Shown: piece after piece, positions 1 through 64,000 of the stretch
Position numbering within the stretch: the stretch's first letter is position 1
Layout of the letters: every line of letters begins with the position of its first letter
Source of the DNA: Physcomitrium patens
Lineage: Eukaryota > Streptophyta > Bryopsida > Funariales > Funariaceae
Assembly (NCBI RefSeq): GCF_000002425.4
Contig: NC_037265.1
Span: forward strand, 10,580,707 to 10,644,706
Direction of reading: 5' to 3'
Length of the DNA: 64,000 nt
Program-made: the position numbers and the translations under genes
The notes under the pieces: generated by a model
The model's database searches: none
Seen by the model: only the letters and a program-made list of their open reading frames with translations
What the model was told of the DNA's origin: nothing

Positions 1-174
1 TTGAAAATACCAATTGCAGGGAAGCGAGTAAAAATATTTAAACGAAGACACGCGGAGATGAATATGGAAGACCTTAATGAAGGTACAGAGATTCCGCTGC
101 AAGAAGATGAAAGTGATATGGATAATGAAGGTGACGACGACGAACTGGACAAAGACGTAGGGGATATATTCTGA
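1..174 (+). pseudogene. Element X: C-terminal end of a Ty3/gypsy-type polyprotein (partial)
   Basis: An open frame enters at base 1 and stops at 172-174, giving 57 residues. It begins with a basic stretch (KRVKIFKRRHAEM) and ends in a strongly acidic tail rich in D and E. It lies directly upstream of a polypurine tract and an LTR, so by position it is the last piece of the pol polyprotein of a plus-strand LTR retrotransposon; most of that element is outside the window. No chromodomain is visible in this tail. There are no stops within it, in contrast to the older elements nearby, which suggests a younger insertion. The assignment rests on context, not on a recognised domain. Confidence 0.55.
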
Positions 175-224
175 ATCAAATAGCAATTGGGTAAATTGGT
201 GCATACCGGAGGATGCACAGGTTC

Positions 225-236
225 AGAAGGGGTGGA
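225..236 (+). other. Element X polypurine tract
   Basis: AGAAGGGGTGGA immediately precedes the TG that opens the LTR at 237. This is the normal place and composition for the plus-strand primer of an LTR retrotransposon. Confidence 0.75.
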
Positions 237-1596
237 TGTCGTGTTGTGACACGAGTATATAGTGAAAATAAAAAAAAAGGGGAATTTTATTAATATTCAG
301 TTACCTCGAATATTGGGAACATCGACCAACTCCAGTACAAATATTGAGTGGTCAAGTTCAGTGACTCCGTTACAGTCAGCCGGGGCATACTGAAATGCCC
401 CATTCGATTCCAATAACGGGAGTCAGCAGGAAGAGAAGGACCAATTCACACGACGGGTTCGAGGAGCCAATTGGATCCAATTTCGATAATCTAATCCGGG
501 TCCTCTTACCCAATATGAGACCTGTATTGGTGGGGCAACCCAATGCAGTCTAGTTACAGGAAATCCAGTTCTTACTACGGGTCTTAGCCAATCTGATGCG
601 AAGACCAATTTGACCCAATTACGAGAACATCCAGGTTACTACGGGCATCTTTACCAATATAGGACCTGAATTGGTCGGGCGACTCAATGTGGTCCTGATT
701 ACGGGGTTCGATTCTGTTTCAGGCTGTCCTGTTCTCTGTGCCGTCTCAGAGAACGTTGTTTTCGGTAAATGGATTTCTTAAAGGTAAAAACGGAGGAGAA
801 AGCTTGGCGGCGAGAGCCAATTTCGAATCCAAGTTGAGGTGAGAGCCAATTTTGGATCCAAGCTTGAGGTGGGAGCCAATTCCGGATCTAAGACGGAAGA
901 TTGAAGAAATTCAGAGGATAAGGTTAGGGGGGATATAGTTTTGAGGTGGGTTTTTTTTGAGGGAAATCGAGGGGGGAGCTAGTTTTCAAGCTTCTGCAAG
1001 GTTACCAGTTCGGTTTTCATTGGAGGTTTTTTTTGAAGATCAAGGGAATTAGAGAGAGGAGCTTCATGCTTCGGGTCGGGGAAGGAAAGACATAGAATTT
1101 GGATTTTTCTTCTTCGTAGAGTTTTGGAAAGACTGAGGCAATCGCTGCTGAAGTCAGTGTTGTAATGGTGAATCGGGATTTTTAAATGAAGTGGGTTTGA
1201 ATACTCTTGACTGTTTTGTGAAATCGAGTTACGTCTGTGATTGAAGGATTAAAAGGGTGTCTATAGGATTGAGTATGCGGAGTGAATGAAATTTATTGGG
1301 TTAATCTAACAAGACAGTCAGTGGATACAAGATCGTAGGTACAAAGCAGTATTGAAGGTTAACAGTTTGGGTTGTACGGGGTTCTCTGTAACGTCTAGAG
1401 ACCTACCGGCTGGGGCAAAAAGGACTTCGACAAGCAGTCGAAGAGCACCCGTATAGATTTACGGTACATTGTTGCAGTCGTTTATATTCCAGCAGTCAAA
1501 AACTGATAGACTGCTTGACTATCGGTGAATCTCCATACTACCTTCTACAGCTAGACGCCCGACGCGTTCTCGAGCAGGAAAGCACGTAATACGACA
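237..1596 (+). repeat. Element X 3' LTR (1360 bp)
   Basis: The LTR starts TGTCGT and ends ACGACA, a perfect 6-bp inverted terminal repeat. It follows a polypurine tract and ends inside the RNase H coding region of an older minus-strand gypsy element (C), so the right insertion boundary is at 1596/1597. The next bases, CCGTT, should be the target duplication, but the partner copy lies left of the window. The LTR is visibly richer in G and C than the older elements, consistent with little decay. It holds a TATATA at about 251-256 and three imperfect 29-30-bp direct repeats at 812-895. The small open frames inside it look accidental. Confidence 0.85.
812..895 (+). repeat. Three imperfect ~30-bp direct repeats inside the X LTR
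   Basis: Units at 812-840, 841-870 and 871-895 share the core GAGCCAATT, then GGATC or a close variant, then AAG. They resemble LTR enhancer-type repeats, but no function can be read from the sequence. Confidence 0.7.
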
Positions 1597-2190
1597 CCGT
1601 TCTAATAGCAAAGTCAAAAGCATCAATGTCAAACGTATAAAGAAGATTAACATCATAAGGTTGTAATATTGAAGTAGTAATGAGTACATCTTTCAACTTA
1701 TCAAAGGCATTTTGTTGCTCTAGTTTCCATTCAAATGGGGCATCCTTCTCCAATAGGCTTGTGAATGATGTAGCAATGTGAGCAAATCGTCGAACATGAC
1801 AACGATTGTATCCAACAAGGCCTAAAAATAATCAAACTTCAAAAGCATCCTTAGGATTTGGCCAATCTTCCACTCCTTTCACCTTATCTTGCTCCATAAG
1901 TACGCCTTTAAAGGACACCATATGTCCCAAAAAAATAACTTCAGACTTCCAAAGTTTATATTTTAATTGCTTACAATAGAAGTGATTTTCTTGCAGTCAA
2001 TACAACATCTTTCATAAGTGTTGTTCATGCTCTTTAGAGATTTTACTATATACGAGGATATCATTAATGAAGACGACTATATACTTGTCCAAAAGATCTC
2101 AAAACAATCTATTCATGTGACCTATCAAAGAATTTATAGCATTGGTGAAGCCAAATAGTAAAATCAACCATTCAAATGTCTATAATACGC
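1597..2190 (-). pseudogene. Element C: gypsy reverse transcriptase C-terminal part and start of RNase H (fragment)
   Basis: On the minus strand the fragment runs from the RT region, with a degraded FGFTNA motif and an FINDILVYS motif (the YLDD box equivalent, with the aspartates altered to IND), to the RNase H-side start: PFEWKLEQQNAFDKLKDVL, then DIDAFDFAI. It is broken at 2190/2191 by element B and at 1596/1597 by the LTR of element X. The matching RT N-terminal half lies 13 kb away at 15122-15313 in the same orientation, so this is one gene split by a nested insertion. Several stops and frameshifts make it non-functional. Confidence 0.85.
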
Positions 2191-2504
2191 TGTTTTAATA
2201 TGTGAGGTCTTGCTTGAGAATGCTCCGGGCACCTGGCTGTAGAAGGAAGAATGGAAATTACAATAACAAAATCCTAATTCTAATAGAATACTAATAATGC
2301 TCTAATTAGACCATAATAATACTAAGCAAGCTTAATCAAATTCAATAAAGCCTCAAAGAAATTTTAAACAAACAATAAGAATTCTTAAAGAAATATTAAA
2401 AGGATCACAAATATCACTCAAATATATCTCAATTCAATCTTAATTTAATTCTAGTTAAAATCCTATTGAACTTCATTAAAACTTTAGGCCAAAACTAATT
2501 GAAT

Positions 2505-2885
2505 CTTTAATCATAATAAAATCCTAAGCCGTGAATCAAACCCTAAACAAACCTTAAACCAAATCCCAACCAAATTCTAAACCAAATCCTAACCAAATCC
2601 TAAAACCTAAATAAAACCCTAATTAAATCTTAAACCAAATCCTAATCCAAATCCTAATCAAATCCTAATCAAATCCTAAACCAAATCCTAAATCCTAAAT
2701 AAAACCCTAACTAAATCCTAAATCAAATCCTAATCCAAATCCTAAATCCTAAACCAAATTCTAATCAAATCCTAAATCCTAAAATAAATCCTAATCAAAT
2801 CTTAATCCTAAACAAAATCCTAATCTAAACCCTAATCAATCCTTAAACCAAATCCTAACCAAACCCTAAACCAAACCCTAGTAAT
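2505..2885. repeat. Telomere-like degenerate AAATCCTAA / AAACCCTAA array in the B LTR
   Basis: The block is almost wholly built of short units such as AAATCCTAATC, AAACCCTAA and AAATCCTAAACC, close to the plant telomere unit CCCTAAA. A collinear array lies in the other B LTR at about 13660-14045, so it belonged to the element before insertion. Confidence 0.85.
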
Positions 2886-3134
2886 TCCTAAAATAGATTT
2901 AAACCTCAGTAACTAATTAATGAACTGTTGATCTTAACTCAAATTTTTTACACTTCTTAAAAACTAAGTTCAAAACAAGCACAAAAAAAAAATGAAAAAG
3001 ATCAGAGTTACCAAATTCACGATATCTTCAAAAATGTACTCGGGTATTAGCTGGCCTCCTTCTCCAATCTTAATGCCAATTTTCCAGAGCCAATATCTCT
3101 CCTTTAAACTGTTCGATTCATCTCAAAATTCTCA

Positions 3135-3139
3135 TACAC
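3135..3139. other. Target site duplication of element A, left copy (TACAC)
   Basis: TACAC directly precedes the LTR at 3140 and is repeated directly after the right LTR at 9533-9537. The uninterrupted B LTR at about 14295 carries TACAC once at the same place. Confidence 0.95.
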
Positions 3140-3700
3140 TGTCAAGGACAAGAACTTGATAAAAAAATAATCTAGGTAAGTGAGCCTTCACTCAAAGGAA
3201 GGTAACAAAATATAAATAAATAAGTTTTTATATTGAAAGAAAAACTAGAATGGCTATTGCCAAAAGACAAGAAAACTAGAGATCCTTGAAACTAGACTAG
3301 AAGCAAGAAAGGAGTTGACAAGAGTGAAGAAGGCTTTACTCCTGTCTCTATATATACTATCTAACTAGGGGCTCCGTGGCGACGTTCTATAGGACCTCCA
3401 ATATGTGTTGACATTGTAGGACACATGCCTTGACTTACAAGGCAAGTTTTTCTACGTGTGGGCGATATAGTTAACTTGATCTTCAAGCTTACAATATGTA
3501 TGGCACATGGCCAACTTGTTGACCACGTTTTTAATCCAAAAAGTCAATTAAAGATACCTATGAAGTCAAAGCAGCATCTATGAAGCTTCTAGGAAGCTTC
3601 CATATTAAATACTATTGAATTAACTTGCTTTTACCTACGTTTACTTATTTCTACTTATTTGTATATGTAATTACTAGCTTACATGAATATGTCTGTGATA
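3140..3700 (-). repeat. Element A 3' LTR
   Basis: 561 bp, collinear with 8972-9532. The outer edge begins TGTCAAGG; the inner edge ends GTGATA, where the other LTR has ATGACA, so the terminal CA has mutated. A purine-rich tract on the minus strand abuts the inner edge. Confidence 0.95.
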
Positions 3701-4257
3701 TTACCCTCCCTTCTATGAACGAGTTCCATGAGAAGCGGTTATCATATGTTGAAAAAATCTATGATATGACGAATTGTATTTGCCACATACTCTGATCTTT
3801 GTTCTCTATGAAGATGATTGATAGGGCCTCTCAACCATCTGTAGTGTCCCATACGAGGGCGGGAAGACCACCCAATTATTTGACTCTTTTTAGGCCTTCA
3901 TAACTTCCTTCGAATAGAATATTTGGAACACCATCAGGAGTTGTTCCTACCTCTAGTAAAATCACCAAACATCGAGAGTCCCTTCTCAAATCGTGATACC
4001 AAACGCGTTGTATCTCACCATCTATTCAAGGAAGAACATGTCGTTCTTGAAGATCTTTATCTCGATTGCGTCGTCTTGAAGGTTGTGACAATCGTAATGT
4101 CTCGTCCGGCATGGCAGCAAATGAAGGCTCTTGAGTTGAATCCGCTGGTTGTTGGTTCTCCATCTCTTGAGCGCCACTACTACAATGAAGCTACGAACAA
4201 GAATTGAAAGTAGAATGTTATCTTGCCTAGATGTTGTTTCTTTTATAAAGAAGGTTT
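3701..4257 (-). other. Element A 3' untranslated region
   Basis: About 560 bp between the chromodomain stop (4258-4260) and the LTR. No coding domain is seen on either strand; the open frames here run antisense to or beyond the polyprotein and look accidental. Confidence 0.7.
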
Positions 4258-5706
4258 TCATCTTGATTTTGATGGATGTCGTCGATGAAAAGCCTCCACC
4301 GCCTTTGTTGCATTTACAAGATTCTTTATTGGCTGCCATGTGCGTTCACTAATACCATATCCGTGCCAATGGACAAGATATTCTAATTTATTTTGGCGTC
4401 GCCTTGAATCTAAGACTTCTTCTACTTCAAACTCTTCATTATTGTCCATTTCTATAGGAGGAGGTGGAGCTTGACGTCTTCTTGGTATGTCCACTGTCTT
4501 GTATGGTTCAAGAAGAGACACGTGGAATATTGGATGGATTTTCATTGACTCCGGTAGATATAAAGAATATGCAATTGGATTGATTTGTGTAGAAATAGAA
4601 AATGGTCTCAGCCTTTGATAGTCCAACTTGTCACAAGGACGAGTGGTCTTGATATTACGATGAAGTAGCCATACCTTATCACCCAAGAGGAATGGTGGTT
4701 GTTCCTTTCGATAGACATCCGTATTGACCTTTTATTGTTCTTGAGCCTCTTTTAACTGCGCCTTCATCGTTGCATGTAGCTCTGATAAATGAATCGCCAA
4801 ATCTTTCGCAGCAGGATTATCAACTTTTTAAAAGTCAAAAGTATTAAGTCATGGATGATAACCATAATTAGTAAAGAAAGGTGTTTGTTTTATAGAAGAA
4901 TGTACCATGTTATTCTAAGCAAACTCTGCCAATGGCAAAAGAGTTGTCCAATCATCTTGTTGGTAGTTAATGGTACATCTTAAATATTACTCCAAAACTT
5001 GATTAACACGCTCCGTTTATCCATCAGTTTGAGGATGGAATGCCGAAGATAGTTTTATATCTACTTTAAGAATCTTGAAAAGAGTCCGCCAAAATCTTGA
5101 TACAAATTGAGTTCTCCTACCTGATATAATATCCTTAAGTAATCGATGATAGCGATAGATATTGTCAAGAAAGAGCTTAGCTGTTTCTTCACTTGTGATA
5201 GATTTTGTACATGGTACAAAATGTGCCATCTTGGTAAAACGATCTACTATCACGAATATAGAATCATAAGAACTTGAGATTGGAAGATTTGTCATGAAGT
5301 CCATAGAAACAGAAGACCATGGTTGTTCTGGAATGGATAATCGCTGAAGAAGTCCAAAGGGTCGATGACGAGGAGTTATTGATCTTGAGCAAACATCACA
5401 TGATTGTACAAAATCTTTGATTGCCTTCCATATTTGAGACCACCAAAAATCCCTAGATATCAGCTCCAAAGTCTTATTATATCCAAAATGTCCTGTTGTT
5501 GGGAAGTCGTGATGAGCTTGAAAAACACGTAAACATGCTTCTCCTTCTGGAACATATAGGCGTCCTTCAAAATAGAGTAGGTTGTTCTTGAATTCAAATT
5601 TAGAGGGATCATGAGATTTAGAAGAATTATTCTTGATATCATGAACAAGAGGGTTTGAAGACATACTTAATTGGACTTGCTTAAGAAAAGTTAAATCAAC
5701 AGTCAA
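4258..5706 (-). pseudogene. Element A integrase with C-terminal chromodomain
   Basis: The zinc-binding HHCC region is present as HHDF..GHFGYNKTLEL..CDVC. The core follows with SMDFMTNLP (first catalytic Asp), but the second site reads SGRRTQF where the family has SDRGTQF, so that aspartate is lost. After a stop at 5017-5019 and others in 4687-5016, the frame reopens with the GDKVWLLHRNIKT motif and a chromodomain (EFEVEEVLDSRRRQNK, then EYLVHWHGYGISERTWQP). In this family the chromodomain steers integration towards particular chromatin; here it is well preserved although the integrase core is dead. All segments share one phase. Confidence 0.9.
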
Positions 5707-5745
5707 TGTTGATTTTATTGCTCGAAGATGAAATTGCTTCGACTT

Positions 5746-6357
5746 CTAGAGAACCATTCTTTGTTGCTCAAAAGCTGCATCTCTTTCTTTTGGTGCAAGA
5801 TAAGAACGTCTAGACAAGGCATTGGACAAACCTTGTTGTTTTCCTAGCTGATAAGTGATGATGAACTCAAATCTTGATAAAGACATGCTCCAACGAGCTT
5901 GACGACGATTTAATACACTTGCTGATATAAAATATTTGAGGTTTTTATGATCCATATATACAATGACTAGACTAGAAGCGCCTTCTAGATAATGATGCCA
6001 TTCTTGAAAAGAATCCACAATTGCAAGAAGTTCTTTGTTGTGGATCTCATAATTGATTTCTGCTGCTGAAAATTTTTTTGAATGAAAGGCTACTAGATGA
6101 AGTTTTTCATCTGTTCCCATTTGTGTTAAAACCGCACTCGGAGCAAAGTTTGATGCATCTGTTTCCATAAAGAATGCTTTGGAAAAATCAACACGATACA
6201 AGATTGGTGCAGAAACAAACGCTGTCTTCAAAGATTCAAAAATAACTTTCGCTTCTTGATTCCATTGGAGTTTGTCTTTATAAGTCAAACGTATAAGTCG
6301 AGCCGCAATTGGAGAGAAGTCTTTGATGAAGATCCGATAGTAGGTTGCAAATCCCAA
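5746..6357 (-). pseudogene. Element A RNase H domain
   Basis: 203 codons in the same phase as RT upstream and integrase downstream. Motifs typical of gypsy RNase H are visible: FMETDASNFAPSAVLTQ, then HLVAFHSKKFSAAEINYEIHNKELLAIVDSFQEWHHYL, cited here only as landmarks, then VYMDHKNLKYF. The catalytic D, E and D positions of the RNase H fold can be matched. A single stop at 5746-5748 separates it from the integrase. It removes template RNA during reverse transcription in active relatives. Confidence 0.9.
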
Positions 6358-6393
6358 AAAACATTGGACATCTCTTACCGTTTTTGGGATCTT

Positions 6394-6903
6394 TTAATCT
6401 ATAATAGTTTGAACTTTCTTAAGATCCATCATAAGTCCATCATTTGAAATGATGTAACTTAAGAAATCGACTTGAGTAGTGTAGAATACACACTTTTCTA
6501 TCTTGGCATAGAGTCCTGCATCTCTTAATTTTTGTAACACACGACGAACATGAAGTTCATGTTCTTTTGGATTCTTAGAATAGATCAAGATGTCGTCTAG
6601 ATAACATACCATAAAATCGTCCAAAAACTCTCGAAAAACATCATTCATTAGATGTTGAAAAGCTGCTAGTGCATTTGTAAGTTCAAAAGGCATGACGTTG
6701 TATTCAAAATGTCCATACCTAGTTCGAAACGCAGTCTTCCATTCATCTCCTTCTTTAATGCGTAGTAGATTATATGCTCTTTGAAGATCTATTTTTGTAT
6801 AGATCTTAGCTTGATTCAGCTGATCAAGAAGTCCAGATATTAAAGGTAGTGGATACCTGTTCTTGATGGTAATCATGTTGAGTCCTCGATAATCAACACA
6901 CAT
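6394..6903 (-). pseudogene. Element A reverse transcriptase, core domains
   Basis: The open stretch starts at [20 protein letters not shown] and carries [13 protein letters not shown], then [20 protein letters not shown] (FG altered to FE), and an intact [10 protein letters not shown] catalytic box. It ends in a stop at 6394-6396 and continues in phase with RNase H. The fingers region upstream (6904-7358) is present but lies in another phase with stops, so at least one indel has broken pol between protease and RT. The YLDD box survives, unlike in element D. Confidence 0.92.
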
Positions 6904-7358
6904 CTATAATAATCCATCTTTTTTTTCACAAATAGAATTGGAGCTCATGTCAGAGATTTAGAATGGCGTATGAAATTCTTGGCTAGATTTTCTTCAATAT
7001 ACTCATTTAGTTCAATCAACTCAATTTGTGATAAACTGTAGATTGGTCTGAATAGCGGTTGTGCTCTTTCTTGAAGGTCAATTGAGCAATCATAGGGACG
7101 ATGTTTCGAGAGTGTATCCGCATTCTTTTTTTCGAATACATCTTGAAATTCTTGATATTGGCTTGGAATGCCATTTGAAGTCTTTTCACGAGTAGGAACA
7201 CGTGTGGCATAAATAATTTATGGTGATTCTTTCATAGCAGCATGCAAGAAAGCTTTTGTACCTATAAATATGGGTTTAATTGAACTGGACTTATGACTCT
7301 CTACTTGCTTAACTACACTGTTAGTTATACTTTTAGAGAAAGTGAGAGTTCGGGAAAT

Positions 7359-7745
7359 TCAGTCTATTTGAGGGTTGTATTTTTCTAACCACGATAAACC
7401 TAAAATGACCGGATTAGATGGAGATCTAATGATATTAAATACTACAAAACTATTATGACCATTGATTATTACTTCTATAGGAAGAGTTTCATGAGTAATA
7501 TCTCCAGAAGACAATGGACGTTCATCTATGACTTCTACATGAACAGGTTTAGTTTTCTTTACTAAAGATATGCTATGTCTTTTAGTAAATTCTTCATCTA
7601 AAAAACACGTTGAGGCTCTCGAATCTAACAAGGCAGAGACTTTATAATGTTTAAGTCCTAAAATAATATTTAATGTAAAATAAAGAGAGGGCTCTAAGGA
7701 GAGAATAGGACCTTTACTAGATGTTGTATAAGGTTCTAGCTGCAC
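7359..7745 (-). pseudogene. Element A retropepsin-type protease
   Basis: The active-site motif reads LLDSRAST, where the family has LLDSGAST, so the glycine beside the catalytic aspartate has become Arg (a G-to-A change). Later motifs ILGLSWLEKYNPQID are typical of plant gypsy proteases. The frame is shifted relative to gag, and the gag stop (7751-7753) lies just before it. The same arrangement is seen in elements D and F, so the frame change at the gag-pol border may be ancestral. Confidence 0.85.
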
Positions 7746-7750
7746 GGTCC

Positions 7751-8758
7751 CTATTGTAGCTGGAAAAACTCGTTTTTTGACATATTGTTTTCTTTCATAG
7801 CCATACTCCTCATTTTGTGATTATGTTGTTTCTTTGGATAATGTTGAGCAGTGTGCTTTGGTTTTCCATAATATATACATAATCCTTCTTGACGACGACG
7901 AGTCTTTTCTTGCTCAGTAAGAGGCTTGAAACGTACTGAATCAATTTGCATATCCTCTACTTCTGAATGTATGTGTTGAAGAGGTGTTGGTGTTGCCATT
8001 GAATTATAGTAATGTTGAGGTCCACTTGTACGATTCTCAAATCGAAATTCAAAAAGGTGATTGTCGATCTTCACAGCAAAGTCAATTATTTGACTCAATG
8101 TTTGAGGATCAGGTAAGTTGAGCATTAATTTTTTTACCTCATATTGTAATCCATAGAGAAATTGGCTAATAAGTACAGCATCATTCCATTTGATATCAGT
8201 TGCAAGTTGTCAAAATTGTGAAGCATACAACGTTACTGATCGATTGTCTTGTCGTAAAATACGGATCTTATTGGTTGCAACACGAATTACATCATATTTT
8301 CTATACATGGATCGAAACTCCGCTAGAAAAGTCTCTAGATTATCCAATATTGGATCTCGTTGTTCAACAAAAGATGAAAACCACGATAGTGCTGAACCTG
8401 AAAGAAGCATATCAATGAACTTAACTTGCGATCTTGGAGTTGGATAGCTTTGGGATTGAAGTTCAATCACAAGTTGCACTTGATTCATAAATCCTCGAAA
8501 CTTGGATCTGGTGCCATCAAACTTCTTAGATAGGACAATTCTTGGTTCTCTAATATTTGAAGGACGTTCCACTATAGAAAAAAAGACATGGTTTGGTGCA
8601 GATGTTGAAGCAGCTCCAATCATTTCTATATCTTCACTTCTTGCCAATTTTGTTGCTCCGTGTGGTGGTAAATTGAGTTGATGCATCGCAAGCATTAACT
8701 CCCTCAATTGCTCTTACATTTGTGCCATTGCATTCTTTATTTCAACAAGTTCTGCCAT
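7751..8758 (-). pseudogene. Element A gag
   Basis: The frame begins at an ATG at 8758 and stays in one phase to a stop at 7751-7753, with internal stops near 8716 and 8208 that fit CAA-to-TAA and CGA-to-TGA changes. The capsid-like part has KKFDGTRSKFRGFMNQVQL and SALSWFSSFVEQ. The zinc knuckle near the C terminus reads CIYYGKPKHTAQHYPKK: two of the three cysteines of the C-C-H-C pattern have become tyrosine, again G-to-A. Element D starts with the same protein (ATG at 20872). Confidence 0.88.
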
Positions 8759-8971
8759 AATAACACTTAGAAAAGAGAAGATGTCTAATATCGCTTAAGA
8801 CAAATAGAAGAGAGGACTTGAGAACAAAGAAAATACTAAGGACAATATCAATTTAGAAGAGGGGTAATCTACAACTTCTAATATGCTTATATCTTATCAA
8901 GAAAAAGGGGTAATCCACTCTTAATCAAGATTAGACAAAGCTCTGATATTGTAGGTGTACTCTTATCAATC

Positions 8972-9532
8972 TGTCAAGGAGAAGAACTCGATAAAAAAAT
9001 AATCCAAACAAGTGAGCCTTCACTCAAAGAAATGTAACAAAATATAAATAAATAAGTTTGTATATTGAAAGAGAAACTAGAATGGCTATTGCCAAAAGAC
9101 AAGAAAATTAGAGACCCTTGAAACTAGACTAGAAGCAAGAAAGGAGTTGACAAGAGTGAAGAAGGCTTCATTCTTGTCTCTATATACAGTATCTAACTAG
9201 GGGCTATATGACGACATTCCATAGGACCTCCAATATGTGTTGACTTTGTAGGACACATGCCTTGACGTACAAGGTAAGATTTTCTATGCATGGGCTACAT
9301 AGTTAGCTTGATCTTCAAGCTAATAACATGTGTGGCACATGGCCAACTTGTTGACCACGTTTTTAATCCAAAAAGTCAATTAAAGACACCTATGAAGTCA
9401 AAGCAGCGTCTATGAAGCTTTTAGGAAGCTTCCATATTAAATACTATAGAATTAACTTACTTTTACCTACTTTTATTTACTTCTACCTATTTGTATATGT
9501 AATTACTAGCTTACATGAGTATGTCCATGACA
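8972..9532 (-). repeat. Element A 5' LTR
   Basis: 561 bp, TGTCAAGG at the inner edge and ATGACA at the outer edge, followed by the TACAC duplication. It is nearly collinear with the other LTR, with scattered, mostly transition differences. A TATATA at about 9181 lies in the promoter-like middle part. Confidence 0.95.
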
Positions 9533-9537
9533 TACAC
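9533..9537. other. Target site duplication of element A, right copy (TACAC)
   Basis: Second copy of the 5-bp duplication. After it the interrupted B LTR resumes with ATAGAAAAACAAG, exactly as in the intact copy at about 14300. Confidence 0.95.
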
Positions 9538-10326
9538 ATAGAAAAACAAGTCTAATATCCTCTCACACATGTTTCACTCCAATCCAACCAGTAGATTGTA
9601 TGAAATCTTAAAAAACCTTACTTGACCTAAAATTCTACTTTCTTAGACCTTGATCCATTTAAACCTCAATATCCTTCAATTCAACCATTAGATCGAGCTC
9701 AAATTCACGATTTATATTAAACACAACTATAACCATAAACCTACAAAATTCCACCTATAGATCTATTACATAACTCTTGAAATCATCCAAAACATAAACC
9801 CTATTTTATTTCATAAAATCCAAATCATCCGAAACAAACCTTGACTTTGCAAAGCTATTACAAAGTCAATACAGATCCAAATCACCCAAAATCAACATTT
9901 CTAGAAATCTTTTTCAATCTTCTATTAAACTCCACTCTCCGATTTGCCAAAGAGTCCTTGAATCGCTGTCAGAGCACGGTTTTGTGCCTCGGGGTCTTAT
10001 TTCAATCCAGGTTCATAACCAGTCCTCTTCAGGTATCAACTTTCGTCTTCTTGAGGTAATTTTTACTAATTTTGCACTTCTAACTCCTCCCTACATATGC
10101 CTATATCCTTTATTTTTCTAATCTATCTTATTTTGCCTTATTTATGGCCTTACAAAGTAAATAGAAGCATAGTTTGCAAATAGGCAGCATTAGCACCTTT
10201 AATTTTTCTACCCTTTGACTAATATCTATTTTTCCAAGATAATTTGCTACAATATTTTTGAAGTGAGATCCTAAAACCTGATATTTTCTTCACCCTTTTA
10301 CTTGTTATCCATGTTACATCATGACA
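9538..10326 (-). repeat. Element B 3' LTR, inner part
   Basis: 789 bp collinear with 14300-15088. It ends ATCATGACA at 10326; on the minus strand this is the LTR start TGTCATGAT, directly preceded by a polypurine tract (complement of 10327-10337, GGGGAGGTGGA). Confidence 0.92.
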
Positions 10327-10337
10327 TCCACCTCCCC
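10327..10337 (-). other. Element B polypurine tract
   Basis: The minus strand reads GGGGAGGTGGA directly before the LTR start TGTCATGA. This fixes the LTR edge and the minus orientation of element B. Confidence 0.85.
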
Positions 10338-10669
10338 TGAACTTGTGCATCCTCTGGTATACACCAAATAATCCAACTTTGTTTGATTTATACAATATTT
10401 TCAATGTCCTCATCCAATTCTTCTTATTCATATTCGCTATTCAAATCAAAGTCATCTTGTTGTCTTGAAAGATTTATATTTTTGACAAAGTCTTCTATAA
10501 TTATTTATATTTGCTTTTGTTTGAGTATCTTCACTTGCTTCCATTGTCATCATCCTTTAATCCAATATATGCAATTTTCTCCAAGAATCTTCCAATCCAT
10601 TTTCTTGATAAATACCAAAAATCTTTCATTACCTTCTAATGTTTCTAACTCATATAATTCTTTCTCAAT

Positions 10670-10671
<2 letters not shown>

Positions 10672-10701
<30 letters not shown>

Positions 10702-11120
10702 CAATAAAACTTAAATCAAAGGCATCTATATGTTATAAGAATACTTCTTTTTTTTTATACCTCCATAGTCTTGCTTTACAATGATACTTCTTCATTTTTT
10801 ATTATTTTTTAATTTTTTTTCCAATAAAACTTAAATCAATGGCGTTTGTATCTTGTAAATGTACCTCCCTTTTTATACCTCCATATTCTTGCTTTACAAT
10901 GATACTTCTCCATTTTTTTTTTTTTTTCCCAATAAAATTGAAATCAAAGGCATCTATATCTTATAAATGTATCTTCCTTTTCATACCTTCATAGTCTTGT
11001 TTTACAATAATACTTCTCCAAAATCTTTTTTTTTTTTTTTTTTTTTTTTTTTCAATAAAATTGAAATCAAAGGCATCTATATCTTCTAAGAATATCCCCC
11101 TCCTTTTTATACCTCCATAG
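10672..11120 (-). repeat. Four tandem ~115-bp units, each with a homopolymer A/T tract, in element B
   Basis: Units start near 10672, 10795, 10913 and 11026. Each opens with a T tract (about 30, broken, 15 and 27 bases), followed by CAATAAAA, then AAATCAAAGGCATCTATAT, then a stretch ending TTTATACCTCCATAG. They lie between the gag stop and the polypurine tract. Confidence 0.85.
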
Positions 11121-13079
11121 TTAATGCCAATGTTTCCATTTACTCCTCATATACAAGTAGTTTGCAAATATCTTCCTTTGTATATGACCAAACCATTGTC
11201 GAGGTACAAAATTTGAAATGAAAAGATTGAATTGAAACCTCTTCCTTATAGCCACATACATCTTTTTTGTATCTTTTTCTTTATTTCTTTGATTCCAAGT
11301 CCCATTTATGATGTCCATGTAATCTTTAAATCCATTTCTCTCATAACAAAAGATTTTTAGATTTTCAATCCTTGAATTCCATACTTGATGATAAACCTTA
11401 TCTTTGTCAAAATCCAATTGTGTCTTCATTACATGTGTATTATCTATATAACTTTGACCTTGGTCCAAAAGAGAAGTGCTCACAATTAACTTAATCATAG
11501 TCAATGACTTAGCATCCTTATCTTTTGTCCCATAATCTTCATTTGCCACATAATCTTGTATAACATCCTTCATATCTTCTTGAATGCATCCTTGTGAAAC
11601 ATCATAATCTTTTGTTGTCTCAAAGCATTGTATAACCTCATAATATTGAAAATTCTCATGCTCCTTTGAAATCTCATGCTCTTGAAAAGTCTCATAACTT
11701 TCACAATAATCCTTTATGGTTTTACAACCACATTTAGTATCATAACCTTATGCAATCTCATAACCGTCTTTATAATAATCATGTGAAAATTCATAACTTC
11801 TTTCACCCAACTCATATGTGATCTCATAGCCATATGCAATTTGACTTTTATCATCATATCCATGCATAATCCCACCACTTCTTACATCATAATGTTGTGA
11901 ATTCATACAATTTTCATGATTATAACCTTCAATGGATCTATAATCAATTTTTTGTAAAGGTTCAACATTAAATTCTCCAACACAATCCAACGAATTAGGC
12001 AAAACATCCTCACCTCCTTCAAATGTAGAAAATACCTTTTTATCACCAAGAGATTTTTCACCCAAATTGCCATCACCAACTTGCACAAACTTATTCAATA
12101 TAGAATCGTCATAGCTTCCAACTGCATTGTCATTAGTTTCCAAATCTTTAATCTTCACATTACCTTCAAATTTTTGAATACCTTGGTCATCCATAGTAAT
12201 AGTTTGAAAAGAATCTTTCTTCTCTCCTTCACCACCCTTGGTATAAGATCCAATTTCTTTCATTTGTAAAGAATTGGCTTCTCCATTAAAATCCCCTATT
12301 TGCTCTTCCATTTCTCTTTTTTTAAGATTAGTCCCTTGCATTGATAAAAATGACATAGAAGCCAAAGTAGAAGATTTCTTAAGCCATATTGAAACTTCTT
12401 TAGCTTTTTCTTCTTGATGCCTTGCTAAAACAACCACTACTTCCTTCAACTTCTCCCAATTATTAATATAATCACTCTCCATAGACTCATCTTCAAGAAG
12501 CATGAGAACCTCATCTCCCAAGGCATCATCAAGACCATGTAAAAACAAATCTACCTTTAAAGCACCCAATGATCGTCTCTCCAAGGATGAAAGTTGATAA
12601 AATCTCCTATCAAATTCTTCTAAGAATTCATAAAGATCCATATGCTTGCTTGATTGCAACTCTACCCAATCCAAAAACTTTTGTCTGGTAATTTTATCCT
12701 CATTTCCATCAATAAATTCTTTCTTCAAGAGTTTTTGAAATTTTGACCATGTTTCTACACCTCCTCCAAGTAATTTCTTCATTTGTTTATGAAATCTAGG
12801 TTCAATAGTCAAATGTAAGCTTGAGATCATCTTTGCCTCAGGGATTTGGCATGTCTCCATCTCACATGTGTAAACTTGCAAAAACTTAGTCATGTTGCAT
12901 CCTTCAAACCTCCCAAATTTATTGATGACTCTTTCCAATGCCCTTGTGATATCTTTTTCAATTTCTTGCATTCTTTGTTGCTCCTCCATGAATATATAGA
13001 AAGCCTTAAAAAACTCACTAATATTTGATCCATCCATAATATTCGACATATCCAAAAATCTTGATGACACATCTTCCAT
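11121..13079 (-). pseudogene. Element B gag-like protein (one in-frame stop)
   Basis: The frame opens at ATG 13079 and is intact for 443 codons to a stop at 11748-11750. It then continues in the same phase to 11121, giving 651 sense codons if the single TAA is disregarded; that TAA fits a CAA-to-TAA change. Residues about 60-200 resemble a retrotransposon gag domain (ETWSKFQKLLKKEF, then YEFLEEFDRRFYQL, then VDLFLHGLDDALGDEVLMLL). The C-terminal third is low-complexity, rich in Tyr, Glu, Asp and Gly with recurring YE/YD pairs. No zinc knuckle and no enzyme motif are seen. Confidence 0.8.
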
Positions 13080-13329
13080 TTTATTCTACAATGATCAAAA
13101 ATATTCTTTGAAATGCTCCAATAAATACCTTATGATACTTCACAATGCTTCAACATATCTATAAAGCCTTATAATACTCCAAGATAATCCAAATATTGCC
13201 ATTATATTTTAAGATAGTCTCCAAAGCTCCAATTCACATATCACCCAAAGCTCTTCTTCCAACTTTCTTGTATTTCTTCTCCAAAATTCAAATAATCCAA
13301 GAAAACCAAATTCCTTCCAGTTCAAGCAT

Positions 13330-13347
13330 TTCACGTCGGGTTCACCA
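13330..13347 (-). other. Element B primer-binding-site-like sequence
   Basis: The minus strand reads TGGTGAACCCGACGTGAA, starting 4 nt after the 5' LTR. It opens with TGG, complementary to a tRNA CCA end. I cannot name the tRNA from the sequence alone. Confidence 0.6.
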
Positions 13348-13351
13348 AATA

Positions 13352-15088
13352 TGTCGTAATATGTGAGGTCTTGCTTGAGAATGCTCCGGGCACCTGGCTG
13401 TGGAAAGAAGAATGGAAATTGCAATAACAAAATCCTAATTCTAATAGAATACTAAAAATGCTCTAATTAGACCATAATAATACTAAGTAAGCTTAATCAA
13501 ATTCAAAAAAGCCTCAAAGAAATTTCAAACAAATAATAAGAATTCTTAAAGAAATATTAAAAGGATCACAAATATCACTCAAATATATCTCAATTCAATC
13601 TTAATTTAATTCTAGTTAAAATCCTATTGAACTTCATTAAAACTTTAGGCCAAAACCAATTGAATCTTAAATCCTAATAAAATCTTAATCCCTGAATCAA
13701 ACCCTAAACAAACCTTAAACCAAATCCCAACCAAATCCTAACCAAATCTTAACCCAAACTCTAAAACCTAAATAAAATCCTAACTAAATCTTAAACCAAT
13801 TTCTAATCCAAATCCTAATCAAATCCTAAACTAAATCCTAAATCCTAAATAAAACCCTAACTAAACCCTAAATCAAATCCTAATCCAAATCCTAAACCCT
13901 AAATCAAATCCTAATCAAATTCTAAATCCTAAAAAAAATCCTAATCAAATCTTAATCCTAAACCAAATCCTAATCCAAACCCTAATCAATCCTTAAACCA
14001 AATCCTAACCAAATCCTAACCAAACCCTAAACCAAACCCTAGTAATTCCTACAACAGATTTAAACCTCAATAATTAATTAATAAATCGTTGATCTTAACT
14101 CAAAATTTTCATACTTCTTAAAAACTAAGTTCAAAACAAGCACAACAAAAATGAAAAGGATCGGAGTTACCAAATTGACGATATCTTCAAAAATGTGCTC
14201 GGGTATTGGCTCGCCTCCTTCTCCAATCTTAATGCCAATTTTCGAGAGCCAATATCTCTCCTTTAAACTGTTCGATTCATCTTAAAATTCTCATACACAT
14301 AGAAAAACAAGTCTAATATCCTCTCACTCAAGTTTCACTCTAATCCAACTAGTAGATTGCATGAAATCTTTAAAAACCCTACTGGACCTAAAATTCTACT
14401 TTCTGAGACCTTGATCCATTTAAACCTCAATATCCTTCAATTCAACCGTTAAATCGAGCTCAAATTCACGATTTATATTAAACACAACTATAACCATAAA
14501 CCCACAAAATTCCACCTATAGATCTATTACATAACTCTTGAAATCATCCAAAACATAAACCCTATTTTATTTCATAAAATCCAAATCATCCGAAACAAAC
14601 CTTGACTTTGCAAAGCTATTACAAAGTCAATACAGATCCAAATCACCCAAAATCAACACCTCTAAAAACCTTATTCAATCTTCTATTAAACTCCACTCTC
14701 CGATCTGCCAAAGAGTCCTTGAGTCGCCGTCAAAGCACGGTTTTGTGCCTCAGAGTCTGATTTCGACCCAGGTTCATAACCAGTCCTCTTCAGGTATCAA
14801 CTTTCGTCTTCTTGAGGTAATTTTTACTAATTTTGCACTTCTAACTCCTCCCTACATATGCCTATATCCTTTATTTTTCTAATCTACCTTATTTTGCCTT
14901 ATTTATGGCCTTACAAAGTAAATAGAAGCATAGTTTGCAAATAGGCAGCATTAGCACTTTTAATTTTTCTACCCTTTGACTAATATCTATTTTTCTAAGA
15001 TAATTTGCTACAATATTTTTGAAGTGAGATCCTCAAAACATGATATTTTCTTCACCTTTTTACTTGTTATCCTTGTTACATCATGACA
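13352..15088 (-). repeat. Element B 5' LTR (intact, 1737 bp)
   Basis: Begins TGTCGTAATATG and ends ATCATGACA. It is uninterrupted and thereby shows what the split 3' LTR looked like before element A landed. It carries the telomere-like array at about 13660-14045. Confidence 0.92.
13660..14045. repeat. Telomere-like degenerate array, second copy
   Basis: Same AAATCCTAA/AAACCCTAA units as at 2505-2885, in the same place within the LTR. Confidence 0.85.
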
Positions 15089-15094
15089 ATGCAC

Positions 15095-15400
15095 AAAATA
15101 CTATCTTTTTCACATCTTCTATTACAATAGGAGTTTGTCAATAATCGCTCTAAAGATCCAATTTACTAAAGATGATTGTACCTCAAAGTTGGTCAAGAAG
15201 TTCATCCACACGTAAAAGTGGATATGCATTTTTAATAGTCTGCTTATAGAGACCTCGATAGTCAATGCAAAGGTAAAGTCTACCATCTTTTTTAGGTACC
15301 GACCTTTCTGCAATCCAAATTACCTCTTTGAATGTTTGTAGATTCCTTAACTCCACCTCCTACTGAATTTCAGATTTCAAACCTAGTAAGAAGTGATCTA
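15095..15400 (-). pseudogene. Element C: reverse transcriptase N-terminal part (fragment)
   Basis: The minus strand reads [29 protein letters not shown], then a decayed IFSKLDL and PIVIEDVKKIVF. This is the standard gypsy RT fingers/palm start. It breaks off at the B insertion, and the next motifs of the same domain (GHFEW, FTNA) appear at 2041-2190. Upstream it runs almost at once into gag, so the protease and the gag C terminus have been deleted. Confidence 0.85.
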
Positions 15401-15429
15401 TCATCTCCACTTCTAAAATATTATCAATT

Positions 15430-15889
15430 TGGAGACATAGGGATTTGAATCAAGAGACATAATCTTACACTGACCTAGCTTGTGTAAGATTTTTCTACTG
15501 ATTACGTGCTATCTTTTCTATATTAATAGGTCAAAATTGATTCTTAAACTCGGTTTCAATTTCCTCCCAATTACAAAATCCACCTTGAGCTTATAACTTT
15601 GAATTTGATGCTTCCACCAAATAGCTGCTGCATCTTTCAAATAGCTAGCTTTATATATGATTCTTTCATTGGTATTTGCCCCAGATAGTTTGAAATATTG
15701 TCGCATGTTGAAGTGCCATTGACATAAATCTTCTTGTCTTGAAGTTTCAGAGTATGTACTAGATTTACTCAATTTCAACTTAGCACATGTCGACTCTTTT
15801 GTCCTCAAGGCTTCTATTTGCCCTTGTAAGGTAGCTATCTGGCCTAAGAGGTGTTGTATTTGAACCTTTATCTAGGATTGCTCTGCCAT
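15430..15889 (-). pseudogene. Element C gag (truncated)
   Basis: Starts at ATG 15889 (MAEQS, then a stop). Further on: LLGQIATLQGQIEALRTKES, QWHFNMRQYFKLSGA, IIYKASYLKDAAAIWWKHQIQ. The last two are signatures of plant gypsy capsid domains (WWxxH-like region). It decays into stops before 15430. Confidence 0.8.
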
Positions 15890-16018
15890 ATCTTCGATAT
15901 TATAATTTCTCCACTAGATTGTACTATTATAAAGTCTTCTCACTTCTTGATTGATTTTTTAAGAGTAGCTTGTGATAGCCTGAGCACAGTATCTAATGTA
16001 ACCACAACAACTGACCTT

Positions 16019-16149
16019 CGACTAAATAATGACTATTGACAAAAAAAAACAAAAAAAAATAAAAAAAAATTTGTCTTTCATGTTTTATTTTGTTTAATTC
16101 TATTTAGTTTCTATTTTGTTCTATTTTGTCAATAGTCATTATGTAGTCC
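16019..16149. repeat. Fold-back (hairpin) segment with 22-bp arms
   Basis: Arms 16019-16040 and 16128-16149 are inverted copies with two mismatches (core GACTATTGAC / GTCAATAGTC). The stretch between is A-rich on the left and T-rich on the right, so much of it could pair too. It may be a small fold-back transposon inside the C LTR or an intrinsic LTR hairpin. Confidence 0.65.
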
Positions 16150-16327
16150 AAACAAAAACAAAACAAAACAGATTTGAATAGAAAGATGCAAAACCAAATT
16201 TTACTAAGAGAAAAGATTTAAAGCCATATTTGACTAGATGCTCCAAAAGACCCTAGCTAGTCTTTTTTATACTTTTTTCTATCACCTTGGACCTTTTAGA
16301 ATGTTATGAAGTGGTAGGCCTAATCTA

Positions 16328-16475
16328 AATAACCGCCTTAAACTCTTTTTATAGAAGATTTTATAGTGGATTCTACCTAAATAACCACCTTAAGCTTTTT
16401 TTAGAAGATTCTATGATAGGCCCGACTTAAGTAACCACCCTAAATCTTCTCTAAAATATTCCAGAGTGGATCTTA
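16328..16475. repeat. Three ~50-bp tandem units in the C LTR
   Basis: Each begins AATAACCGCC, AATAACCACC or AAGTAACCACC (near 16328, 16380 and 16430), followed by TTAA, then a TTTAGAAGATT-like block and a GTGGAT/GATAGG block. Confidence 0.65.
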
Positions 16476-16559
16476 CTTATTCCACTAACCTAACCTCAAT
16501 TCTAGAAACTTCTATGGTTCTAATTATCTATATAATTACCTTATCTATATCTTGTTACA

Positions 16560-17850
16560 CTAATCTTCACTCATATTATCTTAACATGAAAAGAGAAATA
16601 GTTGCAACTACAATAAAAGTATCAAGATAGCTAGCACAATTAAAACAAATCTCAAAACATGATTACTATTAGTTATTTTATCAATACACAATTTTATTGC
16701 CTTCAACAGATAATGTTGTAATTTTAAATCTCTCAATAAGACTTTGTACTTTGTTTTGTATTGCTCATCTAAACAAAACTATTGTACAAACTTTTCATTT
16801 TAGCATTCATCCATTCTTGTTGTAATTATTTATTATCTACAACCTATTATATCAATAAAAGAACTTATAAATGAATTTCATAAATAGCAAAATTGACCAA
16901 AAAATTGATAATATAAAAAATAATAATATAATCATTGTATTAATAAAAATAAGTTTGGAACTTAATCACCATCATAAATAGGTAAATAAAACATTACATA
17001 CAAATAATTCCATGTATTTAAAATTAGTGCATTAGACAAATTCAAAGAAATGAGAAATATAAGGGATTTATTTGAAAGCTTTGCATGTCTTTGGCAAGGT
17101 ATTGAAGATTTTAATTTCCAAAGTCTTAATGCATATATATTTTTTTTTTGTGATCAATAATAAATGCATGAAATAGAAGTCTTGTTGAAAATATCCTAAG
17201 TGAGCAAAATACTTGCATTTATGGTGTACAAACAATTTATAAAAATAAACTTTTTCAAGCCATGATATCTAATAAAATAATTCACATACTTCCAATTTGA
17301 TTCTTTCTTCTTATTTAATCACTTAAAATCTAATTCTAGTTATTATATAGATCAAATCTTAATCACATAACTCTTTTGTCATAATTTAAATATATTTATA
17401 ATAATATATGCATGTAGATAAAAAGGTAACAAATAGCTCTACAAATCTCCGCCAATCTACACCACAACTAACACAATTCCATTTAATACTATATATTAAA
17501 TCAAACAACCAAAAATCTTCATAAATACATAAAACTTCTTCTTATGTAATAGCATTTAATTCCCTATACCATGGTATCCTCAAAAACTCTTCTATAATTT
17601 TTCTAAAATGTTTGAAATATTCCAAATCAACACTCATCATATAGATAAAAAATAATAAATCACTTAGATAAATAAATATATAAAATAAATAATCCAACTA
17701 CATGAAGTCATACAAAAATTAAAAGTTCAACAATAAATTGAAGCCCCAAAATCAACACATGTAAATTTTACTTCTACTTCTAACATAAAATCTACATCTT
17801 AATGTTAATTTTTATGATTAAGTGATAGAATAATATACATTGCAAAAGTT
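16560..17850. other. AT-rich spacer between the two retrotransposon stacks
   Basis: No gene, RNA or element border could be recognised. Only short A/T tracts are seen. Confidence 0.6.
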
Positions 17851-18376
17851 TGTGAAGGAAAAAAACTTAATAAAGGCAAATAAACAAGTATATTTTTTTT
17901 CAAAAATATTTGATAAAATAGAAATAATATATATATTAAAAAATATATAATGAATATTGTTAAAAAATATAAAAATTAGATATTCTTAAAATTAGATTAA
18001 AAGTAAGAAAAGAATTTACAAGAGTGAAGAAGGCTTTATTCTTATTTTTATATATACTATTTATTTAAAAGCTTTGTGACAATATTTAATAGGACTTTCA
18101 ACACATGTCCAATTTACAAGACACATATCTTAACTTGGAAGATAAGTTTCTTATATATATGTCATATTATTAGCTCATATGAAAACCTACTAATATATAC
18201 AATGCATAGCTCATTTATTGGCAAAATTTCTAATCTATCAATCATTTTTAGACAAAGGTAAAATCGTGTTTATGAAGCTTTTCTAAAAAATATTATGAAA
18301 TCAATTTATTTTTATCTACTTCTATTTATTCATATTATGTAAGTAATTATTAAAGTAAATATATATTTTTGTCATA
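17851..18376 (-). repeat. Element E 3' LTR
   Basis: Collinear with the A LTR: TGTGAAGGAAAAAAACTTAA aligns with TGTCAAGGACAAGAACTTGA. The block AGAGTGAAGAAGGCTTTA and a TATATATACTAT promoter-like motif are shared. It ends GTCATA. Confidence 0.82.
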
Positions 18377-18955
18377 TTATTTCCTTTTTTAGAGACAAGT
18401 TTCATGAGATGTAGTGATCATATGTTGATAATGTCTAAAATGTAATAAATTATATTTGTCACATATTTTGATTGTTGTTTCTTTGAAAGATAGTTGATAG
18501 GTCATTTTAGCCATTGATAATGTCCCATTCCAAGGCAAAACAACCACCTTATTATTTGATCATTATTGAGGCCTTTATAACTTTCTTCAAATAAAAAAAT
18601 TATTATACTACCAAAAGTTATTTCTACATCTAATTAAATCATCAAATATTAAGAATCTCTTCTAAAGTTGTCATATCAAATGCATTATATCTCACCATTT
18701 ATTCAAGGAAGAATATGTCGTTCTTGAGGATCTTCATTTCAATTACATCATTTTAAAGGTTGTAACAATCACAATGTTTCATCTAATAAGTCCACAAAAG
18801 ATAGTTCTTGAGTTGAATTTACCGCTTATAGATTTTTCATCTCATTAGTATTACAAAATACAAAATATTCACAATAAAGGATAGAAGATAGAATATAATT
18901 TCTATTAAAATCTTTTATTTTATAATAAAAAATTTCTTGACTTTTTATCTTAGTT

Positions 18956-19960
18956 TTAATCGATGTTGTTGATGAAAAATGTAATTTTTTTTATTATATT
19001 TGTAAGATTTTTTTTTGGCTCTAATGTGCATTCACTAATATCATATTCACACCAATGAACAAGATATTTTATCCTATTTTGGCACCACCTTGAGTCTAAG
19101 GCTTCTTCCACCTTAAATTCATGATTATTATCCACTTCAATAAGAATCGATGGCATTTGTCTTCTTTTCAGAATGTTCATTGTCTTATATGGCTTAAAAA
19201 AAGATACATAAAATATATGGTAGAGTTTCATAGATTCTTAAAGATATAATCAATAAATAATTAGATTGACTTATTTATATATAGAAAATAGTCTAAGTTT
19301 ATAATAATCCAACTTGTCATAAAAACAAATAGTATTGATATTATCACAAAGTAACTATATCTTATCGCCAATGTGGAATTAAAGTTATTCTTTATAATGG
19401 GCATTTGCATTGATCTTTTGTCATTCTTGAGCTTCTTTTAGATGTATCTTTATTATTGTATATAATTCAAATAAATAATTTTTTGAATCTTTTGCCACAT
19501 GATTATTAACTTTAAAAAATTTAAAAGTATCAAATTATGGATAATGACCATAATTAGCAAAAAAATATGTTTGTTGAATAGAAGAATGTACTATGTTATT
19601 ATAAACAAAATTTGCCAATAGTAAAAGAGTTATCCAATCATCTTATTGATAGTTGATGGTACACCTTAAATATTGCTCCAAAACTTGATTCAGACCTTCT
19701 ATTTATCTATTAGTTTAAAAATAGAAAATGAAAGATAGTTCTATATCTAAAATTTAAAATCTTAAAAAGAATTTTCTAAAATCTTAATACAAATTGAGTC
19801 ACTCTATTTGATATAATATCTTTAGGTAATCCATGATAATAATAGATATTATTGAAGAAAAACTTAATTATTTTTTATTTATAATAGATTTTATAAATGA
19901 TACAAAATATGCCATCTTTGTGAAATAATCTATTATAAAAAGTTATCACAAATATACTAT
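18956..19960 (-). pseudogene. Element E chromodomain and integrase C-terminal part
   Basis: A chromodomain-like stretch at 18956-19231 reads EFKVEEALDSRWCQNRIKYL, then VHWCEYDISECTLEPKKNL, matching A's chromodomain with several substitutions (G to E, W to L). The integrase C-terminal region follows up to about 19960, where element D is inserted within the motif that A has at about 5250. It is strongly decayed. Confidence 0.78.
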
Positions 19961-19967
19961 TACAAAT

Positions 19968-20658
19968 ATACATACATATTCTAGTAATTACCTATATAAT
20001 TAGATAGAAGTAAGTAAAAATAGATTAATTTCATAATATCTTCTAAAAAAGCTTTCTTGAAACTTTATAGATATGGTCATGACTTTATACATATTTATAG
20101 TTGAATTTTTTTCAAAAATATATATCCATTGTAATTATTACCTAAATAATATGAATAGATAGAAATAAATAAAAGTAAATTAATTCTATAATATCTTTAA
20201 AAAAAAAATTTAAAGCTTTTTAGATATTGTTTTGACTTTATATATGTTTATAGTTGATTGATAGGTTAGAAACTTTGTCAACAAGCTAACCATGTGCCAC
20301 ATATATTCGTTGCTTGTAAAATAAGTTAATTATATGATACCTATATAAAAATTTACCTTATAAATTAAGGTACATATCATATAAAGTCAACAAATTTTTG
20401 AAAGTCCTATAGAATGTTGTTACATAGATCCTAGGTAGATAATATATATAGATGCAAGAGTAAAGCCTTCTTTTTTCTCGTCAACTCCTTTCTTACTTCT
20501 AGTTTAGTTTCAAAAGTCTCCAGTTTCTTTGTCTTTTGGAAATAGCCATTCTTTTTTATTTATTTTTAATATATATACTTATCTATTTTTATTTTATCAT
20601 ATTTCTTCGAAAAAGTCTCACTTATTTATTTACTTTTATCAAGTTCTTATCCTTAATA
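19968..20658 (+). repeat. Element D 5' LTR with duplicated head
   Basis: The LTR start appears twice: at about 19968-20105 and again from about 20119. Both match the first ~135 bp of the family LTR (GTAATTA, then AGATAGAAGTAAGTAAAAATAG, then ATATCTTCTAAAAAAGCTT). The 3' LTR has only one copy. The LTR ends TCCTTAATA where the family has TCCTTGACA. Confidence 0.7.
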
Positions 20659-20871
20659 GATTGACAAGAGTGCACTTAAAATATTAAAGCTTTGTCTTTT
20701 CTTGATTAAGAGTGGATTATCTTCTTTTTTTTGATAAAACCTAAGAATATTACGAGTTACAAATTATCCTCTTCTAAAGTGATATTTTTCTTGGTATTTT
20801 TTTTATTCTCAAGTAGTCTCTTCTATTTAATTTAAGAAATATTAGACATCTTCTTTTTTCTAAGTATTATT

Positions 20872-21870
20872 ATGGCAAAGCTTCTTGAATTGAAATGTGT
20901 GATGGCACAAATGCAAGAACAATTGAAGAAATTAATGCTTGCAATGCATCAACTCAAATTACCACTACAAAAAGCAATAAATATAGCAGAAAGCGAAGAT
21001 ATAGAGATGATTGGAGTTGCTTCAATATTTGCATCTAATTATATGTCTTCTCCTATAATAGAACATCCTTCTAATATTAAAAAATCTAGGATTGTAGTGC
21101 CTAAGAAGTTTGATGGCACAAGATTTAAGTTTTGAAGATTTATTAATCAAGTACAACTTGTGATTAAACTTCAATCTCAAAGCTATACAATTCTAAGATC
21201 AAAAGTTAGATTCATTAATAAACTCATTTTAGATTTGGTATTATTATGGTTTTTATCTTTTTTTGAACAACAAGATCTAATATTATATTAGTTTGAGGTT
21301 TTTTTGGTAGAATTTCAATTGATGTATAGAAAAAATAATAAAATTTGTATTGCAACCAATAAGATTTATATTTTGAAAGAAGGCAATCCATCAATAATAT
21401 TATATACTTCTTAATTTTAATAACTTGAAATTAATATCAAGTAGAATAATATTATATTTATTAGCAAATTTTTCTATAGATTGTAATATGAGATAAAAAA
21501 TTAATATTCAATTTATTTCATCCTCAAACATTGAGTCAAGCAATTGAATTTGTTGTGAGGTATGACAATTGATTTTTTGAATTTTGATCTGAGAATTGCA
21601 CAAGTACACTTTAACATTATTGTAATTCAATGACAAAGCTATTATCTTCTCAATAAACACATTTAAAAGTAGAAGATATGCAAATTGATGCAATACGTTT
21701 CAAACCTCTTACTAAGTAAGAAAAGACTTATTTTTGTCAAGAAAGATTATACATATATTATAGAGAATCTAAGATCATTGCTTAACATTGTCTAAAAAAT
21801 CAATGCAACTATAAATTGAGGAGTACAGCCATCAAAGAAGATAGTATGTTAGAAAATAAATTTGTCTAGC
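20872..21870 (+). pseudogene. Element D gag
   Basis: ATG at 20872 opens MAKLLELKCVMAQMQEQL, then KLMLAMHQLKLP and ESEDIEMIGVAS, matching A's gag residue by residue. The first stop comes after KKFDGTRFKF (21133-21135). The remainder, with capsid motifs and a decayed zinc knuckle near 21740-21800, continues with many stops. Confidence 0.85.
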
Positions 21871-21959
21871 TATAATAGAGACCCTGGACCTGAAACCTTG
21901 TATAATACCTAGTGAAGGTCCTATTTTCTCCTCAAAATTCTCTCTTTGTTTTATAATAA

Positions 21960-22290
21960 ATATAATTTTAGGACGTAAACATCACAAAGTCATTACCTTG
22001 TTAAATTCAAGAGTCTCAAAATGTTTCTTAGATGAAGAATTTAATAAAAGATATAGCATATTTTTAGTAACGAAAACTAAACTTCTTCATGTAGAAATCA
22101 TAGATGGTCATCTATTATCTTCAAAAAATATTATTCATGAAATCTTTCTTATAGAAGTAACAACTAATGGTTATAGTAGCTTTGTAATATTTAAAATCAA
22201 TAGATTTTTTTCTATTATAGTTATTTTAACTATACCATGATTAAAAAAATATAATCCAAAAATAGATTGGATTTCTTATAGACTTGATTT
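21960..22290 (+). pseudogene. Element D protease
   Basis: LLNSRVSKCFLDEEFNKR stands where A has LLDSRASTCFLDEEF: the catalytic aspartate has become Asn (G-to-A). EIIDGHLLSSKNI follows. Not functional. Confidence 0.8.
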
Positions 22291-22639
22291 TTTTGAGAGT
22301 ATAATTAAGAGAATAGTTGATTGAGCAGAAAGTCAAAAGTATAATATAATTAAATCAGTATTTGTAGGTGTAAGAACTTTCTTGCATACTGCAAAAAAAA
22401 GATTACCTTATGTCATTTATGTTGCACCTATTTCTAATAGTAGAAAGACTTCAAGTGACATTCCAAGCTAATATCAAGATTTTAAAGATGTATTTGAGAA
22501 GAAAAATACATATATTCTACTAAAATATTATTCTTTTGACTACTCAATTGACCTTCAAAAAGAAGCTCAATTGCCATTTAGACCAATCTATAATTTATTA
22601 TAAAATAAATTTGCTAAATTTCAAGAATATATTGAAGAG

Positions 22640-23290
22640 AATTTGGCTAAAAATTTCATATGCTATTCCAAATCTCTAAGAAGAGCTCCAATTTTATTTG
22701 TAACAAAAAAAGTTAGATCATTGCAGATGTGTGTCAATTATCAAGGACTCAACAAAATCACCATCAAGAATAGGTATCCACTAGCTTTAATATTTAGAAT
22801 TTTAAATCAATTGAATCAAATTAAGATCTATATAAAAATAGATTTATGAGAAGCATATAATTTAGTATGCATTAAAGAAGGGAATGATTGAAAGACTATG
22901 TTTTGAATAAGGTATGGATATTTTGAATACAATACCATGCCATTTGGACTTATTAATACACCAACAGCTTTTCAATATCTAATAAATGATATTTTTTTAG
23001 AATTTTTAGATGATTTTATTTTTTATTACTTAAATAACATCTTAATCTAGTTTAAGAATAGAAAAAATATAAACCTCATGTTTGTCATATATTACAAAAA
23101 TTAAGAGATACGAGATTTTATACCAAGATAAAAAAGTGTATATTTTACAATACTTAGGTCAGCTTCTTACAATACATCATTTTAAATAATGGACTTATGA
23201 TAGATCATAAGAAAGTTCAAATTATTATAGATTGGAAGATCTCAAAAATAGTAAGAGATATCTTATGTTTTTTTAAGATTTTCTAATTAT
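22640..23290 (+). pseudogene. Element D reverse transcriptase
   Basis: Recognisable motifs are [20 protein letters not shown], then YIKIDL, and FEYNTMPFGLINTPTAFQYL. The catalytic box reads YYLNNILI instead of YLDDILI: both aspartates have become Asn through G-to-A changes. TGG codons have become TGA or TAG at several places. Confidence 0.88.
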
Positions 23291-25370
23291 TACTAGATCT
23301 TCATCAAGAACTTCTCTCAAATTATAGTTCCACTTATACATTTAGCTCATAAAGTCAAACTTCAATAGAATCAAGAAGTAGAAGCAACATTTGAAGCTTT
23401 CAAAATAGCCTTTATTTTTGCACCAATCTTGTATTGTGTCAATTTTTCTAAGCTATTTTTTATAAAAAAAAATCCAATAAACTTTGCTTTGGATGCTATA
23501 TTATCTTAAATGAGAATAGATGATAAACTTCATTCAATAACTTTTTATTCAAAAACAATTTCAATAGCTAAGATCAATTATTAGATTTATGACAAAGAAT
23601 TTTTTATAATTATGGATTTATTTCAAGAATAGTGCCATTATTTAGAAAGCAATTTTAATCTAATTACTATTTATATTAACCACAAGAATCTTGAATATTT
23701 TATGTTAGTACATATTTTGAACTATCATAAGCTTGTTGGAGCATGTCTTTATTAAAATTTGATTTCAAGGTCACTTATTGATATAAAAAATAATAAGATT
23801 TATTAGATGATTTTTTTAGATATTTTTATCTTACACCAAAAGAAAAAAGTACATCTTTTAATCAACAAAGAATAATTTTCTTAAAGTGGAAGCATTTTCA
23901 TCTTCAAGCAATAAAATTAATATTAACTGTTGATTCAATTTTATCAAATAAATTCAATCAAATATATCCTTTAATCTTTTTGTTTATGATATCAAAAATC
24001 CTTTTTATAAATCTTATGATGCTTCCAAATTTGAATTCAAAAACAACCTATTCTATATCAAAGCATGTTTGTATATTTTAGAAAGAGAAGCATGTTTACG
24101 TATTCTTCAAGTACTTCACGACTTTTCAATGGCTAGATATTTTAGATACAATAAGACTTTAGAGCTTATATCTAGAGATTTTTGGTGGATACAAGTATGG
24201 AGGGCAATGAAAGATTTTGTTTAGTCATGTGACATTTGTTCAAGGTCAAAAACTCCTTGTCATCAATCTTATGGACTTTTCCAACAATTTTTTATATCCA
24301 AACAACCATAGTCTTCTATTTGTATGGATTTTATCATGGATCTTCTAGTCTCAGGTTTGTATAATTTTGTATTTGTGATAGTAGATTGTTTTACCAAAAT
24401 GGCACATTTTTTATAATGTACAAAATCTATCACATGCAAAAAAATAAGTAAGCTTTTTCTTGAAAATATCTATCGCTATAATGGAGTATCCAAGGATATT
24501 ATATCAAATAGGAAGACTCAATATGTATTAAGATTTTAGATAACCCTTTTTAAGATTCTAAAAGTAGTTATAAAGTTATCTTTGGCCTTTTATCCTCAAA
24601 CTAATAGATAGATTATGTGAGTTAATTAAGTTTTGGAGTAATATTTGAGGTATATCATCACCTATCAATAAGACAATTATGTGATGCTTTTGCTATTGGC
24701 AAAGGTTTCTTATAATAATATGGTTCACTCTTCTATTCACCAAACACCTTTCTTTATTAATTATAATTATCATCTATGACTTGATGCTTTTGACTTTTGA
24801 AGAGTTGATAATCTTGCAGATGTAGATTTTACAAATTGTTTGTCAGAGTTGTATGCAACAATGAAGGCTTAATTGTAGAAACTCAAGAATGAAAAAAAAT
24901 AAATACGAATGCCTATAATAAGGAACAACCATCAATTCAATGTGGATGACATAATATGGTTATTTTATTATAATATCAAGACTATTTACTTTTGTAAGAA
25001 GTTGGACTATTATAAGCTTGAACTTTTTCTTATTTGTAAATAAATCAATTGACTTGTTTATTAATTATACCTATCAAAATTAATGAAGAACCATCTTATA
25101 TTCCACATATCTCTTTTTAAATCATACAAGACAATGAACATACTGAGAAGAAAATAGGCACCACTTCTTCCTATAAAAATAAATAATAATGAAGAATTTA
25201 AGGTAGAAGAAGTCTTAGAGTCAAAGCAGTATCTAAATAGGTTAGAATATCTTATTCATTAAAAAAAATATAATATTAATAAATATACATAAGAGCCAAA
25301 AAAAATCTTGTAAATATAGCAAAGAAGGTGGATGCTTTTCATCAACAACATCTATTAAAATCTAAATGAA
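23290..25370 (+). pseudogene. Element D RNase H, integrase and chromodomain
   Basis: RNase H motifs lie around 23450-23720, the integrase zinc-binding region around 24115-24245 (CDICSRSKTPCHQ), the integrase core around 24320-24600, and a chromodomain around 25190-25340 (EFKVEEVLESKQYLNRLEYL). Stops are too many for any product. The order is the same as in A. Confidence 0.8.
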
Positions 25371-25937
25371 GAATAACAAATCTTTTCCATAATAGAAACA
25401 AGATTAAGAAAAGATAATATTTTATTTTCTATTATTATTTTTTGCTTCCATTTATATAATAGTGCTAAAGAGATAGAGAATCAACAAGTAACAGATTCAA
25501 CTCAAGAGCTATTATTTGTTGACTTGTCAATTGAGACATTGTAATTGTTTCAACCTTCAAGACGACGTAATTGAGATGATAATCCTCAAGAATAACATAT
25601 TCTTTCTTGACTAGATGTCAAGATATAATGTATTTGATATCACAACTTTAGAAGAGACTCTTGCTGTTTGGTGATTTTATTAGAGGTAAGAACAATTATT
25701 GATGGTATTTCAAATATTTTATTTGAAGGAGGTTATAAAGGCCTCAACAACAATCAAAGAACAAGGTGTTCTTTTCAACTTGGTATAAGGTATTATCAAA
25801 TAGGTGAAATGATCTATCAACCATCTTCAAAGAAATCAAAGATCACAATATGTTGTAAATACAATTTGTTACATTTTAGGTTTCTTCAACATATGATGAC
25901 TGCACCTTATGGAACTCATTCCTAAAAAAGGACGTAA
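25371..25937 (+). other. Element D 3' untranslated region
   Basis: About 570 bp between the chromodomain and the 3' LTR, the same spacing as in A. An 85-codon open stretch here (25668-25925) has no recognisable domain and is most likely accidental. Confidence 0.6.
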
Positions 25938-26469
25938 GTTCATGGATATATATATATATATATATATATTCTAATAATTATTTATATATAGAAATAGATA
26001 AAAGTAGATTAATTTCATAATATCTTCTAAAAAAACTTCCTAGAGTTTCATAGACATGGTTTTGACTTTATAATTGATTTTTAGGTTAAAAACTTGGTCA
26101 ACAAGTTAGTTATATATTACATATATAGATAGCTTATGGAATAAGCTAATTATATGACGTACTAATAGAAAACTTGCCTTACAAGTTAAGATATGTGGCT
26201 TACAAAGTCAACACATATTTGAACTCCTATAGATCGTCACCATGTAACTCCTAGGTAGATAGTATATATAGAGGTAAGAACGAAGCCTTCTTAATTTTTG
26301 TTAATTCTTCTCTTGTTCTAATCTAGATTCAAGAGTCTTTATTTTTTTGTCTTTTGGCAATAGTTGTTTCAATTTTTGAATATATATATTTTTTTACTTT
26401 TATTTTATCATAATCCTTTGATAAAAATCTCATTTGGTTATTTTTTTTATCAAGTTCTTATCCTTGACA
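25938..26469 (+). repeat. Element D 3' LTR
   Basis: Collinear with the D 5' LTR and A LTRs; ends TCCTTGACA at 26469. An (AT)n run at about 25948-25969 lies near its start. Confidence 0.82.
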
Positions 26470-27702
26470 CAAATATAGAGTTATAAGAACTTGAGACTAA
26501 AAAATCTATAATAAAATACATAAAAACAAAAGATTTTGGTTGTTTTATAATAGATAATAGTTAAAGAAGTCTATAAGGTCATTAATAAGGAATTTTTGAT
26601 TTTGAAAAAATATTACATGATTGTACAAAATCTTTGACTGCCTTCTATATTTGAAGCCATTAAAAATCTATAGATATTAATTTCAAAGACTTATGTATTT
26701 AAAATATCTTATTATTGAAAAGTTGTGATAAATTTGGAAAATACATAATTGTGCTTTTCCTTCTAGAATATATAAGCATCTTTCAAAATAGAGTAGATTG
26801 TTCTTCAATTCAAACTTGGAAGTATCATGAAATTTTAAAGAATTTTTTATATGTCACAAACAAGAAGATAAGAGAATAAATTTGATTGAACTTGCTTGCA
26901 AGTAAGTTAAATCAATAGTTAGTATTGATTTTATTAATCAAATATGAAATTACTTTAGCTTTAAGAAAAAATTCTAGTATTAATTAAAAATTATATTTCT
27001 TTCTTTTGATATAAGATAAAATCATCTAAAAAGAGCTTTTAATAAATCTTGTTGATTTTTTGGCTAATAAATAATTTTGAATTCAAATCTTAATAAAGAT
27101 GTATTCTAATGAATTTGGTAACAATTCAAAATACATGTTGATATAAAATATTCAAGATTCTTGTGATTATTATACATATAATGATTGGATTAAAAGTATT
27201 TTTTAAATAATGATACCATTCTTGAAATAAATCTATATATACAAAAAGTTCTTTATTATAGATCTTGTAGTTGATCTTTGCTATTAAAAATTTTCTTGAA
27301 TAAAAAGCTACTAGGAGAAGTTTATCATTTATTTCCATTTATGATAATATGGCACTCACAACAATGTTCAATGCTTTTATTTTGATAAAGAATGGCTTAA
27401 AAAAGTTGATACAATATAAGATTAGTACAAAAATAAAGGTTTTGTTTTTAAAGCTTTAAATACTACTTTTACATCTTGATTCCATTAAAATTTGTCTTTA
27501 CAAATTGAATGTATAAATGAAGCTAAAATTTGAAAAGAATTCTTAATGAAAATTCAATAATAATTGTCAAATTTCATAAAATATTAAATATATTTTATTA
27601 TTTTTAGAATCTTCTAATCTATAATTATTTCAACTTTTATAGGATCCATCACGAGTCTTTCATTTGAAATGATGTATCCTAAAAAATTGACTTAAATAGT
27701 GT

Positions 27703-27748
<46 letters not shown>

Positions 27749-28327
27749 ACTTGGTATATAATCTTTCATTTCTAAATTATTATAATATTCAAAAAATATA
27801 AAGTTTATCTTATTTTTTATTATTAGAATAGATTATAATATTGTCTAAATAACAAATAACAAAATCATTCAAAAATTCTTAGAAGACATTATTCATTAGA
27901 TGTTGGAAAGTTTTTGGTACATTTGTAAGTCCAAAAAGTATGATATTATATTCAAAATATCCATACCTTAATTGAAACATAGTCTTCCATTCATTTTTTT
28001 TTATATATGTATTAGATTGTAGATCTATTTTTGTATAGATCTTAGCTTGATTCAATTGATCAAGAAGTCTAGATATTAAAGGTAGAGGATTCTTATTCTA
28101 GATGTCGATCTTGTTGAGTCATCTATAATTAATGTACATCTATAATGATCTATCTTTTTTCTTCTTAAATAAGATTAGAACTCATGCATGAGATTTCAAA
28201 TGGCATATGAAATTCTTGGTCAAATTCTCTTTAATATAATCCCTAAGTTCAATCAACTCATTTTATAATAAATTATAGATTAGTCCAAATGATAGTTGAA
28301 TTCTTTCTTAAAGGTCCATTAAGTAGT
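26470..28327 (-). pseudogene. Element E integrase N-terminal part, RNase H and RT
   Basis: Collinear with A 5255-7090 on the minus strand. The RNase H part at 27126-27338 reads LLLVAFYSRKFLIAKINYKI, then YNKELF and FQEWYHYL. RT remnants follow at about 27600-28140, interrupted by a 40-bp (TA)n run at 27706-27745. The segment ends in the linker between protease and RT, where F is inserted. Confidence 0.8.
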
Positions 28328-28332
28328 CATAG
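28328..28332. other. Target site duplication of element F, left copy (CATAG)
   Basis: CATAG precedes the F left LTR and is repeated at 35712-35716 directly after the right LTR. Element A has CATAG once at the matching site (about 7094). Confidence 0.9.
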
Positions 28333-28676
28333 TATCATGAACATCCAGTTCAAGAAGGTTTTAGAAGGTTCTAGTAGATTCTAAGAAAGTTCTAGAAGAT
28401 TATAGGAGATCCTAGAAGGTTCAATGAAGCTTTATATGATTTAGGAAGTTGCTAAAGAAAGATCTTAGGCTTGTTTTGTTCTTAAGTCTTATAAAAACTT
28501 TTTAAGTCTTATAGAAAGTATATATAGGAGTCGAGGCTGAGAGAATCCTCAATCTCAACAATTCACTTCTTGTGGTCTAGCTAGGACCTTCTTGTCTTAT
28601 ATCGAATTATTATTCTAATGTCAAGTTAATTCTATTTCTTGGTCTTGAATCCTTATCTAGTATATGGTCCCTAACA
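28333..28676 (+). repeat. Element F 5' LTR
   Basis: Starts TATCATGAACATCC (the expected TG has become TA) and ends GGTCCCTAACA. It shares with the right LTR the blocks AAGAAAGATCTTAGG, CACTTCTTGTGGTCTAGCTA and GGACCTTCTT. A TATATAGG motif lies near 28512. Confidence 0.88.
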
Positions 28677-28892
28677 GTTTATCAAGACTTCCATAAAACA
28701 ATATTAGGAGCTTAATTATTCTTAAAAAAGAGTAGATTATCCTTCTTCTTAGAAGTACTATAGCATTCTAGAGATTGTAGATTATCCTCTCCTAGACTAA
28801 TATTGTTCTTTTTTTAATATTCTTTTGGTTTCTTTTTTTATATTATAGATCAGGTTTTTTTCTTTTGAAGGCATGTGTTTCTCTAATTTTCT

Positions 28893-29970
28893 ATGGCATA
28901 AGGTAGAAAAGTCAATATAACAGACTCAAAAGAGATCAACTTAGATTCTATTATTAATGCTCTTAAAGCATTGAAGATTAGGACAGAGATTTTGTCAAAA
29001 CAAAATGAAGATTTATATATGACCAAACATATTGGTCAAGGAGCCAGAGTGCCTCAACCACCATATCAAATTGTAATAGAGATTCGAAATTCTTAAATGA
29101 CTATATCTACTTCAAACATGGGAGATGCATCTACTCAAAGCAATGATCTGAAAACAATAACAAGAAAAGAACCAAAGATCAGTATTCCAAAAAAATTCAA
29201 TAGTATCCACTCAAAATTTCATGGCTTTGTAAATCAAGTACGACTAATCACCTTGTTTTAACCTCAATGATATTCCATTGAAACATCTTGTATTAATTTG
29301 GTTGGAGCCATGCTCTTAGATTAAGCTTTATCCTCGTTCGTCCCATTATTTGAAAAACATTCTCATATATTACACAATTTTGAAGCATTTTTGATAGCAT
29401 TTGCCAAAGCATTTAGTGAATATAATAAGGTTCATTCTTTAGCAACTAAAATTCAAAGCCTTCGATAAGGAACACATTGTGCATCAATATATGCTTCAAA
29501 TTTTTGAAAATTAGCATGTGATATAAATTGGAGAAAAGATGCATTAATGAGCCAATTTCATTAGAAATTAATAGACGATATCAAGGACTTATTGTTGTCC
29601 ATGCGAGATCCTCTAACACTCAATGAAACCATTAGTCAAGTTGTGAAGTGCGATAATTATTTTATTCAATGACAATAAGACAAATGTTCTTCAATTATAC
29701 CACATGTATACACCAATTATTCTGCAGCTTCTTTACCACCCAATTCTAATGGGCAGTTGAAGTAGAAGATATGTAGATTGATGTAGTTTGCTTCAAACTT
29801 CTTTTTGAACAAGAAAAAAAACATCAAAAGGAACTTGGCCTATGCTTATATTGCAAAAAACCTCGCCATAAGGTTAATATAGTTCAAAAAAATGCAAGCA
29901 TATATATCAAATGAAGAGTGTGGCCATATCATCAAAAGAGTTGCAAGAAAATGAGGGCGTCTAGCCATAG
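28893..29970 (+). pseudogene. Element F gag
   Basis: Opens with an ATG followed by a stop (MA then TAA), then VNITDSKEINLDSIINALK, TKHIGQGARVPQPPYQI, and a capsid region with KKFNSIHSKFHGFVNQVRL. A zinc knuckle near 29840-29885 reads LCLYCKKPRHKVNIV, in which the last cysteine of the C-C-H-C set is lost. Numerous stops. Confidence 0.82.
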
Positions 29971-30059
29971 TAGGGACTATGTAGCTGGATTCTTGACTAT
30001 CACAAATCAAAAAAGGTCTTATACTCTCTACCAACCCTTCTTGTTGTTTTACTATATCT

Positions 30060-30400
30060 ATACAGTTATGAGTTATAAAACTAGATTGTCATACATTACT
30101 TGACTCAAGAGCCTTTATATAATTTATTGATGAAGAATTTTTTAGATCACACAAAATTCTATGGTCAAAAATTTCAGAGCCATACATGTAGAAGTAATAG
30201 ATGGTCAACCTTTGTCCTCAGGAAACATCACTCATTAAACCAGTCTAATAGAAATAACCTTTGACAACCATAGCAACCAAGTAGTATTCAAGGACATTAG
30301 ATCACCATCAAGTCTAGTCATTTTAGGACTCTCATGGCTTAAAAAATATAATCCACAGATAGATTGGATATTCTGGAAGTTAGAATTTCTTCTACTAGAT
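30060..30400 (+). pseudogene. Element F protease
   Basis: HVEVIDGQPLSSGNITH and VILGLSWLKKYNPQIDW match the second half of A's protease. The active-site aspartate motif itself is destroyed by stops. Confidence 0.75.
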
Positions 30401-30699
30401 CATAGAACCTCCATGTCTATGAAAAAACTTCTAACATCCGACAAGCCAAAACTTAAACAATATTTATTTATTAGAGTTAGAACATTTATGAAGGCGACCA
30501 AATAATGTACTATGTTTGCTGTCTATGCAAATCCACAATCGGAACCTGTAATTGATACAAGAACAATTTCTGAGGGTATAAGGATTTTGTAAATATATTT
30601 GAAAAGAAAAATGTGGATATCTTGTCAAAGCATCGCCCTTACAATTGTACAATTGACCTTCAAGAAGGTACTCAATCACCAAATGAATCCATCTATAAT

Positions 30700-31372
30700 T
30701 TATCCCAGAATGAACTTGCGACTTTAGAACAGTACCTTGAAGAAAATCTGGCTAAGAATTTTATTCGATATTCCAAGTAATCAGTTGGTGCTCCAATATT
30801 ATTTGTGAAGAAGAAAGATGGATCTTTATGAATAAATGTTGATTATTGCGGTCTTGATAAAATCATGGTAAAGAATCAATATCCATTACCATTGATATCT
30901 AAACTTTTTGATCAACTTAGCAAAATAAAGATCTTTATAAAGATTGATCTACGAGGTGCATATAACTTGGTACGCATTAAAGAGAGAGATGAATGCAAGA
31001 CAACATTTCACATCAGGTATGGACATTTTGAATATAATATCATGCCTTTTAGACTTACCAATGCTTTAGTCATATTTCAACACTTAATGAATGATATATT
31101 TTGCAAGTATCTCAATGACTTTGTTGTAATGTATTTAGATGATATTTTGATCTTTTCTAAGAATTCGGAAGACCACAAAAAATATGTCCTTTTTGTATTG
31201 AAAAAACTACAAAGTGCTAGGCTATATGCAAAACTGAAGAAGTGTGTATTTTATGCACCTCAAGTCAAATCTATTAGATATATTATTTCTAATAAAGACC
31301 TTTTTATGAATCCAAAGAAAATACAAGCAATCATCAATTATGAAAAGCCAAAAACTGTATGTGATATCTAAT
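30700..31372 (+). pseudogene. Element F reverse transcriptase
   Basis: An open stretch of 168 codons (30865-31371) holds KNQYPLPLISKLFDQL, IKIDLRGAYNLVRIKE, HFEYNIMPFRLTNA and an intact MYLDDILIFSKN catalytic box. This is the best-preserved RT in the second stack. Stops precede and follow it. Confidence 0.9.
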
Positions 31373-31379
31373 GCTTTCT

Positions 31380-32990
31380 TGGATTTACAAACTTCTACAA
31401 GATTTTTGTTAAAAATTATTCCAAAGATTGCTGCTCCACTTACGTAACTGACATGCAAGGACAAACTAAACTGGAGCCCTAAAGCATAGAGAGCTTTTCA
31501 AAGCTTAAAAGATGCTTTCACAATAGCTCCAATTTCAATATATCTAGATTTTAACAAGCCCTATTTCATGGAGACTAATGCTTCATATTTTGCATTGGAA
31601 TTAGTTTTGTCACAATATATAAAAGATGGAAAATTCCATCTAATTACATTCTATTCTAAAAAATTCTCAGTGGTAAAAATTAACTATGAAATCCATAATA
31701 AATAGCTACTTGCTATTGTAGATTCTTTCCAAGAATGGTGCTACTTTCTTGAAGGCATCTCTCATTAGGTGATTGTATATATAAATCACAAGAATCTTAA
31801 ATACTTCATGTCAGCTTGAGTATTGAATTATTGCCAAGCACATTGGAGTATATCTTTATCACAATTTGACTTTTGTATCATATATTGACTCAAGAGCCAA
31901 TAAAGATTATGAGATGCATTATCAATATGTTCTTACTTTGAACCAAAAGAAAGCGAGGTAGCATATGATCAACAATAAATAATCTTATTGAAACTTGAGT
32001 AATTTCATCTTTAAGCAATCAATGTATGAATACTTATAGATTTATCATTTCTTAATCAGGTTTATAAAGCCTCAAACATGGACCTTCTTATTCTTAATAT
32101 CAAGCATCTTACGAATAAGATTTTTGAAGAGTCTTCAAAATTTAAGTATGAAGTTAACTTCTTGTTCTTTGAAGAATATTTGTTCATTCCTAAAGGACCA
32201 ACTCGCCTCCGTGTTCTTCAAATACACCATGATTTCTTTGCAGCCAAACATTTTGGATTCAACAAGACCTTGGAACTTCTATCTATAGACTTTTGATGGC
32301 CTAAAATGTGGAAGGACATTAAGAAACTTGTACTATCATGTGATACTTGTTCAATGTCAAAGAATCCTTGACATTGATCATATTGACTTCTTCAACTCCT
32401 TCCTATTCCAAGACAATCATGATTATCTATCTCAATGGATTTCATTATAGATCTCGCACTATCAAATTTATTTGATACTATCTTTGTAGTTGTTGATTAA
32501 TTGACAAAGATGGCATATTTTATACCTTGCAAAAAGTAAATTATTAGTGAAGAGATGACAAGATTCTTTATTGACAATGTCTATCTTTACCATGGATTGC
32601 CAAATGACATTGTGTCGAATCGTAGACCACAATTTGTATCAAGATTTTGGAAGATATTTTTCAAGATTCTTAACGTTGACATCAACCTTTTCTTTGCCTT
32701 CTACCATCAAACTGATGGCCAAATGGAATAGATCAATCAAATTCTTTAGTAATATTTGAAGTGCACTATCAACTATCAAAAAAAATATTGGACTTTCTAC
32801 TTATTGTTGGCAGATTTTGCATATAACAATACAATCTATGCATCTACGCATCAAATACTATTCTATTCAAACTATGGTCATCATTCAAAGTTGGCAAATT
32901 CAACAGCAGAGGAGTTTACTACGAATATGCCCAAACTTCAAGCAACTATGAAGACTCACCTAAAAAAGGCTCAATAATGTTATAAGCTAC
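31380..32990 (+). pseudogene. Element F RNase H and integrase
   Basis: RNase H remnants lie at 31560-31870 (FMETNASYFALELVLSQ, then NYEIHNK followed by a stop). The integrase zinc-binding part lies at 32215-32350 (IHHDFFAAKHFGFNKTLELL, then CDTCSMSKNP). The core and C-terminal part follow to about 32990 (LLADFAYNNTIYASTHQILF). Stops interrupt each part. Confidence 0.85.
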
Positions 32991-33103
32991 TAGCAGATAA
33001 TTTGAAGAAGAAACATCCTCCATTTTAAATTGGTGACAAAGTATGACTTCTTTGGCACAATATAAAAACCAACATGCAATGTGATAAGTTGGACTACTAA
33101 AGG

Positions 33104-33466
33104 TTGGGACCATTTGTGATTCAGAAAAAAATTAATTACATAACTTGTCACTTAGAATTACCTTCATTCATAAAGATTCATCTAGCCTTTCATGTTTCAC
33201 TTTTAAAAAGATATAAAGAATTGAACATATTAGGTCAAAGACAACCACCACCTCCTATAGTTGAAATCAATGATCATGTTGAATTTGAGGTAAAAGAGGT
33301 ATTTGATTCAAGGATAAGATATGGAAGGCTTGAATATCTCATCTATTGGTGCGGATATGATATCAACAATCGCATGTGGGAACCAGTTGGCAATCTTATA
33401 AATGCACAAATGAAGGTTCAAAAGTTCCATCAACAACATCTATCCAGACCAAAAGCGGCAAAATGA
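33104..33466 (+). pseudogene. Element F integrase tail and chromodomain
   Basis: 120 open codons. After an IHLAFHVSLLKRYKE motif and a PPPP linker comes a well-preserved chromodomain: EFEVKEVFDSRIRYGRLEYL, IYWCGYDINNRMWEPVGNL, then KFHQQHL. It ends with TGA at 33464-33466. It resembles A's chromodomain and marks F as a chromovirus. Confidence 0.88.
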
Positions 33467-34055
33467 AGAATAGTAGCTTGATAAGATGGCTTCATCATGA
33501 AGATTTTTAGTTCTTAGCCTCATAAAGAAGGGGAGGAAGCAACCTTTGAAGAAGCAATTATTGTCAAATATTTAAAATAGTATAAGTCAGTAATTTGAGT
33601 TCACAACCATAGCCTGTTTATATTCTTTTGGTCGTATCTAATTTACATCATATGGATAGTTAAGAGATAGATGTCTTATTGGTCATACCATCTCAACCGA
33701 GTAATTTGTGAAGACGACCTTAAAATAAAGAGTTGCTTGAATCATGAAGATGTTGAAGGATACCTAATAATAAGTCATTAGTAATTATGTTTGAGGTAGA
33801 ACTTACCTATAAAGGATTTCCAAAATGAGTGTTTGTAGGACAATTCCATAATAAAGATATTGAAGTTTATTCTTAGTCACAAGTAGAAAGCTTGGGGCAC
33901 TATCGATGGCTACAAGAGCCTATGAATCATTTATCATGTAAAAAAATAATTGAAATATATAGCAGATATTATGCGACAGATCTTCAATTTCTTGCACATA
34001 CACTAGTTTGCTACAATATTACTTCTCAGATACCTTGAAGCTAAAAGAGGAGGTA

Positions 34056-35306
34056 ATCTCACGGTGTCGGAGTAGAGAGAGTTTGCCTCAAAAAAGCGTT
34101 GAGCTTCTGGCTGCCACTAAATATTTAATTAAGTCTAAGATATAAAATACCAAGTTTATATATATAATATTTTCCCTTTTTGGGCAATTACATCAAAATA
34201 CAAGGCCAAGTACCAAGAAAACATCCAAATGTATGATAAAGATCTTAAAACCTTATATATCTTTATGAGAGATGTTTTTCAAACTTCAACAGCTCATATC
34301 TCATAATCGAACTGTCTAAACAATCCTAAATTTTATATAAAGTATTGATATGCTTTTAAAAACTACCAAAAAAATATTCAATTGCAAATTCGTTGCGGAT
34401 CTTGAGATATCACCAAAATCCTAATAGTAGCTTTAAACCCTAGCTTACATATATTTACATGCTAATTTCTTCATATCTCACAAAATAAGTATTTAAATAC
34501 CATCAAACTTTGATTTATAGCTTTTTGACTTAATAACTCATACTTATAAAAAATTTGAGCCAAAAATTCGTATAAAATTTCAAGATATGGCTCCAAACAT
34601 TACTATTAATAAAATGACTCACTTATTGCCTTTGAATTACATGTGTTGACTTCAATGCCATATAACTCCTTCATCTAGACTTAAAATTCATCAAAAAGTA
34701 TGTGTAAAGTGGTAGCTAAGAAAGTGCTCTCTTCAACTTTAGTTGCCGAGCTTTCATTGCTCTCCGTATGCATATGTTATACTTCAAAGAGTGATAGTAG
34801 GTACAAATTTGACACCTTAATTTTGAACACTTATATCTCTTTCACAAAAACTTGAAACTACACAAACTCTTCATCCAAATTATACCCAAAACCTTGAACT
34901 TTCTGACCCTAGCCTCCAAAGCTAGAATGCCTTCGAAAGAAAAACCCTAATTCCTAATAAGGCCTTGGGCAGCCTCCTTGAAGCCCATTGGGCATGGCCT
35001 TCGACCAATAGGAATGAAGTTTTCCATTCTTTGTCTTCATCCAACCATACCTTGCTTTCATCCCTTCCAATAAGCCTCCTATTAGTTAAGATTTTCTTCT
35101 TTTGGCTCCAACCTTCTCTTAAGCTTTATACTGAATATCTAAATCCTACATAATATAAACACTATAATCAAAATAGATAAATTTCTAAATAAATTTTCAT
35201 ATATCAATTTTCTTTAAATTTATTTACTAACTAATCTAATCTACATCAAGACTTACAAACATATTATATGTTTTAATTAATTTTTATATACTATAAGCAA
35301 TTATAG
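34056..35306. other. Unexplained 1.25-kb block between the F polypurine tract and F right LTR
   Basis: The tract AAAAGAGGAGGTAA (34042-34055) lies at the distance from the chromodomain where A has its polypurine tract, yet the F LTR begins only at 35307. The block between has no coding potential, many tracts of LTR-like low-complexity DNA, and may be a solo LTR or other insertion. Its borders are not resolved. Confidence 0.45.
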
Positions 35307-35711
35307 TATGACAATAGACATACAACTGAAGAAGATTTTATAAGGTTCTAGAAGGTATCAATAGGTTCTAAGAAGATTCTTGAAGGTTCTAGGAGGTTCC
35401 AAAAGATTTTGGAAGGTTCCAATAGATTCTAAGAAAGTTCTAAAAGGTCATAGGAGGTCTTAAGAAGGTATTGAAGAAAGATCTTAGGATTGCTTTGTTC
35501 TCAAGCTTCATAAAAACTTCTCAATAAGCTTCATAGGTCCTAGTATATATAAGAATCAAGGCTAAGGAGATCCACATCTATTTGAAGGTTATACAACTCA
35601 CTTCTTGTGGTCTAGCTAGGACCTTCTTACCTTGTATCTAATTGTTCTTTTAACGTCAAGCTAATTCCATTTTTTGATCTTAAATCCTTATCTTATATAT
35701 GGTCCGTAACA
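35307..35711 (+). repeat. Element F 3' LTR
   Basis: Starts TATGACAATAGAC and ends GGTCCGTAACA, followed by CATAG. It carries at least eight short GGTTCTAGAAGGT-like units at 35343-35475. Confidence 0.88.
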
Positions 35712-35716
35712 CATAG

Positions 35717-36540
35717 TGATAATATTCCAAAATAATATGTTTATTTTTTTTAAAACATCTTTAAAATCTTAATATTGGCTTAGAATGCTACTTGAAGTCT
35801 TTATATTATTAAAAATAGGTGTCATATAAATAACATAAGGTGTATTTTGTTTTTACAGCATCCAAAAAAGCTCTTATACTTACAAATATGAATTTGGTTG
35901 TACTAGACTTATGACTTCTTATATAATTAATAAGAATATTATTTATACTCTCAAAAAAAATCAAGACTAGAAAAAATCCAATCTATTTGAAGGTTATACT
36001 TTTTTAGCCATAATAAACCAAAAATGACTAAATTATATGGAAATTTAATAATATTAAATATTATAAATTTACTATGACTATTAATTACTATTTATATAGA
36101 AAAACATTTAGAAATAATATCTCCAAATGACAACAAATAACTATCTATAATTTCTATATGAATATATTTAATTGTTTTTTTACTAAGGTATGCTATGTTT
36201 TTTAACAAACTCTCTATTTAAGATACAAGCAAAGGTTCTTGAATCTAGCAAGGTAGAAGCTTTGTGATGTTTAGATCCTAAATTAGCATCTATTGTAAAA
36301 CAAAGAGAGGATTTTGAGAAGAGAATAAAACTTTCACTAGGTATTATACAAGATTACAGCTACACCGTCCATATTATAACTAAACAAACTCATTTTTTGA
36401 CATATTATCTTTTTTAATAGCTACACTCCTTATTTTGTAGTTGCATTGTTTCTTTAGACAATATTGAGTAATGAACTTAGATTTTCTATAATATAAGCAT
36501 AATCCTTCTTATTTCAATGTAATGATAACACCAACATCTT
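35717..36540 (-). pseudogene. Element E protease and gag C-terminal part
   Basis: Resumes E after F, collinear with A at about 7095-7900 (CTTAATATTGGCTTAGAATG, then the protease region, and the zinc-knuckle part near 36430-36510). It stops abruptly where the LTR begins, so most of gag and the leader are deleted. Confidence 0.75.
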
Positions 36541-36590
36541 TTCAAATAAACAAGTAAATATTTTTTCAAAGAAAGATGATAAAATAAGAA

Positions 36591-36628
<38 letters not shown>

Positions 36629-37067
36629 TATTACCAAAAGACAAGAAAAATAGAGATTCTTAAAACTAGACTAGAAGCAAGAAAAAAGTTGATAAGAGTG
36701 AAGAAGTCTTCACTCTTATCTTTATATATATATTATCTACCTAAGAGTTATGTAATAATTTTTATAAGACCTCCAACACATGTCTAATTTGCAAAAAACA
36801 TGTCTTAACTTTCAAGGTAAATTTTTTATATGTACACCACATCATTAACTTGTATCACAAGCTATCAAAACATGTGATATGTGGTTAATTTGTTGGCTAA
36901 GTTTTTAATTTGTTGATTATCTATAAACATGTTTAAAAGTGAAATTACATCATTAAAGCTTTTAAGAAGGTTTCTTAGAAGATATTATGAAATTTATTTA
37001 CTTTTATTTACTTTTATCTATTCATATTATTTAGGTAAATATTAAATAAATATATTTGTCTATGACA
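36541..37067 (-). repeat. Element E 5' LTR (inner end truncated)
   Basis: Matches the A LTR from its AAACAAGTGAG-like position to TATGACA at 37067. Its first ~30 bases are missing. It contains an (AT)n run at 36595-36627. Confidence 0.78.
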
Positions 37068-37799
37068 AAACCTCCTAATTAAGTCATTAGAAATTTTTAA
37101 ATTTTTCAAATTTATCTACATAGAAACAAATAGTTTTGTCTACTATAACCTTCTATCTTTAAACAAAACCAACATCCATAATCAATTTGCTTTATCTGAC
37201 TTCAAGTTCCATTTGCACCATATGTAATATTTGGCATGCATAAAAATTAAAAAAAATTGTTATAAAAAATTCTGTTCTAAAGTAAGATCTTCCATCTTCA
37301 CCTTGACGTCCACGTGCATTGCTAGTATCACACATGCCACATGACTACAACTTGCAATTATAAGGATATAATGTTCTCCTTCATCAATTTTGTCTAACAT
37401 TCTAAGGAAGTTGTAAAATTTTTGTACAAATATTGTGGTATATATTATTCAATGACTTCTTTGTTAATGACAATATAAAAAAACCTTCAAATATAAAGAG
37501 TGGGAGCATGTTGTTCACCTTGATGGGCATAAAACATGTACCAAAAGCCAACTAACAAATCTTAAGACATGTAAGCATATTCAAGTAGGTGAAGAAAGTA
37601 GAGAAGAAGAGGGAGAAAGAAAACAAAGATAGAAAAAACGAGGTGCAAGATAGGCTAAGGGCAAAGCACGATGTGATATGATGTAAGAAAGAGATGGAAG
37701 GCGTGACAAGAATACTAAATTCAAATCTATCTCTTGCTCCTTTTTAAACAAAAAATATAATATTTTTTTGTAGAAAGATAAAAGATTAGATGACTTCCA
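37068..37799. other. AT-rich intergenic DNA
   Basis: No gene recognised on either strand. A purine-rich stretch at 37580-37640 is the only notable composition. Confidence 0.5.
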
Positions 37800-38058
37800 T
37801 GATGTAATAATGATGAATATTAGAACAATGATAAATGTGGTTTGTTTTCATTGGTTGCAAATCCAATAGTAGAATAATGAATCTAGATGTTATTTTTTTA
37901 TGATAGTTAGGATGGGTGGATTGTTTTAATAAAATCTGAGATTATTTTAACATTTCTTTAAATGTAAAGAATATATAAAATAGTATTAAAAAAATTAAGT
38001 TTTAAATTTTTGTTATAACAAAAATGCATGAATTATTTTGAATTGATACAAAATTAAG

Positions 38059-38092
<34 letters not shown>

Positions 38093-38110
38093 CAATGTTA
38101 ATATTTTAAC
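37800..38110 (+). repeat. Dispersed repeat of unknown type, copy 1
   Basis: Shares an ordered series of blocks with about 56780-57020: TTTTCATTGGTTGCAAATCC, then AGTAGAATAATGAATCTA, then GGGTGGATT, and a weak AATGTTAATATT block at the end. A 31-base T run (38062-38092) interrupts it. Confidence 0.6.
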
Positions 38111-40060
38111 TTTATAGCACAATGGCATAAATAATAGAATCTTATCTCTTCACTTATTGCTCCTTGAACAGGTAACACTATTGCAGGTAGGTAACAACTT
38201 CATTATATTTAAATTTCTTTTAAAAACAGTGCTACCATAATTGGCTCTTTCTGTTGTTTATTATTTATTTGTTTGATTTCTTATTTCTTTAAATCTTCAT
38301 GCAATCTTTCATTCTAATGAACTTTCTTTGAATCATTTACAATTTTATGGTCCTTTGTTTTCTATCCAATGCATAATATGGAATTCAAGGATCTGGATCT
38401 ATTAGCACATTATAATCCTTATTATATTGCCTATTGAAAGTTGACTCACAAATAGAAGTATTTCCAATTCTAAATTTAGACATATTTCATTCTTGTGATT
38501 TTAGTCTCTTGCAATTCAATCGCTTATTAAATGATTACCATTTCTTGCCGATATTACATGCATCATATTTATAGAGTAATATTTTAGTGAGAATATAAAA
38601 TTAATGAAAAAATAAAATCACCGCATTCTTTTTACAAAGAATTTTGTCCAGTTAAAACATCTTATGATTTGATGTGATTTTATAATCAAGTGAAAGAAAT
38701 TCATTCTGGTATTTTTTTAAAGTAAAAAAATGTGTGAATATATTAAATTGTTAATCTCATGTCTAGAACCTGAATTGTTTTTATTTCATGCTTAAGCAGT
38801 TCTGAATCAAGTGCAGTAAATATTCATTTACTGTTATACAAAAAGAGAGATTGGTTTAATACTCATCAGTCAACTCTTTGTTAAGATGACAAGGTTCAAA
38901 TTATTGATATTATGGAATCACATGCTACTTTTAAACATTTATGTTACACATCAAATTCTAATTTTGAAATTATTTATAACAGTTATTAAGATTTCTTATT
39001 TATTAATTACTTAATTCAATCTAGAAAATAACTATCAAAATGTTTAGTATATAATACACCATTACTTGGTAAATGGCTTTTATTTTTGAAAATTTGAAAA
39101 TTTGAAACTAAAAGGTTTGGATCTATGCATTTATTTGAGATAATCTGAAGCATACTTCAATCAAATTGAAGTGACTTTTTTAAGGACCATCATTAGGATA
39201 TTAATAAAATAATTCCCCAAAGAAATCACAGATATCATTATTTAGATTTCTCTGTTACAGATTATAAGCATCATATATATTATGCATGTATGCAATATAT
39301 ATATATATATATATATATTTTTAAATCATGTAACTAAAAGCCATAAGTTGTTGTTAAAATAAATGGACAAAAAAGAAAGAAAAAAGAAATAGATAACAAA
39401 CTGTAACAACAAAATACGTGCAAAATTTTATATACAAATGTAAACAAACGAACAAGTTGTTTCTTCTTCTATATTTTCTTCTTTGTATATAATTCTTTAC
39501 ATCTTCTATGACTGCATTCTTGTAAATTAATTACATCTTACTTACATATTTTCTAAAAATAAAATTCACAAAATATTAGCATATTCTTTAAACCGTGTTA
39601 AAAATAGTTTAAAGTCAAAGATCTAAATGTCATCATACTTAGATCTTGAATCATATCACTCACAATAAGTACAAAGTTTTCAACTTGGAGATGAAGTATA
39701 GAGATCCATCCAAAACACCATCAAATCTCATCATCATATGTTCACCTAATCAATCAAATCGCACACACAACCTTCACTTAATCCCCTTTTTTGTAATTAC
39801 AAAAACCACCTTGGTCTTGAAAAAAAAATTAGCCCCGAAAACTATCAAACACAAATCAAATACTCTAAGTTCTCACCACCATTCACTGACCAAAACCCAC
39901 AATTCTACTCCACGTTTAACCACGAGATTACAATCTTACACCTTTCCAGGATGTAATGTAATAAAAAACCGGAAGAAAACACCATAGCATAAGATTGTAC
40001 TATTTTTCGGGCTGGGGTCCCCTTGTGTTTACTATTACGTTATTTTAAATGAACTCGGGG
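38111..40060. other. AT-rich intergenic DNA upstream of the NHX gene
   Basis: No gene or element could be recognised. An (AT)n run lies at about 39296-39319. The 113-codon open stretch at 39646-39987 has no recognisable features. Confidence 0.5.
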
Positions 40061-41539
40061 TATGGACGCGGTGTGTAACCCGTCGCGGTCGCGGTCGTGT
40101 GAGTGGGGGGGTAGCGGGGAAGGCGGGGCGTGGGGATGACGGTGTGAAAGGGGTCCAAGATGAGAGGGCTAAGTGCATGGAGCCTTCGGGTGCTGTCATT
40201 ATGGAGGGAGGGAGGGCAATGTGAAAGGGGATAAGGGGGAAAAAAAGCTACAACTGGAACAGGCTCTAGTTGGCTGGTTGGCTCTGGACTCTCTACTTAC
40301 TTACTCACTACTTACTACTACTCTCACGGTCACGGAGGGAGGGAGAGAAAAAGACGATACTTACTCACTACTCACTAACACTCTCACGGTCACGGAGGGA
40401 GGGAGAGAAAAAGACGAAGAAGGCACACACGCGGAGGCCGAGTGCACAAGTGCAGGGCACACACTCTTTCTCAGCGATGCGGTCCCCTAGCGTTTGGGCG
40501 TGAGAGAGAGAGAGCCGAATTGCTGCCTTGTGCGACGATGATGCCGTGACCTGGCCCACTCTCGCGCGTCTCTAATGAACGCTCCTCACGTGAGACGAAC
40601 ACAACCTCTACCGTGTCCGAATTTTTGGTGTTCTCTTGGTGCCGTGGAATAGTTTCTTGCGCTGCATTGAGTAGGAGTGTTTTTGTTTTTGTTTTTTTTG
40701 TTTGCTTCCTTGGAATGGAACTTGTTTTTTGTGCTCGCGCGTTGATGTGGATTTGGAATTTTGTGTTAGATCAGCTCTTGTGCGGGTAATGCTGAGTTTT
40801 GGTAGTTCGATGTTTTTGCTCGCATGGTTGGTGACGTATGTAGGAAATTGTGGTGGAGGGAATATTCGGGGGAGTTTGCGTATAGGTTGCACGGTAGCTT
40901 GATGACCTATCGTCCAGGAACGGTCTTTTGCTTGAGCTTTAGTGGTAGTAGTAGTGGGGGAGTAGAAATGTCGATTCTGTTACCATGCTCTGTTTTTGTG
41001 ATGTTTTGTTTTGTTTTTGTTTTTGCGATTTATTTTGCGATACGTAAAATGGCGCCTGCTTTGTTTGTTTAGTAGGTAGCTAGGATTTTGATGGGAAATT
41101 TCTGCAGGCACTGGCGTGAAAGTTTCGGCTTAGAATAATTGGTGAATTTGACATACAAGGCCTTTGCAAGTTCGCTAGGAAGGCGCAGGCAGAGTGGGCG
41201 ATGCTTGAAAGCCGAAGAAACTGCAGTCTTGTTGGAACTGTTTTTTCACGTTTGTGCATGTGGGCGTGTGCAGCAGCAGGGAATCGTAGCTTTGGACGGC
41301 AGAATTTGTTGAAGGCAGTCTTTGGCGAACGATACGGCGCGTTGGAGAATTCTCATCTATGTCAGGCTTTTACGAAGTTTGAGATTGGCTTCCAAGTGAC
41401 ATTGGGATAGGGTATATCTTGCCGCAGATAAAGTCGAGGAGCTCAGAGACGAAAGTAGTGCATGACTTCGAATATTTCAAAGACAGAATAGTGCGCATCG
41501 TATTCTTACCTGGGCAAAGGAGAGGGAGAGCAGACAGAA
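40061..41539 (+). promoter_or_regulatory. GC-richer promoter/leader region of the NHX gene
   Basis: Base composition changes sharply at about 40010-40060 from AT-rich to GC-richer DNA with several CpGs, then a GA-rich zone (GAGAGAGAGAGAG near 40503-40515) and a tandem duplication (40298-40417). The transcription start is not visible. A leader intron is possible, for example a donor GCGGGTAATG near 40784 with an acceptor before the purine-rich GAGAGGGAGAGCAGACAGAA that precedes the ATG. Short open frames here look like leader accidents. Confidence 0.6.
40298..40417 (+). repeat. 60-bp tandem duplication upstream of NHX
   Basis: Units 40298-40357 and 40358-40417. The 37-bp 3' part of each unit (40321-40357, 40381-40417: CTCTCACGGTCACGGAGGGA and onward) is identical; the 5' parts differ at a few positions. 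Confidence 0.92.
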
Positions 41540-44500
41540 ATGGAAATGGCGACCTCCGAGCCTTCGTCTCCGCTGCCACAGCCAGGGTCATCTGACCAAC
41601 AGCAGATTGCCAGCGCTAGCATTCTTCTGCAAATTGTGATGCTCGGTTTGGCCTTTGTCTTAGGTCATGTACTGCGACGGCACAAGATTTACTACATCAA
41701 TGAAGCGAGCGCATCTCTTCTCTTAGGTTATTTCACAGACCTTTTTCTCTGCCCTACGTAAGTTGCTACGTGTTCTAAGGATTAAGTTGGATTTTGATCC
41801 GCGTTGTCGAGGAGACTTTTAGTACTTCGTCTGGAGGTGCTCGTATCTATTTGTGGCAACGCAACTTGTGTCTCATGTGCGACTTAAAGCCTTGGCTTCG
41901 GGAATCAGGAGATTGTACTTTGTGTAGTTTCTAGTACTTAATGTACTTACTGTATGTTTTTGTGCGTGCTTTTACCGTTGGTTGCGTACTTAGTTTAGGC
42001 GACGAAAGCACTTTCATCATGTTTAGGATGGTCTTGACATGCTACATTACATCACAACATATTATGTACATTCCAACTAAGAGAATCTTACTGAATTCCG
42101 AAACCATTTCTGTGAAACTGTATAATCTTGAGGACGTTCGGTTTGAACCTCATAGAAAGCTAATTTTTTTTGGAATGGAATTGACGGTCAACATTTTGTG
42201 TTTTGTCATGGATGTTTGTGGCGTTGATAATTATTTTTATAGTGCTTGATTTTAGTGAGAGAATGCAGTGTCAAATCTTTTTTGGTGTATCAACTGGTGG
42301 AATTGGTGCATTGTTCGCTGTTGAATGCTTTTATTTATTTATTTTTGCGCACGCCTGCGTCCTCGTATTGCAAATGAAGCGATATGAAATTTTCGACAAG
42401 AGGTGATGTTTGTGTTATCTAACAAAATGTGTCTTGTTGTCTGCCAGGACTTTTTGTTGGTTTTGTTGCGAACGTGTCGAACACTGAGGCACATTTTAGG
42501 TATCGTTTCTGCTTTTGGTCTTCTGCCCTCTAATGTCTACTTGGATGATGCTGCAGGCTTGTCTCATTTTGTGGTGGACATTTCTATTATGTTGTATTCG
42601 TCTCTTCCACCTGATTACTTTGTTGCTGTTGCTGTGCAGGCAATGGTTCAATTTTCATGAGGAGTTCTTTTTGTTATTTTTACTTCCACCAATTATTTTA
42701 TATCCTACACACCCTACTCTACATGTTTTTATGACAAGACGTCTGCCATTCCATCTCAAAAATGTCTTTTGTGCTTAGCTTCTAGTGAAATCTTTTGTGG
42801 TGTTTTTGAGAAGCTTTAATGATGAAGTTTATGGTAGTCCGTGGCTTACGTGGTGTCTTCTGCTTGGGTGTCTGACTTTAAGACTTTGCATTGCCTTGAG
42901 TGTTTTTGGGACTCGGACATGATTATTATCCTTGACCTTGAAATTTTACTGAATCCGGCTTCAGCCTGCAACCGGTATAGTTCTTGACCTTTGATACGAT
43001 ATTCGTCTGTCAATGTGAATTTTTACTGGCCAGCCGTTACTATCGAGGTGTCTATTAAATAGATAATGTACAGTGTATTAGACACTCTGACTTATGTTGT
43101 TCGTCTTTCAGAAACCATTTTTCTCCAACTTTGGGGCTATTTGTACCTTTGCGATACTGGGAACTTTCATTACGTCAATTGTTACAGGAATTTTAGTGTA
43201 AGTGTTTACTTCATCCTCCACTACTTTTTGTTTTGTGTATGAATAACCGCTCTTCAATTTCGTCGGTTTATACCTCTTGCGTGCTTCTTTGGTTGCAAGT
43301 AAGTGTATTTCCTTGAATATTTTGCTTTTTCACCTGCGTAGGAAGTTCGGATTTCTATCTTTTTTTCTTAATTTGAAATTCCTCTGCAGGTACCTTGGTG
43401 GATTGTTCTTTCTAATGTACAGGTTGCCGTTTCATGAGAGCATCATGTATGGTGCTCTTATTTCGGCAACTGATCCTGTCTCAGTATTAGCCATCTTTCA
43501 GGTACTAATGACCATCTCAGTTTTGCCTAAAGAGTCGGACAGCAATGACCTCATCTGACCATCATTGATTCCAGTAGTATATAGTAGAGTGATAGTTGGC
43601 TCTCTGCTAGTAAGCTTTTATTTTGCCTGTGGACTTGGTATATCAAACGTGTTCAACAAAAGAACCACCAAAGCCATTGCTCTTTCTGCAGAGCTCTCTT
43701 TCTCCTGTATAACTAATTCTTAGATAGCTCCTGAATAAAATGTGGCTTCGTTTTGCTCTGTTGTATGAAAATTTTGCTGACGTTCTAGATTCTGAATGTA
43801 TTCCACACTGACCAAATATTATTTCCGTATTCAGGAGCTTGGAACAGATGTAAATCTCTACGCACTTGTGTTTGGCGAGTCTGTTCTAAATGACGCGGTG
43901 CGTAAATCTATATTTGATTATATTGTATTCGGTAATATGGTTCGTAAGTTGTCCCTGTAATCGAATCAGGTAGATTGCTGACGTCAATGCTTCTGTTTGA
44001 TTAAATTGCTATCATTGTTTCTGTTTTTGGAGATGTTGGAAGAAGTTGGTTTATTGGTAACTTTTGGATAATGTACTCTGTTTTTGGCGCTGGCAGGTCG
44101 CTATTTCACTGTACAGGTTAGTTACATTTGCTGATAAAGCATATCAAAATTTTCTTCTAGTGCATTCTTACTTCTACACGGTCAGAATAGGAAGCTACGT
44201 GGTCTGCCAATAGGGAACAATAGTTGTGGTATAAGTCTACAACATGAACTTGTATGTGTAAACCACGTACATTTGACCCCAATACATGATGCTACTAATA
44301 TATGCAGGACCTTGCTGGCTGTTAAAAATCATCCTCTGGAAACACATGGTCTCATGTCTGCAATCTGGAGTTTTCTGGAGATATTTGTGGGGTCACTTTC
44401 ATCAGGTTCATCCACGTGACCGAGTTGCATTTTTTTTGTATAACTTTCTCAGATTTGAAGTGTATTTCTGTATCTGACCGTCTCTATTTCTTGCATTGAT

Positions 44501-47500
44501 GCAGGAGTTGGTGTAGCATTAATATGTGCATTGATATCCTTTCTGTACATTTAAGAAAGTTTTGCAAATTGTCATTTTCTACACGTTGTGGATTGCATCT
44601 TCTTTCTTTAGGAGGACCAGAGTATGTGTGCACTTGTCATAAGGTTGTAGGTCCGCATACGTAGGACATCGCTGTTACCTGAAAACTACTACTTTTTGTT
44701 TGACTTCCGATTATATTATCTTGAAATACGAATAAAATAATCTGTCTTTGACGTGTGTCAGTGCACGTGACTATTACTATCGTGCACATTAGTGTGAGAC
44801 ATAATTTGTAGCTTGTTTTCCTGGAAAGGTGGACGGGACATGAAAGGAAAAATATCATGGGGATTGTTGATAACTGTAGCTTTTGGGCGTTTATATTTAC
44901 GGTCAGAGTTTGGAAGGGTTAATTAGTTTGGTTCGTAGTAGCGCCCATCGTCCTTCACGTGTGAAATATCGTGCTTGAAAATGTCGGCGTATATGAAATA
45001 TCCTTAACTCGACTTACCTCTTCAAGTATTCAGGGCTAGCGGTGCATGGGTAAGTTCCTGTTTTACAAGTAATTTTCAGTACAATTACAATGTTTGGCAT
45101 ACGGTTATTCTTGTGCAGATTATTTATGGATAGATTCTCAAGAGTTTTGTATTCTCTATCTTTTAATCTTTTTTTGGTTGTGTGAACTTGGGTCGCAGCT
45201 TACAGAATCTGGAGTGCTGTCTTGTGGTCCTCTTTCCATATTTTTCGTAAGTATCAATTCACAGTACTGTAAAGTTTGAAGTTGTTTCGACGACCTCGTC
45301 TTATTTTGCTTTATTTGTCCGTAGATAGTTGTAATTGAATAAATTTTCACTGATGTAAAGTAATCCTTTTCATGGCAATATGCTGACCGATCAAATTTTT
45401 ATTTTGTAGGTACATGCTTGCCGAAGGTCTTGGCTTATCGGGGATTGTGGCTATCCTTTTCTGTGGTATTGTAAGTCGCTAAGCTTTCAATTATAGCAGC
45501 AGCTGTTTTGGTGGGACTTTGAGTTAGGCAATGACTTCAGATTTTCTCTGGCTGTGCCCGATCTTTGCTTATGGTTGCAGCAAATTTCTACTTTAATAAG
45601 GCATAATTTATCTTAATTTATTCTTACGAATTATCTTGTCTAGTTTTCAATGCGCTGATTAATTGATGCCGATCGTTGTAACCAACTATTGATGGTTGAA
45701 GTTGAATTTATTAGATCTTTTATTTTCTGTGCAGTTGATGAAGCATTACACGTTCCCCAATCTTTCAGAGGGTGCACAGGCATTTACATCAGGATTCTTT
45801 CAGTTGATCTCATCGTTGGCTGAAACCTTTGTGTATGGGTTCTCCTCTCTTGAATTTAGTTGTAGAATTGTAGGCTAGATCAGGTACACTTTCAGAAGCT
45901 GTTCATTTTCTCACTCGTTATCCTCGATGATATTTTAGGCTGAAACAGTTTGATTTGCAGTATATGGATGAAAAAGTAGATTCTCATGATTGGCATGGAC
46001 GTGATTCTTTGTGTATGCTGCAGGTTCATATATATGGGTATGGATATTGCTATCAAATCCCACAGCTGGTCTCATGTTGGCTTCATTTTCTTCTCAATCG
46101 TGTTCATTGTAATAGCAAGGTATGAATTGACGGGTATTTTGTGGATTTTAGCTGCCTGGAATTGGAAAGATAATTTATCTGTTATATTATAGCGTTAGGA
46201 TGCGATAATTTGTTCACTATAAGATGCTTGAAATGTTTTTGTTAATGGACGGACATGTAGTGAACTGACTCCACCTGCATACTTCATGCTGTGTGCATTG
46301 CATAATCTGAGACCTTTCAGTCTTTTTGCTGATTTTTCAGGGCTGCAAATGTGTTTCCATGCGCCCGTCTTGTGAACATGCTACGCCCTGCATCGCGACA
46401 GATCCCAATAAATCATCAGAAAGCTCTTTGGTTTAGCGGTCAGTAAATTTTTTGTTTAGAACTTATAGTTACTTCTAATACATATTTAGTTAAGTGTCGG
46501 ATAGCTTTGTCGAAACGTTGAAAGGACGTGAGATATCTTGGTGTTTTTTGGTATGGTCTCATCAGCAAGCAATTTGGTGAACTATACGTGCAGTTGTGTG
46601 AACTTAGCGTCTCATTATCCTACCCGATTTTATATGCTGTTCATCCTGCTATTTTCGCATCTCAGAAGTGTAGCGATGATAGAGTTGGTATATTAACATG
46701 CTAGCATCATGTCCTGCTTTTTTGTTCTCTGGTTGGACAGGGTTAAGAGGAGCTATGGCTTTTGCATTGGCATTGCAGGCCGTTCATGACTTGCCAAATA
46801 ATCATGGTGAAATCATTTTCACTGCCACTACGGCGATTGTCGTTTTGACTGTGAGTTCGTCTCACCAATCTCCCACCGGGTTTGATTGGAGTAGGTTTGG
46901 ATTGCAAAAACTCGATCTCGATTCATGGTTCTGAGGTTTACTCTAGGCATATCGTAAACTGAGGAGTGTTATCTATCCAATTAGTATTTAGATATGATAT
47001 TGACTCCAGGTTTGGCTCTCGTTGTGAAGAATGTGAAGACTTGTGTTTTAACTACCATCTGGAAAGGCCTTTGTAGATTAATTGCTAGCATAGTGGCGAA
47101 TTTAATAGTAAGTTGCCTGCTGTGTAAAGTCGTATGTTTACTCTGGCTACTCATGGTTCGACCACTAGGGATTCTGGTTGATATTTGGGATGAATGCAGG
47201 TTCTTGTGATAGGTGGCTCCACTTCAACTATGTTGGAAAAATTGGAGGTTGTGGGCGACGCTCACGGCCATGAAAGTTTACCTGAAGTGAGGCTGGGAAT
47301 CAATTCGACACAAATTTGAATACTGCATTCAACGGATATTATTGAAATTAAAGAATGAACGTGTGATTCAGATATGAAATTGCTGGTGATTTACAAATAA
47401 TTATGGCACTGATCTAGGTATCTGACTTGGGTGATGTCATTTGGATGTTGTCGCTAGGGTGACGAGGAGGAAATGGAAGGTCTTACTACCAGTTATGATA

Positions 47501-48309
47501 ATGAGCATGGGAATCCCGATTCCGTCGATCTCTTAACCCAGAAATTTCAAGAGTTGCGCAGGAGGTATTGTTTACTCCGCCTTTATAGTTTGACGTGCAA
47601 ATTGCTCAACTTATGCAGTGCCCACTTTGCGAATGGGATTAATGCTGCAGTGATTATGTTCAGATTTGATGACATTTAGTTTTAATTGTGTGAGCTCATG
47701 CTTCATGAAATCGTAAGTTGACATTTGTGGATCTACATGAAACAGTACTGCAACGTTTACTGCAATCGACAATAATTTCTTGAAGCCATTTTTTACCAAG
47801 GAAGATAGGCGCAGGAACTCCACAGACCAAGCTCCTAATGGTAAGTTTAGAGATATTCTTGTGAGGTCGTGTGGTGCTTTCGTTGTTGAATAAAAACATG
47901 TTCCTTGGGTTCGCACCGTCGTTGCTTAGGGGGGGCTCTTTTGTTGCCCTATTCGTCTGGTCGTCTTTGCTTGTGTTTTTAGTTAGAGTGAATTGGATGA
48001 CAAATCTTAACACTTTGTTTGGTAGGACACCGGCAGGCAGACTCCGAGAAGGACTCATCTCAAACCCAAGGTAGAAGAGGAGGCATCTCTTCTTTGAACC
48101 CTGACATGGAGCGTGGAATGCCTGATTCGTCCCGGTTCTGGTGGCAAAATTCTGCAAATGTACAAAATAGAATTAACTCGACAACACCTAGAGAAGATGA
48201 AAATATTACACGGCAGAGCTCTGTTCCTGCCCATTTGCAGCCGAAGGAGATAAAACAACAATCAAATGCTGCGAGGAACGATAGAAAAAACAGGCGACCC
48301 TCATTTTGA
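41540..48309 (+). CDS. NHX5/NHX6-like: Endosomal Na+(K+)/H+ exchanger, NHX5/NHX6 class, 21 exons
   Basis: Exchanges Na+/K+ for H+ across Golgi/endosome membranes in known homologues. Coding exons: 41540-41726, 42448-42499, 42640-42699, 42950-42974, 43112-43197, 43390-43501, 43835-43897, 44097-44116, 44308-44405, 44505-44533, 45018-45049, 45199-45246, 45410-45470, 45735-45832, 46024-46119, 46341-46438, 46741-46850, 47200-47286, 47458-47564, 47746-47840, 48026-48309; 1848 nt, 615 residues, frame kept throughout. Landmarks: [12 protein letters not shown] (89-100, amiloride-site region), [13 protein letters not shown] (D165), [11 protein letters not shown] (N193, D194, ion-binding pair), [12 protein letters not shown] (389-400). 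About a dozen membrane spans, then a soluble tail from about residue 435. Start: ATG with G at -3 and +4. The final 94 residues, rich in Q/N/S/R, extend beyond the usual length. Introns 3 and 10 are AT-AC; all others GT-AG. Confidence 0.97.
42700..42949 (+). other. U12-type AT-AC intron (NHX intron 3)
   Basis: The donor is ATATCCTACA, the acceptor TTTTAC, and a branch-site-like TCCTTGAC lies at 42929-42936 with its A (42935) 14 nt before the acceptor C. Removing exactly this segment joins PPII to FESGFSLQP in frame, which is the sequence expected in this exchanger family. No GT-AG pair gives that join. Confidence 0.93.
44534..45017 (+). other. U12-type AT-AC intron (NHX intron 10)
   Basis: The donor ATATCCTTTC matches the minor-spliceosome consensus, the branch site TCCTTAAC at 45001-45008 is a perfect match, and its A (45007) is 10 nt before the acceptor C. 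Removal joins ALICAL to LFKYSGL in frame, as expected for the family. Confidence 0.95.
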
Positions 48310-49134
48310 TCAATCAGGTAGTTGATATCTATATATATATATAGAGAGAAAGAGAGAGATACATATAGGTATAGGATTTGTGTCACAGTTTTGTCCCTTG
48401 AATATCAATTATCTGTATCTACAAATATTCTTGAGCGTTCTCTCTTCTGGTGTATGTATGGTGAGTCCTGTTCTCGTGCAGGTAAATCACGTTGGTAAAC
48501 CACGAACAGCTGAGCATTTCGACCAATTGTCTGTAGCTGATTAGACAAACAAAGCCATCCGAGATGGGTTGGAATAGTTTAGGCCTTCTATATTTGGTTG
48601 TTGGGCCCTGCTTGCTTACGAAGGCCATCGTTACCTGATCGACATTACGAATAGTAAAGTTCAAAATGGAAATATATAAGTTTGCGTGCAACCATGTCTT
48701 GCGATTGAACAGTGTCCGTCTGTACTTTACAAGTTTCGCAATGTATCCCAATTTTTCTTTCTATGGGGTACACAGCATCAATGCACCACGTCAATTTTAA
48801 GTGTTCACGACACGACAAATGTGTTTGCTGGACTGGCCTTTCTTCCCACTACGACTTTCAGGACGCAAGAATCAGTCAAGCTACTTGTTTCCCCCACTAC
48901 AGGGATTCCTAAACATATGTGGGCGTGAGAGTGGGAGAATGGTACAAAGAAGTTTTTGAGAAAAATCCATGTGCACCCATGGTTCAAGAGGGAATCCAAG
49001 AGTTGTCGATGCCCTCTAGAGTGATGAAGCTCCCTAAAATACTTGTTTTTATTGTCTTCTATTTTGGTCATAATAAATTTGTCTCCTATCAAAACTAGGA
49101 GGAAACAACTAAGGACAATTTTAGGTGGACCTCA
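48310..49134. other. NHX 3' flank
   Basis: Starts with a short ATATATATATAGAGAG run (48331-48348). A polyadenylation site cannot be placed with confidence. No further gene is seen; open frames on either strand here lack recognisable domains. Confidence 0.5.
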
Positions 49135-49351
49135 TGACAGATATCATCTATTCTTGGTCATCCTACCTATTATTCATCTAAGTTATCAAATTCATCCTCA
49201 AGAGTTAGTTAGAGATAAGTCCAATTAGGACAACAAGCTAGAGTGTGCTATGTAGAAAATTCTTAGTGCGATAAATTCTTTATGAAGGAATACTTTGTAT
49301 TACACCATTATTTAATATATGTGTTGTAATGGACTTTGATTAAATCTAATA
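49135..49351 (+). repeat. Element G 5' LTR
   Basis: Begins TGACAGATATC and ends TTAAATCTAATA (AACA in the other LTR, so the terminal CA has become TA). Confidence 0.88.
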
Positions 49352-49363
49352 TGATATTAGAGC
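49352..49363 (+). other. Element G primer binding site (initiator Met tRNA type, decayed)
   Basis: TGATATTAGAGC, two transitions away from the standard plant copia site TGGTATCAGAGC, directly abutting the LTR. Confidence 0.88.
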
Positions 49364-49529
49364 CCATGCTCATCTTTCTCACTCTAGCATAGTTAAAGCA
49401 ACCCTTTTTACTATTGTTTGTATTCTTTCCTTCTTATAGAACTATCACTATTGTAGCATCAACATAGCTTATGTTCTTTTTCAATCTACAACTCTCTTCT
49501 ATTTGACATAGTAAGATTCCAATGCTTGC

Positions 49530-50500
49530 CAACATGGATATCACAAAGAAACTTTCAAATAGCATGAAGCTAGACAACATCAACAACTACACTACATAGA
49601 GCTTTTGGATGGAACAAATATTGATATACAAGAGGGCATTGAGATTTGTGCACATCCATCTCCAATAAAAAATAAACTTAGTGATTATAGGACAAGTGTC
49701 ATCATCTTGCAATTAAGAAGAAGAGGCGTAGAAGAATCAATAAGCCACATTCACACATCTGACGTTGCAATTAGATCCACACTCTCATAAAAAGACAAAG
49801 AAAAAGATTAGATGCTTTATCCATATTCAAACTTTTGGTCAAAGATCACCTTATTCCTATTATTTGATCCTATGGAGATTTATATTTATTTTGATTAAAG
49901 TTCTTATTTAAAGCACAAAGCATGGGAGAAAACTTACAGTAGATTCATGATATTGCAAGCCAACTTGTAAGTTGTGACAACTCTTATTCTGATGAAGAAT
50001 TTGTAGAAATTATACTCTATAGTATCTATTCTAGTTTCTTAAATTTTTGAAAAAATATAATCAATAATATTGGCAATATATTATTGAAGATGGTGGATTT
50101 GAAAGCAAGACTTTTACAAAAAGATCCATGGCAATCCTTTGGCCAAAGAAAACTTAATGAGGTTTTCATGGCTCAATTTTAGCAATGTGACTTTAAATCC
50201 TAGCACCACAAAAATTTGTACTATCAACAACATCCACTATTTTGAAGTAAATCTCAAATATACTATCCATATTATCTTATGCAAACTAACATACAAAATT
50301 ATTTTGAAACAAGAAATAGAAGAAATTCAAGTATTATCCAAAAGACAATAAAAAAGTGTTTCAAATGCAAATTATCCAAACACCTTATACAAGACTGCCT
50401 AATAACATTACTTAAGCAAAAGCTAAGGAATATGGAGATTCAAATTTCCAACTCACAAAAGGTGGATGGTCATATACTTACTTTGCTAAAGTAAACAATA
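49530..50500 (+). pseudogene. Element G gag
   Basis: KLSNSMKLDNINNY opens the copia-type gag, with SFWMEQILIYKRALRF soon after. The zinc knuckle at 50357-50398 is intact: CFKCKLSKHLIQDC (CX2CX4HX4C). Frameshifts and stops lie between. Confidence 0.82.
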
Positions 50501-50559
50501 ATAAAGAAACACCAACTTAAGAAACTCTAAAGGTTGGTATTGCTAAAATTATAGATGTA

Positions 50560-51650
50560 TGCATGGCTGAGCTTAATTTTATACAATCCAACCACAATAG
50601 TTGGTACATTGACTTAGAGGGAAGTTAATATGTAATTGATAATTCCAAGCTATCACTCAATATTAATTCACAAAATAAATAAAATAGTATTAAAATAATG
50701 GAAATAAAATTATTTTTTATTATAGAAAAGAAAATATTTATGTCAATTTAGGAAAAAAAAAAAAAAAAGTATCTAAGGTTCTTTAAATTTGTAGTATCAA
50801 TAATAACCTTCTTTTAATAATTTTTTTTACAAATAGGAAAACACTACATTGTATTTAATTCAAAATAATGTGTCATCTTTGATAAAAATAGTCCTTATAA
50901 TATCTACTTATTGGCAATTAGAAATCTCAAAAATAAATTATATAAGATAGTTACAAGTAAATCACAACTTCCTAGATATTCATTGCAAAAATGTTTGCTC
51001 ACCATACAATCTACCTTTTACACTATACCGCATCTTTGTCTCAAGACAACTACTACTGAGCTAATATTTTTCAATAAGATTCAAGTATGGCACAAACATA
51101 TTGGCCATTTGAACTATAAAAGCTTGTATCATCTCTCAAATTGAATCCTTGTAAATAGTGTCCCAAAAATTTCCAACATAAAACACACATGTCTAAGTTG
51201 AGTCATGGACAAACACTACATAGAGTATATTTTAAAAAAAAAACATGTTACAAATAACTTGACTTCTCCAAATGATCCACTCCAATTAGTGCAGATCATT
51301 CAAAATTTGATTGTTAAAAAATGCATAATATATTTTAACCTTCATTGATGATTTCAATAGAAAATGTTGAATCTATTATATAGCCAAGAGAAGAAAAATA
51401 CTAATAAAGTTTGTTGAATTCAAGACTATGGTAGAAAATCAATCTATACACAAAATATCATGGATTTGATTGTAGAAAAGATGTAAATATACATCCTACT
51501 CTTTAACTCAAGTAAAGTGATACAAAAATAACTAACTATTGGCTATGTATTATATCAAAATAGTATGGTCAAAAAGAAGAACCGGTTCCTTTTAGAAATC
51601 ATAAAGAGTCTTTATCATAAAAGTAATGTATCCGGCTATCTCTTCTTATA
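50560..51650 (+). pseudogene. Element G protease and integrase remnants
   Basis: NSWYIDLEGS near 50600 is the protease active-site region (family: WYIDSGAS). VWHKHIGHLNYKSLYHLSN at 51085-51141 is the pre-integrase motif. Integrase traces continue to about 51650 with NRFLLEIIKSLYHKSNVSGY, the late part of the core. No RT motif follows before the LTR. Confidence 0.8.
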
Positions 51651-51946
51651 AATCTTGTGGACTAAAACAATTGCAATCTAAAATAATAGCCAACACAAGT
51701 CAGTTTGCACAAACACACACTTAGTGCAAGAATGAAGTGAAAATATAAGAACAAGAGATTATTGAAGAACTAAAAACAAACTTCACTATACCATATTACA
51801 ATCATCCTTTGCAATAACCTTTTAATTAAAAATTCTTTCTTACAATTAAGACTAGTCGCTATCTTTGTTTTTTCTCTTTTCATTCTTTATAAGATAGCTA
51901 CTTTAAATGCTCTCAAAAGAGTGAGAACATGAATAAGAGAGGGTAT

Positions 51947-52164
51947 TGACAAAAAAACATTTGTTCTTAGTCATTTTACTTATTCTTCATCCAAGTTCTC
52001 AAATTCATTCTCAAAAGTTAATTAAAAATAAATCCAAATAGGACAACAAATCAAAGTGTGCTATGTAAAATATTCTTAGTGTGATAAATCTTTTATAAAA
52101 GAATACTTTATATTATATCATTACCTAATATATATGTTGTAATGCACTTTGATTAAATCCAACA
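51947..52164 (+). repeat. Element G 3' LTR
   Basis: Begins TGACAAAAAAAC, ends AAATCCAACA; preceded by AAGAGAGGGTAT. Confidence 0.88.
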
Positions 52165-52204
52165 CTTTGATTCACTCTTTATATCCTTAATATATGTCTT
52201 CCTA

Positions 52205-52243
52205 AAATAATAGTCTATTTATTTATTTATTTATTTATTTATT
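52205..52243. repeat. (TTTA)n microsatellite
   Basis: About nine TTTA units just downstream of element G. Confidence 0.85.
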
Positions 52244-52455
52244 ATTTTTATTCCACTGGCTTCATATATTTATTTGATGAATTTTATGTTGGTGCTTTCT
52301 TATTAGTGTCTCTATTCTCTAAATAGAATTATCATTTTGGATATAATTTCTAATGGTTCTCAATAGTTTTTAATTGCTAATAATAATATCTTTCTATTGC
52401 TCTTCTCTTACTTGTCCTATAAGTATGTATGTACTCAATTTACTTCTTCATTTGA

Positions 52456-52460
<5 letters not shown>

Positions 52461-52492
<32 letters not shown>
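52461..52492. repeat. (AT)n microsatellite
   Basis: A 32-base AT run. Similar runs lie at 27706-27745, 36595-36627, 59280-59306 and 60540-60561. Confidence 0.95.
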
Positions 52493-52494
<2 letters not shown>

Positions 52495-52579
52495 ATATAT
52501 TAAATTGTGTGTAGTAGACAAAGAAGAAAAAATTATATATTCTATAACTTTATTGCATTTTATAATAGAAAGTGAGAGA

Positions 52580-54290
52580 TATATGTATGTATCATTAGAG
52601 AGATATTTTGAGAATATAGAAGAAATGATTAATAATATTAATGAATTTATAGACAATAAAAGCTATGCCATATACAAATAATACTCTGATAAAGATTATA
52701 TTGATTTCGAATATGACAGAGGAGAGATTTAGTATAGTCAAAATTGTCATACTCACCAACAAAATAGTACAAGTCATCTGACATGATGTCCATTTGTCTT
52801 GCATGCTTATTGTTTGCATAACAGTACTCATTGACATTTGATTGTTCAAAATGCTCTTCATAACTATGGAGCTACTTCTTTTCTGTTAGTTCATTCATTT
52901 GCTTGCTATTTGCAACCAACCAAAAAAGAATTAACTTCACAATTACTAGCTATAGGCATCCTACCAAAAAATATTATTGTTGCTTTACGTGAGAGTAATA
53001 CTAATAGCAAAGTCATTACTCAAATTATTTATAATGAACAACAAAAATATCATTGCATTATACTTGCTAGACAATCATCTATTATATATCATATGAAAAC
53101 TTTACAAAGAGCTAATTATTATTTTATTTATTATTGTGATGAAGAGAATAAAGTTACTTGTTTATTTTTTGTACATTCCAATTATGTTCAACTTGCAAAA
53201 AAATACCATTTTTCTATTATCATGGATTGTACATACAAAAAAAATAGATTTAGAATATCAATGTTACATATTATAGGAATGATAAGTTTGAATACCTCAT
53301 TTATCATTGGTGTTGCTTTTCTCTAAGAAAAAATATTATCTTCTTTTTGTTGGATATTAATCCAACTTCAATAAGTATATGGAAAAATTTGACACATTTG
53401 CATAGGTGCTAATAGGGATTTGGCATTAATAAATGTCATTTAATTAATATTTCATACTTCAAACATGTTACTTTGTATTTGGCATATACAAAAAGTATAT
53501 TAATAAATTACAAAAAATATTTTTAAAAATAAAATAGAATTAGGATGGTTGTTATTTCTTACAAATTGAACTAGTATAATTAGTACATATTTTTTGGAGC
53601 TTTTTTATTTGGAGTAGATTAATCTTTGTAATAAGTATATTTCTATTGTTGTTTATGTAGCTATTGAATATTTAAAGAATACTTGGATATTACACAAGAA
53701 TTTTTTTATTAAATCTTGGAAAAATAATCTACTTCACCTCAAAAATGTTACTACATCATAAATAAGAGGTCAACATTTAGTATTAAAATCCTACTTAAAA
53801 GCCTCTATCAATGACCTTAGAAAAGTTCAAATTTCTCTCTCACGTTTTTGAGAATATAATAAGAGAATTGAAAGCTCAATTTTTTTTAAAAAATCCGTAT
53901 TGTTCATCAATACAATATTGGTTCCCTCACCAATGTTGTGAAATATGTATCTTTATATGTTTTTAATCTTGTCTTTAATCAATATAAATAAGTAAAAGTA
54001 GAAATTGATAAACATAATTTTTCTTGCATAAAGACAATGACAAAGACATTAGGTCCATTATATAAGCATTAAATAAAAAAATTATTTGAAAGAAGAGATG
54101 TTTTGTCAATTAGTGATTTTTATCATCAATACTACTTAGTAAACACTCTTGACCAGTTTATTCCAATACCACCTACAATTCCATTTTCTTCTGAAAGTTT
54201 ATGTCTATTTTATGTTGTTGTTAGTCGAACTTTCAATATTTTACCTTTCACCAATAAAAGAATCTACATAAAAGATTGCTTGAACTTCTA
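52580..54290 (+). pseudogene. Mutator-like (MULE) transposase
   Basis: A DNA transposase relic on the plus strand. An N-terminal part at 52580-52680 (FENIEEMINNINEFIDNKSY) is followed after stops by an open 162-codon stretch (52838-53326) with KKELTSQLLAIGILPKNIIV and SIIMDCTYKKNRFRISMLHI. The latter carries the first catalytic Asp (53225-53227) in the form typical of MULE transposases (DCTYKTNRF). GANRDLALINV gives a second Asp at 53417-53419 in the same phase. Later motifs, EYLKNTWILHKNFFIKSW, LKSYLKASINDLRKVQ and a decayed zinc-type end, continue to about 54290. Terminal inverted repeats were not found. Confidence 0.88.
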
Positions 54291-56570
54291 ACAATAATTG
54301 TGTGATTGAAAAATTTGTAAGTGAGTTGTCCAAAAGAAAGACCACAAGGAACAAGAAATAGAACCAGAAGTGACATACATGCAAAAACACCAATACAATG
54401 ATGTGCATCACAATTTGAAATTGTAGGAGTAAGAGCAAGGAGGCACTTTTGCAGCAACTGTAAGTCAATGAAATATAATATCCACACAATTCTTATAAAG
54501 ATAATTTTTTCTTCAAAATTGTCTACAAATAATTTATAAACATAATAGAGTTTAGCAATATGCTAATAAAATTATTTTAAAAAATACTATATATAATATT
54601 TTTAAAAATTATAGATACTTATTACTTCAAGTAATATTAATTATTAATTTATTTCATACTAATAAAGTACAAATGATGTAACTAACTTTATATTAATATT
54701 TCAAAATAATATATATATAATTTTTTTATTTATATGATATTTAAATTTTGTTTAAAAAATAAATTAAGTTTAAATGAATTTGGTAATATATAAATTAATA
54801 AAATTTAAGATTTTCTTATGATTTTATTTTACTAAATTAGTAACTACAACAAAAACTAATAATTACAAGGTCTTATAAAGGAAGACTCTTCTTATAAAGG
54901 AAGACTATTCTCACCTTCATTCTAATAAAAAGCGAGGCAGTGAAATAAACTTCTACTTGAAGTTGCTTCATGTAAGCAACAAGTTCAACTGAATGCTTAG
55001 AAAGAACATTTGATTTGGATTGCAATTGTTATAAGTGCAAGAAAATAGCCTACTGAAAAGTACCACTTGATTCTTGATCAACTTTGCAATGTCATCCAAT
55101 ATATTGTTAATGACAAAGCTAACCTTTGCATTTGCAAGAAAGTTGCCATTGCTCTCCATCATACACCATCCTTAATTTCATATATCTCCGTATCTTTAGC
55201 AATTGACAAAGATCTTATAGCCATCTATAGATTCTTTGCCTAAGATTCAAAAACTTAGATTCATAGCCTTGAAATCTTAAAATAAGATCCTACTTTGCAC
55301 CTTTTGATGAATAATACATAAATTAATTTGTAGACACATCTAAAATTGAACTTCTTTTTCCTTATCTCTCCAAAAAAATAAACACCTAAACTAGCAGTTC
55401 AATAAATAAAATCTAATAAAGTGACTTACACTAATATGCTATATTTGTTGCCATCCCAAGGTTAATAGGAGTATCCAAAAAAACCAAATATACCACTTTC
55501 AAGGAGCATAAACTAGAAATTCATCACGATGGTGATGAAACCTCTAACAAAAGAAAGTTTGATTAATCTAATTATTGATATAATAGTCTATTAAAGAACC
55601 TAATTCAACAATCAATATGCATTGATTTGTAATGTGGAATACATAATTGGAGAAGAGCATGAATAAGGAAAAAAATCAAAGAAATAAAAGTCCAACTCAC
55701 ATATATACTTCTACAAATACTTAAAAAGATGCTATAATAGAAGACACTCTCTTCTTAATCAATCATTCATACCACATTTTGATAGAGACTTGATTCAAAT
55801 ATGAATATCGTCCAAAAATCATAAAACAAATAAAGTATAGAAATATACCAAAAATGTCTCTCAACTCAATGACATAAGCATCTGTACACCCAGACAATCT
55901 ATCTATTAGTACATTAGTAACTTATTTAATCCAATTGTAGATGTCATCTATGATGTGTGGTACAACCTATTTCATGATCAACATATACCACCATAAGATA
56001 TTATTATATAATTATTTTTATGATAAAAATGATTAAACTTACTTGATAATTAAAAATTGCAGTAGTCTATTTTCAACTAAATGTAGTAGCCTGCCTAATC
56101 CCAATCAAAGTATAAACTTGTATATGACATGTAATAATTCATTACAAAATAATTAACTTTTGACCAAAAAATTGAAATAGAAGCTAATAGTTTGTGAATT
56201 AAAAACATGTACAATTTTTCCTAAAAATTTACCTCTCATTTCCTTTTCTATTATTACTTATAGAACCATAGTAATTGGATCCAACATCTATGAAGTACAG
56301 AATAAAATACAACCATATAATATCTTTTAGCCAAAAAATGACATATTAACACTTAAAAAATAAGTCATTTTAATAGACACGAAGAAAATCAAGAAATATT
56401 CTTAAATCCACAAATCAATTAGTATACATATTAATTCTAATTTAAAACCTTCAATAACCATATACTAAAAGAAATTTCATATAAAATTATTACAAATATT
56501 ATTAGAATTATACAAAATAATAAAATAATTATAATATATATTATACTCGATAGTTGGTATTAATCGACTA
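54291..56570. other. AT-rich DNA without recognised genes
   Basis: No domain was recognised on either strand. The 3' flank of the MULE relic presumably lies at its start. Confidence 0.5.
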
Positions 56571-56590
56571 AGGGTAATAACAGAGAGAAT

Positions 56591-56680
56591 AGCCATGCAG
56601 AGAAAGGAGGGTGGTAAGGTAGCAATGTAAAGAAAGGAAGATTGTAAGGAAGTGATACATAAAGAAGAGGGTGGCAAAGT
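56591..56680 (-). repeat. Minisatellite: three 30-bp units
   Basis: Units 56591-56620, 56621-56650 and 56651-56680 share AG..AT..A, AAAGAAAGGAGG-like and GGTAAGG-like blocks. On the minus strand they read as a repeated PPS(F/S)LC(M/I) phrase in a 96-codon open stretch with no other sign of being a gene. Confidence 0.8.
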
Positions 56681-56779
56681 AGGGTGGTCAATTCCTTTTT
56701 CTTTTAAACAAATAATTAGTATTCTATAATTAAAGACTATCTCAACTATCATTGTAGATGGCGGCAATGAAGATTAAAT

Positions 56780-57020
56780 TATCATGATTGTGGATGAATG
56801 TGCTTTCTTTTTATTAGTTGCGGATCCAGTAGTAGAAAAATGAATCTAAAGGTAATTATTTTTTCATGATTTTGATGATGGGTGGATTTTTTTATTAAAA
56901 ATTTGGATCATTTTATCATTCTCTTAAATATATATATGTAAAATAATTAAAAATTTGTGAATTTTAATATTTTTCTTAATATTTTTTAGTTTGTTGAACT
57001 TTTGAATGTCAATATTTGGG
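56780..57020 (+). repeat. Dispersed repeat of unknown type, copy 2
   Basis: Collinear with 37800-38110: TTATTAGTTGCGGATCCAGT, then AGTAGAAAAATGAATCTA, then GATGGGTGGATTTTT. Confidence 0.6.
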
Positions 57021-58525
57021 TAGAAAATTTGGTTGGTTAGCATATTTTACTTTGTTTGATTCAAGTAATGCATGATATCATGTATATTGAATATTGTTGG
57101 ATTTATATAAAAACTCAATTATAATATCATTTTATGCAATTCATCTAAAAATATTATTATATGTAAGATTTTGATATTTATTCTCTTTAGATATGAGATA
57201 TTTAAAATGATTTTTTATTTAGATTTTTATTTAATTATTATTAATAAAAATAAGAATATATTTTATAATAAGAAAAACTTTATAAATTATAATTTAAAAT
57301 GTATTTTTATAGAAAATGATATATCATCAAAATATAAAATTAAATATAAAATTTTATTTTAAATATATTATTAAAAAATATAAGTAGTTATTTTAAGAAG
57401 ATTAAAAGATAATTGTTAATAAAATTAATTTTATATAGATAATTAAAAACAATTTAAAAATATAGTTGTAGATAACTATTCTAAAATCAAGTGCTAAATT
57501 GCACTCTGCCATTATAGAATCTAAGGAGTATATAGTCTACACCAAAGGATTGTCATTGTCAAATGCAACAAACATAATGTTATCTCTAATAAGATTAAAC
57601 AAGATATAATTATTAGGAAATTCTTTCTTTGTAGAATAAAAAATTATTACAATTTCTTTATTTTTATAATTTTACTATTTTTAGACATTTAATATAAATA
57701 ATTTTTTTTTAACAATTATATGATAGAAAAAATATTATATGTATACAATATAAATAAATATATATATACTTAAATTTCTATATTTTACTTTTTAAAAAAA
57801 TACTAAAAAATTTAATATGTATATTAAATTTTACATTTTAAGTAAACAAAATTATTGTTTCTGGTAAATCCCTTTGCAAATTTAAACCACCAATGTATAT
57901 TGCCATAGTTTATAAATCTTATTGTTGTAGAATGCTTCAATGCCAATTCATTCAATTTCTCTATTTCTTATGTAATAAAATTTATTAGAGAAGATATATT
58001 TGGATTATATATAATATTAAAAGATGAAATAATATAGATCATCAATTTCTAATTGACGAGTTATTTTAAACAATATTTTTTAATCAAGTTATTATTACAT
58101 GCCAAATGCAAAAGTAAAAAAAATTGCATTAAACAATTCGTCCTTCATTTGTAAAATATGTCTTACATCTCATAATGAATATAGTGGAACCATCATTATG
58201 TAAAAGAAAAAGTTAAAGAAAATTTACACAAAAGGTTGTGTAGTATGGTATTTCAAAGAATTTAATTCTACTTTTGCATTATTAAAAAATAATTTCTCTT
58301 GCTCTTATTTTGTAAAGTACAAACATGATGTATTTAATAGGGCTCTTAGAATGGTCTTTAATTTTAAGTAATAATAAAGTAAGCAACCAAAAATATCATA
58401 ACTTCATACATCAAATACCATAAAAAATTAAAAAGATACTCCTTACTAAATACTGTTATAATATCACATGAAAAACAACTATAATTATTTCTTTCAAATT
58501 TGATGGAAAGTAAAAAACATAGAAT
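57021..58525. other. Very AT-rich DNA, nothing recognised
   Basis: Low-complexity A/T sequence; no gene or element seen. Confidence 0.5.
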
Positions 58526-58529
58526 TATA

Positions 58530-59310
58530 TATATATATATATCTTTTATATAAAATAGTTCATGGGGAGACAAATACAAGGAATAAACAAGAGAAGATAA
58601 AAACCTTCTTTGATTGGTTGCATGTTTCATTAAAAAAACTAAACCAAAACTCAAAGTAACTGAGATATTAATTGCTACGTCTTGAGTTGTTAATGTGTTA
58701 TTTTTGGATATTAATACCTAAGTCAAATCGGATTACAACCTCCTTTCTATAGCAAGGCACAAGATGTGTGAATTATTATATTATGTATATATATATATTT
58801 GAGCAGCAAGAAACCATCCTTAGTCCAGCACCTAAAAAATGAAGAATATATATACAAAGCTCTATAGGTGACAATCTTGAAAGTGATACTAAGCAACCTT
58901 GATTCTAACCACCTTTCTTGCCTTGCTTCTTCTACCGCACCTCAATTAACATTTATTAAAGTAGCCGCTTAAGGCCCAGCCGACGTATGATGCCTAACAG
59001 CCGGTTGGTCATACAATGTACCATTTTGTTTTGGAGCTGAACTACCACCTCCACAATACGTATCTTTGTAACTATTTTGCATTGGCAAATATGCTAGAAA
59101 ACATCAACAACAAAATTACCTTTCTTTCCACACAGCTTGCACCTTGCTACAAGAAGGAAGTTGTGACTTGATCTGACTTGGGTGTTAACACTTGGAAATA
59201 ACAATGAGGCATGCAGCTATTTAGAGAAGGTTTTTATCTCCTCCTATTTATTCCTTGTATTTGTCTCTCCAGAAATTGTTTATATATATATATATATATA
59301 TATATACATA
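58530..59310. repeat. Long imperfect inverted repeat with central loop
   Basis: The left arm (about 58530-58772) read in reverse complement matches the right arm (about 59130-59310): CACACATCTTGTGCCTTGCTA against CACACAGCTTGCACCTTGCTA, then GTTGTAATCCGATTTGACTT against GTTGTGACTTGATCTGACTT, then GAAGGTTTTTATCT and TATTCCTTGTATTTGTCTC in both. The arms end in (AT)n runs. About 360 bp without coding potential lie between. Confidence 0.8.
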
Positions 59311-61890
59311 ATATAATAATTGAATCATATTATTTATTTATTTATTAATAAATACAACATCAATTTTTATAATCTAACATTTGTGTAGCTATTAAGTATG
59401 CTTTGTACTTTTAAACAAATTGGAAAATTTCATTATCTAAAAAAGATTATTTTGCATATAAACATATGTGGTAGATGTATTTTATAGATGTACTTGTAGT
59501 ATTCTTTTCTCTTATTAATTGATTAATTAATTTTTTTCTTCTTCTTTCTTCTAAATCTTATATGTTTTCATAAACCCGTTATACAACAAAAAAATCCTTT
59601 ATTCTTATATCATAATAAATAATTAACTAAAATTATTTTTATGACTTTATTAATGAATTGAAAAAAACATGTCTTATGTTAATAAAGAAGGAATGCACTT
59701 TAAAGTATATTAAAAAATTAACTAATTTTTTTTCTAAACTTCACAATTAAATTAAAACAAAAAATATCTAATTTCTATTTTTTTTATAGTAAAGTCCTAT
59801 AGCCTCTGTTACAAGATTATAATCATATTCTTTCTTCATAAATACAACAAATATTTCTAAAATTCATACTCTTATAAAAATTTCTTCTTGCTACTATGGT
59901 TCTAAGAGAAGTTATTATAGCTTATATTTTAATTGTATGATAAAATTATGCCTTTGGTGAGATACTTTGTAATATGGCTTCATTCCAAAAAAATTAATAC
60001 TAATACATAGAACCTTTGTAATTATTGTATATATTTTTTTAATATTTGAAAAAAATTTGAGCTTAAAAAAATCTCTTGCTATGCATGTACGACTATAATA
60101 TGTCATTAATGCCAAAAAAGATAATAATAAATATGTGTAAGAAAGAAATAATGTCATAATGTTAAATTTTTTAATCTTATTCTTTAAAAAATAATAACAC
60201 TAGCAATTAAAATAAAGATAAAAATAACTAAATTATTAATTTAAAAAACTAAAAATCACATGTATATTCAATTGATTAAATTATAATGTTATTTTATATG
60301 TCAATTTAAGAATGTTATAAAAAATTAAATAAAAATAATATTTATTAATTTATTAATTTATTAATAATATATAAATATATATTTTATGCACTAAATTAAA
60401 TTATACTGAGTTTTTAATATAAAATAAGTTTTAAAAATTGAAAATACAAATCTTATATAAAATACTAAAAAATAACTATAAAAAATTATATTAGATTTTT
60501 TTACTAAAAAATTAATTTTATTATAACATCTATAATTCTATATATATATATATATATATATGCACACACACATACAAAAAAAAATATTACATTAGTATAA
60601 AATTGAATAGAAAATATTTAAAGTATTGAAAATTTTATTTTTTATATTTCTATGTCTCTTTTCTGTCTTTTTTAAGTCAAGTATATAAAATTATATAATA
60701 TTTAGTTGCATTTGAAGTAAAATTATTATATTTTATTTTTTAAAATAATAAAAAAAATTATAAATAAAAAATAAAAGAAATATTAATTTAAAATTTTAAA
60801 TAATTAAAAATAATAATTCTTAAATTTATTTATTTTTAAAATAATGACTTTCCTATTTGACTCCGAAATCTCATCATTTATTCATTTCTACATTTTCATT
60901 CTACATCTTCAATATTTTTTTAAAAAATCAAATATATATATTTTAAAAATCAATACCATGAATTGAAGTAATAACCAATACATTGATTAAGCATGGCAAC
61001 AACAAGAAACACAATGTTTGTTACAATAAAACACCTCAAATATCCACACTCATCTTTCTCAAAGCAAAGTCACAAGCACATACGAGAATAAAGCAATCTA
61101 AGCTAAGCAAAGGAAAGATTTGACTACTCAAAAGAGCAAGAAACAAGGCAAAGAATAAAGCGAGGTTTATAATCTCTCTTCCCTTCATGCAGCTCATCAC
61201 CATTGTAAATCCACTATAATGAGCTTAGAGTTGGTCACAAATTGCACTTGGCGGCAACATCACTGTATGGCAATGAACGTTAGAATACATCGCATTTTCC
61301 AAACTAATACATCAGTAAGATTGCTCATCAGACTATATGAACAAAATTGATTACATTAACATGGCAGCTATATAGACAACAATTTTGAAGGCCACTTGCA
61401 AGCAGTCTTAGAAGATATTTATTAAAACAGCACTATACTTCTAGTAGAAAGTGGTAATCATTATAAATAGCAAAAATTTTAAAAATAATGGAGACCAATT
61501 CAAATTACAAGCTTATATAAATAAGCTTGTCTTAATCATGCACAATAATGCAAGCAATAGCTTCATTCTACACTCTTGTTTTTGAATGTGATTTAGTTTC
61601 CTATTGCTGTTTCAATATTTTTTTATTTTGTTTTGATATTATATTAGAACATGTTTCTGAATTAAATGGTAGAAATCATGCTAGTACTTCCTTGTAAGAT
61701 ATAGAAAGGACCAAATGGCAAAAAACAAGCTAATATTTTTAATTTTTTGAAATGAAAAGAGAAGTTTTAGAACAAGAATGAATTGCTATAGGAAACCATT
61801 GAAGCTATATCATTGAATAAGTTCAAACAAGCTAAGAATTGTACTTCAAATCTCTCCTATAAACTAAGAGTAGATAACTCCAAGGTAAAA
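59311..61890. other. AT-rich DNA, probably including the 5' LTR of element H
   Basis: No gene recognised. By position the 5' LTR and leader of the copia element H should lie in about 61000-61890, but neither LTR edges nor a tRNA binding site could be picked out. Confidence 0.4.
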
Positions 61891-61914
61891 GAAAAAGCTA
61901 CTCCATGTTTTGAG

Positions 61915-62740
61915 CATCATGAACATAAAATCAACCTCGCCAATGATTGATCTACACAACTTAGAAGGAGCCAATAATTTTTTGGTATAGAAGATAAAGA
62001 TGCATATATTCTTCATAAAAGATAAACTTTGGAAACTTCTTTGTCTACAAAATGTAGATTTACAATAAGCAAATAATACTATTAAAGTCATCAATCCCAC
62101 CATTGCTTTGACATGCCAATAGTACTAATATAATAAATATAAAGCAATGACTATGGAAAAAATATTTGTAAAAGATAGTATTATTCACCACATTGCAAAT
62201 TTTCATGACATTGCATAAGCATAGCAAGTCCTACACAATTTTTTTAATGACAAAAATATGGTATAGACAATGTTACTGTTCAACTAGTTATACTCAATCA
62301 AGATGGACAAAAGAAATTTTGTGGCAGATTACTTATAAAAAACCAGCAAAATCATAACTCAATTATGATTATAAAGACAAGAAGTATTAAAATTAAGACT
62401 AATCTACATCTTACTCAATAGCCAACTCCAAGAATACAAAGGCCTTATTTAGGGCTTCTTGACAAATTGTCTAGTTTTGAGAAGCTTATAGAAAAGTTGC
62501 TAATTAAAGAAGCACACCAATCTTGCTAAGTAACATAACATAAAAAAATAATTTCTTTTAGAAAATAAAGAGAGCATCCTATTGAAAGAAGACACAATAG
62601 AGGTAAGATAACATGACTTGAAGAAATGGACAACATATTGCAACTTAGATTTCTTTCAACATTCTCAATGGTAATAAATAGGAGAAATAGACAATGTAAT
62701 AAATATGGCCAAAGGTGCCATTGGATGAGAGAGTGTATAT
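61915..62740 (+). pseudogene. Element H gag
   Basis: Reads LHNLEGANNFLV, KIKMHIFFIKDKLWKLL, IIHHIANFHDIA, VLHNFFNDKNMV, MLLFN, LIYILLNS and LIEKLLIKEAHQSC in order, the layout of plant copia gag. The zinc knuckle at about 62692-62733 is CNKYGQRCHWMREC: the second Cys of CX2CX4HX4C has become Tyr (TGT to TAT). Confidence 0.82.
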
Positions 62741-62879
62741 ATTCTTATTGATGAAGAAGACTAATTCCAAATTCATAAGTGAACATCATAGCAATAGAAA
62801 GGATTTCAAAGATAGTGAGGAAAAAAAAAAATAATAAATAAAAAAAAATGAAGAAGTAGAATTAATTTTTTTTGATATA

Positions 62880-63760
62880 GCAATGCTTATTATAAACATA
62901 GAAGAAGACAATGATTCATTGTACCTTCATAGTGGAGCCTCAATTCACGTCACATATAACAATATAAACTTTCAAAAAAATCATTTTAGCTACATAAATT
63001 ATCAAAGTACAATTTGTTGACGGCCACTCCCACATTGTTGCATGGCAAGCCTCTATCATAATGAACTACATGGAATAAAAATCAATCAATATCAAACATC
63101 TTCCATATATCAAGTGTTAAAAAAAATCTTCTATTAGTAGGCATAATAGCTGATTAAGGATGAATTGTGATCTTTTTCTTTGTCAAATGCTAAATTATGT
63201 GAAAACAATTACAACCAACCAATATTGTAGAAGGTATTAGAAATTTGTATTTGAACCTCTACAAACTCTTGACACCAAGAGAAAGAGAATTTAATATAAT
63301 CAAAGGTTCTAGTATGCAACTTTGGCACTAAAAACTTGACTACAACAACTATAGATTCTTGCATGCATCCTCGCAAAATGCCATGACCTAAGATATACCT
63401 TACATCCCTATCAAGAGAATTAAATATTACAAATGCGACTTAGTAAAATCTCGTAGACCAAAGCGACAAAAATAAAGTATCACAAGAATAAACAAGAAGC
63501 ACAAGCTTTTATATGTCAACCTATGTAGATCCTTAAAGAACGGCTTATTTGGTGGTTCCAAGTATTTTTTTACTATTACCAATGATTTCAATTAAATGAC
63601 ATGGATTTTTTTTTTTCAAAGCCAAAAGCAAAGCTCTTACAAAATTCAAAGAGCTCTACCATTAAATCAATAAGAGTAGCAAAAAATATAAAGTTTATAA
63701 ATTGATTAAGGAGGTGAATATATGCCTAGCAAATTCATAGAGTCTTATAAATAAGTCAAT
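62880..63760 (+). pseudogene. Element H protease and integrase
   Basis: Protease: SLYLHSGASIHVTYN near 62915-62960, with His replacing the catalytic Asp of LDSGAS. Integrase: LYVNLCRSLKNGLFGGSKYF near 63509-63570 (family motif DLCGPM, here with Asn for the first catalytic Asp), then TNDFN, MTWIFFFQS and DEGG. Stops throughout. Confidence 0.82.
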
Positions 63761-64000
63761 ATCATGTGCCAATTAACAACCCTATACACTCCATATTAAA
63801 ATAAAATTGTAAAATGTAAGAACTGCACAATCTTCAATTAAGCAAGAAGCATGGCCATCCATTCAAACCTATTGCATCTACTCTCGCCAAAGGTTATTGC
63901 AATAACTTATTTACCAATTATTAGCCCTTTAAGAGCCAATTAAGGATTATTACCAATAGAATAGTACACTAGTAAGTCCATTGATATGAAAAAACTCAAG

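Follow-up and report, generated by a model that had tools for sequence, protein, structure and literature searches.

The stretch at 44534-45017 on the forward strand is almost certainly a genuine AT-AC intron of the U12 type, and the second such intron in the gene for an endosomal NHX5/6-type Na+/H+ antiporter, as judged from its signals, from the paralogues of the gene and from the minor snRNAs of the same genome. It lies in the window (the whole stretch of 64,000 nucleotides of Physcomitrium patens DNA that was analysed), is intron 10 of its gene, interrupts the coding sequence in phase 0 and is 484 nt long. The preliminary description had placed an AT-AC intron here, and the donor, the branch, the terminal AC and the next exon are indeed all found where that description put them. 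It had also called this intron the second of its kind in the gene, which is borne out by the first, intron 3, at 42700-42949.

Signals of intron 10 and the gene that carries it

The donor stretch ATATCCTTTC begins at 44534, and the 5' splice site within it, ATATCCTTT (44534-44542), matches RTATCCTTT at nine positions out of nine. The branch site ATCCTTAAC (45000-45008), with TCCTTAAC at 45001-45008, matches TTCCTTRAY at eight positions out of nine, an A replacing the first T; the "perfect consensus" claimed earlier therefore holds for the donor and not for the branch. The intron ends in CGACTTAC, with the AC of the 3' splice site at 45016-45017, and 10 nt separate the branch A from the end of the intron, the distance originally given. 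Its removal joins exon 10 (44505-44533; 29 nt), the 3' end of which reads GTGCATTG, to exon 11 (45018-45049; 32 nt), which begins CTCTTCAAG. The frame is kept, and the junction ..GVALICAL to LFKYSGL.., which had been proposed from ALICAL onwards, is found inside an open frame of 615 residues. Since the bases flanking the junction differ, it cannot slide, and moving it would change the spliced RNA. The branch region at 44998-45008, ATATCCTTAAC, itself resembles a U12 donor; the same overlap of branch and donor-like sequence, ATATCCTTGAC, is seen in the copy of the first AT-AC intron on another contig, C9 (see below).

The gene occupies 41540-48309 on the forward strand and has 21 coding exons. 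Its model, assembled by eye and checked by script, comprises 615 codons plus a stop codon and is free of internal stops when spliced; the 20 introns are divided into 18 GT-AG introns and two AT-AC introns (introns 3 and 10). The single Pfam domain of the 615-residue protein is PF00999 (Na_H_Exchanger; 3e-67). Its top solved relatives are NHE6 (7.7e-73) and then NHE9, with bit scores of 249 for NHE6, 244 for NHE9, 160 for NHE3, 157 for NHE1 and 82 for OsSOS1 of rice. By these matches, drawn from a comparison set of solved relatives that holds no plant NHX5/6 sequence, the protein is identified as an endosomal antiporter of the NHE6 type, for which we take NHX5/6 to be the plant name. The alignment to NHE6 is free of gaps across the ALICAL-LFKYSGL junction, the closest gap (two residues) lying eight residues downstream.

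Intron 3 (42700-42949, forward strand, phase 2) has the donor ATATCCTACA, which agrees with the consensus at 7/9 positions, and the branch ATCCTTGAC, which agrees at 8/9. It is followed by exon 4 (42950-42974; 25 nt), and the alignment to NHE6 is gapless over the residues of this exon, ESGFSLQP. Four exons of the gene are very short, namely those at 42950-42974 (25 nt), 44097-44116 (20 nt), 44505-44533 (29 nt) and 45018-45049 (32 nt); three of these adjoin the two AT-AC introns, and their lengths of 25, 29 and 32 nt recur in the C9 paralogue.

Intron 2 (42500-42639) has GT-AG ends with a U12-like donor, GTATCGTTTC, that matches at 8/9 positions. It was considered as a further U12 intron and dropped because its match to the U12 branch is only 6/9, and it is kept as U2-type; conversion from a minor intron may explain its donor, or the resemblance may be due to chance. 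The remaining 17 GT-AG introns were likewise rejected as U12-type, the donor match being at most 7/9 in each. Intron 1 (region 41727-41763) is read with an unusual donor, GTTATTTCAC, with a standard GTAAGT 31 bases downstream, at 41758; its frame was chosen on homology judged by eye. Elsewhere in the window, a direct repeat of 300 nt (9531-9830 and 14292-14591, 96% identical) is spaced by 4761 bases. Scans of the window yielded no Rfam match and no tRNA.

Paralogues in the genome

A protein search of the genome (470,438,890 bases in 101 contigs, with the window on contig C13) returned the gene itself and pieces on contigs C9, C7 and C3; further contigs gave weaker matches. The C9 and C7 copies were modelled with a spliced aligner that penalizes AT-AC introns above GT-AG introns, and because the query was the protein of the window gene, these models are not fully independent of that gene. 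The alignments stop at query residues 489 (C9) and 426 (C7), which leaves the C-terminal parts outside the models. Identity to the window protein is 315/485 aligned residues for C9 and 228/424 for C7.

On C9, where 19 introns were placed, each of introns 1-17 of the window gene has a counterpart at the same position and in the same phase. AT-AC introns stand at both of the homologous places, in the same phases, as ATATCCTTCA..ATAC and ATATCCTTTC..GCAC. The counterparts of exons 10 and 11 in C9 are equal in length to those of the window gene (3932-3960 and 4122-4153 of L026). The two copies of intron 10 are identical in their first 10 bases; they differ in length (484 nt in C13 and 161 nt in C9), and the matches within their interiors are short and chance-like.

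The C7 copy (15 introns placed) matches 14 of the first 16 introns of the window gene, introns 10 and 12 being absent. The first AT-AC intron is retained, again with AT-AC ends, and the coding stretch at the place of intron 10 is uninterrupted in the genome. The C7 site from which introns 10 and 12 are missing lies on the reverse strand of L027, at 4960-5023 in reversed coordinates. C9 and C7 have in common a phase 0 intron at residue 349 that does not occur in the window gene, and one C9 intron, at residue 355, was called GC-AG by the aligner.

The copy on C3 has decayed: several of its matched stretches contain stops, and it is broken off within exon 10 (L024, reverse strand, about 4248-4265; L025), about a dozen bases before the expected AT-AC donor, where it gives way to unrelated sequence. 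By eye, the sequence beyond the break looks like a copia-type retroelement.

With the window gene counted and the C3 copy excluded, the first AT-AC intron is thus present in all three readable copies (with the same place and type in C9 and C7) and the second in two of the three. Intron 10 is therefore not universal in the family, since C7 lacks it. Its distribution could reflect either a loss from C7 or a gain in C13 and C9.

Minor spliceosome and rival readings

The genome yielded matches to three of the four minor snRNAs, all above the family cut-offs: a U12 gene (94.8 bits), two U11 candidates (69.8 and 43.0 bits) and two U6atac candidates (79.9 and 61.6 bits). No match to U4atac was found in the genome, and control genomes likewise gave nothing; nor did the genome match the U11-48K zinc finger PF05253, a model of 25 positions for which the sole control match was in an archaeon. 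The stretch TCCTTAACTC (45001-45010) pairs with the genome's own U12 snRNA at 10 of 10 positions with one A bulged, the RNA carrying GAGTAAGGA and intron 10 its complete partner, UCCUUAACUC. In four other AT-AC introns that were examined, this complementarity extends to 7 or 8 of 10 positions. Both U6atac candidates contain AAGGA, which is complementary to the UCCUU of the intron 10 donor. The U11 candidates start with AAAAAGGG and AAAAAGGA, from which we infer that base pairing with CCUUU in the donor would be possible.

The reading of a donor by U11 and U6atac, with the bulging of the branch nucleotide by U12, is the established pathway of minor splicing. Following this pathway, the donor ATATCCTTTC would be recognized by U11 and then by U6atac, U12 would pair with UCCUUAACUC in such a way that the one bulged A acts as the nucleophile of the branching step, and the 3' splice site would be the AC ten bases past this A, so that exons 10 and 11 would be joined in frame. 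It is presumably in this way that intron 10 is spliced in cells.

The motifs by themselves are no proof of intron 10. On the two strands of the window, ATATCCTT occurs 11 times as against a mean of 5.5 in 100 shuffles, five of which reach 11; TCCTTRAC occurs eight times in the window as against a shuffle mean of 3.9, two shuffles reaching eight. Loose combinations of donor, branch and AC number six per strand, intron 10 being one of the six on the forward strand and the others lying at other places in the window; intron 3, the donor of which matches at 7/9 positions, falls outside this set. What is beyond chance is that the motif pair coincides precisely with a coding boundary that homology defines and is repeated at the same place and in the same phase in a paralogue. 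A chance motif match as the source of intron 10 was ruled out on position, frame and conservation in the paralogue.

Such motif pairs arising by chance, together with the existence of a nearby GT, might favour a U2-type GT-AG intron that uses other sites, for which the AT-AC match would be a coincidence. The preliminary description had pointed to a GT at about 44544; the GT is present, at 44545 instead. All junctions between donors at 44510-44619 and acceptors ending at 44899-45048 (exon starts at 44900-45049) were enumerated for five kinds of ends and scored against the uninterrupted C7 paralogue exon and the NHE6 segment. Of the 302 donor-acceptor pairs tested, 23 are in frame and without a stop, and the 44534-45017 junction comes top with a score of 74, the runner-up scoring 64. 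The five GT-AG junctions among the 23 rank 18, 20, 21, 22 and 23 and lose conserved residues, which rules out GT-AG alternatives within the range. The GT at 44545 gives no in-frame GT-AG junction there; its sole surviving junction has GT-AC ends, reaches 45013, puts five extra residues into the protein and is tied at ranks 7-9. A U2-type intron at neighbouring sites is accordingly very improbable. Just as improbable is the removal of intron 10, AT-AC ends included, by the major spliceosome. A few AT-AC introns are removed in this manner, and AT-AC ends alone leave the class undecided; against this stand the full U12 donor, the 8/9 branch, the 10 nt between the branch A and the end of the intron and the pairing, at 10/10 positions, with the U12 RNA that this genome encodes.

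If the U12-type reading is taken, the consequences of failing to splice can be read from the frame. Retention of intron 10 brings a stop after six codons, at residue 251, and retention of intron 3 brings one at residue 126; therefore, a full-length antiporter needs both minor introns removed, and its expression can soundly be inferred to depend doubly on the minor spliceosome. If exon 10, exon 11 or the two together were skipped, the frame would shift and soon meet a stop; the skipping of exon 3, which adjoins the first AT-AC intron, would keep the frame. A further reading would have intron 10 be both U12-type and a regulated switch, often retained, such that the early stop would lower the amount of antiporter when the minor spliceosome is limiting. 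The stops at residues 251 and 126 would suit such a switch, as would the exons of 25, 29 and 32 nt that adjoin the AT-AC introns and are repeated at those lengths in C9. However, an early stop upon retention is common to any intron, and passages of PMC7367187 cite evidence against the excision of U12 introns being slow enough to matter much, its speed there being of little importance. A switch is thus conceivable and rather unlikely. Slightly more doubtful still is the idea that the C13 and C9 genes, with two AT-AC introns and exons of 25-32 nt, would place endosomal ion and pH control under a double gate of minor-spliceosome activity, with C7 being less gated.

Comparison with known minor introns

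The literature search found no publication that lists intron 10, within the parts of the papers that were available. This absence is not proof that the intron is unpublished, because the minor-intron survey PMC10639083 covers P. patens, which is named in one of its legends. A word search within PMC2846911 and PMC6717393 found no passage on exchangers or SLC9A.

The remark in the preliminary description that U12 introns had been reported in exchangers of this family agrees with published work on Arabidopsis. According to the passages available of PMC4892727, u11-48k plants, which are mutant in the minor spliceosome, show defective splicing of the U12 introns of NHX5 and NHX6, and NHX6 is among the U12-intron transcripts tracked in a study of U11/U12-31K (PMC3422263, in part). 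These Arabidopsis genes are of the same family by name and have U12 introns, as does the moss gene; the positions, number and AT-AC type of those introns do not appear in the passages of the two papers. In animals, excerpts from three further papers describe genes of the NHE family with minor introns, like the moss gene: a minor intron of SLC9A9 is retained in Roifman syndrome (PMC4667643), SLC9A6 is handled as a minor-intron gene (PMC6865273) and SLC9A8 is named for cryptic sites near its U12 intron (PMC8329584). U12 introns also cluster in genes, as stated in part of PMC7367187. Given this clustering and the Arabidopsis introns already published, intron 10 is to be seen as an ordinary, well-formed example.

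The analysis supports, to the base, two AT-AC introns in one moss gene and leaves the general view of minor introns unchanged. That a single genome has two copies of the gene with a pair of AT-AC introns and one copy with a single such intron is a modest extra; this series lends itself to the question of whether regulation is gained with the second minor intron or that intron is merely inherited.

A parallel in land plants is the U12 intron of CBP20, the position of which is conserved in ten species, Physcomitrella included, according to the portion of PMC5932401 consulted. Like intron 10, it combines AT-AC ends with a U12 branch. In constructs, the AT-AC introns of CBP20, that of Physcomitrella among them, were spliced poorly (same source, in part), and good signals are therefore no guarantee of efficient splicing. 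However, CBP20 is a different gene and has one such intron, as against two in the moss antiporter.
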